Shown: piece after piece, positions 1 through 58,198 of the stretch | How the letters are laid out: each line of letters begins with the position of its first letter | Position numbering within the stretch: position 1 is the first letter of the stretch | Assembly (NCBI GenBank): GCA_002786855.1 | Contig: PCUU01000093.1 | Location: forward strand, 1-58,198 | Direction: 5' to 3' | DNA from: Cytophagales bacterium CG12_big_fil_rev_8_21_14_0_65_40_12 | GTDB taxonomy: Bacteria > Bacteroidota > Bacteroidia > Cytophagales > Cyclobacteriaceae | DNA length: 58,198 bases | Program-made: the position numbers and the translations under genes | Notes under the pieces: generated by a model | Seen by the model: the letters and a program-made list of their open reading frames with translations, nothing else | Told to the model about the DNA's origin: nothing | Database searches by the model: none

Positions 1-640
1 ACATCATATTGTCCGTGACGAGCAAGAGCCCGCCCTGCTCATTGACGATCCTCAGGCCCTGACTTTAGAAGAAGTAGATCAGTTGCTTGAATGGAGTCCA
101 ACGGTGATTGTTACCCAAAAGGCTTTGGATGAAGTGTTGAAATGGGGCATCAAAGTAGATGTGGTGGTCGCCAATGTGCATGATTTGCAGGAGTTAAAAC
201 CCAAACTAGTCGACCAAAGCCCAGTGCAACTTTTAGGTTTCGATGATACTGACTTATTGGCCTGCGCTTATATTTTTCTGCTCGACAACCATTACCCTGC
301 GGTAAATGTCATGGCGGACATTTACAATTCTTCGGTTTTCGATACTGTACGTGATTTCTCGAAGCAGATTGACAGTTTGGTATTTGCCCTACACCAAAAA
401 TGGACTTTCGTAAAAACAGGACATTTTGAGAAATGGGTAATGGTCGGTCATCATTTTGGGATTCACCCCATAGCCTCTAATACCTTTTTTAAATCCGAAG
501 GTTTTTATGGAGATTGGGATGATGAAATGTTACTCGAACCAATCGAACTGACTGCCGAGATTACAGGTAAGATCAAACTGCTTACCAATCAAAAGCCTTT
601 CTGGTTAGTGGAAGCCGTTGCTACCGATATCTATCAATAG
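1..640 (+). CDS. Thiamin pyrophosphokinase-related protein, C-terminal part (5' end outside window)
   Basis: The frame is open from base 2 to a TAG at 638-640, so the true start lies before the window. The visible N-terminal part (HHIVRDEQEPALLI, then LLEWSPTVIV and DVVVANV) resembles the Bacteroidota thiamin pyrophosphokinase family, which converts thiamin to thiamin diphosphate. The acidic metal/ATP-binding motifs expected in an active enzyme (GDxDS-like, and DxDKTD-like later) are not visible. The equivalent places read VANVHDLQ and FDDTDLLA. It may therefore be a non-catalytic or divergent paralogue. The family call is from memory of related sequences and is moderate; function is not certain. 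Confidence 0.5.
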   Translation, partial: HHIVRDEQEPALLIDDPQALTLEEVDQLLEWSPTVIVTQKALDEVLKWGIKVDVVVANVHDLQELKPKLVDQSPVQLLGFDDTDLLACAYIFLLDNHYPAVNVMADIYNSSVFDTVRDFSKQIDSLVFALHQKWTFVKTGHFEKWVMVGHHFGIHPIASNTFFKSEGFYGDWDDEMLLEPIELTAEITGKIKLLTNQKPFWLVEAVATDIYQ

Positions 641-643
641 AAA

Positions 644-665
644 CAGCCAACCCAAAGGCTGGCTG
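644..665 (+). terminator. Weak hairpin after the first gene
   Basis: CAGCCA (644-649) pairs with TGGCTG (660-665) a few bases after the stop codon. No U-run follows, so this is only a possible terminator or 3' end structure. Confidence 0.25.
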
Positions 666-700
666 AATCCTGTGTAAAGCATATAAACTAGGACTATATT

Positions 701-2413
701 TTACATGTATTTAGTCGGAATACTGATTTGCATTTTGACTCTTACTTGGTTGCCATCTTTTATTCCTCTTTTCCAAGGATAAAGACTTCCTATTTTGTCT
801 CGCATCTCGTTATGAACCATGCCAAAGAACTTATAGACTTCGTCCTGCCTTTTTTCATTTCCAGCAACCTCAGTCAGAAGCTTTATATGAGAAATGGAAT
901 TGCCTCCTTCGACTACAAACTCGAAGTCGATTGATTTTGGAAGGTCTTTTTTAGAGATGTTTTTGGGTAAGTCAATATCAAGAGCAATTGACTTTGCTAA
1001 ATTTTCTAATCCTCCTACTGGGGTAGGCGCAACATCAACTTCATTTATATCATAGATATCGCTAATAAAGCTAGTTGTATCAGTATAGGTACTCTTACAG
1101 AAGAGTATATAGTTAGCACTATTAAGAATTGATGCTTTTATACCTTCCGACAGTTCATGAATTTTAAACCGATATTGTGTTGCTTTATCTGCAGCGAATA
1201 AAATAGATCTTGACTTATCCGAAGTAGTATCTTGAATTGCTAAATGATATAACTCTTCCTTTTCTTCCTTTAAGAGTTCATTGTAAAATAGCGTCTCCTG
1301 TCCTGGACGAAAGGATTCTGTATATTCTAAAACATCGCCAAAGTCCTTTAGGTAGGTAAATACGATTTTTGAACCAGGGTTTTCTTGGATTAAAACGTCC
1401 CTTATCTTTTCATATTTAGCTATCAATCTATTGTTAGCCATAGTCACAGGCCATGAGGTCATGAGTTCTATTAATTCAAGCCTTTTTGCCTCACGGGTAT
1501 CTTGTGATTTTAAAGAGGTAGAGATAAAGACGAATGCACCAGCAAAGGATAGTAGACTTATTGAGAGAATGGTCTTGCGAAGTTTTGATTTTGGTAATTT
1601 CATAAGCTTAAGTCTTTTAGAAAGTGAAGAAATAAGAGAGAATGAGTGGCTTAGCGTTAAGGTGTTTGTCCTTAAACTGAGGGCGAGCAAAGTCTTTGAA
1701 TATTGATTGTAAGGCGTTGATGCCAGTACCGCAGCATCTGCCAAAGCCTCGTGGTTCGACTTCATGCTTTTTTGGATCAAGTATACTGCTGGGTGATACC
1801 AAAGCATGCATTGCGCTAAGGAAGCAAACAGAATGTCCAGCGTATGTTTTTGTTGCAGATGAAGATTTTCGTGAGCTAGAACGATGCGCCAATCATCTTC
1901 GCTGTAATCTGAATCGGTCGGAACGAAGATCCATTTCATAAATGAAAAGGGATATTTAACTGAAGGATGGCCAATTACATTTTCACCCAGGTGCAACTCT
2001 CGATTTCCTTTGAAGCGCAAGTGGCCCAATTTTGCCAGCTCGATAAGGATAATCAGCGCACTTAAGCCAACCCCAGCCAAATAGACCCACCAAATAATGT
2101 CTGCTGTAGAAAAATTTGAGTTAGGAATTTCTACTTGTGATGTAGGTGCTAACTCCACTGATGGATTCAGCACTGGGTTTTCGCTCGTCAAGGAATTGTC
2201 GAGTTGCTGAAAAGCATAAACTGTTGGAATTGTATCGTTTGAGACGGAAATCTTAATCAAAGGGAAGCTTATAGCCGCCACGAGCATCACCATTTGCAGC
2301 ATTCGCTTCAACTGAAATTGAGTATTATTCCTGAAGAGCAAATAATAGGCTGCGAACAAAAAGCTAAGGATTAAACCCGCTTTAAGACTCCAGATCAAGA
2401 TTTCAGTTTTCAT
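701..2413 (-). CDS. BlaR1/MecR1-like M56 family sensor peptidase, copy 1
   Basis: This is a membrane metalloprotease sensor of the BlaR1/MecR1 type, about 570 residues from the ATG at 2411-2413; the TTG six bases further out is a less likely start. It has N-terminal transmembrane segments (about residues 9-28, 38-54 and 105-128). The zinc motif HENLH is at about 181-185, with EALAD further on supplying the third ligand. Another membrane segment at about 280-300 is followed by a roughly 270-residue exported C-terminal region. The last 100 residues (VGGLENLAKSIAL...) resemble a TonB C-terminal-like domain, common in Bacteroidota M56 proteins. It lies 11 bp after copy 2 and downstream of the BlaI-type repressor. 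By family precedent it would sense an envelope signal and inactivate BlaI, but the ligand is unknown. Confidence 0.85.
   Translation of the reverse strand: MKTEILIWSLKAGLILSFLFAAYYLLFRNNTQFQLKRMLQMVMLVAAISFPLIKISVSNDTIPTVYAFQQLDNSLTSENPVLNPSVELAPTSQVEIPNSNFSTADIIWWVYLAGVGLSALIILIELAKLGHLRFKGNRELHLGENVIGHPSVKYPFSFMKWIFVPTDSDYSEDDWRIVLAHENLHLQQKHTLDILFASLAQCMLWYHPAVYLIQKSMKSNHEALADAAVLASTPYNQYSKTLLALSLRTNTLTLSHSFSLISSLSKRLKLMKLPKSKLRKTILSISLLSFAGAFVFISTSLKSQDTREAKRLELIELMTSWPVTMANNRLIAKYEKIRDVLIQENPGSKIVFTYLKDFGDVLEYTESFRPGQETLFYNELLKEEKEELYHLAIQDTTSDKSRSILFAADKATQYRFKIHELSEGIKASILNSANYILFCKSTYTDTTSFISDIYDINEVDVAPTPVGGLENLAKSIALDIDLPKNISKKDLPKSIDFEFVVEGGNSISHIKLLTEVAGNEKRQDEVYKFFGMVHNEMRDKIGSLYPWKRGIKDGNQVRVKMQISIPTKYM
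1608..2413 (-). repeat. Duplicated M56 membrane/protease segment, copy 1
   Basis: This segment is nearly the same at the DNA level as 3374-4179, with long runs of identity around the HExxH motif. Identity stops abruptly at the codons for LKLMK (about 1600/3370), after which the two genes share only a general domain plan. This indicates tandem duplication plus later divergence or local gene conversion. Confidence 0.85.
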
Positions 2414-2424
2414 AATCAATTAAA

Positions 2425-4179
2425 TTAAAGGAGCGATTTAGGGATGGAAATTCTGTAAATGGAACCTACGTTTGCACCTTCTTTTATGGCAGGCTTCCAT
2501 CCATATTTGGTAGAAGTTTCTAGAATATTTCTGTTAATTTCACCCATTAGGCTATAGAGTTTTTCTTGTGTTTCTCTGTTTCCTTTTATTTTAGAGATAA
2601 GATTGAGTTGAGTAATATTCCCTTCTCTATTTACTATAAACTCGAATTCTATTTTTTCTGGAATATCCTTTTCGTTTAGAGAATCATCTCGCTTCGTATT
2701 TAGGGCAATGTTGTTAATGAATATCTCGATTCCACCATTAGGCTCAGGTTTAACATCTACATCATCTGGCTGAAATATTTGGTTATATTTAAATTTTAGG
2801 TCACTGGTGGCTAACAACTTATATGAAGTGATAATTAGATATTTTTGACGTGCAAACTCCTCTTTATCGGCAATCCGAATAGTGGTTCTATTTGGATAAT
2901 TTAGTTTATCTAAATAATTTTTTGATTCAGTATAGAGCTGCTCCAATTCCGTGGGATTTAACTCTTTGATGAATTCTAGTTTTTCATTTTGGCCATATCG
3001 GACTTTACGTTCTGATTCAAGGTCAATGACGAATGTGCGTTTTTCTTTTGGATGATCTGAGTAATATGTGGCCATGAGTTTCTCAACGAGGTTTGTATAA
3101 CTAGGCCATATGTCAACAAATACCATTAATTTTATGGATTTAAGAATTGATGATTCCCCCTCAATGTCTTTTGTGGAATCTGTCCTAATTGGCACTTTCG
3201 TGAGGATTCTCATACTTTCATCCAGTATTAAGTCAGACGAATTATCTTTTTTGTCTCGCGAATCTACTTGCCCATAAACCATGGATTCAAAAGCAACGAG
3301 ACTAATCACTCCAGAAAGAATAATAGCCGCAACCAAGGTTTTCTGGTTTGATGTTTTTTGAATTTTCATAAGCTTAAGTCTTTTAGAGAGTGAAGAAATA
3401 AGAGAGAAGGAATGGCTTAGCGTCAAGGTGTTTGTCCTTAAACTGAGCGCGAGCAAAGTCTTTGAATATTGATTGTAAGGCGTTGAAGCCAGTACCGCAG
3501 CATCTGCCAAAGCCTCGTGGTTGGCCTTCATACTTTTTTGGATCAAGTATACTGCTGGGTGATACCAAAGCATGCATTGCGCTAAGGAAGCAAACAGAAT
3601 GTCCAATGTGTGTTTTTGTTGCAGATGAAGATTTTCGTGGGCTAGAACGATGCGCCAATCATCTTCGCTGTAATCTGAATCGGTGGGAACGAAGATCCAT
3701 TTCATAAATGAAAAGGGATATTTAACTGAAGGATGGCCAATTACATTTTCACCCAAATTCAACTTGCGACTTCCTTTGAAGCGTAGGTAGCTCAATTTTG
3801 CCAGCTCTATAAGGATAATCAGAGCACTTAAACAAACCCCTGCCAAATAGACCCACCAAATAATGTCCACTGTAGAAAATTCAGAGACAGGGATTTCTAT
3901 TTCAGATGCAGGCAACAATGCTTCTGTTGAAGTCGGTACTGGGTTTTCCTTCGCCAAAGAATTATCGAGTTGTTGAAAAGCATAAACCGTTGGAATTGTA
4001 GTGTTCGAGACTGAAATCTTAATCAAAGGGAAGTTTATGGCAGCCAAGAGCATTACCATTTGTAGTACTCGCTTCAATTGAAATTGGGTATTATTTCTGA
4101 AGAGCCAATAATAGGCTGCGAACAAAAAGCTAAGGATCAAACCCGCTTTAAGACTCCATATGAAAAGAGGATTCCACAT
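2425..4179 (-). CDS. BlaR1/MecR1-like M56 family sensor peptidase, copy 2
   Basis: 584 residues with the same plan as the adjacent copy: N-terminal membrane helices, HENLH at residues 181-185, EALAD ligand motif, a membrane segment near 285-305 (VAAIILSGVISLVAF) and a long exported tail. The tail ends in a TonB C-like domain (PNGGIEIFINNIALN...). Residues 1 to about 275 are almost identical to copy 1, whereas the exported region differs strongly. The start codon overlaps the repressor stop by one base (TAATG), so the two are translationally coupled. Having two sensors behind a single repressor suggests two inputs feeding one regulon; this is inferred from the arrangement. Confidence 0.85.
   Translation of the reverse strand: MWNPLFIWSLKAGLILSFLFAAYYWLFRNNTQFQLKRVLQMVMLLAAINFPLIKISVSNTTIPTVYAFQQLDNSLAKENPVPTSTEALLPASEIEIPVSEFSTVDIIWWVYLAGVCLSALIILIELAKLSYLRFKGSRKLNLGENVIGHPSVKYPFSFMKWIFVPTDSDYSEDDWRIVLAHENLHLQQKHTLDILFASLAQCMLWYHPAVYLIQKSMKANHEALADAAVLASTPYNQYSKTLLALSLRTNTLTLSHSFSLISSLSKRLKLMKIQKTSNQKTLVAAIILSGVISLVAFESMVYGQVDSRDKKDNSSDLILDESMRILTKVPIRTDSTKDIEGESSILKSIKLMVFVDIWPSYTNLVEKLMATYYSDHPKEKRTFVIDLESERKVRYGQNEKLEFIKELNPTELEQLYTESKNYLDKLNYPNRTTIRIADKEEFARQKYLIITSYKLLATSDLKFKYNQIFQPDDVDVKPEPNGGIEIFINNIALNTKRDDSLNEKDIPEKIEFEFIVNREGNITQLNLISKIKGNRETQEKLYSLMGEINRNILETSTKYGWKPAIKEGANVGSIYRISIPKSLL
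3374..4179 (-). repeat. Duplicated M56 membrane/protease segment, copy 2
   Basis: Partner of 1608-2413. Long stretches are identical apart from scattered, mostly silent changes, and similarity drops sharply at the end coding for LKLMK. Confidence 0.85.
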
Positions 4180-4547
4180 TATTTCTGCTCTTTAGTTTTT
4201 TCAATCACGTCAATGATCTCATTCAACTCCTTCAAGTCAATGTCCTGCTTTTGAGTAAAAAATGAGACGAGCTTGCTCAGCGAGCCTTCGAAGTACTTTC
4301 CGACAATGTTGCCTAAAGCAAATTCGCTATAGGCCTCTTTGGAAACGATTGGGAAGTATCTTTTGCTATTCCCCAATTTTTCGTGATCAATAAATCCCTT
4401 TTGCTCTAGTACTGTAAGTACGGTGGCCACGGTGGTGTAGCTGGGAGGATCACTTTCAAATTGGTCTAAAATATCGCGGGTAAAGGCTTTTTCGAGTTGC
4501 CAAAGCAATTGCATGATGCGTTCTTCCGCCTTAGTCAGTTCTTTCAT
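4179..4547 (-). CDS. BlaI/MecI/CopY family transcriptional repressor
   Basis: 122 residues, the usual length for BlaI/MecI. The N-terminal winged helix (about residues 3-75: LTKAEERIMQLLW, then YTTVATVLTVLEQKGFI) has the family signature, and the C-terminal helices (about 80-115) form the dimer domain. Known members dimerise on ACTACA-NN-TGTAGT operators and are cleaved when the partner M56 sensor is activated. The gene leads an operon with two M56 genes, and BlaI-like dyads sit directly upstream of its start, pointing to autorepression. The target genes beyond this operon are not visible. Confidence 0.92.
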   Translation of the reverse strand: MKELTKAEERIMQLLWQLEKAFTRDILDQFESDPPSYTTVATVLTVLEQKGFIDHEKLGNSKRYFPIVSKEAYSEFALGNIVGKYFEGSLSKLVSFFTQKQDIDLKELNEIIDVIEKTKEQK

Positions 4548-4561
4548 ACTACAAGTATAGT
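4548..4561 (-). promoter_or_regulatory. Candidate BlaI operator 1
   Basis: ACTACAAGTATAGT differs from the BlaI/MecI consensus ACTACA-NN-TGTAGT at one position and directly abuts the repressor start codon. A bound repressor here would block its own transcription. Confidence 0.65.
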
Positions 4562-4567
4562 AGAAAA

Positions 4568-4581
4568 ACTAAATATATAGT
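4568..4581 (-). promoter_or_regulatory. Candidate BlaI operator 2
   Basis: ACTAAATATATAGT is a 14-bp dyad with six of seven paired positions and the same outer ACTA/TAGT as operator 1. Centre-to-centre spacing is 20 bp, about two helical turns, as expected for cooperative dimers. Confidence 0.5.
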
Positions 4582-4633
4582 AATACTTCTATAAAAATAG
4601 TAGAATAATTTTTTGACACGCTCGGTTGCCTCA

Positions 4634-4694
4634 CGGTCAGACCGCTATTAGCTATTCTGAACAAGTAAATTTGTGTTGGAGCGGTCGGACCGCT
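4634..4694. repeat. Pair of GGTC-N-GACC palindromes with alternative pairing
   Basis: CGGTCAGACCG (4634-4644) and AGCGGTCGGACCGCT (4680-4694) are near-perfect palindromes with single-base centres. GACCGCT at 4640-4646 can also pair with AGCGGTC at 4680-4686, giving a competing long-range hairpin. They fill the gap between the repressor promoter and the DUF1851-like gene. They could form a terminator region for the minus-strand upstream genes or be remnants of a repeat family; no U-run supports the first idea strongly. Confidence 0.5.
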
Positions 4695-4701
4695 TTAAGG
4701 A

Positions 4702-5178
4702 TTATTTAATAGTTATTGAGTTGATATTTGTTCCTTCCGGCAGGTCTTTAATTTTCTGATTAATTTGTCCAGAAAGACTAAAATGAACTTCGATATCTGT
4801 AATCTCAAAATTTTCAGGTTCGTATTCTCCTCCTAATACAGGAAGTTTTTTAAAGCTATAAAGACATCTATCTGTTAATTCAAAACCTTTTTCTTTGAAG
4901 ATTTTCACAAGCGCGATCAAAAACCATTCGTTAACATATTTGTTGTCTTTAAGCTTAATTTCGAATTCCTCAAGACTTTCAGCTACCTCTTCTAAGATTC
5001 CCTCACCGGCATTTAACCAAAAGCATTTACCACTTTTATCTGTAAGGAATAGATCCCCAATACTTGATACTAATATTGGCTTTTTACCTTCGCCAATCAG
5101 CCAAACCCAATCTTGAAGTAGTTTATCAGGATTGATATGACTGAAGTCTACTGTTAAATCGTTCCAACTAATTTTCAT
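4702..5178 (-). CDS. DUF1851 / T6SS immunity Tdi1-like domain protein
   Basis: 158 residues, no signal peptide. The stretch WVWLIGEGKKPILVSSIGDL followed by FLTDKSGKCFWLNAGEG matches the DUF1851/Tdi1 C-terminal pattern (a short beta-rich domain with GDLFLxD and WLxxG). In some Proteobacteria and Agrobacteria this domain provides immunity to T6SS DNase effectors. In most genomes it occurs in stand-alone proteins of unknown role. No toxin or secretion gene is next to it here, so an immunity role is only a family-based possibility. The start ATG at 5176-5178 is clear. Its neighbours are on the same strand but unrelated. Confidence 0.55.
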   Translation of the reverse strand: MKISWNDLTVDFSHINPDKLLQDWVWLIGEGKKPILVSSIGDLFLTDKSGKCFWLNAGEGILEEVAESLEEFEIKLKDNKYVNEWFLIALVKIFKEKGFELTDRCLYSFKKLPVLGGEYEPENFEITDIEVHFSLSGQINQKIKDLPEGTNINSITIK

Positions 5179-5188
5179 TTCAAATTAT

Positions 5189-5860
5189 TTACAACTCCCT
5201 GGCAATTTGACTTGGACTGATTCTCTCAATAGGGTGTGGGGTATTGGCAATCACTTTGAAACTTCCATGCTGAAGGGCTTTGGCGGTGGCTTCTGATTCT
5301 TCTTTGCTGACCATATTGTCATCTTCGCCCAAGAGAATGATGACTTTGTTTGAAATGGTAGCCAATACCCCTGGAGTCAGAATAGGCTCATCTCCAAGTT
5401 CCATCATCATGCCGGCCGTTTGCCAAACCACATTCTTCCATTCCTTTTTGCCGTGTCGATCGGCTAGCGATTGGGCATAAGCGGGTACTTTCTCAGCAAT
5501 CAATTCTGGGTTTAACTTCTCAACTTCATGCTCTGCACTTTCGGGTGTCCAACTGAATTTTGTCCCTAGCGTAGTGATTTTGCCCATCAAATCGGGCTTC
5601 AAGCTGGCCAAATAAAGTGCTACATAGCCACCCATGCTATAACCGAAAACATCGGCTCCCTTAAGTTTATTGGCATTGATAAATGCCTTCAATTCATCTG
5701 CAAAAACCTCGATTGCAAAGCCTTCTTCATTAAATGGCTTTTTACCATGCCCCGAAAAATTGAACGAATAACATTTGAAATCCTTTTTGAGTACTTCTTC
5801 CAAAGGTTGGAAAAGGGTAGCGTCACCTAGGGCACCATGGAGCAAAATCAATTTCTTCAT
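5189..5860 (-). CDS. Alpha/beta-hydrolase family protein
   Basis: 223 residues with the alpha/beta-hydrolase layout: LILLHGALGD (oxyanion strand), GYSMGG with nucleophile Ser75, an acid in LLGEDDNMVS near residue 180 and a late histidine in NTPHPIE. The protein is shorter than most, with no sizeable cap domain, and is probably cytosolic since no signal peptide is seen. The start overlaps the prmC stop as ATGA, so it is translated with prmC. Substrate cannot be read from sequence; small carboxylesterase or BioH/MenH-like roles are possible. Confidence 0.8.
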   Translation of the reverse strand: MKKLILLHGALGDATLFQPLEEVLKKDFKCYSFNFSGHGKKPFNEEGFAIEVFADELKAFINANKLKGADVFGYSMGGYVALYLASLKPDLMGKITTLGTKFSWTPESAEHEVEKLNPELIAEKVPAYAQSLADRHGKKEWKNVVWQTAGMMMELGDEPILTPGVLATISNKVIILLGEDDNMVSKEESEATAKALQHGSFKVIANTPHPIERISPSQIAREL

Positions 5861-6717
5861 TTGTAATATTTTTGGGCTTGAATCATCCGGTCTTTGCCTT
5901 GTAAATCTTGTTTAAGCGTTACGTTGGTGAAGCCGATTTCTTCCATCAAAGTAACGAGCATTTGTCCGAAGTTTTCGTGTATTTCGAAATAAAGAATACC
6001 GCCAAGATTGAGAATTTGGATGGCCTGCTCAGCGATAACCCGATAAAAAATCAATGGGTCTTCATCTGAGACAAAAAGGGCCAAATTGGGTTCGAAATCA
6101 ACCACATTGCTGTCCATACTTTCCTTTTCCTGGATAGGAATGTAGGGGGGATTGCTGACAATGATATCTAATTGTTGAAATGGAATTACGTCTTTGAGCA
6201 CATCCAATTGCGCAAAGTCGATTGTAACATGATTGGCCTGCGCGTTTTCTTTTGCCAAGGCCAAGGCCTCTCTGGAAATATCCACTGCATTTACTTTGGC
6301 CTCGGGAATTGCTCTTTTCAGCGCAATAGGAATGCAGCCAGTGCCAGTACCGATGTCTAAAATGTTGGGTGCATCCAGTTCATTCTCCTGGCAAATCCAG
6401 TCGACCAATTCTTCGGTTTCAGGCCTCGGGATCAATGCCCTGCCATCTGTTTTAATTCGGCAACCATAAAATTCAACTTCACCAATAATATGCTGAATAG
6501 GCAGATGGGCCAGCAGTTGTTCAATGGCCTTTTCTAAGGCTTCTAGTTGAGTGGAGGTTATTTCTGCTGGATTGTCCAAAGCAATGGCCATTCGATTGAG
6601 GCTGCAAAAATGATCGAGCAGCAGATGACTCAAGTTGGAAGCTTCGCGCTCGCCATAAGTGTTCTTTAATTTTTCAATAAGTTGAGTTTGAAGTGTTTTG
6701 GGCTGGATGCTGGGCAT
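5857..6717 (-). CDS. prmC: Peptide chain release factor N5-glutamine methyltransferase
   Basis: This enzyme methylates the GGQ glutamine of release factors RF1/RF2 using S-adenosylmethionine. The diagnostic NPPY motif is at residues 189-192, the SAM-binding loop DIGTGTGC at about 121-128, and PRPETEELV (about 98-106) is typical of PrmC/HemK. The length, 286 residues, is normal. I place the start at the ATG at 6715-6717; a TTG two codons upstream is less likely. It is followed by the hydrolase with an ATGA overlap and is divergent from ribD. Confidence 0.92.
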   Translation of the reverse strand: MPSIQPKTLQTQLIEKLKNTYGEREASNLSHLLLDHFCSLNRMAIALDNPAEITSTQLEALEKAIEQLLAHLPIQHIIGEVEFYGCRIKTDGRALIPRPETEELVDWICQENELDAPNILDIGTGTGCIPIALKRAIPEAKVNAVDISREALALAKENAQANHVTIDFAQLDVLKDVIPFQQLDIIVSNPPYIPIQEKESMDSNVVDFEPNLALFVSDEDPLIFYRVIAEQAIQILNLGGILYFEIHENFGQMLVTLMEEIGFTNVTLKQDLQGKDRMIQAQKYYK

Positions 6718-6837
6718 GCACAAATGTATTGAATTGCAATTCGATTGTAAATAGGCTTACCAAAAATCGGTAAACCTGACAGGTCTTGTAATCAATAAGT
6801 TTTCGGCATTCATTAACTTGCGCGGGTGAATCAGGAA

Positions 6838-7872
6838 ATGGATTTAAAATACATGGAACGTGCCCTTCAATTGGCGGAGCAGGGCAGGGGAAAGGTGAGT
6901 CCAAATCCTATGGTCGGCTGTGTCATTGTGCATGATGATAAAATCATAGGCGAAGGTTATCACCAGCAATACGGTGGGCCGCATGCCGAAGTTAATGCCA
7001 TTAATGCTGTTCAAAATCCTGATTTATTGACTGAAAGCACTTGCTACGTGAGCCTGGAACCTTGCGCCCACCATGGCAAAACACCTCCCTGTGCTGATCT
7101 ACTCGTTGCAAAAGGAGTTAAGCGAGTAGTAATTGCTGCGGTGGACTCTAATCCTCTGGTAGGTGGCAAAGGGATAGAGAAGCTGAAAAATGTTGGGATT
7201 GAAGTCACTACTGGAGTGCTTGAGAAAGAAGCCAGAGATTTGAATGTTCGCTTTTTCACTATGATTGAAAAGCAAAGGCCTTATATCATTCTGAAATGGG
7301 CGCAAACTGCTGATGGTTTTGTGGCCCGAAAGAATTTCGACAGCAAATGGATCAGCAGTGAGCAATCTAGAATCATGGTGCATCAATGGAGAGCTGAGGA
7401 GGACGCGATTCTCGTGGGCACAAATACCGCACAATATGACAATCCTCAACTCAATGTGCGCGACTGGGCTGGAAAATCCCCTATGCGATTGGTGATAGAT
7501 AAGGCTTTACGATTGCCTCATTCGCTGCATCTTTTTGATGGGTCAATACCAACAATCATCTATAATACGCAGCGAAAGGAAGAGCGCGAGAATTTGAGTT
7601 TTGTGAAGCTTCCAGAAAACCAATTTTTGCAATCTCTGTCATCTGATTTGCATGAGCGCAAGATCCAGTCTTTGTTTGTAGAAGGGGGAAGTCAATTGTT
7701 AAATTCCTTTTTGGACTTAGGGCTTTGGGACGAAGCGAGAGTTTTTGAAAGTGAAACTACTTTTGGAGAAGGTATTTCAGCACCGAAAATTAAGATGCCT
7801 CAAACCTCTCAAATTCAGTTAAAAGAAGATGTTTTAAGAATTTATTCCAACCAAGGAACAAATTCCATATAA
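6838..7872 (+). CDS. ribD: Bifunctional diaminohydroxyphosphoribosylaminopyrimidine deaminase / 5-amino-6-(5-phosphoribosylamino)uracil reductase
   Basis: RibD performs the second and third steps of riboflavin synthesis. The N-terminal deaminase domain shows the zinc motifs HAE (His49, Glu51) and PCAHHGKTPPC (Cys76, Cys85). The C-terminal reductase domain starts near residue 145 (YIILKWAQTADG) and includes FVEGGSQLLNSF. An in-frame GTG at 6826 would add four residues; the ATG at 6838 is preferred. The length, 344 residues, is typical although the C-terminus is slightly short. It is divergent from prmC and followed 32 bp later by the fRMsr gene, probably in one transcript. Confidence 0.93.
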   Translation: MDLKYMERALQLAEQGRGKVSPNPMVGCVIVHDDKIIGEGYHQQYGGPHAEVNAINAVQNPDLLTESTCYVSLEPCAHHGKTPPCADLLVAKGVKRVVIAAVDSNPLVGGKGIEKLKNVGIEVTTGVLEKEARDLNVRFFTMIEKQRPYIILKWAQTADGFVARKNFDSKWISSEQSRIMVHQWRAEEDAILVGTNTAQYDNPQLNVRDWAGKSPMRLVIDKALRLPHSLHLFDGSIPTIIYNTQRKEERENLSFVKLPENQFLQSLSSDLHERKIQSLFVEGGSQLLNSFLDLGLWDEARVFESETTFGEGISAPKIKMPQTSQIQLKEDVLRIYSNQGTNSI

Positions 7873-7904
7873 GTTAAGGTTAACGAACCACCGAAAAGAG
7901 CAAC

Positions 7905-8387
7905 ATGGCAGAAGAACTGAATATAGCAGAAGGTTTAAGCAAAAAAGAAAAATATGAGGCTTTGATTCCTCAGATCGAAGCATTGGTTACGGGTGAACCT
8001 GATTTGACAGCCAACCTTGCCAACATTGCCGCGGCATTAAAATATGGAATGGGCTTCTTTTGGGTTGGATTCTATTTAGTAAAAGGAGATGAATTGGTTT
8101 TAGGGCCATTTCAAGGGCCAATTGCCTGTACCCGAATCAGAAAAGGAAAAGGAGTTTGTGGCACCACATGGGCTAAAGGTGAGACTATTGTAGTGCCTAA
8201 TGTAGATGAATTTCCAGGCCATATCGCTTGTAGCTCGGATTCGAAATCCGAAATTGTGCTTCCTGCCTTTAAGCACGGTGAAGTGGCATTGATTCTCGAT
8301 GTAGACTCTGATCAGCTCAATGATTTTGACGCAACGGATGCCGAAGCACTGGAGCGTTTGATGAGAGTTATAGAAGGTTTGCTTTAA
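7905..8387 (+). CDS. msrC: GAF-domain free methionine-(R)-sulfoxide reductase
   Basis: 160 residues forming a single GAF domain. The three cysteines used by free Met-R-O reductases (MsrC/YebR family) are present at residues 75 (IACTRI), 85 (GVCGTTW) and 109 (HIACSSDS). These allow a disulfide-exchange catalytic cycle to repair oxidised free methionine in the cytosol. GFFWVGFYLV and VPNVDEFPGHIACSSDSKSE are hallmark stretches. The 3' end overlaps the convergent psd gene by four bases. Confidence 0.88.
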   Translation: MAEELNIAEGLSKKEKYEALIPQIEALVTGEPDLTANLANIAAALKYGMGFFWVGFYLVKGDELVLGPFQGPIACTRIRKGKGVCGTTWAKGETIVVPNVDEFPGHIACSSDSKSEIVLPAFKHGEVALILDVDSDQLNDFDATDAEALERLMRVIEGLL

Positions 8388-9046
8388 GCCAACTCAGCAA
8401 TTACAGTTTGTCCACCTTTAGTGATTTGTCCAATTTCTACCTTAATCACCGCATCTAAAGGGAGAAATAGATCTACTCGAGAGCCAAATTTGATAAATCC
8501 GAATTCCTTGCCTTGGATCACGGACTGGTTTTCTTTTACATAGCACTTAATTCTACGAGCAGCAGCACCAGCAATTTGGCGCACCAAAATCTCTACTCCT
8601 TTATGGATTTGGTATACAATGGTTGTGCGTTCATTCTCGGTGCTTGACTTTGGATGCCAAGCCACCAAGTATTTGCCTTCGTGATATTTGTAATATTTGA
8701 TCAAACCAGTGACGGGGTTTCTGTTGACATGCACATTGAGTGGCGACATGAAAATCGAAACTTGAATTCTTTCCTTTCCCTTAAAGTATTCGTCCTCTGT
8801 GGTTTTTTCAATCACCACTACTTTTCCATCTGCCGGACAAATAATGTGCTTGTCATTGATCTCAATTTTTCGACTTGGATTTCTGAAAAATTGAAGTGAG
8901 AACAAAAAGAGGATCAAACTGATTGAACCACTTATAATGAGCCAAGGCGAGGAAACATGGAGTAAAAAGTAAAGCCCTGCGTTCAGTAATGATAATATGG
9001 AAAAGAGCACTATTAACAGTGCTCTTCCTTCTTTATGAATCGTCAT
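8384..9046 (-). CDS. psd: Phosphatidylserine decarboxylase proenzyme, short (PSD-A-like) type
   Basis: About 220 residues, matching the short Bacteroidota form. It makes phosphatidylethanolamine from phosphatidylserine at the membrane. FGSRVDLFLP near the C-terminus contains the GS cleavage pair that generates the pyruvoyl cofactor. FMSPLNVHVNR is a conserved catalytic segment. Two hydrophobic segments at residues 8-45 anchor it. I use the ATG at 9044-9046; the TTG one codon upstream is an alternative. It lies 15 bp after the glutamate dehydrogenase stop, at the end of an operon that also contains cdsA, the enzyme providing CDP-diacylglycerol earlier in the same pathway. Confidence 0.92.
   Translation of the reverse strand: MTIHKEGRALLIVLFSILSLLNAGLYFLLHVSSPWLIISGSISLILFLFSLQFFRNPSRKIEINDKHIICPADGKVVVIEKTTEDEYFKGKERIQVSIFMSPLNVHVNRNPVTGLIKYYKYHEGKYLVAWHPKSSTENERTTIVYQIHKGVEILVRQIAGAAARRIKCYVKENQSVIQGKEFGFIKFGSRVDLFLPLDAVIKVEIGQITKGGQTVIAELA
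9003..9026 (-). repeat. Nine-base inverted repeat inside the 5' end of psd
   Basis: AAGAGCACT (9003-9011) and AGTGCTCTT (9018-9026) are perfect arms around a six-base loop, 20 bases into psd. On the coding strand the hairpin is followed by a short T-run, like a weak terminator. It could act as an attenuator between gdh and psd. Confidence 0.6.
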
Positions 9047-9061
9047 CAAATAATAATCTTA

Positions 9062-10339
9062 TTAATATCCGCCACGGTATTGATAGGTGGATGCAACCTT
9101 GTCTATAGCAACGATATACGCAGCTATGCGCAAAGGTACATTGTATTTTTGTGATGTTTCATACACTTTGTCGAATGCATCTTTCATAATCCTGTCAGAT
9201 CTTCTGTTCACTCTTTCGCGTGTCCATTTATATCCTAAGCGGTTTTGAACCCATTCGAAATAAGAAACAGTAACCCCACCGGCATTTGCCAAAATATCTG
9301 GAACAACCAAAATGCCTTTTTCATTGATCACCTTGTCGGCTTCAGCAGAAGTTGGACCATTGGCACCTTCAACAATAAGTTTTGCCTTTATTTTTTCAAC
9401 ATTGCCAGAGTGAATTACGTCCTCTACAGCGGCAGGCACAAGTACATCCACTTCCAACAACAGTAACTCTCCTGCATTGTCCATCAGGTCTGCTCCAGCA
9501 AAACCTTCAAGCGTACCTTTATTGCCATCTCTGTAAGCAATCGCTTCTTTGATATTGATTCCTTTTTCGTTGTAATAAGCTCCAGAAATATCGCTTATGG
9601 CCACGATGGTACAACCTCTTTCTTCTAAAAGAAGAGCGGCAAAAGAACCAACATTACCAAACCCTTGAACGGCTACTGTAGCGTGGTAAGGGTTGATCAT
9701 CAGTTTTTCCATGGCTGCCAACGCAGACACCATTACTCCTCGGCCTGTGGCTTCTGTTCTACCTAAAGAACCACCAAGTACCAAAGGTTTTCCAGTGACT
9801 ACTGCATTCACAGTCATACCGTGTGCTCGAGAATATTCATCCATCAACCAAGCCATTTCTCTTGGTCCTGTACCCATGTCGGGGGCAGGAATATCACGGT
9901 CTGGCCCAAATACATCGAGCATGGCATTGGTGTAGGCGCGGGTCAATCTTTCGATTTCACCAGCCGACATTTCGCGCGGATTGCACTTAATTCCTCCTTT
10001 TGCTCCACCGTAGGGAATATCTACTACCGCACATTTCCAGGTCATCCAAGCGGCCAAGGCTTTAACCTCGTCTAAATGAACGTCCATTGCATATCTTATC
10101 CCCCCTTTGGAAGGGCCAAGAATGTTGGAATGAATTACTCGGTGTCCTTCGAAAACGCGAATAGATCCATTGTCCATCGTAATGGGAAGTGAAACTGAAA
10201 CTTGTTTTGAAGGGGATTTGAGCACGTTATATACTTGCTCGTCCAGTCCCAATGCTTCTGCAGCAATGTTAAACCTGGACATCATTGACTCGAAAGGATT
10301 AGCCTTGTCCTTAATCGGAGCCGGTTCAATGTAACCCAT
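9062..10339 (-). CDS. gdhA: Glutamate dehydrogenase (Glu/Leu/Phe/Val dehydrogenase family)
   Basis: About 425 residues. It interconverts glutamate and 2-oxoglutarate plus ammonia. GPSKGGIRY, then PYGGAKGGI with catalytic Lys114, and the Rossmann motif GFGNVGS near residue 210 are characteristic. PAPDMGTGPREMAW is the usual substrate-domain stretch. The ATG at 10337-10339 fits the usual N-terminus of the family; a TTG 42 bases upstream would add 14 unusual residues. A -7-like element CAAAATTA (minus-strand TAATTTTG) at 10369-10376 lies just upstream of the ATG, which supports the shorter start. Cofactor preference is not resolvable by eye. Confidence 0.93.
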   Translation of the reverse strand: MGYIEPAPIKDKANPFESMMSRFNIAAEALGLDEQVYNVLKSPSKQVSVSLPITMDNGSIRVFEGHRVIHSNILGPSKGGIRYAMDVHLDEVKALAAWMTWKCAVVDIPYGGAKGGIKCNPREMSAGEIERLTRAYTNAMLDVFGPDRDIPAPDMGTGPREMAWLMDEYSRAHGMTVNAVVTGKPLVLGGSLGRTEATGRGVMVSALAAMEKLMINPYHATVAVQGFGNVGSFAALLLEERGCTIVAISDISGAYYNEKGINIKEAIAYRDGNKGTLEGFAGADLMDNAGELLLLEVDVLVPAAVEDVIHSGNVEKIKAKLIVEGANGPTSAEADKVINEKGILVVPDILANAGGVTVSYFEWVQNRLGYKWTRERVNRRSDRIMKDAFDKVYETSQKYNVPLRIAAYIVAIDKVASTYQYRGGY

Positions 10340-10425
10340 AGAGAGAAATATCTTTTTAAAAACTCGGCCAAAATTAAGCAAATTTTAAGGCAAACCACCT
10401 TATCAATCGCATGTTATTTATGGCT

Positions 10426-11244
10426 TTATGTGATGACCATCAAATAGGCCGTCACGAACGGAAGCGCGAAGAGCAGTCCATCAAACCGATCCAGGAAACC
10501 CCCATGCCCCGGAATTAGGCTTCCAGAATCTTTAATGGCCAGTTTTCGCTTAAAAAGTGACTCAATTAAATCGCCATAACTCCCGAAAATGCTCATGATT
10601 ATGGCAAGGCCTATCCACTCTAAAGTAGTCAATTCGCTAAAATATAAACTGTAGAAATAAAGTACGGCTATCGAAATAAGCCCACCTCCAATGGTACCTT
10701 CCCATGTTTTCTTGGGTGAGATGGCTTCAAAAAGCTTCGTTTTTCCCATCGTTTTTCCCACCAAATAGGCACCTGTGTCATTGGCCCATTGCGCCAAAAG
10801 TATTCCGATTACCAGCACATAACTGTAGTTCCCCTCTTTAAATGCGACTACATTCATTAAGCTCAAGGGAAAGGCAATGTAAACCACTCCGAGCAGCGTT
10901 AATCCCAAAGAAACAATGGGGTTGTGGGTTTTATGCTTATAGAGGGCAAACAGAAAACACATTACCAATAAGGGGGGCAGTATCCAAAAATATTTGATTT
11001 CTAAGAGGCCCATGCAGACTAAGTAGACTGCTATGAAGAGGCATAGACTAAAAAAAGTGCCCCAAAGCCGGAAAGGCGTATTGCCAGAAGATTTTACCAA
11101 TCCATAAAACTCGTGTGAGGTAAGCAGCAGGATAATCAAGAAAATAACCCCAAAGCTCCAGGCATTGTAGATTATTCCAGATAGAACAAGTGCTACGCCT
11201 ATTAAGCCAGAAATAATTCTTAGGAGAAGATTACTCATTTTCAT
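10426..11244 (-). CDS. cdsA: Phosphatidate cytidylyltransferase
   Basis: CdsA makes CDP-diacylglycerol from phosphatidic acid and CTP in the inner membrane. It is 272 residues with about eight hydrophobic helices. The C-terminal signature is clear: SPKKTWEG, GDLIESLFKRKLAIKDSGS, then LPGHGG-like IPGHGGFLDRFD, with the metal-binding acidic residues. The start overlaps the DUF2007 stop (ATGA). Together with psd further down the same operon it supplies phospholipid synthesis. Confidence 0.94.
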   Translation of the reverse strand: MKMSNLLLRIISGLIGVALVLSGIIYNAWSFGVIFLIILLLTSHEFYGLVKSSGNTPFRLWGTFFSLCLFIAVYLVCMGLLEIKYFWILPPLLVMCFLFALYKHKTHNPIVSLGLTLLGVVYIAFPLSLMNVVAFKEGNYSYVLVIGILLAQWANDTGAYLVGKTMGKTKLFEAISPKKTWEGTIGGGLISIAVLYFYSLYFSELTTLEWIGLAIIMSIFGSYGDLIESLFKRKLAIKDSGSLIPGHGGFLDRFDGLLFALPFVTAYLMVIT

Positions 11245-11444
11245 GCGAATTCCAGGTCTCCAATTATTTTCAAGGCCTTCATGGTGTGTTCGTTTTCTAC
11301 TTTCACCTCAATCAGTCCGAATAAGTAGGAAGAATCCTTTTGATTGAGAATAATCGCTTGAATATCTGCGTCTTTTAGTACTGATTTCACTATTTCCGCT
11401 TGGTGTGCCAGGTTGGTTTTAAATACCGATTGCCAGTTGCTCAT
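11241..11444 (-). CDS. DUF2007 family small protein
   Basis: 67 residues matching the DUF2007 pattern (putative signal-transducing protein family): VFKTNLAHQAEIVKSVLKDA, then a variable stretch and VKVENEHTMKALKII. The fold is a small ferredoxin-like domain of unknown role. It overlaps the CPBP gene upstream and cdsA downstream by four bases each, so all three are translationally coupled. Cytosolic; no function can be assigned. Confidence 0.75.
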   Translation of the reverse strand: MSNWQSVFKTNLAHQAEIVKSVLKDADIQAIILNQKDSSYLFGLIEVKVENEHTMKALKIIGDLEFA

Positions 11445-12493
11445 GGGGTAGATTTTGGCTTAAGATAGTAATTTCTGAATAGGAATAAGAGTAGGGCACA
11501 TAGGACGAGCCCACCCACTGAATAGGCGATGGGTAGTGATTCAGGATCATCGGGATTTACTTCAATAATTCCTAACTGAAATAGATAAGCTACGATCAGC
11601 GAAAGCCCATTATTAGTAATGTGAGCAATAATGGGATACCAAAGATTGCCTGACCACACATATAAATAGCCAAAAAGAGCACCCAGTGCCATCCTAGGAA
11701 ACAACCCATAAAACTGAAGGTGAATTGCTGAAAACAAGAATGCCGATACCCAAATTGCAACATGGGTATTTTTAGACCAACGATGGAGTCCGTTTTGGAC
11801 TAAACCTCTAAAAAGTAACTCTTCACCAATCCCCGGCAAAATGGCCACTACAATAAAGGCCAAAACGAAAGCGCTAAAGCTGTTGAAGGTGGTGAACATC
11901 TTAGTAGTTTCGGCCAATGACTCTTCGATGTCCTTCGCCCATTTTTCAAAGCCAGACATAAATTCAGGCAATTGGATATTAGAATTCCATTCAATGATAT
12001 ATCCATTCACCAAAATAAAAGCAACGGTGGCAAAGAGCGCAATCAAGAACGGCATTGGCTCAACTTTACTTTCGTCAAAAAGCGAATTGAGTGATTTTCC
12101 CGCAAGATTTTTCATATAAAACCAGGGCACTAGCATGGTGAAAAAAATCGTGTAAAGTGATTGGGATAAGAATACTTGCGTTTGCGAAATGTGTTCATAG
12201 AGCGAGTTAGGGTCGCTCATCACTTCTAAACCTGCTCCGTTTGCCACTAAAAAGATAAACATGGCGATGGTAGCCACGAACTGACCAATGAAGAAGCCTG
12301 CGAACATTAGACCCAAAATCACCCAAAAACTTTTTGAAACAGAAGACTCAATTTCAGTGATCACGACCTCTTTTTCAATAACCGTCTTGGACCCTAAAGA
12401 ATCGGGGTCTTCCACCAATACTTCTTTATCAATGAAGCTTCTTACTTTCTTCGCTCTTAAGGAAACGTCAATGCCATTATCTATTCTCGCCAT
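11441..12493 (-). CDS. CPBP family intramembrane glutamic endopeptidase
   Basis: 350 residues, first gene of the cdsA operon. It has about eight membrane helices. The Abi/CPBP motifs are present: EELLFRG near residue 225, a histidine in SAIHLQFYG and HITNNGLS. CPBP enzymes relate to Rce1 CAAX proteases; many bacterial members have no known substrate. The N-terminal 75 residues are a hydrophilic extension (DNGIDVSLRAKKVRSFIDKE...) not needed for catalysis. The start is 35 bp from the divergent dusB start. Confidence 0.88.
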   Translation of the reverse strand: MARIDNGIDVSLRAKKVRSFIDKEVLVEDPDSLGSKTVIEKEVVITEIESSVSKSFWVILGLMFAGFFIGQFVATIAMFIFLVANGAGLEVMSDPNSLYEHISQTQVFLSQSLYTIFFTMLVPWFYMKNLAGKSLNSLFDESKVEPMPFLIALFATVAFILVNGYIIEWNSNIQLPEFMSGFEKWAKDIEESLAETTKMFTTFNSFSAFVLAFIVVAILPGIGEELLFRGLVQNGLHRWSKNTHVAIWVSAFLFSAIHLQFYGLFPRMALGALFGYLYVWSGNLWYPIIAHITNNGLSLIVAYLFQLGIIEVNPDDPESLPIAYSVGGLVLCALLLFLFRNYYLKPKSTP

Positions 12494-12528
12494 AATGCCA
12501 TAAATTTACGCGATTTTTCGAAAGAGGC

Positions 12529-13524
12529 ATGGTTAAAATAGGGAACATAGAAGTTGGCGAATTTCCGCTGTTATTGGCTCCAATGGAGGATGTAAGCGAT
12601 CCACCTTTCAGAGCGGTATGCAAGGAAAACGGGGCAGACCTTATGTATACTGAATTTATTTCTTCAGAAGGCCTCATTCGCAATGCTGAAAAGAGTGTTC
12701 AGAAGTTGGACATTTATGATTACGAACGTCCGATTGGCATTCAGATTTTTGGTGATAAAATAGATTCAATGCGCGAAGCTGCTGCCATTGCCGAAGCTGC
12801 GCAGCCAGAAATTATTGACATCAACTATGGTTGTCCGGTTAAAAAAGTAGCTTGTAAAGGAGCAGGGGCTGGTATTCTTCTGGATATCCCAAAGATGCAG
12901 GCCATGGCTGGTGAAATCGTTAAACAAGTAAGTTTACCTGTTACCGTAAAAACCCGCTTGGGTTGGGACGACTCTACGATTAGAATTGTAGAAGTGGCAA
13001 AAAGACTGCAAGATGTTGGCGTACAGGCTTTGACCATTCATGGCCGCACAAGGGCTCAAATGTACAAAGGTGTAGCAGATTGGACCAAGATTGCAGAAGT
13101 TAAAAATCATCCAGACATCCATATCCCTATTTTTGGCAATGGTGACATCGACTCTCCTGAGAAGGCGCTTGAATACAAAAACAAATATGAGGTGGACGGG
13201 ATAATGATAGGCCGAGCAGCCATAGGTTATCCATGGATCTTCAATGAAATCAAGCATTTCATGAAAATGGGTGAACATTTGCCTGCCCCAACAATGGAGC
13301 AACGTGTATCAACCGCGAAAAAGCACCTTCAATTCTCTTTAGAATGGAAAAATGAACTTCAAGGAATTTTTGAAATGCGCAGACACTACACCAATTATTT
13401 CAGGGGAATCCCTAACTTCAAGCCCTTTAGGACCCGCTTGGTAGAATCTGAAAATCCGAATGAGCTGTTCGATATTTTGGATGAAATCGCAGCTGAGTTC
13501 ACAGATGCCTTTGCAATTGCTTGA
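12529..13524 (+). CDS. dusB: tRNA-dihydrouridine synthase, DusB type
   Basis: 331 residues. FMN-dependent reduction of uridine to dihydrouridine in tRNA. The N-terminal LLLAPMEDVSDPPFR, the catalytic Cys102 in NYGCPVKK, and the FMN-phosphate binding segments (TIHGRTRAQMY, GNGDI, IMIGRAAIGYPW) identify the family. The helical C-terminal domain is complete. Its stop overlaps the EamA start by one base (TGATG). Confidence 0.92.
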   Translation: MVKIGNIEVGEFPLLLAPMEDVSDPPFRAVCKENGADLMYTEFISSEGLIRNAEKSVQKLDIYDYERPIGIQIFGDKIDSMREAAAIAEAAQPEIIDINYGCPVKKVACKGAGAGILLDIPKMQAMAGEIVKQVSLPVTVKTRLGWDDSTIRIVEVAKRLQDVGVQALTIHGRTRAQMYKGVADWTKIAEVKNHPDIHIPIFGNGDIDSPEKALEYKNKYEVDGIMIGRAAIGYPWIFNEIKHFMKMGEHLPAPTMEQRVSTAKKHLQFSLEWKNELQGIFEMRRHYTNYFRGIPNFKPFRTRLVESENPNELFDILDEIAAEFTDAFAIA

Positions 13525-14420
13525 TGAAAAACACTAATGTGCTCGCTTGGTCAATATTGATCATTTTGTCCCTGGTTTGGGGCAGCTCTTTTATTTTAAT
13601 CAAACGCGGTTTAGAAGTATTCAATGCAGGCGAAGTTGGGGCAATTCGTATTTTAGCTGCTTGTCTTTTCACACTTCCTTTTTCTATTCCTCAGGTAAGA
13701 AAGCTTAGTTTTAGGCACCTTAAACTGTTGTTCATCATTGGCTTAGTGGGCAGCTTTATTCCTGCTTTTCTGTTTGCCATTGGCCAAACCCAATTGCCTA
13801 GTGGAATCACTGGGGTATTGAATGGCCTGACACCTGTCTCGGTGCTCATCATAGGCGTGGTTTTCTTCAAACAAGAAATTACCAGATTGAAAACAGTTGG
13901 ATTGATAGTTGCTTTCGTTGGAACGATAGTTTTACTTTCTGCTGGTGGGAATGGGGGTTTTAGAGGAATTAATCTTTATGCTCTTTTCATTGTCTTTGCG
14001 ACCATATGCTATGGCACCAACTTGAATGTAATTAAATACTACTTAGCAGACCTAAAGCCTTTGGTGATTACCGCTGTCAGTATTTTGTTCATGGGGCCAT
14101 TGGCAGGTTTGTACTTACTGCTTTTTACAGATTTTTCTGTCAAACTGGCTACGGTGAATGGTGCCTTAGCCGCTTTTGGTTATGTTTCCTTGTTAGGTAT
14201 TATGGGCACGGCCATTGCACTGGTATTGTTCAATAGACTGGTGCAAATCACAACGCCAATTTTTGCAAGCACCGTTACCTACCTCATTCCAGTAGTGGCT
14301 TTAATTTGGGGATTTTTTGATGGAGAAATGATTGTGCTGGGTCAGTTGCTGGGCATGGCGGCCATTTTTGTAGGGGTGTACATCACCAACCGCAAGAAAA
14401 TCAATTCAAAGAAAATTTAG
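13524..14420 (+). CDS. EamA/DMT-superfamily transporter
   Basis: 298 residues and ten predicted membrane helices arranged as two EamA repeats (about residues 8-140 and 150-290). LSLVWGSSFILIKRGL at the N-terminus is the typical first-helix motif of DMT exporters. The ATG at 13524 overlaps the dusB TGA; a TTG one codon earlier is less likely. Substrate unknown, usually metabolites or amino acids. The last 20 bases overlap the convergent nuclease-fold gene. Confidence 0.88.
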   Translation: MKNTNVLAWSILIILSLVWGSSFILIKRGLEVFNAGEVGAIRILAACLFTLPFSIPQVRKLSFRHLKLLFIIGLVGSFIPAFLFAIGQTQLPSGITGVLNGLTPVSVLIIGVVFFKQEITRLKTVGLIVAFVGTIVLLSAGGNGGFRGINLYALFIVFATICYGTNLNVIKYYLADLKPLVITAVSILFMGPLAGLYLLLFTDFSVKLATVNGALAAFGYVSLLGIMGTAIALVLFNRLVQITTPIFASTVTYLIPVVALIWGFFDGEMIVLGQLLGMAAIFVGVYITNRKKINSKKI

Positions 14421-15243
14421 CAAAGACCAAATAGTGATCAGAAGGGTACATTTTGTTTCGTTCAAAACGATCAATGCCTGAGTCGATCATGGTGAACTTA
14501 TCGCTTCTTCTGTGAAAGATGTAGTCGATTCTGGGGCAGTTTTTGCCGCCATGAAAACTGTGATAGGTACAGCCCTCAAGTTTTTCTCCGGTATAAGTAT
14601 CGACATAACTCTCGCGGATCATTTGAATAATGAGATTTTCTGAGGTGGCGTTTAAATCGCCTACTAAAAGTGTGGGATACTGCTCCTTGTAGTCTTCCAG
14701 TTTAGATAGGATTAATTGAATGCTATTCAATCTCGATGATTCCGATCTGTAATCTAACAGTACATTAAGTACCCGGATTCTTTTCTTTGAACTTTTGTTT
14801 TCCAGAACTACCATGGTGGCAATTCTTGGCGCAGTATTTCCCCAACTTTTTGTGGCGGGTTTGTTGGGAGTATCCGAAAGCCAAAAGGTTTCGTCTTCAA
14901 TCAATTTCCAATTCTTTTTACTAAAAAGTACGGCATTGGCCTTGCCATCACCATTTTCTAATCCTTGAGTGCGATAAACGACATCCAAGCCAGTAACGCC
15001 TTTTGTAACATCTTTGATTTGGGTTTCATTTACTTCTTGAAGGCAAATGATACCGTCCTTGTAGGTTTGCAGATTGGCAATGGCCCTACTTTTTCTAATC
15101 TTCCAAGTATTATCCAAATCAGCTGGAGTGCCGTAGAGCAAATTCATGGAGGCTACCAAAATTTCACCTGAGTTGTTGGCTTGAAATGCTTTAGCATCTA
15201 AAAATGTGCAGCTTACAATCAGAAAACAGATCAAATATTTCAT
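14401..15243 (-). CDS. Secreted endonuclease/exonuclease/phosphatase-fold protein
   Basis: 280 residues with an N-terminal signal peptide (LICFLIVSCTFLDAKA). Family motifs are ASMNLLYG, CLQEVNE (metal-binding Glu), LLVGDLNAT (catalytic Asp/Asn) and YPSDHYLVFAKF (terminal Asp-His). The family includes DNase I-like nucleases, sphingomyelinases and phosphoinositide phosphatases; the substrate cannot be told. It is likely periplasmic or secreted, and is separated from the pafA gene by a terminator. Confidence 0.85.
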   Translation of the reverse strand: MKYLICFLIVSCTFLDAKAFQANNSGEILVASMNLLYGTPADLDNTWKIRKSRAIANLQTYKDGIICLQEVNETQIKDVTKGVTGLDVVYRTQGLENGDGKANAVLFSKKNWKLIEDETFWLSDTPNKPATKSWGNTAPRIATMVVLENKSSKKRIRVLNVLLDYRSESSRLNSIQLILSKLEDYKEQYPTLLVGDLNATSENLIIQMIRESYVDTYTGEKLEGCTYHSFHGGKNCPRIDYIFHRRSDKFTMIDSGIDRFERNKMYPSDHYLVFAKFSLN

Positions 15244-15290
15244 CGCCTAAATTTGCCTTAAAAGGCCGAAGAGAAAAAATTTTCGGCCTA

Positions 15291-15338
15291 AAAAATGAAA
15301 AAGCCTAAAAATCCTCCGTTTATCGAAGATTTTCAGGC
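15291..15338 (-). terminator. Rho-independent terminator after the PafA-type gene
   Basis: On the minus strand an 11-bp stem (arms 15328-15338 and 15303-15313, one non-Watson-Crick pair) is followed by TTTTTCATTTTTT. It sits 20 bases downstream of the phosphatase stop. Confidence 0.8.
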
Positions 15339-15358
15339 CAGCAAAAAAAGTTCTTTTA

Positions 15359-16990
15359 TTACTTGAACAATTCTTGAATTACCTGTCCTGTCGAACCATT
15401 GGGCAATCTCATGTTCAAAAGCATACTGATGGATGGGGCAATATCTGTAATATGGATTTCTCGCACCGATTTTCCCTGCTTGATTCCCCAACCGTAAAAT
15501 AGGATTGGAATATGGGTATCGTAAGTCCAGGGGCTTCCATGACCAGTTCCTTTGCTTCCCCCAAGCTGCCAAGCAGGATCTAAAACAACAATTACATCAC
15601 CCGATTCCTTTGTATGAAAGGCATTTTGAATGAGCTGTTTTGCACCTCTGCTAAAATCATTTCTTACCAAATCACGAGCGGTCAAGGCAATATAAACACC
15701 TTCCTGTTCCATCATTTTCTCAGCTATAAAGATTTGCATGGCATATAAATCAATCCCTTCGGATGCGATTAAATCATGGTTGAGATGAATGGTTTCGGAG
15801 AAGGATTCAATCCATTTTTTATCTCCAAACTTGGCTGCCAGTGCCTCTGTTACGTTCTGACGCATAGCACCTAAGTTGGCATTGTCGGCCCTAAAGCCAT
15901 CATTCTTCATGCGAATAGAATTTTCGGCTACTGCGTGATCGGCAGAAAGAAAGACAGTGTATTGCCCTTTGCCGAGTTTAGCATCTAAAGAGGCGAAAAG
16001 GGTGGCCAAATCTTTGTCTAAGCGCAAATAAATGTCTTGAACCTCTTTTGAATGTGGCCCGAAATTGTGTCCAACATAGTCAGTGCTTGAATAGCTGATT
16101 GCCAAAAAATCAGTAATCGCATCATCACCAAGGTTTTCTGCATCAATCGAGGCCAAGGCAAGATCGGTCAAAATGCTATTGCCGAATGGTGTATTGGGCA
16201 GCAAGGAATAATTACGATTTGTAGTTCTCAGCTCTTTTAAATGATAGGGGAAAGTGGGTGTTTCTTTTCCAGAAAAACCTCTTTCAAATTCGGAATTATC
16301 GACCCCACTCGCAGCATATTTGTCGCTTGGGAGCATCAAATCCCAAGTCATATCTAAATACTGGTCGGCTTTCTTTTGATTGTTGAAATCCTTGACCCAA
16401 GCAGGTAGCTCATTCATATAATAGGTAGAGGTCATAAAATTGCCCGTGTTAGAATCGTACCAATAAGAGCCATCAGACAAATGCCCACCTGGCAAAGCAG
16501 ATCCGCGGTCTTTGATAGACATTGCAATCACTTTGCTCCTTTTTTGAGTATAAAGTTTTAGCTCATCGGTGATGGTAGAAGAGTATAAATTCTTGGGTGA
16601 GATTTGCCCGGCAGAGATGGATCCACCTATGGCCCTGGCCGCGGTGTCTTCAGCGCAATAAACACTTCTTTTAAGTAATCGGCTATACCAATTGTTTTCA
16701 ACAATGCCATGTACAGAAGGCGTGGTGCCTGTGTAAATTGAGGCATGGCCTGGGCCAGTGCTGGTAGCCGCATAGTTGTAATGGGCATTGCTGGCCATAA
16801 AACCTTCCTCCACTAATCTTTTGAATCCTCCCTCGCCAAAATTATCATAAAAGCGGGTAAGGTATTCTTGTTTCATTTGATCTACCACAATACCCACGAC
16901 CAGCTTTGGTTTCTCGGTGATTTGTTGACCGAAAACAGCGGTTGAGGTTAAGAATAGAGCGGCAATCAATAAGTATGATTTATTTTTCAT
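15359..16990 (-). CDS. pafA: PafA-like alkaline phosphatase (alkaline phosphatase superfamily)
   Basis: 543 residues with a cleavable signal peptide ending in VFGQ. The PafA active site can be read directly: Asp37 (VVDQM), nucleophile Thr78 (STGPGH), Asn100 (ENNW), Lys160 and Arg162 (IKDRGS), Asp/His in STDYVGH, Asp-His in SADHA and the last His in GTGHGSPW. These match the Elizabethkingia PafA residues within one or two positions. PafA is a calcium-independent periplasmic phosphomonoesterase that releases phosphate from many substrates. The start lies 11 bp after the WG-repeat gene, so they share an operon. Confidence 0.92.
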   Translation of the reverse strand: MKNKSYLLIAALFLTSTAVFGQQITEKPKLVVGIVVDQMKQEYLTRFYDNFGEGGFKRLVEEGFMASNAHYNYAATSTGPGHASIYTGTTPSVHGIVENNWYSRLLKRSVYCAEDTAARAIGGSISAGQISPKNLYSSTITDELKLYTQKRSKVIAMSIKDRGSALPGGHLSDGSYWYDSNTGNFMTSTYYMNELPAWVKDFNNQKKADQYLDMTWDLMLPSDKYAASGVDNSEFERGFSGKETPTFPYHLKELRTTNRNYSLLPNTPFGNSILTDLALASIDAENLGDDAITDFLAISYSSTDYVGHNFGPHSKEVQDIYLRLDKDLATLFASLDAKLGKGQYTVFLSADHAVAENSIRMKNDGFRADNANLGAMRQNVTEALAAKFGDKKWIESFSETIHLNHDLIASEGIDLYAMQIFIAEKMMEQEGVYIALTARDLVRNDFSRGAKQLIQNAFHTKESGDVIVVLDPAWQLGGSKGTGHGSPWTYDTHIPILFYGWGIKQGKSVREIHITDIAPSISMLLNMRLPNGSTGQVIQELFK

Positions 16991-17001
16991 GGCTTAGATA
17001 T

Positions 17002-19641
17002 TCAATTCGATGGGCAAGCTATTTGAAAAAATTCTTCTTGTTTAAAAGTTTGTGTAAAAAGTTTGTTACCAAATCTGTCGTAATAAATCACCACATAAAT
17101 ATTGGCTTCGGCTACCAATTTGACTGCAAAATAGATTGGGTTTTCCTGTGGGCCTAAAACTATGATATCTGTGTAGGTTGGCGGGACTACTTCTTTTAGC
17201 ACGCTGCTGTAAATGCCTTTGCCATTTTCTGTGGTAATCAATAATGTTTTTTCTGCGGAGCTATCGTTCAACAATCTAAAATCGAGGATGCCTTCGACCA
17301 GAAGTGATTCGTCTCTTATACGGTGCAGAAACCATTCGTTTTCTATTCTTGCAAGGGCTACTTCCTCAGTAAAAAATTGGATTTCATCATAATCAAAGGC
17401 GCTTAAAATTTGATTGGTCGTATTGATAAATCCTTTACCATTCCCTTTAGTGGCGACCAATATAGTGTCGCTATATGCATCAATTTGCTTGTCGTAGTCA
17501 GGAGGAATGTTGATGCCTTTTTGCGTATTGATCAGGCCTACTTTTCCTTTGTCCAAAGTGCTGACATAACCGTTTATGTTGCTGCCAATTCCATCGTAGA
17601 TAAATTTGAGCACATAATTTCCAGTGCTATCGGCAAGGGCGGCATTGCGTTTCTGCAATCGTAAAAGATTAGGATCTAGGGCTACCACTTCGTCATAGGT
17701 AGCTGATAAAATTTCTCTGCCAAAGCTGTTGTATATTTTTCTAACCTTTTTGTTTGAGAGCATCAGAAAGTCAAATTCCACCTTGTTGCCAGTGCTGATG
17801 TAATTTTGTGGAATTAATAATGTGGGTTCCCAGCCGTTTTCAATTTTGATTTGTCTGCCGTTCGAAAACTGGGCACTTGTAGTTTGGCCTTTTTTCAACA
17901 TCACTAAATTTTCGCCCCAAAGTCCAAGGCTGTCGTAATTGGTGCTTGGAGGTGTAGTGCCTGTTTGATCAATCAAGATCCACTGATTGTTTTGCTTAAC
18001 ACCAAGCCACCGATCATTTTCTACCAGCTTGTCGAAGGTGAAATTTTTAATTACTTGATTTTTATCGTGATTTATTGTGATGCCAGCTTCCGTTTTTATT
18101 TGCCAGCCATAGGGCTTAGGGTAAATTTCGTGCTCGCCAAGTGGTATTTTGACGTCAAGCGCTTTGCTCAGCAATGCCTCTTGATTGTTTCTGAAAACCA
18201 AAAAATCTCCGTTTTCCAATGCTTCTACTTCATCATAGATAAAATTTGGGGAAATGGGTGCTCCATCAATGGCTGGAAAAAGAAAATCTGGCTCGACCAA
18301 AGCGATGCCTTCTTCTCTTTGAAGAAGAATAAACTGGCCAAGCGTATCAATGGAAACATATTCGTTTTCCAAAACAGTTCGTTTGTTGATAGTCGTTAGT
18401 CCATAAAAACCATTTTTTTTGGTCCTGATAAAATGCTCATTCAATACGCTAATTTCTTCGAAGTATTGGTCTAAAATAATTTCTCCTGATTTGAACAGCA
18501 GGCGTTGGCCTAGCTCGTTTTCAATACGGATATAACCAAAACCTAGGTCTTCGGTGGTATCAAAATCACCTTCGAAAATCAGCACTCCATTTCTGCCGAT
18601 GATCTGTGATTTGCCCTCTTTTATGCCGTTGACAAAATCCTTGAGCTGGGGTTTGCATTTGCAATCGGTACTCACTTCGGTAAAATCACTTTTGATGACC
18701 AAGGCCCCCTGTTGATCTATAAAGTTGATGCGGCCATTTTCTAATTTTGGAAGCAACTGAGCCTGAGATAATGCTTCGACTTTTCTTAAAGAGTCAATGC
18801 CTGCTTCTACTTTGAACTGCTCAAAAAAATCACTGTTGGGAAATTGCTCCTTAAAAAGGTGGTAGAGTCTAGGAATTGATTTTTGAAGCAATTTCTGATT
18901 TGGGTAATTTTTAAAAAAGTCGGTGTAAGATGTTATGGTATTGATTGCAGTTTCTATTTCATAGATTTTTTCAACGACTAAATCTCGGTAAGGAGTTTCG
19001 GGATAATTCTCTAGAAAAGAGATCAAACTCTTACGTTTTCCGTCAGCGGTTTTATCTTCATAAAGCAACTTCTCGTATCGATATTTGGCTTCGGTAAAGT
19101 CTATGGCCCGTGGGTATTCTGTTATAAAAGCAAGGTAGGCCTCCCAAGAATTGATTGCGCTAGCATCTTCAAAAGCAATGCGATCTCTGAGGGCAATGGC
19201 TTCAAAAATCTGTTTGGCGTCAAAGTGCGTTTGGAGAAAGGTATTGTAATGGGCAATGGTGTGCTTTGATTTAATGACCTCAAATTTTAGGGCATCGATC
19301 CTGTCTTTGAGGGCCTCTAAAGCAATGGAATCCACACCTACTTCCTTTAGTTCTTCCAGCTCTTTTGCGACAACAATTTTTTTGAAATTGGCAATACCCC
19401 TGTTAACAAAAATGAAGGCGGAGTCTATATTATATCGACTGAAGGCGGTATCCACGAACAGCGTGGCGTATAAATAGTTGGCCGCAGGGTTCAGCTGATC
19501 TTTCTCCAATGATTTGTCCAAGGCTTCCACCGTTTTTTCAATGTCTCCTTTTTCATACAACCTGAAAGCACGCTTTGGTACCTCCAAACTGAAAATTGAG
19601 AGCAAAATGATTCCGGAAATAAGTTGAGCAAATTGGGTCAT
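17002..19641 (-). CDS. Large TPR/WG-repeat protein
   Basis: 879 residues. A short hydrophobic N-terminus (LISGIILLSIFSLEV) may be a signal or anchor. Residues about 20-270 are helical and TPR-like (KGDIEKTVEALDKSLEKDQL...). From about 300 to the end come degenerate WG-type beta repeats (NGRINFIDQQGALVIKSDF, NGFYGLTTINKRTVL, NQWILIDQTG, KGKVGLINTQKG). WG-repeat proteins are abundant in Bacteroidota and generally uncharacterised, probably binding scaffolds at the envelope. It is the first gene of a two-gene operon with pafA, which is an unexplained pairing. Confidence 0.75.
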   Translation of the reverse strand: MTQFAQLISGIILLSIFSLEVPKRAFRLYEKGDIEKTVEALDKSLEKDQLNPAANYLYATLFVDTAFSRYNIDSAFIFVNRGIANFKKIVVAKELEELKEVGVDSIALEALKDRIDALKFEVIKSKHTIAHYNTFLQTHFDAKQIFEAIALRDRIAFEDASAINSWEAYLAFITEYPRAIDFTEAKYRYEKLLYEDKTADGKRKSLISFLENYPETPYRDLVVEKIYEIETAINTITSYTDFFKNYPNQKLLQKSIPRLYHLFKEQFPNSDFFEQFKVEAGIDSLRKVEALSQAQLLPKLENGRINFIDQQGALVIKSDFTEVSTDCKCKPQLKDFVNGIKEGKSQIIGRNGVLIFEGDFDTTEDLGFGYIRIENELGQRLLFKSGEIILDQYFEEISVLNEHFIRTKKNGFYGLTTINKRTVLENEYVSIDTLGQFILLQREEGIALVEPDFLFPAIDGAPISPNFIYDEVEALENGDFLVFRNNQEALLSKALDVKIPLGEHEIYPKPYGWQIKTEAGITINHDKNQVIKNFTFDKLVENDRWLGVKQNNQWILIDQTGTTPPSTNYDSLGLWGENLVMLKKGQTTSAQFSNGRQIKIENGWEPTLLIPQNYISTGNKVEFDFLMLSNKKVRKIYNSFGREILSATYDEVVALDPNLLRLQKRNAALADSTGNYVLKFIYDGIGSNINGYVSTLDKGKVGLINTQKGINIPPDYDKQIDAYSDTILVATKGNGKGFINTTNQILSAFDYDEIQFFTEEVALARIENEWFLHRIRDESLLVEGILDFRLLNDSSAEKTLLITTENGKGIYSSVLKEVVPPTYTDIIVLGPQENPIYFAVKLVAEANIYVVIYYDRFGNKLFTQTFKQEEFFQIACPSN

Positions 19642-19783
19642 GTCAAACTATCAAACGCAAAAATAGTAAACCTGTGCGCAAATCATTGATTTTATCCCTT
19701 TGCTTCGATAGTAATTGCCGAATTTTGATGCATTATCAGCTTGCAAATGCCCAAAGATAGATCTACTTCAAAAAAACTAAATC

Positions 19784-20137
19784 ATGACGATAAATGACCG
19801 CATTCAAGAATTGATCTTGTTTTTGAAAGACACAGAAAACTCCTTCGCCAAGAGAATTGAGGTTTCTACCTCAGTAGTTTTCAATATAGTTAACCCCAAG
19901 GGGAGAAGGAGTTATCCCAGTGGTGCTATTCTAGAAAAAATTCTAGCCATCACCTTTGAGGGTAATTTATTGTCAGCTGAATGGCTTATGAGAGGGCAAG
20001 GAGGCCTTTTCCTAACAAATGTTAGCCAATCAACACCAACGGGATCAGATTTATCAAAAAGTATTGAGGAATTGACAAATACAGTTCGCAAATTGCAAGA
20101 GGAATTTTCTGAATTCCGAAAAACCTCAACCAAATGA
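19784..20137 (+). CDS. XRE-like helix-turn-helix regulator with coiled-coil tail
   Basis: 117 residues. The N-terminal 75 residues (NDRIQELILFLKDTENSFAK, VSTSVVFNIV, LEKILAITFEGNLLSAEWLM, RGQGGLFL) follow the Bacteroidota XRE-type HTH plan seen in phage-repressor-like proteins. The C-terminal 35 residues form a coiled coil (SIEELTNTVRKLQEEFSEF), probably for dimerisation. The stop overlaps the next HTH gene as ATGA. No phage genes are nearby. DNA targets are unknown. Confidence 0.7.
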   Translation: MTINDRIQELILFLKDTENSFAKRIEVSTSVVFNIVNPKGRRSYPSGAILEKILAITFEGNLLSAEWLMRGQGGLFLTNVSQSTPTGSDLSKSIEELTNTVRKLQEEFSEFRKTSTK

Positions 20138-20328
20138 ACAATATTAAAATAGTCCTCAAGGAACAGGGGCGTAGTCAGGCGTGGCTTGCTGAGCAAATTG
20201 GCAAAAGCTATGTAGTAACCACCAATTATGTGAACAACAAAACGCAACCCAGTATTCCTGTACTTTATAAAATAGCCGAAGCCCTCGATGTTGATGTCAG
20301 AAAATTATTGACCCCATCAAAAGCGTAG
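20134..20328 (+). CDS. Small XRE-family HTH regulator
   Basis: 64 residues containing one Cro/C1-type HTH and almost nothing else: QAWLAEQIGKS, VTTNYVNNKTQPSIPVLYKI, AEALDVDVRKLL. Proteins of this size act as controllers in restriction-modification or toxin-antitoxin loci in some genomes, but none is adjacent here. It is translationally coupled to the larger HTH gene, so the two probably act together, perhaps as a heteromeric switch. Confidence 0.85.
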   Translation: MNNIKIVLKEQGRSQAWLAEQIGKSYVVTTNYVNNKTQPSIPVLYKIAEALDVDVRKLLTPSKA

Positions 20329-20375
20329 TTTTTTATTTTCGCATCTCTGTGAGTACCTTTGGAAAAAAAATAACA

Positions 20376-20867
20376 ATGAAGAAGCTATATTTTTTGGCAT
20401 TGGCCCTGATTGTGTTCGCATGCACTACGAAAGAAAAAGTTTGGAACGAAAGCGAAGTAGTAGGCTATTACGGAGCTCAAATCAATGATGAGAATATCAT
20501 TTCCGTTGACGATATGATGGCTCAATTGAGCACTCAAGATTCGGTGAATGTAAAAGTAGAAGGCGAAATTACTGCAACTTGCGCCATGAAAGGGTGCTGG
20601 ATGAATTTGGTGCTTCCTTCTGGTGAAGAAATGAGAGTTACTTTTAAAGATTATGCCTTTTTTGTTCCTAAAGAAGGAATGGAAGGCAATAGAGCGATCA
20701 TTGAAGGTAAAGTAAAGAGAACAAAAACCGATGTAGCCACTCTGAAACATTATGCAGAGGATGCTGGAAAGAGTGTAGAAGAAATTGCTGCTATCACAGA
20801 AGACAAAGACGAATTGGCTTTTGAGGCAACAGGAGTTGTGATTTTGAATTCAGAAAAGAGTCTTTAA
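20376..20867 (+). CDS. DUF4920 lipoprotein
   Basis: About 163 residues from the ATG at 20376; the upstream in-frame GTG at 20349 would spoil the signal peptide. The N-terminus is a lipoprotein signal (LALALIVFACTTK). The body (YYGAQINDENIISVDDM, GEITATCAMKGCWMNL, RVTFKDYAFFVPKEGMEGNR) is DUF4920, an OB-fold-like Bacteroidota domain with two conserved cysteines in CAMKGCW that could bind metal or form a disulfide. The role is unknown; it is likely in the periplasm, tethered to a membrane. Confidence 0.85.
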   Translation: MKKLYFLALALIVFACTTKEKVWNESEVVGYYGAQINDENIISVDDMMAQLSTQDSVNVKVEGEITATCAMKGCWMNLVLPSGEEMRVTFKDYAFFVPKEGMEGNRAIIEGKVKRTKTDVATLKHYAEDAGKSVEEIAAITEDKDELAFEATGVVILNSEKSL

Positions 20868-20888
20868 CCAACAAGACAAAAATATTTA

Positions 20889-20920
20889 AAGCCGATGATC
20901 TCAGGTCATCGGCTTTTTTT
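20889..20920 (+). terminator. Rho-independent terminator after the DUF4920 gene
   Basis: GCCGATGA (20891-20898) and TCATCGGC (20906-20913) form a perfect stem followed by seven T's. Confidence 0.92.
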
Positions 20921-20968
20921 GTTTTTAATCGCTTTGGTATGCAACCTTAGACCTTTTAAATTCATCTA

Positions 20969-20983
20969 TACAGCATGGCTGTA
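20969..20983 (+). promoter_or_regulatory. Palindrome overlapping the ECF-type -35 element
   Basis: TACAGC-ATG-GCTGTA has perfect six-base arms and overlaps the -35 element TGTAAC at 20980. It may be an operator controlling the pentapeptide gene. Confidence 0.4.
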
Positions 20984-21008
20984 ACGTTTTCCGTTTCCGA
21001 CAGTCTTA
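20980..21008 (+). promoter_or_regulatory. Candidate ECF sigma-factor promoter of the pentapeptide gene
   Basis: TGTAAC followed by GTTTT, then a 17-base spacer in total and GTCTTA, resembles Bacteroidota ECF-sigma promoters (TGTAAC near -35, CGTC/GTCTTA near -10). It lies 30 bases before the start codon at 21040. The consensus is recalled rather than calculated. Confidence 0.45.
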
Positions 21009-21039
21009 ACAACAAGGTCAAAACTCAAAAATCAACAAA

Positions 21040-21768
21040 ATGAAAAATTTAAGAACCTCACTTAGCTCAAAATTATTCCTTTTCACCGTTTTATCAGTCT
21101 TCGCTTTTAGTGCTCATGCCCAAACTACGGTAAAGGCTTCGGATATCATGGAAGCCCTTAAAAGTGGAAAGGAGATTAAATACGAAAACGTTACTGTTAC
21201 TGGCGTTTTGGATTTCACTTTTATGGATGAAAAACTCCCAGATTTACCCCGAAGAAGAAGTTGGTGGAGCAATGGAGGAGATAATACGGTCAATGAAGTA
21301 ATCGAAAGCAAAATCAGTTTCCAGAATGTGGTTTTCGAAGACCATGTGCTGGCTTATTTTCATGACGACCGCTCAGAATACACTTTCACGGCAGATTTCG
21401 AAAATGATGTCCTATTCAAAAACTGCACCTTTCGCAGAGATGCCATGTTCAAATACTCGGAATTTGAAAGGGATGCGTCTTTTGAAGGTTCTTCTTTCGA
21501 GGAAGAAAGCACTTTTAAATATGCTGAGTTTTCAGAGGTTGCCAACTTCGCGAACACCAAATTCGATGAGGATGGAGTTTTCAAATATTCCAAGTTTAGA
21601 AGAGGCGTGAGCTTTGCTTCGGCAAGATTTGAAAGGTCATTGGATATGAAGTACACAGAAGTAAGAGGAGATTTCGATATCAAGGATCTCTTTGTGAGAT
21701 GGGACATCGACACTAAATATACTGACATCAATGGCAGGGGCTTTGCCAAATACATGCTCAAAAATTAA
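21040..21768 (+). CDS. Secreted pentapeptide-repeat-like protein
   Basis: 242 residues with a signal peptide cut after AHAQ. The mature N-terminus (VKASDIMEALKSGKEIKYEN) is followed by a right-handed beta-helix-like region, about residues 95-215. Phenylalanines recur at five-residue steps there (FKNCTFRRDAMFKYSEF, FANTKFDEDGVFKYSKF), a pentapeptide-repeat variant. Similar Bacteroidota proteins are uncharacterised; the helix usually acts as a binding surface or structural rod. A signal peptide is unusual for pentapeptide proteins, which are mostly cytosolic. A palindrome and an ECF-like promoter precede it and a terminator follows, so it is a single-gene unit. Confidence 0.78.
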   Translation: MKNLRTSLSSKLFLFTVLSVFAFSAHAQTTVKASDIMEALKSGKEIKYENVTVTGVLDFTFMDEKLPDLPRRRSWWSNGGDNTVNEVIESKISFQNVVFEDHVLAYFHDDRSEYTFTADFENDVLFKNCTFRRDAMFKYSEFERDASFEGSSFEEESTFKYAEFSEVANFANTKFDEDGVFKYSKFRRGVSFASARFERSLDMKYTEVRGDFDIKDLFVRWDIDTKYTDINGRGFAKYMLKN

Positions 21769-21794
21769 CCAATCAATAGTTAATAATTAATAGG

Positions 21795-21816
21795 GGAGGT
21801 TTAGGCCTCCTTTTTT
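21795..21816 (+). terminator. Terminator after the pentapeptide gene
   Basis: GGAGG (21795-21799) pairs with CCTCC (21806-21810), followed by six T's. It may also insulate the convergent SDR gene. Confidence 0.7.
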
Positions 21817-21824
21817 GTTGCTAC

Positions 21825-22622
21825 TTATCGAGATTGTTTAATAAAGGCATTCGCCAACATTCTCAATTGCATTCTTTGCGGAAGAATATAACCTAGGCCT
21901 TTATAGAATTTGGGAACCACACCAGGGATTGAAACGGCTTTACCTTTAAACAATCTGCTCATAGCATATTCCGCAACTTGCTCTGGTGTTTGCTGTGTTA
22001 ACTTAGACGCTAGCCCCATTTCTCTATCACGAATAATAACATCAGGATTAGTGAGTACAGCAGCAGGGCAGAGCAGTGATATTTTCACAGAACTATCTTT
22101 CAATTCATACCTCAAAGAGCTGGAGAAGGACCTCACAAACTGTTTACTCGCAGCATAAATTCCTTTGTAAGGAATGTCGTAGAAGGATGCCATACTTCCG
22201 ACATTCAATATGTAACCTTTGTTAAATTTTTGAAGACCCGGTAAAAAGTGGTAGGTAAGCATAACCAATGCCACCATATTCAGCTGCATTTGGCCAAAAT
22301 AGAACTCAGAGGGCTTGGAGAGGAAGGCACCAGCATTGCCCAATCCAGCATTATTCACAAGAATGTCTATTTCAAAGCCATTGTTTTGACACCAATCAAA
22401 AACAAGTTTAGGGCTTCCTTCTTCCATTAAATTGGTACCGAAAGAATGGAATTCTTGATTGGGGTACTTTTCTTTTAGGGCTGCAGTGACTTCGTTTAAT
22501 TTGGGTTCAGGTAGTGCCACTAAAAGCACATTGAACCCGCGTGAGGCACAATTTTCTGCAATGGCACGACCAATACCATTGCTAGCCCCCGTCACTAGCG
22601 TATATTTTTTCTTTGTTGTCAT
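21825..22622 (-). CDS. Short-chain dehydrogenase/reductase (classical SDR)
   Basis: 265 residues. TGASNGIG (cofactor loop, about 11-18), NNAG near 93, catalytic Ser near 142 and YAASK (catalytic Tyr and Lys, about 157-161) define a classical NAD(P)-dependent SDR. The C-terminal tail (KFYKGLGYILPQRMQLRMLA) is longer and basic, resembling acyl/steroid-type membrane-associated SDRs. It is the last of three genes joined by one-base TAATG overlaps. Substrate unknown. Confidence 0.87.
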   Translation of the reverse strand: MTTKKKYTLVTGASNGIGRAIAENCASRGFNVLLVALPEPKLNEVTAALKEKYPNQEFHSFGTNLMEEGSPKLVFDWCQNNGFEIDILVNNAGLGNAGAFLSKPSEFYFGQMQLNMVALVMLTYHFLPGLQKFNKGYILNVGSMASFYDIPYKGIYAASKQFVRSFSSSLRYELKDSSVKISLLCPAAVLTNPDVIIRDREMGLASKLTQQTPEQVAEYAMSRLFKGKAVSIPGVVPKFYKGLGYILPQRMQLRMLANAFIKQSR

Positions 22623-23608
22623 TAATTTTCAGTTCTCAACCAATCAATGGTTTGTTGTATGCCTGTTTTTAGAGGCGTAATTTCATAGCCCAATTCCGTT
22701 CTGGCTTTATCGCTCGAAACACTCCATTTGTACAGGTATTTCTTCACCCACCCCGGTGTAATCATCGGCTGGCGACCAAAGTTCTCGGCTAAAAATAGCT
22801 GAACTTTACCAAAAGTGAGCATAGCACCCAAAGGCATTTTGTAGAGCTTATACTTTTGTCCACCTAATTCTGCAATGGTATCGAAGAGTTCATGATAAGT
22901 TGCATCGTCTCCGCCTAACAAATAACGTTCCCCAGATCTGCCTTTTTCCATGGCTAGGATATGTCCATTGATGACGTCATCTACATACACATAGTTACCA
23001 GTGCTGAGGCCATCTCCTGGCATAAATTTCCATTTACCTTCTATGTATTGCTTCACCAATTTGGTCACCGAGTTGCTTACATTAAGTGGCCCAGGGCCAT
23101 ATACACGTGTTGGATTGACAATGACAATATGTTGCCCTTGAGCAGCAAAGGCCCTTATCTGTTCTTCCGATTCATGTTTGGTGCTTTCGTATTCTGTGAA
23201 AAAATCAACTTTTCGGGGTGTTTCTTCATTCACAGGACCATCAATAGCGGGGCCAATAACACCGGCAGTTGAGGTGACCAACGTTTTTTTGACGCCTTGC
23301 TTTTTGGCGGTATTGATAATGTTGAGCGTGCCATCAATATTTACCCGCCTAAAGGTGTCGTCTTTGGCCCAAACACTGGCGAATGCTGCCAAATGATAAA
23401 CTTCATCGCAACCTTCCATTCCCTTTTCAAGGGCTTCGATGCTAAAAAGATCACCTTCAACTGTTTTAATGTTGTGGTGATTGAGTTCTTTCGCTTTTGC
23501 CGATGAGCGTACCAATGCAGTTACCTCATGGCCTTGGTTGGCTAAAGTATGGCTTAGTTTCTGGCCAATAAAACCTGTGCTTCCAGTAATGAATATTTTT
23601 TTGCTCAT
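22622..23608 (-). CDS. NAD-dependent epimerase/dehydratase (extended SDR)
   Basis: 328 residues. GSTGFIGQ at the N-terminus is the Rossmann loop and YESTKHESEE carries the catalytic Tyr-x-x-x-Lys. NPTRVYGPGP is typical of the dihydroflavonol reductase/HpnA-like subgroup. It probably oxidises or reduces a sugar, hydroxysteroid-like or isoprenoid substrate; the sequence does not say which. Both ends overlap neighbouring genes by one base as TAATG, so the three genes are translated together. Confidence 0.87.
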   Translation of the reverse strand: MSKKIFITGSTGFIGQKLSHTLANQGHEVTALVRSSAKAKELNHHNIKTVEGDLFSIEALEKGMEGCDEVYHLAAFASVWAKDDTFRRVNIDGTLNIINTAKKQGVKKTLVTSTAGVIGPAIDGPVNEETPRKVDFFTEYESTKHESEEQIRAFAAQGQHIVIVNPTRVYGPGPLNVSNSVTKLVKQYIEGKWKFMPGDGLSTGNYVYVDDVINGHILAMEKGRSGERYLLGGDDATYHELFDTIAELGGQKYKLYKMPLGAMLTFGKVQLFLAENFGRQPMITPGWVKKYLYKWSVSSDKARTELGYEITPLKTGIQQTIDWLRTEN

Positions 23609-24324
23609 TAAATAACTTTCATGTCAGGGTGATGCTTTAGCGAAAAAAAGAAATTGGAAAGCGCCAAAGTAATATGTACAAAAAAGGCTACCCAAATGGT
23701 TCCTGTGGTAATGGTAATCAAACAAAGAATTATCCCTAGCGGTATGGCCCCGATAGTTTCCTCTAAGTTTTTCGGCACATGAACTAGTGCATAAAATGAG
23801 GCATTCAGCACTATGGCTGGCCATTCGCCAAGCAACGGTATGGTTGAAAACAATAACAAGCCCCTAAACATAAGTTCATAACCAAAGAGATAAGCCACCC
23901 AAGTAAAGGCATTTTTGGCCACCATGGCTTTCGTCCACTCTTTTTCCCTAACATTTGGATAAAAGGCTAGATTTTTCTCCTTTTTTGAATTGAAAAAATT
24001 CATGGGGATGATGATTGCTCCCAAGCCAAAAATCCAAGCCAATGAGGTGCTATGGTTTTTAAAGGCGATACCATAGGCTTCTGGGTTTTTACCAGAAATC
24101 AATAATAGCACGATGGCGGGAATCACGCCAATGGTCATGCTGCCTAAATAGCGGTAAAACCACTGCGCCTTGGTATGGCCTCTGGTAGGGCCATATTTTC
24201 TTACAAAATTAGCCTTGACCTTCTCCGAAACAGCAACGAAATGATAGATGCTGAATCCTACTGTAAGCAAGCCAATAGCCAGAATTGGTTCTAGGAATGA
24301 AGGGTTCCAGTCAGGGAAGTGCAT
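23608..24324 (-). CDS. CPBP family intramembrane metalloprotease-like protein
   Basis: 238 residues, about seven hydrophobic helices. CPBP motifs are recognisable: YELMFRGLLLF (Glu and Arg; only a single Glu instead of EE), YALVHVPKN (His) and FVHITLALSNF (His and Asn). Catalytic function is plausible but the first motif is degenerate compared with EExxxR. It leads the operon with the two SDR genes, suggesting a membrane-lipid context. Confidence 0.8.
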   Translation of the reverse strand: MHFPDWNPSFLEPILAIGLLTVGFSIYHFVAVSEKVKANFVRKYGPTRGHTKAQWFYRYLGSMTIGVIPAIVLLLISGKNPEAYGIAFKNHSTSLAWIFGLGAIIIPMNFFNSKKEKNLAFYPNVREKEWTKAMVAKNAFTWVAYLFGYELMFRGLLLFSTIPLLGEWPAIVLNASFYALVHVPKNLEETIGAIPLGIILCLITITTGTIWVAFFVHITLALSNFFFSLKHHPDMKVI

Positions 24325-24414
24325 AGGCTAACTTGTGTCGAGTCGAATTGCAAAAATAAGAACATCTATTACATTTACTTCGCGAAGCCCTTAAAAACAA
24401 CAATTGTTAACATA

Positions 24415-25152
24415 ATGAAACAAATCCTCCTCATCGTATTCACTGCATTGTTATGGTTTAAGATGCCAATTCGAGCACAAGAAGTACTGATAACAGGTAC
24501 TGAGTTGCTGAAACGCAGTATTTCGTTTCACGATCCCAATGGACAATGGGCTGCTATCAGATTGGAATTGGTGCTAGACCAGGAAATGCCCGATGGGTCG
24601 AAACGTCCATCAAATGTCATTATCGACAATAAAAGGAGTGAATTCGAATTGTCATTTGTAAAAAATAACCACCTCTTTACTTGGAAGGTAGATGGGCGAG
24701 ACAGTACTGCTTCCTTCATGGACTATAGGGTGGTTACTGATTCTATCGCAAGCGATTCGCTGGGATTGAACCCTGATAGGGCACGCAGATGGAGAAATTA
24801 CTACAGCTATTTATACGGCTTGCCTATGAAGTTGACAGATCCTGGAACCAAAATTGATCCCCAAGTGCAGATGACCAAATTTGACAACAAAGATGTTTTG
24901 GCATTGAAGGTAACCTATGATGCTAAAGTGGGTAAGGATACATGGTATTTCTACTTTAACCCAGATACTTATGCAATGGAAGGTTATCGTTTTTTCCATG
25001 ATGAGGCCAAAAATGATGGCGAGTATATTCTTATTTCTGGTCTTGAAATTCAGAACGGCTTGAGAATTCCTAAAGACCGTGCTTGGTATACCAATGACGA
25101 AAGCAAGTGGCTCGGAACCGATCGTTTTATTGAAATGAAGGTGATCAAATAG
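24415..25152 (+). CDS. DUF6503 family secreted protein
   Basis: 245 residues from the ATG at 24415; the longer frame from 24319 has no reasonable leader. The signal peptide (QILLIVFTALLWFKMPIRAQ) precedes a body beginning LITGTELLKRSISFHDPNGQW. That helical start and the later YLYGLPMKLTDPGTKI and WYFYFNPDTYAMEGYRFFHD match the DUF6503 pattern of Bacteroidota. These beta-sandwich, LolA/outer-membrane-lipoprotein-like proteins have unknown function and are probably periplasmic. Confidence 0.75.
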   Translation: MKQILLIVFTALLWFKMPIRAQEVLITGTELLKRSISFHDPNGQWAAIRLELVLDQEMPDGSKRPSNVIIDNKRSEFELSFVKNNHLFTWKVDGRDSTASFMDYRVVTDSIASDSLGLNPDRARRWRNYYSYLYGLPMKLTDPGTKIDPQVQMTKFDNKDVLALKVTYDAKVGKDTWYFYFNPDTYAMEGYRFFHDEAKNDGEYILISGLEIQNGLRIPKDRAWYTNDESKWLGTDRFIEMKVIK

Positions 25153-25201
25153 CTTAGAATAGAGTCTAACATCTAATTTCTAAAATCTATTATCTAAAAA
25201 A

Positions 25202-25843
25202 TTACTTCTTCTTTTTCAGGGTTTTGATGAACTGCGCCCAGGCGAATGGATTCAAAAGGGGGTTAGTCCTAGGCCCAGAATTGTATTGAAGATTATTAAA
25301 TTGCTGATTCATTAAATAGCGGTAGTTCATGTCTGCACTACCTTCCAACGGCATGGTTTGCACCAAGCGTTGCACAAATTCAGGATCGTAGCTATTTAAA
25401 ACATTTTGTTGGTCTTCATTCAAGCTCATGGCCAAAATTGCTTCTTTGAATAATTCTTCTGAAGGGAAGGGATTAATTTCTACATCGGGCAATTGGGTGA
25501 TTTCTTCCTCCATAGCAATAATCACCGTCAAGCGATCGCCAACATTGTTGGGAACTACAAAGGTTCTGTTTTTGTGGTTTACAGAACTGAAAACCAAAGT
25601 ATCGCCCGCATAGAAAGCCTTACTGAACCATCCTTTGTAATCTGAAATGGTTCCTCGACCAGTGGAGGGGTTGAAAATATGAACCCCAAAAACTGTTTGA
25701 GTACTATCTCCATTCATGACCAAACCAGAAAGCTGAACGATTTGCTCTTTTTCAGTTTGGGAAAAAAGCTTTTGGCCTGTCCCCAACACCAACGTCAGTA
25801 GGAGAGCGACTCTAAATAAATATGTGAAGTAGGCTTTTTTCAA
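25202..25843 (-). CDS. CarboxypepD_reg-like domain secreted protein
   Basis: 213 residues. The start must be TTG (25841-25843): in-frame TAA lies ten codons upstream and the next ATG falls inside the domain. After a signal peptide comes a beta-sandwich (LSGLVMNGDSTQTVFGVHIF, SDYKGWFSKAFYAGDTLVFS), the carboxypeptidase-regulatory-like fold that also begins SusC proteins. The C-terminal half (ELFKEAILAMSLNEDQQNVL...) is helical and unclassified. It probably sits in the periplasm or at the outer membrane. Confidence 0.75.
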   Translation of the reverse strand: MKKAYFTYLFRVALLLTLVLGTGQKLFSQTEKEQIVQLSGLVMNGDSTQTVFGVHIFNPSTGRGTISDYKGWFSKAFYAGDTLVFSSVNHKNRTFVVPNNVGDRLTVIIAMEEEITQLPDVEINPFPSEELFKEAILAMSLNEDQQNVLNSYDPEFVQRLVQTMPLEGSADMNYRYLMNQQFNNLQYNSGPRTNPLLNPFAWAQFIKTLKKKK

Positions 25844-26023
25844 TCGAAATGTACTTTTATAACTACCTTACGAGATACCAAAAATAAAGAAAGGAAATCG
25901 AAAGAAAATTTATTTTTTTGTTCTGCAATATTAACCATCAAAAAGGGCAATTCCCTTGGTGAAAACGAATTATTCTTCCCAATTTAACATTAATTAACCC
26001 AGCCGATAGCGCCAATTCGCGAG

Positions 26024-26038
26024 TTTGAGGCACTCAAA
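26024..26038 (+). promoter_or_regulatory. Dyad upstream of the ArsR-type gene
   Basis: TTTGAG-GCA-CTCAAA, perfect six-base arms, 26 bases before the ArsR start. Such dyads often serve as ArsR operators. Confidence 0.45.
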
Positions 26039-26040
26039 TT

Positions 26041-26053
26041 GACCTTATGGGTC
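26041..26053 (+). promoter_or_regulatory. Second short dyad upstream of the ArsR-type gene
   Basis: GACC-TTATG-GGTC lies between the first dyad and the start codon. It could be a second operator half or a ribosome-site structure. Confidence 0.3.
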
Positions 26054-26063
26054 TAATTCAGGT

Positions 26064-26447
26064 ATGAAACTAAAGAACTTCAGTTTGCCTTTTGGAGGCC
26101 AAATTTTTAAATCCATGTCGGACGAAGCCCGCATTCGGATTTTGCACTTGCTGCTTAAAAATGGGGAGATGACGATTTCTGATTTGGAACATATTTTGGA
26201 TTTTACCCAAACCAAAACCTCCCGACACATTACCTATTTGAAAAATTCAAATATCGTAAATGCTCGAAAACATGATCAATGGGTGTTTTATGCTATTCGC
26301 GAAGAAGTGGAACTGGTGATGGTGCAAATCTTCAATTTTCTTAATAAGGACACTGTTTTGCAAAAAGACCAGCAAGTTTATGAGATTTTGAAATCGAACA
26401 GAGAGTTGGCTGCAAATAGAATTACCAAACAACCTTGGTCTGCCTGA
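26064..26447 (+). CDS. ArsR-family winged-helix regulator
   Basis: 127 residues. FKSMSDEARIRILHLLL, MTISDLEHILDFTQTKTSRH and ITYLKNSNIV make a standard ArsR winged helix, with the wing in RKHDQWVFYAI. No cysteine metal site (CxCxxC or similar) is present, so it is not an obvious metal sensor. Two dyads upstream suggest autoregulation. It is followed 24 bp later by the yjjG-like gene, probably in the same transcript. Confidence 0.87.
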   Translation: MKLKNFSLPFGGQIFKSMSDEARIRILHLLLKNGEMTISDLEHILDFTQTKTSRHITYLKNSNIVNARKHDQWVFYAIREEVELVMVQIFNFLNKDTVLQKDQQVYEILKSNRELAANRITKQPWSA

Positions 26448-26471
26448 GTTATTGCTTTCAAACAGGAATTT

Positions 26472-27167
26472 TTGAAAAAGTATAAGCACATTTTTTTTGA
26501 CCTAGACCATACCCTTTGGGATTATGACGCAAATGCGGCTTTGGCCCTTTACGAACTATACGATCAATATGAAATTTCGAAAATTGCAGATTGCACAAAG
26601 GAGCAATTTGTAGCTCAATTTTTTGAGGTGAATGAGTCCATTTGGGATTTGTACAACAAGCATCAAATCGAACGAGCCCATATTAGAGAAAGACGTTTCG
26701 CTACAATTTTTGATCGACTCAATATCAAGCTCCATATTGCTCCTCAACAATTTGATATTGAATATGTTGACTTATGTCCAACCAAAGAAAATGTCTTTGA
26801 AGGTACTCATGATATACTCAATTACCTCAAGGGGAATTACAAACTCCATATCATTACCAATGGCTTTGACGATGTGCAATACACTAAAATGAAGTGTGCT
26901 AAAATCGATCATTATTTTGATGTTGTGGTAACTTCTGAAAATTCTAAGTCAAGAAAGCCAGCTCCTGAAATTTTTCAGTTAGCACTTTCGAAGTCTGGAG
27001 CAACTTTGCAAGAAAGCATTATGATCGGAGATAATCTGGACTCTGACATTATGGGTGCTAGGAATTTTGGGATGGATCACATTTGGTTTAACCCCGAAAA
27101 AAAACAGAGCCAAATCCCGCCAACTTACGAGATTCAAGCCCTTTATCAATTAAGGAACTTACTATAG
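26472..27167 (+). CDS. yjjG: HAD-superfamily pyrimidine/nucleotide 5'-nucleotidase, YjjG type
   Basis: 231 residues. FFDLDHTLWDYD holds the HAD nucleophile Asp and acid Asp. ITNGFDDVQ is motif II (Thr/Ser), KSRKPAPEIFQ holds the motif III Lys and IGDNLDSDIMGARN is motif IV. The helical cap between about 20 and 90 and the overall length fit YjjG-type house-cleaning nucleotidases that dephosphorylate non-canonical pyrimidine nucleotides. There is no ATG before the catalytic motif, so the start is TTG at 26472. Confidence 0.85.
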   Translation: MKKYKHIFFDLDHTLWDYDANAALALYELYDQYEISKIADCTKEQFVAQFFEVNESIWDLYNKHQIERAHIRERRFATIFDRLNIKLHIAPQQFDIEYVDLCPTKENVFEGTHDILNYLKGNYKLHIITNGFDDVQYTKMKCAKIDHYFDVVVTSENSKSRKPAPEIFQLALSKSGATLQESIMIGDNLDSDIMGARNFGMDHIWFNPEKKQSQIPPTYEIQALYQLRNLL

Positions 27168-27177
27168 TCGATCTGGT

Positions 27178-27207
27178 TTTGTATCCATAGGGTAAAGCTT
27201 ATCTTTG
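27178..27207 (+). promoter_or_regulatory. Bacteroidota-type promoter of pruA
   Basis: TTTG (27178-27181), an 18-base spacer and TATCTTTG (27200-27207) match the -33/-7 pattern. Transcription would begin about seven bases on, ahead of both candidate start codons. Confidence 0.6.
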
Positions 27208-27271
27208 CCCAAGTAAACTATGTCCTCAGCTTTTTGAGGATAAAATGGAAAGAATAAACCCAAAAAAAATT

Positions 27272-28900
27272 ATGGCAACAGGATTCTTTAATGTACCCAA
27301 GGCTGAAAACGAACCCATCAAAAGTTATGCTCCTGGCTCAAAGGAGCGTGCTTCGTTACAAGCTGCACTCGCAGAGGCTCGTGCTAAGCAAATCGATATT
27401 CCGATGTTTATTGGTGGAAAGGAAGTGAGAACTGATAAAAAGTCACCGCTTTCTCCTCCACATGATCATAAACATATTTTAGGTTATTTTTCGGAAGGTG
27501 ATGCTTCTCATGTTCAAGCCGCAATTGATGCCGCGATGGCTGCCAAGAAGGATTGGGCGAATACAAGTTGGGAGAACAGAGCTGCTATTTTTTTGAAAGC
27601 TGCTGATCTTATCGCTGGTCCGTACAGAGATAAGTTGAATGCTGCCACTATGCTTGGTCAATCAAAAAATGCATATCAGGCAGAAATTGATTCGGCTTGC
27701 GAAATCATAGATTTCTTAAGGTTCAATGTGCAATACATGTCTGAAATCTATAAACAACAACCAGCCTCTTCACCAGGAGTATGGAACCGTGTTGAACAAA
27801 GACCTTTAGAAGGATTCGTTTTCGCCTTAACCCCTTTCAACTTTACTGCGATTGCAGGAAACCTGCCTAGCTCAGCAGCTATGATGGGCAATACGGTGGT
27901 TTGGAAGCCTTCGAACACCCAAATTTATTCTGCCAATGTTTTGATGGAAGTTTTCCGAGAAGCGGGTGTGCCTGATGGTGTAATCAACCTTTTCTTCGTA
28001 GATGGTCCAACGGCAGGGTCTGTAATTTTCGATCATCCTGATTTTGGTGGAATTCATTTCACAGGAAGTACAGGCGTGTTCCAGCACATTTGGAAAACCA
28101 TTGGAAACAACATCTTCAAATATAAATCTTACCCAAGAATCGTTGGTGAAACTGGTGGCAAAGACTTTATCATGGTGCATGAGTCATCGGACGCTAAAGC
28201 TGTTGCGACTGCCATTACACGTGGTGCTTTCGAGTTTCAAGGACAGAAATGTTCTGCGGCTTCACGGGCATACATTCCGTCAAATTTGTGGGCTGACGTT
28301 AGAAAATATGTGACTGCTGATGTGCAATCTTTCAAAATGGGTGGTACGGAAGACTTTGGTAACTTTATCAATGCCGTAATTGACGAGAAGTCTTTCGACA
28401 AAATAGCGAAATACATAGATGATGCTAAGGCCAGCGATAAAGTAGAAGTTGTAGTTGGGGGTGGTTACGATAAATCGAAAGGTTATTTTATTGAACCGAC
28501 CGTGCTTTTAACAACTGATCCAAAGTACACTACCATGTGCGAAGAGATTTTTGGACCAGTAATTACAATATATGTTTACGAGCCAAAGGATTATGAGGCA
28601 ACACTTCAATTAGTAGACTCTACCTCTCCATATGCCTTGACAGGCGCTTTGTTCTCTAAAGACAGGTATGCGCTTGAAGTTGGAATCAAAGCATTGGAGA
28701 ATTCAGCAGGTAACTTCTATGTGAACGATAAACCAACGGGTGCAGTGGTAGGTCAGCAGCCTTTTGGAGGTGCTAGAGGTTCTGGAACGAATGATAAAGC
28801 GGGTTCAATGATTAATTTATTGCGTTGGGTTAGCCCAAGGTTGATCAAAGAAACCTTTGTTTCTCCAACAGATTATAGATATCCATTCTTAGGAGAGTAA
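27272..28900 (+). CDS. pruA: L-glutamate gamma-semialdehyde dehydrogenase (1-pyrroline-5-carboxylate dehydrogenase)
   Basis: About 542 residues. It oxidises glutamate semialdehyde to glutamate in proline breakdown. FALTPFNFTAIAGNLP, ETGGKD (general-base Glu) and GQKCSAASRAY (catalytic Cys) are the family motifs, and the C-terminal FGGARGSGTNDKAG is standard for P5CDH. I start at MATGFFNVPKAEN, which fits the Bacteroidota N-terminus; an in-frame ATG at 27245 would add nine residues. No proline dehydrogenase gene is adjacent. Confidence 0.92.
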   Translation: MATGFFNVPKAENEPIKSYAPGSKERASLQAALAEARAKQIDIPMFIGGKEVRTDKKSPLSPPHDHKHILGYFSEGDASHVQAAIDAAMAAKKDWANTSWENRAAIFLKAADLIAGPYRDKLNAATMLGQSKNAYQAEIDSACEIIDFLRFNVQYMSEIYKQQPASSPGVWNRVEQRPLEGFVFALTPFNFTAIAGNLPSSAAMMGNTVVWKPSNTQIYSANVLMEVFREAGVPDGVINLFFVDGPTAGSVIFDHPDFGGIHFTGSTGVFQHIWKTIGNNIFKYKSYPRIVGETGGKDFIMVHESSDAKAVATAITRGAFEFQGQKCSAASRAYIPSNLWADVRKYVTADVQSFKMGGTEDFGNFINAVIDEKSFDKIAKYIDDAKASDKVEVVVGGGYDKSKGYFIEPTVLLTTDPKYTTMCEEIFGPVITIYVYEPKDYEATLQLVDSTSPYALTGALFSKDRYALEVGIKALENSAGNFYVNDKPTGAVVGQQPFGGARGSGTNDKAGSMINLLRWVSPRLIKETFVSPTDYRYPFLGE

Positions 28901-28922
28901 GTTCTTCATTAGAAATATTAGC

Positions 28923-28967
28923 AGCCTGCTTTACTATACTCTTTGGGTTAGAATGGCAGGCTTTTTT
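28923..28967 (+). terminator. Long-loop terminator after pruA
   Basis: AGCCTGC (28923-28929) pairs with GCAGGCT (28956-28962), with T's following. The loop is large, about 26 bases, so efficiency is uncertain. Confidence 0.55.
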
Positions 28968-29043
28968 AGTTTGATGCCCTGAACTTAGAATTAATGATTT
29001 TAATGTTAGTTGTTTTTTCTTTCATTTGATAAAATCTTTAAAA

Positions 29044-29328
29044 ATGCAATTGAGCGATTACCTCTTTTGGGATGTTGATAAAGCAACTGTTTCGTTTGAA
29101 GAACATAAAGGGTTTATTATTCCTCGTGTTTTTATGAGAGGTACTTTGGAAGACTTTAAAGCTGTTTTGAATTATTATGGCAAACTGGTTTGCAAAGATC
29201 AACTCACTCAAACCAGATATCTTGACAAAAAGACACTTTCATTTTGCTGTGTTTTTTTCAACTTAGAACTAAACCAATTTAGATGCTTTACCGAGAAACA
29301 GTCGAATTCTCAACACTGGAATTACTGA
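29044..29328 (+). CDS. DUF6922 family protein (probable antitoxin-side partner)
   Basis: About 94 residues from the ATG at 29044. LFWDVDKATVSFEEHKGFII, PRVFMRGTLEDFKAVLNYYG and RYLDKKTLSFCCVFF closely follow the DUF6922 pattern in Bacteroidota. The family usually sits just before an AbiEii-type nucleotidyltransferase gene, as here. Its 3' end overlaps that gene by 46 bases in another frame, so the two are tightly coupled. By analogy with AbiEi it would be the antitoxin or repressor, but no HTH is obvious. Confidence 0.75.
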   Translation: MQLSDYLFWDVDKATVSFEEHKGFIIPRVFMRGTLEDFKAVLNYYGKLVCKDQLTQTRYLDKKTLSFCCVFFNLELNQFRCFTEKQSNSQHWNY

Positions 29329-29897
29329 GGCGATTATTGAGTTTAGCCACTTTTAAAGACTTTGCTTTGGCAGGAGGAACAGCACTGGCACTTCAATATG
29401 GTCATAGAATTTCTGTTGATCTTGATTTATTTGTCAGCTCACCATTTAATACCGAAGAGGCTTTAGAGAGTATAAGGGAAAGTAAATCCTCCTTTCAAGT
29501 TTTAGGTCAGGGAAGAAATACGCTGAATTTAGAAATTGAAGGAATAAAAGTTGATCTCTTAAGTCATCAATACCCTCATCTATCAGATAGAGTTGAGGTG
29601 GAAGGGATTCGATTTTTGAGTATAGCTGATATTGCGGCAATGAAGTTGTCAGCAATGGCTCAAAGAGGAAGTAAGAAAGACTTTTTTGATGTGGATGAGT
29701 TATTGAAACATTTTTCATTAAGAGAATTGATTTCGTTCTACTCAAAAAAATACAACGAGCAAAATCTTTTTTATCTCTTAAAATCCTTAACCTATTTTCA
29801 GGATGCCGAGGCCGAGCCTGATCCAAAAGTATTGAATGGAGTAAGTTGGGGGAATGTCAAATCAAATTTGATAAAGGCAGCTAATGCTTTTATCTAA
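29283..29897 (+). CDS. AbiEii/AbiGii-like nucleotidyltransferase (DUF1814), putative toxin
   Basis: 204 residues. DFALAGGTALALQYG (residues 27-40) then RISVDLDLF (42-50) is the nucleotidyltransferase GG...DxD active site, and ISIADIAAMKLSAMAQRGSKKDFFD-like text is the second conserved block of the AbiEii family. Members act as type IV toxin-antitoxin toxins or abortive phage defence by transferring nucleotides to RNA acceptors. A role here is inferred from family and from the upstream partner. Confidence 0.82.
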   Translation: MLYRETVEFSTLELLRRLLSLATFKDFALAGGTALALQYGHRISVDLDLFVSSPFNTEEALESIRESKSSFQVLGQGRNTLNLEIEGIKVDLLSHQYPHLSDRVEVEGIRFLSIADIAAMKLSAMAQRGSKKDFFDVDELLKHFSLRELISFYSKKYNEQNLFYLLKSLTYFQDAEAEPDPKVLNGVSWGNVKSNLIKAANAFI

Positions 29898-29913
29898 GAA
29901 AGTGTCTACGAAC

Positions 29914-30399
29914 ATGATTATAGAAAAACTAACACAAGCCCGCGCCTTTTTTAACCAGGATGTGCCCTTGTATATTGCTGAAATCAACGAGCAACATCAA
30001 CCGATTTGGGGGATTATGACTCCGCATCATATGCTGGAGCATTTGATTGTGACATTTAAGCTTTCTCTCGGACGCATTCAAATTCCTGTGGTTACACCAG
30101 CCGATAAGCTTGAAAAGAGAAAGGCCTATCTGATCAACGATTCGCCAATGCTGCGGTCAGTGCCTTCACCTACAGGAAATAATGAATTGCAACCTTTACG
30201 CACTTCTTCCCTAGAAGAGGCCAAACAGAAGCTCTTGAAAGAAATTGAAAGCTATTTGGTCTTTGTAGAAGCCGAGCCATCATTTGTATCGAACCATCCT
30301 TATGGCGGACCAATGACAGCCCAAGAATGGTTGCTCTTTCACAAAAAGCATTTCATTCATCATTTTACTCAATTCGGAATAATTCCAGAAAATGAGTGA
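29914..30399 (+). CDS. DUF1569 / DinB-like protein
   Basis: 161 residues from the ATG at 29914; ten residues upstream would overlap the previous gene. PHHMLEHLIVTFKLSLG and FHKKHFIHHFTQFGII provide spaced histidines like those of DinB-like four-helix metal proteins. The DUF1569 group is uncharacterised; some DinB relatives are thiol-dependent transferases. The stop overlaps the following thioesterase-like gene. Cytosolic; function unknown. Confidence 0.65.
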   Translation: MIIEKLTQARAFFNQDVPLYIAEINEQHQPIWGIMTPHHMLEHLIVTFKLSLGRIQIPVVTPADKLEKRKAYLINDSPMLRSVPSPTGNNELQPLRTSSLEEAKQKLLKEIESYLVFVEAEPSFVSNHPYGGPMTAQEWLLFHKKHFIHHFTQFGIIPENE

Positions 30400-30832
30400 T
30401 CTATCTCATTATAGAAAACTAGAAGCCCTATTTCAATCTGCTCCTTTGAATCAAGGTATTTTCAAAGGGTCTGAATTAGAAGTAGAATTTGAGAAGGCTA
30501 CATTAAGATTAGCAATTGGTAACCAGTATTTTCATGCGGCTGAGGCCATGCATGGCGCCATTTATTTTAAGTTATTGGATGACTCAGCTTATTTTGCCGC
30601 AGCTTCTATTGAGAAAACTTATTTTCTACTTACCAAGTCGTATACAATCCATTTCCGCAGACCTGTAATGGAAGATACCTTAACTGCCATTGGTAAAGTC
30701 ATCGAGGTCAGCGAAAGAGGGATTTTAGCAACTTCTGAAATCTACAATAGCGCAGGCAAGCTTGTGGCTAATGGCGAAGGTATTTTTGTGAAGGGCACTA
30801 AAAGATTAGAGGAGTTAAAGGGTTTTGAATAG
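30392..30832 (+). CDS. PaaI/YiiD-like hotdog-fold thioesterase
   Basis: 146 residues. AAEAMHGAIYFKLLDDSAYFAA has the HGG-like His-Gly and Asp-x-x-x pattern of the hotdog long helix, and YTIHFRRPVMEDTLTAIGKV is the typical central strand. It probably hydrolyses an acyl-CoA or acyl carrier substrate in the cytosol. It overlaps the DUF1569 gene by eight bases and converges on the DUF4407 gene. Confidence 0.8.
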   Translation: MSDLSHYRKLEALFQSAPLNQGIFKGSELEVEFEKATLRLAIGNQYFHAAEAMHGAIYFKLLDDSAYFAAASIEKTYFLLTKSYTIHFRRPVMEDTLTAIGKVIEVSERGILATSEIYNSAGKLVANGEGIFVKGTKRLEELKGFE

Positions 30833-30849
30833 GCAAAAGATTAAGTCAA

Positions 30850-31866
30850 TTAGCTTATATCCATCGCATAATTCTCTCTGATTTTTTTGTAAGTAGAATG
30901 ATCCATTTCGGCAATTCGCTCCAAGTTATGGTTTTTGAAATAGTGCTCTCGAATTTCCAATAGTTCGTCATATGGACCACGGCCTGAAATCAGTTTGGAG
31001 ATAATCGGGGTGCATTCCAGCAAAATAAAGAGCAGCAGAATGAAGATATTGGCTATTCTAATCGCCTCGTTTTCTTGACCCAAAATACTAAGCGCTTGTA
31101 GTTGAGCCGCCATTCCGTTCCATGGATTTCTTTTCAGGTTGGCAATTTCTGTTTGTTTTTGATCAAAAAGTGTATTCCATTCGGCTTGTTTTTGAAGGAT
31201 CAATGGCTGGTAATTTTGATTCAAAGCTGCTAACTCGCTTTGCGCTTGATCGGCATCTGCTTTTTTGATTTGATAAATCGGACCAGCATTACGCTTGCCA
31301 GAACCACCAGTGCCATCTGCTTCTTGCTGAGCAGCCAATGCCAAAGCATCTCGCTTTTCGGTTTTCGTTTTGATTTCATCCTTCAATTGATTGCTCTGCG
31401 CTTCGATTGAAAGGAGTTGTCCAGTGTAGCGTTGCTCTAAATCAATGATTTCTTTTTGATAGATTTCTTCTTCCAAAGTCACCAATTTCCTGTCGATCTC
31501 TTTAGAGAAGATCTTCAATTCTAGTGGCTTTGAAATGACTATCGCCAGCATAATAGCCAACAGAATTCTAGGCGAAGCTGTGAGTAATTCTCTAGCAAAA
31601 GCCTTCTTCTGCTTGCGCATGGTGGACACGATAAATCGGTCGAGGTTGAAAATGATTAGTCCCCAAAGCAAACCGAAACCTATTGCCCAACCGACACTTT
31701 CGAAAACTGTAAAAACCGCATAGCCACCTGAAAGAGCAGCCAAAAGGCCAGTAAAAAAAACCGCTGCCCCAATGCCTGTGTATTTCGCAGTATCTGTAGG
31801 GCAGCGCTTGATCAGTGAGCGGTTGATTCCGGCACAAAACCAGAAGAATTCTTTGAATTGTTGCAT
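30850..31866 (-). CDS. DUF4407 membrane protein with coiled coil
   Basis: 338 residues. Two N-terminal membrane pairs (residues 27-75) and another near 90-105 are followed by a long charged coiled coil (about 125-240). One more membrane helix lies near 275. FFWFCAGINRSLIKRCPTDT is the DUF4407 N-terminal signature. Such proteins are frequent in Bacteroidota and have unknown function. It follows the M14 gene on the same strand after 116 bp. Confidence 0.85.
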   Translation of the reverse strand: MQQFKEFFWFCAGINRSLIKRCPTDTAKYTGIGAAVFFTGLLAALSGGYAVFTVFESVGWAIGFGLLWGLIIFNLDRFIVSTMRKQKKAFARELLTASPRILLAIMLAIVISKPLELKIFSKEIDRKLVTLEEEIYQKEIIDLEQRYTGQLLSIEAQSNQLKDEIKTKTEKRDALALAAQQEADGTGGSGKRNAGPIYQIKKADADQAQSELAALNQNYQPLILQKQAEWNTLFDQKQTEIANLKRNPWNGMAAQLQALSILGQENEAIRIANIFILLLFILLECTPIISKLISGRGPYDELLEIREHYFKNHNLERIAEMDHSTYKKIRENYAMDIS

Positions 31867-31982
31867 GTTGTTATCAGTTAATGACCTTTGGACAAGCTTG
31901 ACCTATTGCCCATAAAAACTGAAAACGACTATAAATTAATTATGTTGTGTTGGCAAGTACCTTTTTATACAAGGTAGCGTTT

Positions 31983-33212
31983 TTACTTTTTGTCGAGTAG
32001 AATCTTTATCATCTCTTGTGCGCCAACTTTTCCCTTTTCTTTGATTAGATCGCGGGGAGTAGCATCTCCAATTTCATAAGTAATTCCTTCCGCATTGAAT
32101 TGGCTATAAAACCAATTTTTAGAAACTGGTGAATTCACTGCAAATGGGCTGATTTCTCCTTGGTCTTCAGGCACACGATCAAAAATTTGCTGGATCCACT
32201 GGCGTGAGAAACCCTGACGAGAAGACTTCACTGTATCGTCATAGATATAGTAAATATCCGACCAAGTGGAATGGAAATCCAAGCCCAAAGCTACAGTTGA
32301 GCCTGCCGCGTTCACCGTTCTAATAATGTCTTCACAAACTTGCTTTACTTCTGGTTGGCGGTAATAAGCCCAATCGCGGTTGAGGTCTATTCCGCCTTCA
32401 TTATGCCGCCAATGTCCGAGGTCAACTCCATCGGGATTCAGCATCGGGTAAACCGCGAGGCTATATTTAGATAAGAACTCGGTGCTCAATGGGCTGCCAT
32501 TTGTAATTTCATTGAGAAAGGCCATCATGGCCAAGTTACCCGTAACCTCTGGTGGATGTTGCCTGCTTAAAACTACTACTATGTCCTTACCTTTGGTTTC
32601 GCCATTACTGATTTCTACTGAAAGCAAATCACGACCTAAGCGGGTTTTGCCAATTACTTCGGTTTTTGCTATATCTTTTGGAAGCGTTGCTACCCAATTT
32701 TTCATATCTGAAGAATTGATGATTTCTTGAGCGGCCACCCAAAGGGTATCTGGACTTAGCACCAAAGTCATGGTGGCGGAAAGACTATCATCCGCAATTT
32801 TGAAATTGGCGCTGTCTACTGAGGCCCAGTTATTACGGTCATAGCTCAACTTTGGCCAATAGCGGTGCCTGCCTTGACCATAATTCAAAGTTACTTCTAC
32901 CGTTTTTTCAGTTTCAGCATAAATCCTAAAAGCATACCAAGGACTCATGTTGATCGGTGAGTTTTCTGGGTTGATCAAGACTTCGTATTTGTCTTTGTCG
33001 AGCCTAGAAAAGTTGTTCATCCTGGCTGCATCAAAGAGGTTATCAGCCGATACACCTTCTTCCATCATCACATACCTCTTTTTTTCTTGAGGATTGATCG
33101 GATGATCATTGGTGTCTATTTTATCTGTGTACTCAAACTCTTGGAGCTGATATGGCCTGTTGCACGAAATACAGAGAAAGGTAATGAAGCCAGCAAAAAA
33201 TAGGTTTTTCAT
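31983..33212 (-). CDS. M14-family zinc carboxypeptidase, lipoprotein
   Basis: About 409 residues from the ATG at 33210-33212. The longer frame upstream lacks a sensible leader, and this start gives a lipoprotein signal (FFAGFITFLCISC). The M14 zinc site is HPPE in LSRQHPPEVTG and the histidine in LDFHSTWSD; the general base is Glu in GITYEIGD. The N-terminal 140 residues form an added beta-sandwich domain like that of M14 AGBL/CCP-type proteins. It probably trims peptides at the periplasmic face. Confidence 0.85.
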   Translation of the reverse strand: MKNLFFAGFITFLCISCNRPYQLQEFEYTDKIDTNDHPINPQEKKRYVMMEEGVSADNLFDAARMNNFSRLDKDKYEVLINPENSPINMSPWYAFRIYAETEKTVEVTLNYGQGRHRYWPKLSYDRNNWASVDSANFKIADDSLSATMTLVLSPDTLWVAAQEIINSSDMKNWVATLPKDIAKTEVIGKTRLGRDLLSVEISNGETKGKDIVVVLSRQHPPEVTGNLAMMAFLNEITNGSPLSTEFLSKYSLAVYPMLNPDGVDLGHWRHNEGGIDLNRDWAYYRQPEVKQVCEDIIRTVNAAGSTVALGLDFHSTWSDIYYIYDDTVKSSRQGFSRQWIQQIFDRVPEDQGEISPFAVNSPVSKNWFYSQFNAEGITYEIGDATPRDLIKEKGKVGAQEMIKILLDKK

Positions 33213-33238
33213 TTCGTTTAAGGTTTTAATAGTTTTTC

Positions 33239-33251
33239 GACCTATTAGGTC
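33239..33251 (-). promoter_or_regulatory. Palindrome upstream of the M14 gene
   Basis: GACCTA-T-TAGGTC has perfect six-base arms and lies 27 bases before the start at 33212. It is operator-like; no regulator is identified. Confidence 0.4.
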
Positions 33252-33439
33252 TCTAGTAACTTTTTGGCTTATTAAGGCCATATTCATCAATCAAATCAAT
33301 TAGTTCCTTGACACCATCGTTCATTGTGCCGCTGAAATTAACCTAGTAGAAATTTAATGACTCAAATTAAGCATTAATAACATTGCGATTTGGGTAAATA
33401 GTGTTTTCTTCAATTGGTGAAGTAAAAGTGTACAGAGTA

Positions 33440-34048
33440 ATGAAAATAATAAGGTTTTTATTTTTCAACAGGCTATCAAGGCGAATTATCGCAGAGGAAT
33501 TTAGTCCTGAAAACCGGACTCCAGATAGGCATAAATTGTTTGTCAGGGAGTTCGCGTGTTTTGCCATTTGCATGATGACAACTTTTCTGATATTACCGAT
33601 TTCCATGGGGGTTTTAGAAACAATGTTTCCAAATATGGTCTCCAGAGATGATATATTATTTAGTTTGATTTATGTAATGCTTTTATTGTTTTTATTCGTA
33701 ATCGCGCTAAACAAAGATTTTTTTAGTGGACAGTCTTTAGTAAAAAGATATTGGGGCTATCAGGTGGTTAATGCAAAGACGCTAGAGCCTGCGGGACAGC
33801 TTAAATGCATGATCAGAAATATCACAACTCCGATTTTTCCTCTTGAGATGTTTTTTCTTCTTGTTAACAAGGAAAGAAGGTTAGGGGATTATATTGCTGG
33901 GACTACTTTGGCCCAAGTAGAGAAAAGTGATCCAGATTGGCTTTTTGATGAAATGGTAAATTACCGACTTGATTCTAAGTCATGGTGGGCATTAATTATT
34001 CCAGTTATCATTTTTATGCCTTATGCTATTTTCGTGCTATTGGTGTAA
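33440..34048 (+). CDS. RDD family membrane protein
   Basis: 202 residues from the ATG at 33440; a GTG at 33401 would add 13 residues. Four hydrophobic segments are spread through the protein (about 40-62, 78-98, 125-140 and 183-200). RDD features are FFSGQSLVKRYWGYQVVN, then NKERRLGDYIAGT near residue 155. RDD proteins are small integral proteins; some antiport Na/Li or K against protons. Substrate here is unknown. Confidence 0.78.
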   Translation: MKIIRFLFFNRLSRRIIAEEFSPENRTPDRHKLFVREFACFAICMMTTFLILPISMGVLETMFPNMVSRDDILFSLIYVMLLLFLFVIALNKDFFSGQSLVKRYWGYQVVNAKTLEPAGQLKCMIRNITTPIFPLEMFFLLVNKERRLGDYIAGTTLAQVEKSDPDWLFDEMVNYRLDSKSWWALIIPVIIFMPYAIFVLLV

Positions 34049-34084
34049 AATTTCATATTTGTCATTTATTGATCACTGCTTGCT

Positions 34085-34885
34085 TTGAAAACCTTTTTTA
34101 CATTTTCAGCTTTGATTAGCCTTGGCTTATTAAACGGTTTTGGCCAATCGATACCTCTGAAAAATGCACATGCCCATAATGACTATGAGCATGAAAGACC
34201 CTTGTTGGATGCTTTGGAGAATGGCTTTATATCTGTCGAGGCGGATGTTTACCTGATTGATAATGAATTGTTTGTTTATCACGATCGACCTGAAAACCCA
34301 AGTCAGGAAAGAACTTTGGAAGAACTCTACTTAAAACCACTTTTGGAAAGGACGAAGGCCAATAACGGTCACGTTTATCCAAATTATAATGATTTCTTCT
34401 ACTTAATGATTGACTTTAAGACGGAAGGAGAGAGTACTTACAATGCCTTAAAGCCATTAATTAAAAAATATAAGTCCATTTTATCTGCGGTCGAGAAGGG
34501 GAGTAGGCAGATGGACAAGCAAGTGCTTGTTTTTATTTCTGGAAATAGACCTATTGCCACAATGCTTTCGGAAGGTATTAATCTGGCCACGCTGGATGGA
34601 AGGCCTTCCGATTTAGGCAAAGGAATATCTGCCGAGAAAATGCCGGTGATTAGTCAGAATTTTAATCAGTTTTCCGATTGGAATGGCGTGGGTGAAATGC
34701 CCAAAGAAGATAGAATGAAAATTACTGATTTGATCAATACCGCACATACCGAAGGCAAGAAAGTTCGCCTTTGGGCCATTCCCGATATGCCCAATGCTTG
34801 GCAAGCCTTGATGGATTTAGGTATTGACTTTATCAATACGGATAGGCTAGTTGAGTTTAATGAGTTTATGAAGAAAAGCGACTAG
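34085..34885 (+). CDS. Secreted PI-PLC/GDPD-like phosphodiesterase
   Basis: 266 residues including a signal peptide ending GFGQ. NAHAHNDYEHERPL, VEADVYLID and LFVYHD give the His, Glu/Asp and His residues of a TIM-barrel glycerophosphodiester phosphodiesterase/PI-PLC-like active site. The C-terminal GIDFINTDRL is also typical of that barrel. No ATG lies near the start; an in-frame stop at 34070-34072 leaves TTG at 34085 (or CTG at 34076) as initiation codon. It probably works in the periplasm on a lipid or phosphodiester. It is a stand-alone gene. Confidence 0.75.
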   Translation: MKTFFTFSALISLGLLNGFGQSIPLKNAHAHNDYEHERPLLDALENGFISVEADVYLIDNELFVYHDRPENPSQERTLEELYLKPLLERTKANNGHVYPNYNDFFYLMIDFKTEGESTYNALKPLIKKYKSILSAVEKGSRQMDKQVLVFISGNRPIATMLSEGINLATLDGRPSDLGKGISAEKMPVISQNFNQFSDWNGVGEMPKEDRMKITDLINTAHTEGKKVRLWAIPDMPNAWQALMDLGIDFINTDRLVEFNEFMKKSD

Positions 34886-34961
34886 ATGAGGGTGTCTAAA
34901 AAGTAAAATAAACCATCTGAGAATCGCGTATTTGGAAACTTTCTCGGATAGGTATCCGAAT

Positions 34962-34997
34962 AAAAACGAGGCTGTCTTGACTTTTCAGACAGCCTCG
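34962..34997 (-). terminator. Strong terminator after the M28 gene
   Basis: On the minus strand an 11-bp perfect stem (34967-34977 with 34987-34997) is followed by TTTTTA. It lies just after the M28 stop at 35011 and also faces the plus-strand gene. A second short palindrome CGGATA-GG-TATCCG occurs at 34945-34958. Confidence 0.88.
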
Positions 34998-35010
34998 TCA
35001 GGCAATAACT

Positions 35011-36384
35011 TTATTTCAACCCATATTTATCAATCAGATAGACCAAAGAAGCCATAGCAGCGGCTCCCATCTCGAGTTCGCGCTGATTCACCATTTCAAA
35101 ATTATCAATTGGAGTGTGGTGGTATTTGAAATAGCGTTGGCTGTCTGGGATATAACCAATTGTAGGCGTGCCTAAAGGTCTTAAAGGTCCAATGTCAGCA
35201 CCACCGCCACTGGTCAGGAATTGGAAAATACCGAAAGGCTCAAAGTATGATTTCCAGCTCAGCATTTTCTTGACCTCAGCTTCATCGCCACTGATGCCGA
35301 AGCCGATGGGCAAAAATCCACCGCGATCTGATTCTAAAGCAGCAATGTGATGCTCTTTATTTTGAGCAGCCAATTCAGCGTATTTTGTTCCGCCTCTTAA
35401 ACCGTTTTCTTCATTCATAAACATGACAGCGCGAATGGTGCGTTTTGGTTTGTAGCCTAATGTCTTCATCAATCTCAAAACTTCGATGGATTGTACACAG
35501 CCAGCACCGTCATCATGGGCGCCTTCTGATAAATCCCAAGAATCAAGATGGCCGCCAACCACAATGTACTCATCAGGAAATTCTGAACCTTTGATTTCGC
35601 CTACTACATTATGAGAAAGTACATCTTCAAGCATTTGGCAATGTGTTTCGAAATAGAAATTGAGTTCCTTATCGTCAGCCAATAATTCACTGAGTAAATC
35701 AGCATCTTCAGTTGAAATGGCGATTGCTGGAATTTGAGGAATATTCAAAGCATAGCGCGTGCTTCCGGTATGAGGAACATCATCTTTGAACGAACTCAAA
35801 GAACGGACTAAAACACCAATTGCACCATATTTAGCCGCTTCAGAAGGGCCAGAACCACGTTGGTTCGAAGCACCGCTGTAAGCGCCAAAAGTATCGATCA
35901 ATTTAGCATCCATTGGTCGGTTGAAGAATACGATTTTACCCTCGATAGTCTTTCTTCCCAATTGGGCCAGTTCTTGAAAATCTTTAACCTCAATTACCTG
36001 GCCTAATACCCCTGCATCGCCCGTGCCTACAGAATTTCCCAGAGCCACTACATTGAAATCTACCGTACCCAGCTTTTTAGAATTGACGATTTTGCCGATT
36101 TCCTTTTCGCCTCTTACCCAATGAGGCACCATAACTTCTTGGAGAAAAACATTATCGAAGCCATAAGAGAGCATTTGTTGTCTGCTCCATTCCACCGCTG
36201 CCGCTGCCTGAGGCGAACCGCTTAACCTGCCGCCAATTTGCTTAGTGAGGTAATGCAGCATTTCATAACTGTCTCCTTTTTCTAAGGCCTCATCGAAGAT
36301 TTTACGAATCATTTTTTCGTCATCGTTTTGAGCGAATGCCGAAATAGAAAGTGCAGAAAGAAGCAGTGCAAAAAGTAATTTCAT
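35011..36384 (-). CDS. M28-family carboxypeptidase Q-like zinc peptidase
   Basis: About 457 residues with a signal peptide ending AFAQ, starting at the ATG at 36382-36384 (a TTG three codons upstream is less likely). A protease-associated domain (about 130-260) precedes the catalytic M28 domain. Zinc-binding residues appear in GGHLDSWD, AHDDGAGC, MNEENG (Glu pair) and near the end HHTPIDN. The family trims N-terminal residues or dipeptides in the periplasm or outside. A terminator follows directly. Confidence 0.88.
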   Translation of the reverse strand: MKLLFALLLSALSISAFAQNDDEKMIRKIFDEALEKGDSYEMLHYLTKQIGGRLSGSPQAAAAVEWSRQQMLSYGFDNVFLQEVMVPHWVRGEKEIGKIVNSKKLGTVDFNVVALGNSVGTGDAGVLGQVIEVKDFQELAQLGRKTIEGKIVFFNRPMDAKLIDTFGAYSGASNQRGSGPSEAAKYGAIGVLVRSLSSFKDDVPHTGSTRYALNIPQIPAIAISTEDADLLSELLADDKELNFYFETHCQMLEDVLSHNVVGEIKGSEFPDEYIVVGGHLDSWDLSEGAHDDGAGCVQSIEVLRLMKTLGYKPKRTIRAVMFMNEENGLRGGTKYAELAAQNKEHHIAALESDRGGFLPIGFGISGDEAEVKKMLSWKSYFEPFGIFQFLTSGGGADIGPLRPLGTPTIGYIPDSQRYFKYHHTPIDNFEMVNQRELEMGAAAMASLVYLIDKYGLK

Positions 36385-36432
36385 ATCAGTCAATTTTGAA
36401 AGATTGAAATTATAAAAAATAAGATAGAGTGC

Positions 36433-36864
36433 TTAGTCTTTTATTTGAGCGTCATTGAGGATGTACATTAATCGGAGAGGGTCGTCCGTATTAATGGTCA
36501 ATGTACCTGTCACGATGATTCGCTTTTCGGTGTAGTCAATTTTGTCTTTGCTAAAAACTTCCATCACAGTTTCCGGGCCAGCGCCACCACAAAAGAAGCA
36601 ATTGGCAAAAGGAAGCGAAGACAGCACAAAGTAATTTTCGCCTCTCAACTCGTCCAAAGGGATCATCCAACCTTCCACCGAAATTTTGGTGCCATTCAGT
36701 TTTTTGACGGCTTCGCTGAAAATGGGGTACTCAATGTCATAATTGAGCAGTTCATCAAAACGCTTTTCAATGCTTATTTTAGCCAGCGTTTTCCATGTGT
36801 TTTCTTGACCACTGGCGTGGAAGGAAACAAAAAAACTAATTAAGACCAGGCTTAAAAGACGCAT
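36433..36864 (-). CDS. DUF3299 family exported protein, copy A
   Basis: 143 residues with a cleaved signal peptide (SFHASGQ). The DUF3299 core is an OB-like barrel: VEGWMIPLDEL, LSSLPFANCFFCGGAGPETV, with Cys89 and Cys92 as a CxxC site. The gene overlaps the lepB stop by one base (TAATG). A paralogue lies 3.3 kb away downstream of an ABC exporter. In other bacteria such as Vibrio, DUF3299 proteins are found with MacB/LolDE-like exporters linked to metal homeostasis (recalled, not checked). Metal or disulfide function is inferred. Confidence 0.75.
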   Translation of the reverse strand: MRLLSLVLISFFVSFHASGQENTWKTLAKISIEKRFDELLNYDIEYPIFSEAVKKLNGTKISVEGWMIPLDELRGENYFVLSSLPFANCFFCGGAGPETVMEVFSKDKIDYTEKRIIVTGTLTINTDDPLRLMYILNDAQIKD

Positions 36865-38057
36865 TACTTAATCAAGTCTAAAATTCTATTCCAACGAATG
36901 CTTGAGAAAAGGCCAGCATCAGGATCGGTTTTGTCAATCGACCAGAAGATGAACAGTGGTTTTCCAACGATATGATCTTCTGGCACAAAACCCCATGAAC
37001 GAGAATCTTCAGAGTTATGACGATTATCGCCCATCATGTAGTAATAACCTTGTTTGAAGGTGTATTCGGTCACTTTTTCACCATCTATGGTTACGTCCGT
37101 TCCATTGATGACCACATTATCGTTTCCTTCGTAATGAACGATTGGCGTGCGGTATAAATCAATATTTTCCTGTGTCAATGGAATGGTTTGGCCTTTTACG
37201 GGCATTGCCAAAGGACCAAAGAAGTCAATCGTCCAGTCAAATGCTGTTACTGGGTTATAGGCAGTATGCTGTGCGCCTAAATATCGCTGTGCTTCGGGGA
37301 ATGCATCGTAGCCTTCTCCTTTTTGATAGACTACACGCTCAACACTTTTTACGAAACTGTATTGCGCCAATTTATCGGCTTGTGCTTGAGTCGTGTTGGC
37401 ATAGAACCCTATTTTGCCATTATAAGAGTAGTTCGGAAGGGCAGTGGTGGCATAAGTATCATTCGGGTTTTCGTCCGTGTAATCGGTAATTCCTAATTCA
37501 CGCATGTACCTTGGGTGCACTCCGTTATCAGTTTCTATAAAGAAACTAGTTTGCATGTTGGGTGGGTTTTCAGAAGCCACTCCATTAACATATACTTGCT
37601 GATTTCTAACTTCGAGCGTGTCTCCAGGAATGGCAACGCAACGTTTTACATAAAAAGTCTTAATATCGGTTGGGAAGTCTAAATCGGGTGGATAGTTAAA
37701 AACTACAGGCTCGCCTCTTCTCACATCTCTAAAACCTGGCAATCGGTATTGCGGTAACTGAATGCCATCCCAGTAAGATGGAATTCCTGTTCCCCAAAAG
37801 TCTTGATGTGCCAAAGGGAATTTGATTGGGGTTTTGGCAGTTCTGGCTCCGTAGTGCAGTTTACTCACAAAAAGATGATCACCGATCAACATGGAGTTTT
37901 CCATCGAACCTGTAGGGATGGCATAAGCTTCAATGAACAAACCACGAATGATGGTTACCGCAATAAGTGCGAAAAGGATATCATTGAATAGTTCTCTGAA
38001 AAAGCCCTTCTTCTGTTTCGGTGCTTTGTCTTTTTTCTTTTTAAGGAAATCCAACAT
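36864..38057 (-). CDS. lepB: Signal peptidase I
   Basis: 397 residues, long for a type I signal peptidase, as usual in Bacteroidota. Membrane helix about 25-45; catalytic Ser51 in PTGSMENSML and Lys138 in YVKRCVAIPGD. Box E, GDNRHNSEDSRSWG, lies near residue 345. An insertion of about 200 residues sits between the Lys box and box E, facing the periplasm. The ATG at 38055-38057 is preferred over a TTG four codons upstream. The DUF3299 gene is coupled downstream. Confidence 0.92.
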   Translation of the reverse strand: MLDFLKKKKDKAPKQKKGFFRELFNDILFALIAVTIIRGLFIEAYAIPTGSMENSMLIGDHLFVSKLHYGARTAKTPIKFPLAHQDFWGTGIPSYWDGIQLPQYRLPGFRDVRRGEPVVFNYPPDLDFPTDIKTFYVKRCVAIPGDTLEVRNQQVYVNGVASENPPNMQTSFFIETDNGVHPRYMRELGITDYTDENPNDTYATTALPNYSYNGKIGFYANTTQAQADKLAQYSFVKSVERVVYQKGEGYDAFPEAQRYLGAQHTAYNPVTAFDWTIDFFGPLAMPVKGQTIPLTQENIDLYRTPIVHYEGNDNVVINGTDVTIDGEKVTEYTFKQGYYYMMGDNRHNSEDSRSWGFVPEDHIVGKPLFIFWSIDKTDPDAGLFSSIRWNRILDLIK

Positions 38058-38240
38058 AAAAATCTTCAATTTTGAGTAAGCTGTAAAGGTATTATTAATT
38101 CTTAAAAATTCGAGGCGTTGAAAATCGAATAGCTTTCGTTTTAACGAAGCTTAACCAAATGGGTTTTCTTGCTTTTAATCCATCATCGGTTTCGGTTTTA
38201 ATGATCAAGTCTGTTAATTGCGATTGAATTTTTGAAGGTT

Positions 38241-38876
38241 ATGATCTCCATAGAAAACCTCAGTTTCGGATATTCCGACCGTAAAATCCTTTCCATTACC
38301 AAAATGGAAATTAAGGAGAAGCAACACCTGATGATTTTAGGGAAATCAGGAAGCGGAAAAACAACATTGCTCCATATTTTAGGTGGCTTGCTTAATCCGA
38401 AGCGAGGCAAGGTGATGATTGGTGAAACTGATTTGTACCAACTTTCTGAAACGAAAAGAGACAAACACCGAGGCCAGCACATTGGACTGGTTTTTCAAAA
38501 AGCACATCTGATTGCTGCGCTTTCTGTGGAGGATAATCTGTTATTAGCTCAATATTTTTCGGGAACTACACAAGACAAAACCAGAATAGCGGAAGTACTT
38601 AAATCGTTGAATTTGGGAGAAAAAGGGCAATCTAAAGTAAAATCCCTGAGCCAAGGAGAACAACAGCGAGTGACCATCGCCCGAGCTTTATTAAATCGCC
38701 CCAAACTATTGCTGGCCGATGAGCCTACCGCCAGTTTAGATGATGACAATGCCATGGCAGTGATCACTTTATTGAAGGAGCAGGCAGAAATGAACAATGC
38801 TTCTTTGATCATCGCCACCCACGACCAGCGCGTGAAAAACGAATTTGATGTACAGCTTAATTTGAATGAACAATGA
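38241..38876 (+). CDS. ABC transporter ATP-binding subunit, LolD/MacB type
   Basis: About 211 residues from the ATG at 38241 (a TTG at 38232 is less likely). Walker A GKSGSGKTT at 34-42, signature LSQGEQQR, Walker B LLLADEP and the H-loop ATHD are intact. It forms a unit with the overlapping permease (ATGA) and the downstream DUF3299 gene. The type drives lipoprotein or envelope export rather than nutrient import. The specific cargo is unknown. Confidence 0.9.
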   Translation: MISIENLSFGYSDRKILSITKMEIKEKQHLMILGKSGSGKTTLLHILGGLLNPKRGKVMIGETDLYQLSETKRDKHRGQHIGLVFQKAHLIAALSVEDNLLLAQYFSGTTQDKTRIAEVLKSLNLGEKGQSKVKSLSQGEQQRVTIARALLNRPKLLLADEPTASLDDDNAMAVITLLKEQAEMNNASLIIATHDQRVKNEFDVQLNLNEQ

Positions 38877-40117
38877 ACCTGTTTGTATTAAGCTGGAAAT
38901 ACCTAAAAGATAAACCTCTCAATACATTTTTGAATGTATTGCTCATGTCACTTGGTGTCGCCATTATTTTGGTGCTGCTCATTCTAAATACCCAGCTCAG
39001 CGACAGTTTAGGCAAAAATAAACGCGGAATTGACTTGGTGGTAGGGGCAAAGGGCAGCCCATTGCAACTGATTTTAGCTAATGTTTATCATATCGATTTT
39101 CCAACAGGGAATATCAAGTTAGATGAGGCCAAAAACCTAATGCGAAATCGCTTAGTGAAGTCAGCGATTCCTTTGGCTTTAGGCGATAATTACCGCGGCT
39201 TCAGAATCGTTGGGACGAATCATGACTATGTCAATTTATATGAAGCCACTTTGGCAGAGGGCGAATTGTGGCGCTATAATTTAGACTGTGTTATTGGTGC
39301 TAAGGTGGCCAAGCAATTGGGGTTGAAAGTTGGTGATTCTTTTTTTGGCGCTCATGGCATAAGCGTAGCCGATATGGATCATGAGGAGGCCAGTTACAAA
39401 GTGGTAGGGATTTTAGCTCCAAATGGCTCTGTTTTGGACAACCTCATCCTTATCAATATTGAATCCGTGTGGCAAGTACATGATCATGCTGAAGTAGATT
39501 CTACAGCAACCCACGATCACTCGCCTGTTTTAGGTTCAGCTTACCAAACGGGTTTACCAAATGGCGATGAGGCATCTGAAATTACTTCAATGTTGATTCA
39601 ATTCCGGTCTGCCATGGGAGCAGTGCAATTGCCAAGAATGATCAATAGCAACACCAATATGCAAGCTGCCTCTCCTGCCTTCGAAACTCAGCGATTGTTT
39701 TCTTTGCTAGGCATTGGCGTCAACATGATCAAGAGCTTTGCGTACATCATCATTGTGATTGCTGGATTGAGTATTTTCATTTCGCTTTACAATGCATTAA
39801 AAGATAGAAAGTACGACTTGGCGATCATGAGGTCATTAGGTGCGTCAAAAACCAAACTGTTTATCCATGTGATCTTCGAAGGCATACTCATTACTGTTTT
39901 GGGAGGGCTATTAGGCTTCGTTCTTGGCCATGGTTTGGTGGAATTACTAGTGAGTTATTATAAGAAGTCGGAGGAAATTGGCATTACTGGAATGGTGATT
40001 GTAAACAATGAGTTCTCGGTTTTACTTTTAAGTGTAGGGGTAGGTGTTTTGGCTGCTTTGATCCCAGCTTTCAATGCGTATAGAACAGATATTTCAAAAG
40101 TGTTAGCACAAGATTGA
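38873..40117 (+). CDS. ABC transporter permease, FtsX/MacB/LolE type
   Basis: 414 residues. The first membrane helix (about 17-42) is followed by a periplasmic domain of about 230 residues, then three helices at about 280-305, 335-360 and 375-400 with the FtsX motif (LKDRKYDLAIMRSLGASKTK). A histidine/aspartate-rich stretch (VHDHAEVDSTATHDHSP) lies in the periplasmic loop and could bind metal. The overlap with the ATPase and the one-base gap to the DUF3299 gene make this a three-gene unit. Confidence 0.9.
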   Translation: MNLFVLSWKYLKDKPLNTFLNVLLMSLGVAIILVLLILNTQLSDSLGKNKRGIDLVVGAKGSPLQLILANVYHIDFPTGNIKLDEAKNLMRNRLVKSAIPLALGDNYRGFRIVGTNHDYVNLYEATLAEGELWRYNLDCVIGAKVAKQLGLKVGDSFFGAHGISVADMDHEEASYKVVGILAPNGSVLDNLILINIESVWQVHDHAEVDSTATHDHSPVLGSAYQTGLPNGDEASEITSMLIQFRSAMGAVQLPRMINSNTNMQAASPAFETQRLFSLLGIGVNMIKSFAYIIIVIAGLSIFISLYNALKDRKYDLAIMRSLGASKTKLFIHVIFEGILITVLGGLLGFVLGHGLVELLVSYYKKSEEIGITGMVIVNNEFSVLLLSVGVGVLAALIPAFNAYRTDISKVLAQD

Positions 40118-40118
40118 T

Positions 40119-40577
40119 ATGAAAAAGATAATTGTTGTTGTATTGCTTGCCATTTCGTTTGCCTTAAATGCCCAAGAACCTGTTATGCAAGGGCCAAAGC
40201 TTTGGAAGACTCTAGGGGATGTGAAATACGAGCTTGCCAAAGATGAATATGGCGATGTTTATCTGCCAGTTTTTAATACTGAAACAAAGGCTGCAGAAGG
40301 TCAAATGGTGGAAGTAGAGGGATTTATCATTCCTTTGGAAGGAATGTTCAAACCTACCCAATTGATTCTGTCATCATTGCCCATTAGTGAATGTTTCTTT
40401 TGTGGTTCAGGTGGGCCAGAAACGGTGATGGAAATTAGCATGAAGGAGCAAATCAAGTATACCACCAAACGAGTTAAAATCCGCGGTAAACTTAAGCTTA
40501 ATAAAAGCAATCCCGATAAATTGATGTACCTGTTAGAAGAAGGTGTTTATGCTGGTCTAGCCGATGGGAGTTACTGA
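40119..40577 (+). CDS. DUF3299 family exported protein, copy B
   Basis: 152 residues with a signal peptide ending LNAQ. The core repeats the DUF3299 pattern of copy A: VEGFIIPLEGM, LSSLPISECFFCGSGGPETV, with CxxC at Cys92 and Cys95. It starts one base after the ABC permease stop, so it is a probable periplasmic partner of that exporter. Confidence 0.75.
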   Translation: MKKIIVVVLLAISFALNAQEPVMQGPKLWKTLGDVKYELAKDEYGDVYLPVFNTETKAAEGQMVEVEGFIIPLEGMFKPTQLILSSLPISECFFCGSGGPETVMEISMKEQIKYTTKRVKIRGKLKLNKSNPDKLMYLLEEGVYAGLADGSY

Positions 40578-40772
40578 GAATGTGAGTTTAAGTTGTTTTC
40601 AGTAAACTAGTTCTAGCTCAAATGTATATTGATCGATCCGACCTCTAGGACTAAGGTAGTCTTGACCAAATTTGGCAGAAGTCAGTCCGATCTCTATGTT
40701 AGTCAATTTTTAATGCTTAAATCCTTTGTGCTTTAACCCTTGCCGACTTAGCTTCGCACCAAAATAGAACTC

Positions 40773-41171
40773 ATGAAAAAATTCCTTCCCCTCCTCGTCC
40801 TTTTTTTGGCTTTTGCATGTGCGAAAAAAGACAACGGTGATGCCCTTGTCAACGAAGTTTTGAATATTCATGATGAGGTGATGCCCAAAATGGGAGAGTT
40901 AATGTCGCTTAGAAAGAAGGTGCTTGACAAAGTGGAAGGAAGTTCGAGCCCTGATGAATTGAGGGACATTGCCTTGCGTTTAGAAGAGGCCCAAAAAGGG
41001 ATGATGTTGTGGATGAATGATTGGTCCAAAAATTCAGCTCCTTTCGTGAAAAACGAAACAACTCAAGAAGAAAAAATGGGTTACCTGAATGCCGAAAAGG
41101 AAAGGGTTACCAAAGTGAAAGATGATATTAATAACTCCATTGCTGAAGCTAAAGAGGCATTAAAAAATTAG
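40773..41171 (+). CDS. Small helical lipoprotein (uncharacterised; often annotated viral A-type inclusion protein)
   Basis: 132 residues with a lipobox (LFLAFACAKK). The rest is predicted helical: IHDEVMPKMGELMSLRKKVL, then DIALRLEEAQKGMMLWMNDW, and a long charged C-terminal helix. It has several methionines (MPKM, MMLWM). The location, between the ABC/DUF3299 unit and the SCO/cytochrome genes, suggests a role in copper or redox handling at the membrane; this is inference only. The end overlaps the convergent cytochrome c gene by four bases. Confidence 0.6.
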   Translation: MKKFLPLLVLFLAFACAKKDNGDALVNEVLNIHDEVMPKMGELMSLRKKVLDKVEGSSSPDELRDIALRLEEAQKGMMLWMNDWSKNSAPFVKNETTQEEKMGYLNAEKERVTKVKDDINNSIAEAKEALKN

Positions 41172-41644
41172 TCGTTTGCGCTTGCTTTCGCTAAGTCTTT
41201 CACGACTTCTTCGATAGAAAACCCACCCATTTCATTGCCCCAAGTGTTTCCGATATAAGTCAAAATCTCTGCAATTTCTAAATCGGTGAAATTAGGGTTG
41301 GCTGGCATGGGCTGGTTATAGTTTATCCCATTCACCGTCATTGGCCCATTAATGCCATATTTTAGAACCCTGGCTAAATCACCTCGATTATTTATTAGAT
41401 AATCAGATTTAGCCAAGGGAGGAATTAGCCGTCCAAGCCCCGCTCCATTTTCCATATGGCAATTGGAACAAATGGTTTTGTAAAGCTTTCGTCCGTTCGA
41501 ATAGTATTGAGTCTCTTTTTGACTGAGTGTAGAAAGCGATGTACTGTGTACTTCCTCGTTTTCTTTGTTTTCCTTTTTTTCAGAGCAAGCCAATGCAGCT
41601 AGCAAGCCGAATGAAGTTAAAATGATAAGTTTAATGCTTTTCAT
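41168..41644 (-). CDS. Class I cytochrome c, lipoprotein
   Basis: 158 residues. A lipobox (LLAALACSEK) places it on a membrane facing the periplasm. The heme-binding CSNCH is at 59-63 and a methionine ligand lies in YNQPMPANP near residue 112. The remaining fold is a single cytochrome c domain. It overlaps the SCO gene upstream (ATGA), so electron transfer and copper delivery are coupled, as in cytochrome oxidase loci. Confidence 0.9.
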   Translation of the reverse strand: MKSIKLIILTSFGLLAALACSEKKENKENEEVHSTSLSTLSQKETQYYSNGRKLYKTICSNCHMENGAGLGRLIPPLAKSDYLINNRGDLARVLKYGINGPMTVNGINYNQPMPANPNFTDLEIAEILTYIGNTWGNEMGGFSIEEVVKDLAKASAND

Positions 41645-42279
41645 TTGCTATGATATTCTGCTAAAAGTCGATCAATGTCATTCATCAAAATATCTACTTC
41701 GTTGGCTTTAGTGCCATCGTAGAAACCTCGGATTCTTCTTTCTTTATCCACTAGTATAAAAGCTCCGCTGTGGATGTAGCCGCCTGGGGCAGAAGCATCT
41801 TCTCCAACGGGTACCATATAACCCGCGGCAGTGCCTAATTCGTAAATTTCTTCTTTGTTGCCAGTCACGAAGTGCCAAACACTATTGTCCATAATGCCAA
41901 TGCGTTCAGAATAGTCCTTTAAATAAGCGACTGTATCATGGTCTGGGTCTATGGTGTGTGAGAGAATGCCAAACTCAGGATTGTCTTTGAACCTGTCATA
42001 AACCCTGAGCATTTGTGCCTTCATCAGCGGGCAAATGGTTGGGCAAGTGCCGAAGAAGAAATCCGCGATATATACCTTGTTTTCGAAAGTCTTTGGAGTG
42101 ACTGTTGCGCTGTCCTGATCAACAAAACTATAATCAGGAATAGTGTGATAAACCGTGTCTAGCTTTCCGCCAACTTCTACATATTCTGTTCTACCCAATA
42201 TCGGTAATGACTTTTTTTTGGATGTGCCACAAGATGCGGTGACAACGATGATTAAAATAAGGCCTAAGACATTTTTCAT
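41641..42279 (-). CDS. SCO1/SenC/PrrC family protein, lipoprotein
   Basis: 212 residues. After a lipobox (VVTASCGTS) comes a thioredoxin-like domain with the copper site Cys79-P-T-I-Cys83 (FFFGTCPTICPLM) and a histidine in GGYIHSGAF near residue 166. SCO proteins load copper into the CuA centre of cytochrome oxidase. The cytochrome c gene is coupled downstream. The oxidase subunits themselves are not in the window. Confidence 0.92.
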   Translation of the reverse strand: MKNVLGLILIIVVTASCGTSKKKSLPILGRTEYVEVGGKLDTVYHTIPDYSFVDQDSATVTPKTFENKVYIADFFFGTCPTICPLMKAQMLRVYDRFKDNPEFGILSHTIDPDHDTVAYLKDYSERIGIMDNSVWHFVTGNKEEIYELGTAAGYMVPVGEDASAPGGYIHSGAFILVDKERRIRGFYDGTKANEVDILMNDIDRLLAEYHSK

Positions 42280-42284
42280 ACCTA

Positions 42285-42830
42285 CTATTGCTTTGCTTTT
42301 TCTGTTCTTAATTTCTTGTAAATCCTAATACCTAACATCAATAGAATGGTGACTAAAAGAAAGCCCACCGTTCCTTTGATCCAATTCAGCTCGTTCTTCA
42401 ATACGATTAAAAAGACGACTGAGATGAGAATAATCGTGGCAATTTCATTGAAAATACGCAGTTGTGTTGAAGTGTATTTAACGATATCCTTTTGCAGCTC
42501 TTTGTACATTTTGTGGCAAATGAAATGGTACACATAGAGCAGCAGCACAAATCCGAGTTTGATCTGCATAAAGGGCAAGGATAACATGGAAGGCAGATTA
42601 ACGATCATCCAAGTGCCAAAAACTAAGGTAAGCATTGCAGACGGCCAAGTGATAATGTACCAAAGTCGATTGGCCATGATTTTCAGCTGATCTCCCAAAA
42701 TAGTACGGTCCGGTTCGGGTTTTTCAGATGCTTCTACCTGATAAATGAAGAGGCGAACGATATAGAAAAGGCCAGCAAACCAAGTGACGATAAAGATGAT
42801 GTGCAACGCTTTAATATATGGATCTGCCAT
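42285..42830 (-). CDS. HemJ/CopD-family membrane protein
   Basis: 181 residues, about five membrane helices. KALHIIFIVTWFAGLFYIVR at the N-terminus with its conserved His fits the HemJ protoporphyrinogen IX oxidase/CopD family, and ANRLWYIITWPSAMLTLVFG and YHFICHKMYKEL support it. HemJ converts protoporphyrinogen to protoporphyrin in heme synthesis. Its position ahead of SCO and cytochrome c agrees with a heme/copper respiratory setting. Confidence 0.8.
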   Translation of the reverse strand: MADPYIKALHIIFIVTWFAGLFYIVRLFIYQVEASEKPEPDRTILGDQLKIMANRLWYIITWPSAMLTLVFGTWMIVNLPSMLSLPFMQIKLGFVLLLYVYHFICHKMYKELQKDIVKYTSTQLRIFNEIATIILISVVFLIVLKNELNWIKGTVGFLLVTILLMLGIRIYKKLRTEKAKQ

Positions 42831-42970
42831 GTATCAGAATTTTTGACAAAGGTAAACCGAAATCACTTTCGAACTAGTCAATACCAAATGAATAAGTATT
42901 TGATCATTCATAATATTTTGAATAGAAAGTGCTTACGTAATTGTATTTTTAAAATCTAATTGAGATCGAT

Positions 42971-43429
42971 ATGAAAGTAAGAATTGGATTTTGTGTGCTG
43001 GGATTGTTGATGACAGTGCTTGTGGGCAAGGCCCAAACCGAAAATGAGGCCATTCAAAAAACAATTATGACCTTATTTGATGGAATGAGAAAAGGTGATA
43101 GTGCCATGGTGCATCCAGCTTTTGCCAAAGATGCGATTATGCAGACCATAGCGAACAATCGAGAAGGCCAAGTTCAGGTGCAATCGGGGAATTTGACCGA
43201 TTTCTTAAAGGCAGTGGGTACACCTCATGCCGAAGTTTGGGACGAAAGAATTGAGTTTGGTGACATTAAAGTCGATGGCCCAATGGCCTCAGTTTGGACG
43301 CCTTATCAATTTTTTAGAGGAGAGAATTTTTCACATTGTGGAGTGAATTCGTTTCAGCTGTATAAGAGCGAAAAAGGATGGAAGATCATCTATCTGGTGG
43401 ACACCAGAAGTAGGGATGACTGTAAATAA
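42971..43429 (+). CDS. Secreted NTF2-like (SnoaL/DUF4440-type) protein
   Basis: 152 residues with a signal peptide ending GKAQ. ENEAIQKTIMTLFDGMRKGD, ASVWTPYQFFRGENFSHCG and FQLYKSEKGWKIIYLVDTRS describe a single NTF2-like cone. A cysteine in SHCGVNSFQ and one near the C-terminus are noteworthy. The family ranges from enzymes to ligand-binding proteins; function unknown. Followed by a strong hairpin terminator. Confidence 0.8.
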   Translation: MKVRIGFCVLGLLMTVLVGKAQTENEAIQKTIMTLFDGMRKGDSAMVHPAFAKDAIMQTIANNREGQVQVQSGNLTDFLKAVGTPHAEVWDERIEFGDIKVDGPMASVWTPYQFFRGENFSHCGVNSFQLYKSEKGWKIIYLVDTRSRDDCK

Positions 43430-43431
43430 AA

Positions 43432-43459
43432 AGGCCCCGACAAGTCGGGGCACTTTTTA
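43432..43459. terminator. Bidirectional terminator
   Basis: GCCCCGAC (43434-43441) and GTCGGGGC (43444-43451) form a perfect stem; ACTTTTTAT follows on the plus strand and CCTTTTTATTT on the minus strand. It ends both the NTF2-like gene and the small minus-strand ORF. Confidence 0.9.
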
Positions 43460-43618
43460 TCTGCCTCTTCTGTAGTGATTTGCAATGATGTCTTTCACTG
43501 AAACGCGCTGGTGATTGATCTCTTGCGATACCTTAGAATTGGCGTAGTCTTGCGAATGCGTTTTAACCTTTTCTCCATTCGACTCATTCGCATGATGACT
43601 AGTGCTGAACTGTTCCAT
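43457..43618 (-). CDS. Small ORF, 53-residue hydrophilic protein
   Basis: The frame runs from ATG at 43616-43618 to TAA at 43457-43459. The translation begins MEQFSTSHHANESNGEKVK and ends IIANHYRRGR. It is charged and polar with no signal or membrane segment. The stop lies right at the arm of a bidirectional terminator, and a good Bacteroidota promoter lies about 60 bases upstream with a palindrome in its spacer. Together these suggest a real small gene in an otherwise empty 410-base gap. I do not recognise the family. Confidence 0.55.
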   Translation of the reverse strand: MEQFSTSHHANESNGEKVKTHSQDYANSKVSQEINHQRVSVKDIIANHYRRGR

Positions 43619-43677
43619 TTTAGTTTACTTTACTTAAGCTCAAAAATCTTTTTAGGTTACCCTGAAATCTGATTGTA

Positions 43678-43707
43678 CAAAATTATGCAATCGTTTGCAT
43701 AAAGCAA
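43678..43707 (-). promoter_or_regulatory. Promoter of the 53-codon ORF with a palindromic operator
   Basis: On the minus strand TTG (43705-43707), a 19-base spacer and TAATTTTG (43678-43685) match the -33/-7 pattern. The spacer holds ATGCAA-TCGT-TTGCAT (43685-43700), a dyad with perfect six-base outer arms, placed as a repressor site would be. Confidence 0.6.
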
Positions 43708-43839
43708 GCCCGACCAAGCATTTTTGTTAAATATTTTTTTCAAATCAGCTTGTCAGAAATTAATTGTGTGGGGTAACAGAAAGCATACACGAATAATGGT
43801 AAATACCCCACGTTCGTAAAATTAAATATTGAGAATAGA

Positions 43840-44238
43840 TCAAACTGCCAATTGTCCTCTGAGCTCAATTTCTGGGATTAGAGAAATTTCGAACTCATTG
43901 AAGGGCTCAATCACAAATTTTTTGTCAAAGAGTTGATTCAGAATAAAGAAGCTCACCCAAAATTCATTGTAAAAAGAAAATACCTCTGGGCTGATGGCTT
44001 CAATTTTCCCGAAACTTTGTTCCTCAATTTTTGGAATGGCATGCCGCAGCGTGGAAGTTTTTCTGCCTTCGCCATTCGGGCTTTCAACCCCCTTAGAAAC
44101 TACCATTATATTGTCCAGTGCGATCAGGTTTTTATTGATGAGGTATACGTTCCATTCGCTTTCACCCATGCTATTGGTGCTTTTTGCAATAGCGATTTTA
44201 ACGCCCGTGACTTCTGGAAAATCAATGTCTTTTTTCAT
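43840..44238 (-). CDS. Conserved uncharacterised protein
   Basis: 132 residues without signal or membrane segments. The beta-rich body (VTGVKIAIAKSTNSMGESEW, NVYLINKNLIALDNIMVVSK, STLRHAIPKIEEQSFGKIEA) looks like a conserved Bacteroidota family, with the fold beginning as a strand-turn-strand pair. No catalytic residues are apparent. I recall related proteins annotated inconsistently, so no function is assigned. Confidence 0.55.
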   Translation of the reverse strand: MKKDIDFPEVTGVKIAIAKSTNSMGESEWNVYLINKNLIALDNIMVVSKGVESPNGEGRKTSTLRHAIPKIEEQSFGKIEAISPEVFSFYNEFWVSFFILNQLFDKKFVIEPFNEFEISLIPEIELRGQLAV

Positions 44239-44287
44239 TATTAAAATATCCTGCTCTGTTTTTGATGAATACGATTTGACCCTTCAA

Positions 44288-45409
44288 TTAGAGTTTTGAG
44301 TTCTTCATTTTACCAAAACCTTCGGTAATTACCTTTTCGGCCAATTTTTGCTGAGGGGTAAAGTCTATATTTGATTGTGTTGAGTTAGCATTTCTTCGGA
44401 CCGAATTTTCTCCATAGTTAGGGTACCATTTCCAAATGTGAATTCCGGCCATCCACGGTTCGTCCATCACTTCTAAAAACAATGCTTCGAAACAACGGGC
44501 TTGAGTTTGTTCAGAGAAAATCACTTGTCGCTCCTCTTCATTCAGTCTTTGTGGCCATTCCCATGGGTCAATACCAGCATCTTTGGTGCTTTTGTAACCC
44601 ACTTCTGTAAACAGCACGGGTTTATTATATCGATCAGAGAATTCCCCAAGGTCCTGAATCGGTTTTTGCCAGCCCTTGCGCAGTTCTTCAACAGAGGCTT
44701 CTTCGTTCGAAACCAAAGGGAAATAGGCTTGGACACCTATATAATCCAAGGCATCCCAAAACTTAACGTCTTCATATTCATTGGAGAAATTGGCAGCATA
44801 AGTGAGCTGCCCTGAGTAAACAGTCCTGATTTTTGCAATTAAACTTCTCCAGTCCGCCTCTCTTTCAATGCAGGTTTGATGTAGTTCTGTGCCAATGCAG
44901 AGCATTTCCATTTGGCTGTCTTGAGCGAGTTTTGCGTAATGCATGATAAACTCTTCGTAATCGGAAAACCATTTTTTCCAGTCCTCTTCTGACTTCATTT
45001 TTATTTCACCGCGCCATTTACCGCCTTCATCGCGAAGCCAAATATGAGGCTTGAGGATGGTTTTAATCCCGTTGGCCCTGGCAAATTCTGTGGTCTTGCG
45101 CAATCCTTCATCTCTTTCTCCCCACCAACCCTGATTGTTTTCTTGATTCTTGACATTGCTCCTGATTTCAGGGTTATCGTGGCCACTTTGCCAACCAAAA
45201 GGGGTTTGAGAAATCCAGTTGACATTTTTTGAAACTAAGGAGGCCAGCTCATTTTCATTGACAATGCTCGGTCCCCCGACCCAGCAAACTCCTCTATGTT
45301 TTTCTGATAGGGGTATGTTGATGGACCTTTTAGGATTGGAGGGCAACAGAAAGAAAACACCCACAACAAGTAAGGGAAGAATGGTGATTCCTAAGGTCTT
45401 TATTTTCAT
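44288..45409 (-). CDS. GH113-like glycoside hydrolase
   Basis: About 373 residues; an N-terminal membrane anchor (ITILPLLVVGVFFLLPS) leads to a TIM barrel. WISQTPFGWQ, ILKPHIWLRDEGGKWRGEI, CIGTELHQTC (acid/base Glu) and LFTEVGYKST (nucleophile Glu) match GH113, whose described members are beta-mannanases. It starts two bases after the lipB stop, so they are co-transcribed despite no functional link. Substrate specificity is unproven. Confidence 0.8.
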   Translation of the reverse strand: MKIKTLGITILPLLVVGVFFLLPSNPKRSINIPLSEKHRGVCWVGGPSIVNENELASLVSKNVNWISQTPFGWQSGHDNPEIRSNVKNQENNQGWWGERDEGLRKTTEFARANGIKTILKPHIWLRDEGGKWRGEIKMKSEEDWKKWFSDYEEFIMHYAKLAQDSQMEMLCIGTELHQTCIEREADWRSLIAKIRTVYSGQLTYAANFSNEYEDVKFWDALDYIGVQAYFPLVSNEEASVEELRKGWQKPIQDLGEFSDRYNKPVLFTEVGYKSTKDAGIDPWEWPQRLNEEERQVIFSEQTQARCFEALFLEVMDEPWMAGIHIWKWYPNYGENSVRRNANSTQSNIDFTPQQKLAEKVITEGFGKMKNSKL

Positions 45410-45411
45410 GG

Positions 45412-46134
45412 TCAAAGAATGTGCATTTCGAAGACATCGGCAAGATGTGCTACTAATTTTTGCCGTACATCTGACATGTCTACGTCACGAGCAAGTTCTT
45501 TGTTCATCGAGGTGACTGCTTTATCATCTATTCCGCATGGAACGATATGACCAAAATAGCTAAGGTCGGTATTCACATTGAGGGCCAAGCCGTGCATGGT
45601 TACCCATCGGCTTGTTTTTACCCCCATTGCACATATCTTACGCGGGTTAGGGTCTCCTTCTTTAAAGTCTACCCAAACTCCTGTAAGCCCATCAATACGG
45701 CCACTTTCAATGCCGTATTCCCGTAAAGTGATAATCACCGCTTCTTCCAAGTACCTTAAGTACTTGTGGATATCAGTGAAATAATTCTCGAGATCAATTA
45801 TCGGATAGGCAACTAGTTGCCCTGGACCGTGATAAGTAATGTCACCACCACGATTAATCCGATAAAATTTCGCAAAATGATCTTGTAATCCCTGTTCATC
45901 TAATAACAGGTTCTCTATCGATCCACTTTTTCCAAGAGTATAGACATGAGGGTGTTCACACAAAATAAGGTAGTTGTCTGTTAGTAATTCAGCATCAGAT
46001 TGATTTAACTTTCTGTTCTCAATTTTTCTGTCAACCGTCTTCTTAAAAAGAGACTCTTGATAATCCCATACAGTTTGATAATCGTCCATTCCAAGATCGA
46101 TTACCTCAACAGCCTTATTTTGACGAAAATTCAT
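45412..46134 (-). CDS. lipB: Octanoyltransferase
   Basis: 240 residues. LipB moves octanoyl groups from acyl carrier protein to lipoyl domains. GGDITYHGPGQLVAYPI holds the substrate-binding His, GVKTSRWVTMHGLALNV has the catalytic Lys and VPCGI the catalytic Cys. Length is normal. The C-terminal 25 residues are extra helix. It precedes the GH113-like gene. Confidence 0.92.
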   Translation of the reverse strand: MNFRQNKAVEVIDLGMDDYQTVWDYQESLFKKTVDRKIENRKLNQSDAELLTDNYLILCEHPHVYTLGKSGSIENLLLDEQGLQDHFAKFYRINRGGDITYHGPGQLVAYPIIDLENYFTDIHKYLRYLEEAVIITLREYGIESGRIDGLTGVWVDFKEGDPNPRKICAMGVKTSRWVTMHGLALNVNTDLSYFGHIVPCGIDDKAVTSMNKELARDVDMSDVRQKLVAHLADVFEMHIL

Positions 46135-46171
46135 GTCTTACGCGAACACAGCTTTAATACACACACACTTT

Positions 46172-46360
46172 TTAAGCTGATACTTCAGGCATTGCGATTT
46201 GGTCAACAGTCAGCACACGTACGTTTTTCGTGATTAGTCTATTGGCCTTTCTCATAGCCGAAGTATGATTACGCGCTAGAAACTCCTTCTTCACCACAGT
46301 CTCGTCTATCATATTCAAGAACGTGGCTTCAAAATTCTTCATGTTCTTTTTTCCAGCCAT
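46172..46360 (-). CDS. Conserved small protein
   Basis: 62 residues with a basic N-terminus and the helical block NFEATFLNMIDETVVKKEFL, followed by SAMRKANRLITKNVRVLTVD. It lies between lipB and manA on the same strand. I do not recognise a domain. Coding status is supported by strand agreement, conserved-looking composition and a good ATG; function is unknown. Confidence 0.55.
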   Translation of the reverse strand: MAGKKNMKNFEATFLNMIDETVVKKEFLARNHTSAMRKANRLITKNVRVLTVDQIAMPEVSA

Positions 46361-46374
46361 GTGACAAAAATAGA

Positions 46375-47364
46375 CTATGGCAAGTAGGTTTCCAACATTT
46401 TAAAACCAGTTTTTGTCCTTATGTGTACTTCTGGAAATTTTTGTGGCACTAAAACGGCATTTCCCATGCTGATTTTTGTTGTATGTCCTAAAGTTGTAAT
46501 TTCTGCTTCACCTTCGACACAGGTATAAATTACGAACGAGTCGGTGTCATAATGTTCTCTTATGATTCCGGTTGTGAATTCTAAGAGGTTCGTTTCAAAA
46601 TATTGTGATTTAACCAAGGGCACCACCTCGTTAAGACTTTTTTGTACCTTTATTTTGTAGTCAGAATAGCTGTTGTAATCAAGTGCGTCAATGGCTTCAT
46701 CGGTATGTAATTCCCTTTTATTCCCTTCGCTGTCTATTCGATCGAAATCATAAATACGATAAGTAACATCAGAAGATTGTTGAATCTCGGCCAGTAATAG
46801 CCCTTTTCCGATGGTGTGTACCCTGCCTGCGGGTAAATAAAAGGTGTCTCCAGCCACCACTGATTCCTCGTTCAAGAGTTCCATTAACTTGCTAGAATTC
46901 AAATATTCAAGGTATTCCTCTTTTGAGGTTTTTCTGTTGAATCCACTGATTAATTTAGCACCTTGATCTGCTTGAAAAACATACCACATTTCTGATTTGC
47001 CAAGAGAATTGTGCCTTTCCTTGGCTAGTTTATCGTTGGGGTGTACTTGGATACTTAAGTCTGCAGCCGCATCTATGAATTTGATTAGCAGCGGAAAGTC
47101 GGTACCAAATTGTTGATAGACCTTTTTGCCAACTAGCTCCTCTTTGAAAATTGACGTGATTTCAGGTAAGGTCATCCCTTTAAGTGGCCCTTCACTTACT
47201 TTTGAGAGGTTACCCTCAACACCAGAGATTTCCCATGTTTCGCCACAATTATTAAGTGGAGAAAAATCCTTGCCTAGGATGTCTTTAATTTTGGTTCCTC
47301 CCCAAATTTTTTCTTTGAAGATGGTGTCGAACTTTAAGGGGTAAAGATATTTTTTGTCTGTCAT
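46375..47364 (-). CDS. manA: Mannose-6-phosphate isomerase, type I
   Basis: 329 residues. It interconverts fructose-6-P and mannose-6-P. SIQVHPND gives zinc His; KSEMWYVF follows, and the cupin core has LPAGRVHTIGKGLLLAEIQQ. The start overlaps the pgi stop by one base (TAATG), so both fructose-6-P-linked isomerases are made together. Supplies mannose/GDP-mannose for envelope glycans. Confidence 0.92.
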   Translation of the reverse strand: MTDKKYLYPLKFDTIFKEKIWGGTKIKDILGKDFSPLNNCGETWEISGVEGNLSKVSEGPLKGMTLPEITSIFKEELVGKKVYQQFGTDFPLLIKFIDAAADLSIQVHPNDKLAKERHNSLGKSEMWYVFQADQGAKLISGFNRKTSKEEYLEYLNSSKLMELLNEESVVAGDTFYLPAGRVHTIGKGLLLAEIQQSSDVTYRIYDFDRIDSEGNKRELHTDEAIDALDYNSYSDYKIKVQKSLNEVVPLVKSQYFETNLLEFTTGIIREHYDTDSFVIYTCVEGEAEITTLGHTTKISMGNAVLVPQKFPEVHIRTKTGFKMLETYLP

Positions 47365-49019
47365 TATTCAGTAATCATAGATTTATAGGCATTAATTAGT
47401 CCGTTAGTGGAGCTGTCATGCGTATTGATGCGATCTTTATTTTCCAACTCTGGCAAAATGCGTTTGGCCAGCACTTTCCCTAATTCTACGCCCCATTGGT
47501 CAAAGCTGTAGATGTTCCAAATCACGCCTTGCACGAAAATTTTATGCTCGTACATGGCGATCAATGCACCCAATACCTCAGGCGTGAGTTTTTTAATTAA
47601 AATTGAGTTTGTTGGTCTGTTGCCTTCAAACACCTTGAAAGGAGCAATTTTAGCAATTTCTTCTTCTGATTTCCCTTCTGCTTTTAGCTCAGCAATCACT
47701 TCAACTTCGGGTTTACCATTCATCAATGCCTCAGTCTGAGCAAAAAAGTTAGAAAGTAGCTTGACATGATGGTCAGCGATAGGGTTTTGGCTGATGGCTG
47801 GGGCGATAAAATCGCAAGGGATTAATTTGGTACCTTGGTGAATCAGCTGATAAAAGGCATGCTGCCCGTTGGTGCCAGGCTCACCCCAAACAATCGGCCC
47901 TGTTTGGTAACTTACTTTTTGACCAGATCTATCTACATATTTACCGTTGCTTTCCATATTTCCTTGTTGAAAATAGGCCGCAAAGCGATGCATATATTGA
48001 TCGTATGGAAGGATGGCCTCAGTTTCTGAGCCAAAGAAGTTCGTGTACCAAATTCCAATTAGTGCTAAGATTACAGGAATATTTTGATCGAACTGGGCTG
48101 TCTTGAAATGCTCGTCCATTTCATAAGCACCTTTGAGCAGTTCTTCAAAATTGTCATAACCAATTGTGCAGGCAATCGATAATCCTATAGAAGACCAAAG
48201 AGAATAGCGTCCACCTACCCAATCCCAAAATTCAAACATATTGGTTATATCAATTCCAAATTCTGCCACTGCCTTTTCGTTGGTAGAAAGGGCCACGAAA
48301 TGTTTGGCGATGTCGCTTTCAGCTGCACCTTGAGCTAAAAACCATTGCCGAGCAGAGTTTGCATTGGTCATTGTTTCCTGCGTAGTAAATGTTTTTGAAG
48401 CGATCATGAACAAGGTTTCTTCGGCCTTTACATGTTTAAGTGCTTCGGTGATATGCGTGCCATCTACATTAGATACAAAGTGTGTTTCAATTCCAAAAGT
48501 ATTATAGCTTTTCAAGGCTTCGGTAACCATTACCGGACCCAAATCAGAACCGCCAATACCAATGTTAACGATGTATTTAATGGGCTTATTCGTATATCCC
48601 AACCAACTGCCTGAAGTTACTTTGTCCGCAAAAACCTTCATCTTTGACAGGGCTGAACGAACGTCTGGCATAATATCTACTCCATCTACTTTTACAGGAG
48701 AATCGGACTGGTTTCTCAATGCCGTATGCAGCACAGCCCTACCTTCTGTGGCGTTGATTGAATCGCCTTCGAACATGGCTTTGATCGCATTTTTCAAATC
48801 GCACTCTTCGGCTAATTCAAAAAGCAAAGCTAAAGTTTCTTGAGTGATTCGGTTCTTGGAATAGTCAACGAGTATGGTTTTGAACTGGGTAGAGAACTTT
48901 TCGAAGCGCTTCCCATCTTGGGCAAAAAGTGCCTTCATTTGGGTGGAAGATGTGGCTTCGTAATGTTTAGCAAGTTTCTCCCAAGCTTTGGTTTGGGTAG
49001 GATTTATGGATTTCAGCAT
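47364..49019 (-). CDS. pgi: Glucose-6-phosphate isomerase
   Basis: 551 residues. [12 protein letters not shown], the serine/threonine sugar-phosphate loop [30 protein letters not shown] and [13 protein letters not shown] are all family signatures, with Glu and His catalytic residues conserved. It performs the second step of glycolysis. The next gene, manA, is coupled. It is 37 bp from the divergent yraN gene. Confidence 0.95.
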
Positions 49020-49056
49020 TGATTGTTGATTTTGAAATTGAAGTTAGTTCAATTTA

Positions 49057-49434
49057 ATGCCTAAATTAAGGATCACTTCAATGGATTCAATGCAATCGTT
49101 TGGAAAAAAGGGGGAGGAAATTGCTGCTGATTTTTTAGCAGCCAAGGGCTATCAGGTTATTGAAAGAAATTATAGGTTCAAGAAGTCAGAGATTGATATC
49201 ATTTGCCTAGTGGGAGTGACTTTGGTTTTTATCGAAGTGAAAACAAGAAGCACTAAGTCTTTTGGCGAACCAGAAACCTTCGTTTCGGAAAATCAAAAGC
49301 AATCCGTGATTCGAGCTGCCGAACATTATATCATTGAAAAGGACTGGAAAGGAGACATTCGATTTGATATTATTGCTGTTTTTAAAGACGAGAAAAAGCA
49401 AGAAATCAGTCACTTTGAAGATGCTTTTTACTGA
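49057..49434 (+). CDS. yraN: YraN/UPF0102 family protein
   Basis: 125 residues. GKKGEEIAADFLAAKGYQVI, KSEIDIICLVGVTLVFIEVK and TRSTKSFGEPETFV show the nuclease-like PD-(D/E)xK core (E, D, E-x-K). Family members resemble Holliday-junction resolvases, though enzyme activity is unproven. Its end abuts the convergent MORN-like gene. Confidence 0.88.
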   Translation: MPKLRITSMDSMQSFGKKGEEIAADFLAAKGYQVIERNYRFKKSEIDIICLVGVTLVFIEVKTRSTKSFGEPETFVSENQKQSVIRAAEHYIIEKDWKGDIRFDIIAVFKDEKKQEISHFEDAFY

Positions 49435-50274
49435 CTAGAAACCAGTTTTAAGCTTATCTGACTCATAAATCGGATTGGCAAACTTATCCCATTCTTTGCG
49501 CACATAAGCCCTGAAATTCTTCTGAAATGGATCTGGAGCAAATTGTACTTCTTTTTTAATGGTCACGCGATTCGTATTATGGAATTCTTCCCATATCCCA
49601 ACCTTCTTATCAAAAGCATAAAAACCTCTAACCGCCAATTGGCCATTTTCATAAAAATAATAGTACATGCCTTCCTTTTTGCCGTACTGATAGGGGATTA
49701 CCTCTTTTACTTTGCTTTTGGTGTCGGGATCGTAATAGGATATTTCTGAATCTCTGTACCAGCCCTTGAAAAAATGCTCTTTATTATTGAGTTTTTGTTG
49801 TAGCGAAAGCGACAGCCAGCGCTCATGTTTCGTTCCAAAGAAATACATGCCCTCTTCGACTATTTTTTCATTGATCATTCTTTTGTAAGGGCCATGTAGG
49901 ACGTTCTCTATGTTAACTGACCGATTTCTGGCACTAATGATCTCATTTCTGTCTTTATCATAAACACCAACAAACGGAACATAAAAATCTACAGCAGCAG
50001 GCTCTTTAAGGATATAAAATTCCTCGATTTGAGTTCTTCCTTGAACTTCAGATTTTATCCATTGTCTTTTGGTCTTTTCACCATAAAAGACATTCTTTTT
50101 AATTTTCAAATCTACATCTGCAAGGGTATCGGTAGGTTCCTTATCAAAACCAATATCGGGTTTTGCGATTTCTTCCGTTTTAGCTTTTTCAGCCGCCTTC
50201 TTATCCTTTTTCTTTTGAGCAAAGAGAAAGAGGGGAGTGAGAAGAATGAAAATAAGGACGGTCAGTTTTTGCAT
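49435..50274 (-). CDS. Secreted MORN/YwqK-like repeat protein
   Basis: 279 residues with a signal peptide (LIFILLTPLFLFAQ) and a lysine-rich linker. The body contains MORN-like strands: VLHGPYKRMINEKIVEEGMY, GKKEGMYYYFYENGQLAVRG, FDKKVGIWEEFHNTNR. MORN repeats form beta hairpins that bind lipids or proteins. Function unknown, periplasmic. It ends next to yraN. Confidence 0.7.
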   Translation of the reverse strand: MQKLTVLIFILLTPLFLFAQKKKDKKAAEKAKTEEIAKPDIGFDKEPTDTLADVDLKIKKNVFYGEKTKRQWIKSEVQGRTQIEEFYILKEPAAVDFYVPFVGVYDKDRNEIISARNRSVNIENVLHGPYKRMINEKIVEEGMYFFGTKHERWLSLSLQQKLNNKEHFFKGWYRDSEISYYDPDTKSKVKEVIPYQYGKKEGMYYYFYENGQLAVRGFYAFDKKVGIWEEFHNTNRVTIKKEVQFAPDPFQKNFRAYVRKEWDKFANPIYESDKLKTGF

Positions 50275-50362
50275 TGCCCAAAATTAACGAAAAATGGCAG
50301 AAAGTATTTTAGCCAATTAAGAGCGAATGAACTTTAGGATAAACTATCGAATAGGCGGCTTA

Positions 50363-51313
50363 TCACCAAGGTGATAAGCCCAGCAATTTCTTGCCTAACT
50401 CATTGAGTTCAGCTCTTTCATACTTTGTTTGTTCAAGCTTTCTCGGATCACCAGGAAAGGCATAACCCTCAGGCGCTATTCTATCTTGCCAAGATTTAAT
50501 TCGCCAATTTCGGATCGCTTCATTGTCTTCGTCAGCCGGCATCATAGAAATATATTGAGCTACTCTCACTTTATCGCTTCGGTTGGCCCTGATGCCATGC
50601 GGTTGTAAGCTATTGAAAATCAGAAGGTCGCCAGCCTCCATTTTTACCTTTGTGGGATCAAATCCCGTAGTATCGGGCCTAAATCGATTCCTGTCTTCAG
50701 GTTGGGTGAGTTTCCAAGAATCGTAAGTTCTGAAGAGTTCGGGGATGCATTGAAAGCCGCCCATATTTTCATCGGTTTGGTCGACTAAGGCCAAAACCCC
50801 TTGAACATTTACGGGCTTTTCCTCGGGATCATAGTCCCAATGGATAAATGCCTTGTATTCAAAACTGGGTTTTATGGGGAAATTCAAATTGGCTCGATCT
50901 ATGGAAACCCATAATTTCTCAGTCCCCCAAATATCGACAAAGGCGTCATAGACACGTTGAGACATTCTGTTGTCCCAGAAAACCTGGCTGTTGTAGCACT
51001 CGACCATTCCAGTATTGGCCAGTTCTTTCATTTGCATTTCGGCCCTAGGCGCTTGGTACCATGTATCAGGGTCATTCGGGTCTTTTTCTTCAAATTCCCA
51101 GATGAAATCTTCAGTCTTTTTGGCTTGGTCTTTACTGATGGCATTTTTAATCACCACATATCCGTTGTGAATCCAAAATTTCCAATCTGCTTCTGTCAAA
51201 ACCCTAAGTGGATGGCCATTAGAACGGTCATTGAATTGAATCTTACTGCTTTTAGCGGTGGTAGGGTTGCCCGGAATATTCTTGTGGGCATTCTCTATTT
51301 CATCTGGTTTCAT
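50363..51313 (-). CDS. Phytanoyl-CoA dioxygenase (PhyH) family oxygenase
   Basis: 316 residues. The non-heme iron site is visible as HWDYDP (His-x-Asp) and LQPHGIRANRSDKVRVAQY (distal His and 2-oxoglutarate Arg). GYVVIKNAISKDQA is the usual N-terminal PhyH strand. Members hydroxylate small molecules or lipids with 2-oxoglutarate; substrate unknown. It is divergently arranged relative to the Fic gene. Confidence 0.87.
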   Translation of the reverse strand: MKPDEIENAHKNIPGNPTTAKSSKIQFNDRSNGHPLRVLTEADWKFWIHNGYVVIKNAISKDQAKKTEDFIWEFEEKDPNDPDTWYQAPRAEMQMKELANTGMVECYNSQVFWDNRMSQRVYDAFVDIWGTEKLWVSIDRANLNFPIKPSFEYKAFIHWDYDPEEKPVNVQGVLALVDQTDENMGGFQCIPELFRTYDSWKLTQPEDRNRFRPDTTGFDPTKVKMEAGDLLIFNSLQPHGIRANRSDKVRVAQYISMMPADEDNEAIRNWRIKSWQDRIAPEGYAFPGDPRKLEQTKYERAELNELGKKLLGLSPW

Positions 51314-51555
51314 GGCTCAGTTTTAAAACGCTATCAAAAGTTAAAGCATTTATTTTGAATATTTTATAGGAGTTTATGAAAGAGGCTACACTCCAATAGG
51401 CTAAGATGGGAATGACCACAAGTTTGGACTGGACTGCCGTGACAGCTCATCTTCGCGGCCTATTTGTTAGGCTAAAATTAGAGGTAGGTTGAATTTCAGA
51501 TTTCAGGGATATCTAAGTATGGGATGCTATGCCATTGATCGATACAATCTGGTTT

Positions 51556-51654
51556 TATAGATCAATAAATGGTGTAAAAGTGATTTGTAAAATCTATTTT
51601 TATAGATCATATTTGTCCATAATTATGATTTATATGGATGGAGCATATAGATCA
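51556..51654 (+). repeat. Three TATAGATCA direct repeats at 45-base spacing
   Basis: Exact copies start at 51556, 51601 and 51646. The middle copy overlaps the spacer of the promoter and the third is 43 bases before the fic start. The even spacing suggests protein-binding iterons. Confidence 0.8.
51584..51615 (+). promoter_or_regulatory. Candidate fic promoter
   Basis: TTTG (51584-51587), a 20-base spacer and CATATTTG (51608-51615), one mismatch from TAnnTTTG. Confidence 0.5.
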
Positions 51655-51696
51655 TAGTTAAACAATATAAAAGGCTTGAGAGGATAACGCAAAATT

Positions 51697-52803
51697 ATGA
51701 CTTGGAATTGGCAACAAAGAAATTGGCCTCAATTCGTTTATAATGCCGAGGATTTTCGAGAACAGGAACAGCAGTTTTTCGAAAAGGCCGGCATGATCCA
51801 CGGCAGTTTTCAGCATATTGAAGCGGGCGATCAAGAGGACTTGAGGATAGATTTGTTTAGTCAAGAGGCTGTTAAAACCTCAGAAATTGAAGGAGAGATT
51901 TTAAATCGGGACTCTATACATTCGTCAATTCGTAAACAGCTTGGATTACAAACAGATCACAGACGAATAAAACCTGCGGAGCAAGGGATTGCAGAAATGA
52001 TGGTTGATCTGTATCGCAACTATGAAGTTCCGTTGACAAGGGAAATCCTTTTTTCTTGGCATGAAATGCTAATGAATGGGCGCAGGGATTTATTAGACAT
52101 AGGGCGCTATCGGAGGCATGAAGACCCTATGCAGATTGTATCAGGGCATATCGGAAAACCGAAGATTCACTTTGAAGCGCCACCTTCAAAGCAGGTCATG
52201 GAAGAAATGAAGTCTTTTCTGGCTTGGTTCAATCATTCCATCAAAGGTGGTAAAAATGAATTGCCCGTTCTGATCAGAGCGGCTATTGCACATTTGTACT
52301 TTGAGTCCATTCACCCTTTCGAAGACGGTAATGGGAGACTTGGGCGAGCTATTTCAGAGAAATCACTATCTCAAAGTTTGGGTAGACCAACGCTCATTGC
52401 GCTTTCCCATACGATTCAGGAGCACAAGAAATCTTATTATGAAGCACTTGAGAGCAACAACAAGGATTTGGATATTGGCGATTGGATATCGTATTTCTGC
52501 CAGATTGTTTTAAATGCTCAGGATTATACTCAAAGCACGATCAGCTTTATTATAGAAAAGGGCAAGTTCTATAAGCGTTTTGAAAAACAGCTAAATGAGC
52601 GTCAATTAAAAGTGGTTGGACGAATCTTTAGAGAAGGTTTTGGAGGATTTAAAGGCGGAATGAGCGCTAAAAATTATCAAACCATCTCAGGTGCTCCAAG
52701 CGCAACAGCAACACGTGACCTGACTAAAATGGTGGAGATTGGTGCTCTTAGAAGAGTCGGGGAACTCAAAAGCACAAGATACTTTCTGAATATTCAAGGC
52801 TAG
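51697..52803 (+). CDS. Fic family protein with DNA-binding tail
   Basis: 368 residues. The N-terminal DUF4172-like region (WNWQQRNWPQFVYNAEDFRE) is followed by an inhibitory-helix candidate TSEIEGE at 61-67. The Fic core HPFEDGNGRLGR is at 206-217 with catalytic His206. The C-terminal 70 residues form a winged helix (YQTISGAPSATATRDLTKMVEIGALRRV). Fic enzymes transfer AMP or related groups to proteins. A wHTH tail suggests DNA binding, perhaps to the repeats upstream (inference). Confidence 0.9.
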   Translation: MTWNWQQRNWPQFVYNAEDFREQEQQFFEKAGMIHGSFQHIEAGDQEDLRIDLFSQEAVKTSEIEGEILNRDSIHSSIRKQLGLQTDHRRIKPAEQGIAEMMVDLYRNYEVPLTREILFSWHEMLMNGRRDLLDIGRYRRHEDPMQIVSGHIGKPKIHFEAPPSKQVMEEMKSFLAWFNHSIKGGKNELPVLIRAAIAHLYFESIHPFEDGNGRLGRAISEKSLSQSLGRPTLIALSHTIQEHKKSYYEALESNNKDLDIGDWISYFCQIVLNAQDYTQSTISFIIEKGKFYKRFEKQLNERQLKVVGRIFREGFGGFKGGMSAKNYQTISGAPSATATRDLTKMVEIGALRRVGELKSTRYFLNIQG

Positions 52804-52885
52804 TTGATCACTTATTTGAATCAATGTCATTCAGATCATTTTTTAATCAAAACCATTAATTAGGAGAAGATCCGTTGCAAATATT

Positions 52886-52946
52886 CATAAAAAAGGGTCA
52901 ACAGCAATGTTGACCCTTCTTGTTTTGGCTCCTCCTCTTGGGCTCG
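52886..52946 (-). repeat. Direct repeat A: terminator plus 3' end of tRNA-Asn
   Basis: Copy of 53285-53346 with two mismatches and one length difference in the A-run, exactly 400 bases away. It contains the terminator stem and the last 18 bases of tRNA-Asn. Confidence 0.9.
52893..52918 (-). terminator. Duplicated tRNA terminator, copy A
   Basis: The same ten-base stem as at 53293-53318 (AAGGGTCAAC / GTTGACCCTT) with T's following on the minus strand. Here it would end transcripts of the GIY-YIG gene. Confidence 0.85.
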
Positions 52947-52987
52947 CCCCGAATGTTCGGGGCAAGAACCCTTCCCGATTTTCGGGA
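52929..52987 (-). pseudogene. Degenerate 3' fragment of tRNA-Asn interrupted by a palindrome
   Basis: Eighteen bases identical to the tRNA acceptor/T-arm 3' side (52929-52946) are followed by the palindrome CCCCGAATGTTCGGGG (52947-52962), which replaces three T-loop bases. Then comes CAAGAACCCT, nine of ten bases matching the tRNA. A second palindrome, TCCCGA-TTT-TCGGGA, lies at 52973-52987. Confidence 0.7.
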
Positions 52988-52996
52988 TCAGATACA

Positions 52997-53287
52997 TTAC
53001 CTGAATTTTACTTTTAATTCCTCTACTGACTTCGGGTTATTTGGTAACTCTTGGATGTGTTTTTTCGACTTCATTCGCTTTATATACTTCTCTATTTTGA
53101 GTGCCTGACTTTTATGTAATCCTTGAATAGTGAAGAATACTTCCCAAGGCTGACCTCTTTTAGTCCATATTTTGTTTTTGTCAGAGTCGTTATGAAAGTG
53201 TAATCTCTGCTCAATATTAGATGTATAGCCAATGTAAAACTTGTCTATAGTGGGCGAATAGAGAATATATACAGTGAATGTATCCAT
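52997..53287 (-). CDS. GIY-YIG nuclease family protein (short, UvrC-N/YhbQ-like)
   Basis: 96 residues. FTVYILYSPTIDKFYIGYTS holds the GIY/YIG pair (VYI, YIG), Arg28 lies in NIEQRLHFHN and Glu66 in ALKIEKYIKRM, the usual metal-binding Glu. Short members of this family are widespread and of unknown role, sometimes mobile. The ATG begins right after the terminator T-run of tRNA-Asn, and the gene is bounded by 60-base direct repeats of the tRNA end. It would need transcription through that terminator or its own promoter, which I do not see. Confidence 0.9.
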   Translation of the reverse strand: MDTFTVYILYSPTIDKFYIGYTSNIEQRLHFHNDSDKNKIWTKRGQPWEVFFTIQGLHKSQALKIEKYIKRMKSKKHIQELPNNPKSVEELKVKFR

Positions 53288-53346
53288 AAAAAAAGGGTCA
53301 ACAGCAATGTTGACCCTTCTTGTTTAAGCTCCTCCTCTTGGGCTCG
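53285..53346 (-). repeat. Direct repeat B: terminator plus 3' end of tRNA-Asn
   Basis: Partner of 52886-52946. The CAT at 53285-53287 is the GIY-YIG start codon on the minus strand. Confidence 0.9.
53293..53318 (-). terminator. Terminator of tRNA-Asn
   Basis: Ten-base perfect stem (AAGGGTCAAC / GTTGACCCTT) with a six-base loop, then a T-run on the minus strand, about ten bases after the tRNA. Confidence 0.92.
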
Positions 53347-53402
53347 AACCAAGGACCCTCTGATTAACAGTCAGATGCTCTAACCGACTGAGCTAAGGAG
53401 GA
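53329..53402 (-). tRNA. tRNA-Asn (anticodon GTT)
   Basis: 74 bases, read on the minus strand. The acceptor stem is TCCTCCT with AGGAGGA plus discriminator G. The D arm is GCTC-AGTCGGTTA-GAGC, the anticodon arm TCTGA-CTGTTAA-TCAGA with anticodon GTT, and the T arm CTTGG-TTCGAGC-CCAAG. CCA is not encoded. A terminator follows and a promoter precedes it, so it is a single-tRNA unit. Confidence 0.97.
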
Positions 53403-53440
53403 ATTTCGGTTACGTTTCTCTCTTGTCGTGAAACGGAGTG

Positions 53441-53471
53441 CAATATTAGTGGTTGACTGAATATATTCCAA
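53441..53471 (-). promoter_or_regulatory. Candidate tRNA-Asn promoter
   Basis: On the minus strand TTG (53469-53471), 20 bases and TAATATTG (53441-53448), one mismatch from TAnnTTTG, about 38 bases upstream of the tRNA. Confidence 0.55.
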
Positions 53472-53497
53472 TACCTTTTAGGAAATTTTTCTTCAAA

Positions 53498-54745
53498 CTA
53501 TAAAAAGAAAACCACGATATAGATAATAGCGAATACAGTTAGGAAGACTATGCCACTTTTTGCCAATAGAAGCAGCTTTTTTCCCGGTCTAAACTCTTCT
53601 GGAATTTGCACGGAGGTAATTACCCTGTAGTTGATCAATGCAATCAATGGGGCAATAACAAAGGAAAGCGTGGTGGCCAAATCGACAAGGTCTTTGAGGT
53701 TAGACGATAAAAGGAGAATGAAAAGAAAAGATACGGCTGCTACCACAACCATCATCCATGTGTAGGCATTCCTTTCACCGGCCTTTTTAAAAAAGAGTAA
53801 GCGCGTGGTTTCGCCCATTGCGCGTCCAAATCCATCAACAACAGTAATTGTTGTACTGAACATTGTGCTAAATGCGGCTATTGCAATTACCAAATAGGCC
53901 CAATTGCCAAGGGCTGAGGTATAAAGCGTTACTACTTGGTCGGAAAATACGGTGGAATTGTTGGACAACTCTACTCCCGTGCCATACATAACTTTGGCGC
54001 CCAAGGTTAAAAAGCATATCGCAAGTACAGCGGTAACAATGTAACCAAAATTAAAGTCGGCCAGGATTTCTTTCAGTCTTGGTTTGTAGCCGATTTGCTT
54101 GATCCGTTCAAGCGTCCAAAGGCTGTTCCAAGTGGATAAATCCACAGCGGTCGGCATCCATCCCATTAAGGCAATCACGAAAATGATGCTATCTCTTTCT
54201 AAGAGTTCTTTCGGAACAAAACCTTCTACAGGAGTGACCTGACCTTTGGAGAGTGCTCCGAAAAAAGCAACCAAAGTTGAAATCAATAACACCGAACCAA
54301 TAATTTTTAAAAGTGTATCGAGCATGCTGTATTTTCCTAAGGCCAGAATTACAGTACAAACCAGAAGTATAATTCCAGAAACGTAGGCAGGATTCATTGT
54401 AACTCCTGTAAGGTTATTGAACATACCAGCAGTAACGAATGTAACTGCAGCGGTAACGGTAAACATTGAACCAAGGCTTAGAAGAAAATAAAGCCAAAGC
54501 ATCCATTTGCCTTCTTTTAAGTAACCCTCAATTAATGATTTACCCGTAGCGGCCGCAAACCTAGACCCGAATTCAAAGAATGGATATTTAAAAAGGTTGG
54601 CCAATAAAATGAATGCCACCAGTTGAAAACCGAAGTCAGCCCCAGCCCTTGTAGATTGAACTAAATGAGAAACCCCAATACAAGTACTCGCGAAAAGAAT
54701 CCCAGGGCCAAGGGCCTTTAGATAGCGTTTAAAATTTGAAGCCAT
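53498..54745 (-). CDS. Atypical Nramp-family transporter
   Basis: 415 residues and about eleven membrane helices with the Nramp outline (GPGILFAS..., FGSRFAAATGKSLIEGY). The helix-1 metal motif DPGN is replaced by a region reading TCIGVSH (residues 21-27), and helix 6 reads MGWMPTAVDLS instead of MPHNLYLHS. Only one metal-ligand methionine remains. It may be a related transporter with a different substrate, like the Mg-specific or non-metal branches. Stand-alone gene downstream of nothing obvious. Confidence 0.8.
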   Translation of the reverse strand: MASNFKRYLKALGPGILFASTCIGVSHLVQSTRAGADFGFQLVAFILLANLFKYPFFEFGSRFAAATGKSLIEGYLKEGKWMLWLYFLLSLGSMFTVTAAVTFVTAGMFNNLTGVTMNPAYVSGIILLVCTVILALGKYSMLDTLLKIIGSVLLISTLVAFFGALSKGQVTPVEGFVPKELLERDSIIFVIALMGWMPTAVDLSTWNSLWTLERIKQIGYKPRLKEILADFNFGYIVTAVLAICFLTLGAKVMYGTGVELSNNSTVFSDQVVTLYTSALGNWAYLVIAIAAFSTMFSTTITVVDGFGRAMGETTRLLFFKKAGERNAYTWMMVVVAAVSFLFILLLSSNLKDLVDLATTLSFVIAPLIALINYRVITSVQIPEEFRPGKKLLLLAKSGIVFLTVFAIIYIVVFFL

Positions 54746-54813
54746 AAATCTTAAATGCTAAAAATATGAATTCTTTTGAAGTCATCATAATGCAGAAATT
54801 ACCGATAAATTCG

Positions 54814-54865
54814 GCCATAGTGGCGCAATTCATTTGAATTCGAGCCTAAATGCAGCCATAGTGGC
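54814..54865 (+). repeat. Two GCCATAGTGGC repeats upstream of hsp20
   Basis: GCCATAGTGGC occurs at 54814-54824 and 54855-54865, 41 bases apart; each is itself a short dyad (GCCA-tag-TGGC). They lie 80-130 bases before the Hsp20 start and look like activator or repressor sites. Confidence 0.6.
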
Positions 54866-54946
54866 TTGTTTTTGGTTTTTTTTTTGCTGTGGTACGATTT
54901 TGACTAAAGGTGCAGAAAACGATTTTAAAACCTAAAAGATAAAAAA

Positions 54947-55372
54947 ATGAATATTGTAAGAAGAAACCCAGACTGGTTAGCTCCAACAACAATCGATACT
55001 TTTTTCGATAAGTTCTTTAACGAAGCAAATCAAAGAAACGGAAACAGCTTTTCACCCAAAGTGGATATAGCCGAAACAGATAAGGCCTTCGAAGTGCACC
55101 TGGCCGTACCCGGATTCAAGAAGGAAGATTTTACAATTGACCTGAAAGAAGGAAGGCTCAATATCAGTGGTGAAAGAAAATTAGAGAAGGAAAACAAAGA
55201 AAAGAACTATTACTCAATCCAAACTGAGTATGGAAAATTTGTAAAGAGTTTTCAGCTTCCAGACAGTATTAATGAAAAAGCCATTGAGGCAAAGTACGAA
55301 AATGGAATTTTGGAAATTGTGATTCCAAAAGATGAGACCAAGAAAATTGAATCAAAAATTTTAGTGAAGTAA
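54947..55372 (+). CDS. Hsp20/alpha-crystallin small heat-shock protein
   Basis: 141 residues. The alpha-crystallin domain (about 35-141) shows VDIAETDKAFEVHLAVPGF, KKEDFTIDLKEGRLNISGER and YENGILEIVIPK. N-terminus is short with RRNPDWLAP and FFDKFFN. It binds unfolding proteins as an oligomer. Regulatory repeats lie upstream; a terminator follows, giving a single-gene unit. Confidence 0.93.
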   Translation: MNIVRRNPDWLAPTTIDTFFDKFFNEANQRNGNSFSPKVDIAETDKAFEVHLAVPGFKKEDFTIDLKEGRLNISGERKLEKENKEKNYYSIQTEYGKFVKSFQLPDSINEKAIEAKYENGILEIVIPKDETKKIESKILVK

Positions 55373-55394
55373 GTGAGTGTTTTGAGGTTGTAGA

Positions 55395-55424
55395 GGAGTT
55401 CCGATTTTCGGGACTCCTTTTTTT
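55395..55424 (+). terminator. Terminator after hsp20
   Basis: GGAGTTCCGA (55395-55404) pairs with TCGGGACTCC (55408-55417), followed by seven to eight T's. Confidence 0.92.
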
Positions 55425-55520
55425 GTTAAATGCTGTTAAAAACCCCCTGAATTTAAATAAATTAGAACACCTCAATTAACTTAAGCGTTAATCAGGCTCG
55501 AACAGACTAAATCCATAGAT

Positions 55521-56987
55521 ATGAATAAGAAGCAAGTTTTTTTGGCAATGTTGGCATCCTCGCTGATCGGGGGGCTCATTGTTTTGATAGGAATTAGTTT
55601 CATAACCGGTGCAGATAATGGTAGCAATGGATTTGGCTATGGCAAAGGCAATGCAGTGCCAACAAGTTTTGCAAACGCAGATGAAGCACCAAGGAACTAC
55701 ATTGTTCCAGAGGGCGTAAATTTTATTTCAGCTTCGCGAAAGATTGTTCCTGCCGTAGTGCACATTACCAATAGGGCTGAAATCAAAGCCAATTCGAGCC
55801 GATGGAGCAGAATGTTTCGTGGCGAAAGCAGGTTCAGGCAGTCTACAGGCTCAGGCGTACTCATTTCGGGAGATGGCTATATCGTTACTAACTACCATGT
55901 GGTAGAAGGAGCGGATGAACTCGAAGTTCGATTAGATGATAATCGAAGATTGCCAGCCGAGCTTGTAGGTACAGATCAAGATACAGATTTGGCCCTTATT
56001 CGAGTCAAAGCAAAAGATTTACCTTTTGTGGAATTCGGTAATTCAGATGAGGTTGAAATTGGGGAATGGGTATTGGCAGTGGGCAATCCCTTTGATTTGA
56101 ACAACACCGTTACCGCAGGAATCATTAGCGCCAAGGCTAGAAATATCAATTTAATCACGAGTGCCGAAAATAGATATGGCATCGAATCATTTTTACAAAC
56201 CGATGCAGTAGTCAACCGAGGAAATAGCGGAGGGGCTTTGGTCAATTTGAAAGGTGATTTGATTGGAATCAATACCGCTATTGCCACCAATACAGGCACG
56301 TTTAGCGGTTATTCTTTTGCTGTCCCTTCCATTTTAGTGAAGAAGGTGATGGATGACTTATTGGAATTTGGAGAGGTGCAGCGTGGCTTGTTGGGGGTTA
56401 CTATTCGAGATGCCGATGGCGTAGGCACCGAAGAGCTTACTGGTGTTCGTATTGTGAGTGTTTCGCCAGGCGGAGCGGCCGATAAGGCGGGCTTGAAAGA
56501 AGAGGATGTAATTGTTGGTGTGGATGGAAAGCAAGTAAAAACTACCAGCCAGCTACAGGAACTCATTGCACGAAGACGTCCTGGCGATAATGTAGAAATC
56601 GACTATAAGCGAAATGGGAATGAAAAGGGAACTTCACTTCAACTTCAGAAGAAGGAAGCCCTTGTAGTGGTAAATAACGAAGTGCCAGAATTGGAAATGG
56701 AAGGGATACCGCTCACCTACGAAATTAATGGAGCCACTTTTAAAGACTTGAACCCACAAATCAAGAAATTTCTAAGCATTCAGGAAGGCGTGCAGTTGGA
56801 TAAATTGACCGATGGCGCTTGGAAGGATAGTGGGGTAAGGGAAGGCTTTGTCATCACCAAAGTAGGAGACGAAGACATTAAAGACCTTGAGCAATTCCAA
56901 AAAATATTGGATACCAAAACCAAGGATTTTTTCATAATGGGCAAATACCCCGATGGTGAAAAGGAATATTACAGAATAGCTTGGTAG
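55521..56987 (+). CDS. degQ: Do/DegQ-type serine endoprotease
   Basis: 488 residues. The N-terminal anchor/signal (AMLASSLIGGLIVLIGISFI) leads to a trypsin-like domain with His126 (TNYHVVEG), Asp156 (DTDLAL) and Ser236 (NRGNSGGAL). Then come a clear PDZ1 (about 300-385) and a less typical PDZ2 (about 405-488). It degrades or refolds misfolded periplasmic proteins. The gene follows hsp20 by 150 bp with a terminator between, so they are likely separate units in a stress-related neighbourhood. Confidence 0.93.
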   Translation: MNKKQVFLAMLASSLIGGLIVLIGISFITGADNGSNGFGYGKGNAVPTSFANADEAPRNYIVPEGVNFISASRKIVPAVVHITNRAEIKANSSRWSRMFRGESRFRQSTGSGVLISGDGYIVTNYHVVEGADELEVRLDDNRRLPAELVGTDQDTDLALIRVKAKDLPFVEFGNSDEVEIGEWVLAVGNPFDLNNTVTAGIISAKARNINLITSAENRYGIESFLQTDAVVNRGNSGGALVNLKGDLIGINTAIATNTGTFSGYSFAVPSILVKKVMDDLLEFGEVQRGLLGVTIRDADGVGTEELTGVRIVSVSPGGAADKAGLKEEDVIVGVDGKQVKTTSQLQELIARRRPGDNVEIDYKRNGNEKGTSLQLQKKEALVVVNNEVPELEMEGIPLTYEINGATFKDLNPQIKKFLSIQEGVQLDKLTDGAWKDSGVREGFVITKVGDEDIKDLEQFQKILDTKTKDFFIMGKYPDGEKEYYRIAW

Positions 56988-57015
56988 CCGTTTTCACTCT
57001 AATCAAGATTTTAAG

Positions 57016-57040
57016 CCGATTCATTGAATCGGTTTTTTTT
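57016..57040 (+). terminator. Terminator after degQ
   Basis: CCGATTC (57016-57022) and GAATCGG (57026-57032) form a seven-base stem with a three-base loop, followed by eight T's. Confidence 0.92.
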
Positions 57041-57151
57041 ATTTCTAGGCTTAGTACTTCAGGCCATCAGATGTGAAAACCACCTCCTTTTTTGCACACG
57101 TTTGAAATAAGCCGTAACTATGAATTTTAATCAAAGACAGACATAACACTA

Positions 57152-58198
57152 TGAATCTTCAAACGGATTTTGGTCTCGTTGAGGCCTTACACAATTTAGG
57201 AATCAAAGCTGAAAATCATGGCACTTCAACAGGGAGTCATAGTTCTGGTAAGGGAGCCTTATTAAGCTCATTTTCTCCAGTCGATGGTAAATTGATTGGA
57301 AAAGTAAGTGTCACCACAAAAGATGAATATGATCAGTTGATCACCACAGCTCAAACGGCTTTTAAACATTGGCGCGAGGTACCTGCACCAATGCGCGGAG
57401 AGGTCGTTCGTCAGTTTGGCCAAAAACTAAGGGAGCGCAAAGCCGATTTAGGAAAACTCGTTTCATACGAAATGGGTAAATCTTACCAAGAAGGCTTAGG
57501 CGAGGTTCAGGAAATGATCGATATCTGTGATTTTGCGGTGGGTCTTTCACGCCAATTGCATGGCCTTACGATTAAATCAGAACGTCCACTCCATCATATG
57601 CAAGAGCAATACCATCCTTTGGGCGTGGTAGGAATAATTTCAGCCTTCAATTTTCCAGTAGCCGTTTGGGCTTGGAATACAGCCTTGGCTTGGGTTTGTG
57701 GAGATACCTGTGTTTGGAAACCTTCTGAAAAAACACCTTTGTGTGGTGTGGCCTGTCAACATATCATCAACGAGGTACTACAAGAAAACCATCTTCCCGA
57801 AGGTATTTCCTGTATGATCAATGGAAATTATGAAGTAGGAGAGTGGTTGACAAATGATGGTCGTGTGCCTCTTATTTCTGCTACTGGTTCTATTAGAATG
57901 GGTAAAATTGTTGGGCAAGCCGTTGCTGCGCGTTTGGGCAAGTCCATTTTAGAATTGGGCGGAAACAATGCCATTATTGTTACTCCGGAAGCAGACATAA
58001 AAATGACGGTAATTGGGGCGGTCTTTGGTGCCGTAGGTACTGCGGGTCAACGTTGTACATCCACTCGAAGACTGATTGTACACGAAGATATTTACAATAA
58101 GGTGGTTGATGCGGTTACCGGAGCTTATGCTCAATTGAGGATCGGAAATCCATTGGATGAAAAGAATCACGTTGGGCCTTTGATCGATACCGATGCCG
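57152..58198 (+). CDS. ALDH7-type aldehyde dehydrogenase, N-terminal part (3' end outside window)
   Basis: The frame opens at the ATG at 57152 and stays open to the window end, about 349 codons. FSPVDGKLIGKV, IISAFNFPVAVWAWN, ELGGNNAIIV (general-base Glu) and AGQRCTSTRR (catalytic Cys) are typical of ALDH7/alpha-aminoadipate-semialdehyde dehydrogenase. In bacteria this enzyme acts in lysine breakdown or in aldehyde detoxification. The C-terminal part and stop are outside the window. Confidence 0.88.

Follow-up and report, generated by a model that had tools for sequence, protein, structure and literature searches.

Why a gene for a small nuclease should lie between two copies of the end of a tRNA gene is the question raised by one locus in the genome of Cytophagales bacterium CG12_big_fil_rev_8_21_14_0_65_40_12, a member of Bacteroidota. 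In the window, by which the whole analysed stretch of 58,198 nucleotides of contig PCUU01000093.1 is meant, the order on the minus strand is tRNA-Asn(gtt), terminator, GIY-YIG gene, and a second copy of the tRNA 3' end with terminator (Table 1). The answer put forward here, which is held to be the probable one, is a minimal homing-like selfish cassette that would invade tRNA genes, keep them intact, and amplify by recombination between repeats.

The tRNA-Asn locus and its direct repeats

The two repeats, R1 and R2, are 58 nt long, agree at 56 of 58 positions, lie 400 nt apart from start to start, and differ in the A-run at the outer edge (6 versus 7), while the ATG of the gene stands immediately 3' of the terminator T-run; on the near-identical repeats bounding the gene and, from the ORF on the minus strand, on the position of its ATG the preliminary description was correct. 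It had also taken each repeat for a tRNA 3' end with terminator, and both elements are present in either copy (19 nt from the tRNA end, followed by a terminator hairpin whose arms measure 14 nt), but the downstream copy is longer and covers tRNA positions 27–75. No integrase was found between the window repeats, and the 96-aa gene is the only GIY-YIG-sized ORF in these 400 nt.

Table 1. Features of the tRNA-Asn locus, in window positions
Feature	Position	Strand	Basis
Intact tRNA-Asn(gtt), host RNA gene	53328..53402	-	ARAGORN; Rfam RF00005, 69 bits
Repeat R1: last 19 nt of tRNA-Asn and terminator, up to the nuclease start codon	53289..53346	-	Direct repeat, 56/58
tRNA-Asn terminator hairpin: 14-nt arms, 4-nt loop, then T-run	53290..53321	-	Inverted repeat
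GIY-YIG nuclease gene (P0001), 96 aa	52997..53287	-	ORF; PF01541
Pseudo-tRNA-Asn: copy of tRNA positions 27-75, two arms interrupted	52928..52993	-	Alignment to tRNA
Palindrome TCCCGATTTTCGGGA replacing most of the anticodon arm	52973..52987	none	Pseudo-tRNA-Asn
Palindrome GCCCCGAATGTTCGGGGC within the T loop	52946..52963	none	Pseudo-tRNA-Asn
Repeat R2: second tRNA-Asn 3' end and terminator	52889..52946	-	Direct repeat, 56/58
Terminator hairpin, second copy	52890..52921	-	Inverted repeat

The window repeat is not due to chance, as it is a copy of the tRNA end with its terminator and other tRNAs show a like arrangement; an ordinary repeat artefact was likewise ruled out, the same layout being present with other tRNAs and in other genomes. 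In the same genome contig C38 stops inside another GIY-YIG gene, the start of which lies 36 nt after tRNA-Val(tac).

A separate observation concerns window positions 50337–52888. The gene that follows the tRNA-Asn region in three genomes of the genus (G001, G002, and G005) resembles, by eye, the window gene at 49435–50274, and in the window two ORFs intervene, which by the look of their sequence we take to be dioxygenase-like and Fic-like, so extra DNA seems to have entered beside the cassette.

The nuclease and its relatives

The 96-aa product, P0001, belongs to the GIY-YIG superfamily (PF01541, E 7.6e-13). The GIY-YIG catalytic domain has conserved Tyr, Arg, His, and Glu, and residues Y7, G20, R28, H32, A62, E66, and K70 are invariant in 23 aligned sequences of profile A1. 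In the AlphaFold model (pLDDT 93.8) and in profile comparison the nearest solved relatives are SLX1 and UPF0213 proteins: the best profile matches include 1zg2 (E 6.7e-16), SLX1 (E 7.8e-9), and 1ywl, and in the fold search the SLX1 chain 7cq3 (E 3.3e-4) was the sole match under 0.001, the homing nuclease I-TevI ranking much lower (E 0.92). By profile and predicted fold P0001 can be classed as a putative SLX1/UPF0213-like nuclease, but for these relatives no link to tRNA genes came up in the portions of the literature covered. No BLASTP similarity to T4 SegB was obtained (best E 16). Phage and plasmid collections gave no match to P0001 at E 1e-3, so no vehicle was found.

Purifying selection acts on the protein: dN/dS is 0.055–0.211 in those pairs for which dS is finite (9 of 46), and the ratio of mean pN to mean pS is 0.23 over 62 tandem pairs (identical and stop-bearing pairs dropped).

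Linkage to RNA genes across Bacteroidota

Relatives of P0001 are present in 17 of the 19 genus genomes sampled. With profile A1, built from 23 proteins that are mostly RNA-linked, relatives were detected in 64 of 78 genomes of the family (E up to 1e-6) and in 125 of 198 of the phylum (E up to 1e-8), and a scan with profile A2 added 42 loci, mostly from Bacteroidota, with two Ignavibacteria records. Altogether 183 arrays were gathered, 162 without duplicates; the set of 148 used for linkage leaves out L001–L006 and 11 arrays with less than 250 nt of upstream sequence. The survey was queried by this GIY-YIG gene, and units with other cargo lie outside its reach.

In 117 of these 148 arrays the start lies at most 250 nt downstream of the 3' end of a same-strand tRNA or tmRNA (median 48 nt), a count that describes the best-scoring hits of profile A1 and is not the rate for all GIY-YIG genes, since the survey began from mostly RNA-linked proteins. 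The linked arrays amount to 20 of 22 in the genus, 20 of 25 in the family, 24 of 35 in the named, and 53 of 66 in the phylum set. Within 120 nt the count is 107 of 148, while by arithmetic (33 tRNAs, 4.06 Mb) a random gene start would fall there on the right strand with a chance of about 0.05%. The earlier expectation that homologues would be flanked by RNA gene ends with repeats is borne out by these 117 arrays and by the 87 of 108 arrays of 3' type in which a repeat of the tRNA end is present. A group I intron around the ORF was also looked for, and no intron family reached gathering score in the 44 distinct loci scanned, the window locus included.

The tRNA type is distributed over the protein tree in clades, with 40 changes against 82–95 in 200 shuffles (119 proteins, 16 labels including tmRNA); this count is without L048, and with L048 labelled Thr it is 41 against 82–96. 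The number of type switches is uncertain, as no more than 15 of the 117 inner branches are starred, while type is still clearly grouped in clades.

The Pfam search of the window genome gave 7 GIY-YIG matches. Of five small GIY-YIG hits in this genome, two are neighbours of tRNAs, one is 547 nt away from tmRNA, and two are in REP-like repeats. The latter, L001 (G000:C33:34713-37937) and L004 (G000:C74:14118-17342), are GIY-YIG genes inside REP-like families (CTTTTCATCCTGAG..GAAGGATC and GAAGCAATCTC/GAGATTGCTTCGTC), and at neither locus did an RNA family reach gathering score. A separate GIY-YIG clade (L002 on G000:C29, L023, and L034) lies 215–547 nt downstream of tmRNA in three genus genomes, and at L002 the gap to tmRNA contains several copies of 33–83 nt direct repeats.

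Tandem arrays

Two to eight near-full-length genes, each covering more than 55 of 92 profile positions, were counted in 25 of the 30 loci examined. They are 322–596 nt apart, mostly 322–429, with neighbour identity of 69–100%; the wider figure of 45 of 148 arrays with at least two genes includes genes split by stops or frameshifts. Where the sequence was inspected the order is tRNA, gene, pseudo-tRNA, gene, and some array copies carry stops. At L019, R2 is seemingly followed (by eye) by the start of a decayed second GIY-YIG gene, which suggests that arrays decay from the far end.

Occupied, empty, and decayed sites in the genus

An Nramp gene precedes tRNA-Asn, and the tRNA was found there in 17 of 19 genus genomes (not in the stretches covered of G007 and G013). 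This site is occupied in five of the 17, namely, the window genome (G000), G002, G011, G012, and G018, and unoccupied in 12, with 5 changes over 16 genomes on the Nramp tree. The alternative that all relatives share the arrangement, named in the preliminary description as contrary to its own proposal, does therefore not hold, and the empty sites that it suggested looking for in relatives exist. With 5 of 17 sites occupied and 117 of 148 arrays RNA-linked, the proposal itself, a layout arising from a nuclease-coding segment inserted at or duplicated from a tRNA end, is supported, with homing as the suggested means.

The clearest empty site is that of G005, a close relative of G002 and an exact empty version of it: a single 75-nt repeat is followed by the same flank (302/334). 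The single repeat is identical at 74 of 75 positions to both G002 copies and still contains the 12 bases with which the G002 gene opens, ATGAATACATTC. It is read as the result of cassette loss by recombination between the repeats, by which a footprint and an intact tRNA would be left. A decayed gene lies behind tRNA-Asn in G017 (score 88 against a shuffle maximum of 62), and at the other 11 unoccupied sites, G005 included and G009 covered over 208 nt only, no gene trace was found above shuffles. In G010 part of a tRNA-Asn, its T loop carrying a palindrome, was seen by eye.

The repeats evolve in concert, as their agreement is higher within one genome (73/75 in G002; 56/58 over the core and 66/76 over a longer stretch in G000) than between genomes (58–64 of 79–80 for G000 against G002 or G005). 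Proteins of Asn type in G002, G018, G011, and G012 are 74, 58, 56, and 56% identical to P0001, where the Nramp identities are 86, 75, 77, and 68%; since the divergence of the former rises roughly with that of the latter, vertical descent with losses fits within the genus, which speaks against frequent transfer. Although the Nramp proteins of G006 and G011 are almost the same on the tree, these genomes were rejected as an empty and occupied pair because no alignment of their downstream flanks was obtained. The kinds of terminator that stand behind tRNA-Asn are at odds with the Nramp tree; this result is ambiguous and is left out of the evidence counted.

These data bear on the possibility that the gene is a domesticated host gene serving DNA repair or tRNA-gene upkeep, whose association with tRNAs is old and whose arrays and pseudo-tRNAs are recombination debris. 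Purifying selection on the protein, the parallel divergence of the Asn-type proteins and the Nramp gene, and the structural kinship to SLX1 and UPF0213 agree with such a role, yet it is judged unlikely in view of the patchy occupancy of the syntenic site (5 of 17, with its 5 changes over 16 genomes), the footprint in G005 and the decayed gene in G017, the many switches of tRNA type on the protein tree (40 changes over 16 labels), and the array copies with stops.

Pseudo-tRNAs and the mirror form

The pseudo-tRNA-Asn of the window begins after the P0001 stop codon and keeps the last 19 tRNA bases and the terminator, while on the sense strand TCCCGAAAATCGGGA replaces most of its anticodon arm and GCCCCGAACATTCGGGGC interrupts its T loop. 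The intact tRNA-Asn beside P0001 is unchanged, the palindromes being carried only by the arms of the pseudo-tRNA. In array L049 (tRNA-Thr) the pseudo-copy comprises the entire tRNA, with TCCCGATAGCTATCGGGA in the D arm.

Such copies were sought in the 119 arrays in which a tRNA was called on one side (108 of 3' type and 11 of 5' type; L048 is included in the 119 and in the 108) by an alignment score of at least 24 that also exceeds the scores of 40 tRNAs of other isotypes per array. A stretch of the same tRNA was present across the gene in 85 of 119 arrays (75 of 3' type and 10 of 5' type), and in the other 34 no same-tRNA copy exceeded the other-isotype controls. Among 108 arrays of 3' type the repeat reaches the tRNA 3' end in 87, passes it in 81, and extends at least 20 nt beyond it in 68; the median identity is 98%, and in tandem arrays the repeat runs into the next unit.

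Ten of the 31 arrays without an upstream tRNA or tmRNA have a tRNA directly after the gene. When 20 of these 31 exceptions were scanned with Rfam, 9 had a tRNA directly downstream and 9 no RNA family, the other two being L048 and L198; L037, one of the 11 exceptions outside the scan, has a downstream tRNA-Ala. Upstream of L048 lies a degraded tRNA-Asn-like gene with an altered 5' end that was missed by ARAGORN, and this RNA is probably itself a pseudo-tRNA. In the ten mirror cases the 5' part of the same tRNA precedes the gene, with palindromes in most, and in several of them this part stops at about position 33–35, in the anticodon loop. Duplication of a promoter in the 5' type was considered and dropped, because in the seven 5' cases with a single copy the repeat extends no more than 0–12 nt upstream of the tRNA. 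The preliminary description had named tRNA ends as the target; the association with RNA genes stands, but it is with the body of the tRNA gene, on either side, and not with the end alone. At L198 (G147) the neighbour is the RNase P RNA gene, whose 5' end directly adjoins a GIY-YIG gene; by eye, an inverted copy of this 5' end, CCCCGCACATAACATTTAA, seems to flank the GIY-YIG gene.

Direct repeats of a tRNA 3' end that bound an insert are the usual product of tRNA-site integration. The window unit resembles tRNA-site genomic islands in having the tRNA 3' end and terminator repeated at both borders, and it might on this ground be a remnant of such an event, in which a tyrosine recombinase, lost or acting in trans, placed small DNA at tRNA 3' ends with the nuclease as cargo. 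This origin is regarded as very unlikely, since the window unit, at 400 nt, has room for one small gene and holds no integrase, the mirror form places the gene before an intact tRNA, and the palindromes in pseudo-tRNA arms are foreign to that model.

Palindromes in the pseudo-tRNA arms

GC-rich perfect palindromes with arms of at least 6 were found in 67 of 85 pseudo-copies, compared with 20 of 85 intact tRNAs, 155 of 1700 dinucleotide shuffles, and 4 of 70 flank windows; no palindrome by this criterion was present in 18 of 85 pseudo-tRNAs. The commonest begin with TCCCGA (23) and TCCGCC (10). Of 82 mapped palindromes the T arm holds 34, the anticodon arm 31, the variable loop 3, an edge 1, and the 3' acceptor strand 0, the other 13 being in the D arm or the 5' acceptor strand, which were not told apart. 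The type of palindrome agrees with the protein tree more closely than expected by chance (20 changes against 24–36 in 500 shuffles, n=66), so that it tends to be passed on together with the element.

The TCCCGA form has 10 copies in the window genome against 3 for the reversed control, 2–52 copies in the genus, and 0–9 in eight of the nine other-family genomes besides G291. Random insertion of palindromes was weakened as an explanation by their presence in 67 of 85 pseudo-tRNAs against 4 of 70 flanks in view of a genome that holds only 10 TCCCGA copies. Gene-less pseudo-tRNAs with palindromes occur in the window genome after tRNA-Arg(tct), after tRNA-Leu(taa), and by tRNA-Gly(gcc).

Two further observations concern this form. 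G291, of the same order, contains 235 copies of TCCCGAN2-8TCGGGA against 1 of the reversed control, far above the other 28 genomes. In the window genome the TCCCGA..TCGGGA palindrome was also seen by eye in the loops of REP-like hairpins (L132, L134, L135, and L136), as if it were entering or replacing hairpin loops in general.

Least probable of all is that the palindromes are the mobile part, a family of hairpins that enters folded DNA by means of the GIY-YIG protein, much as REP elements are paired with partner transposases: similar forms do occur in pseudo-copies of many tRNA types and in loops of REP-like hairpins of the window genome, their type correlates with the protein tree, and REP-like repeats surround two further GIY-YIG genes of this genome, but the excess of the TCCCGA form there is small (10 copies against 3), palindrome-bearing pseudo-tRNAs persist without the gene, and several genomes of the order have none or few.

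A probable homing-like cassette

What is observed of the proposed homing-like cassette is the layout, the tRNA-type specificity of clades, the arrays, the palindromes in the arms, the footprinted empty site, and purifying selection; DNA cleavage, the site of the cut, spread driven by repair, and protection by the palindromes are inferred. Its gene lies by the presumed target and is absent from the sites of some relatives, and in these respects it fits a free-standing homing endonuclease.

In the proposed mechanism the unit would comprise the GIY-YIG gene, the pseudo-tRNA, and the tRNA end with terminator. The nuclease would cut the gene of one tRNA type, in the T arm or the anticodon arm, and recombinational repair from a cassette-bearing copy would then insert the gene and leave one complete tRNA with terminator beside it, so that an essential gene could be occupied unbroken. 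The displaced tRNA copy would decay; it carries palindromes in the arms that the nuclease would read, and these may make it uncuttable and limit exchange between it and the intact tRNA. As every unit closes with the tRNA end and terminator repeated, unequal recombination would add units, as in the arrays, or remove them precisely, as at the empty site. The weak point of the scheme is the adjacent intact tRNA, which would still be a potential target and in principle cuttable; in classic homing the insertion destroys the target site.

A broader version is more doubtful, though it deserves mention: a phylum-wide selfish class may invade genes of structured RNAs (tRNA, tmRNA, and RNase P), its SLX1-like nuclease reading the arms as DNA hairpins and the palindromes being products or marks of the cutting and serving as built-in immunity. 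If this is true, the array of gene, folded site, gene, and folded site would be formally like an integron, built from a nuclease and tRNA arms.

Relation to known systems

Cutting in tRNA arms, repair from the cassette copy, and protection by palindromes are proposed by analogy with two described systems. SegB of T-even phages is a free-standing, tRNA-associated GIY-YIG homing endonuclease that is reported to cut within tRNA genes with RAWTSGAAC as the favoured motif, and its segmental (tandem) amplification needs nuclease activity and phage recombination genes; its authors call the matching question of self-targeting open for their system (PMC13096335, accessible portion). By our reading, the reverse complement of this motif resembles the conserved tRNA T loop, where the window repeat begins. 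SegB, too, combines a GIY-YIG nuclease gene, placed in a tRNA cluster, with tandem amplification, but it has 221 aa and is of phage origin, while P0001 has 96 aa, is chromosomal, and shares no BLASTP similarity with it, and palindrome-disabled tRNA copies are not mentioned in that portion of PMC13096335. By its mode of action the cassette would be filed as a variant of free-standing homing endonucleases and not as a member of the SegB family.

In the fungal mitochondrial mORFs (Allomyces atp6; Glomus atp6, atp9, cox2, and nad3) an endonuclease ORF brings a replacement for the 3' end of the host gene; for atp6 and cox2 the native end, now displaced, is located downstream and was not detected in mRNA (PMC3630166, accessible portion). 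A nuclease ORF with a duplicated host-gene end and a displaced end downstream is common to both; the mORF hosts, however, are protein-coding and mitochondrial, whereas here bacterial chromosomal RNA genes with tandem arrays and palindromes are concerned. The covered part of PMC1564403 contains nothing on tRNA genes as sites. No description of the arrangement in bacterial chromosomes was found in the CC-licensed PMC literature without preprints, and it may still be published.

Significance

If the cassette reading is true, a major bacterial phylum has homing-like elements within its essential chromosomal RNA genes, which would give a context to many small GIY-YIG proteins in Bacteroidota. The many tRNA targets with their matching nuclease clades would form a natural system for studying how a small nuclease chooses its DNA target, and the palindromes of the tRNA arms pose a testable question on structure-specific cutting and immunity. 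The arrangement also suggests a possible route by which the ends and terminators of tRNA genes may be replaced.
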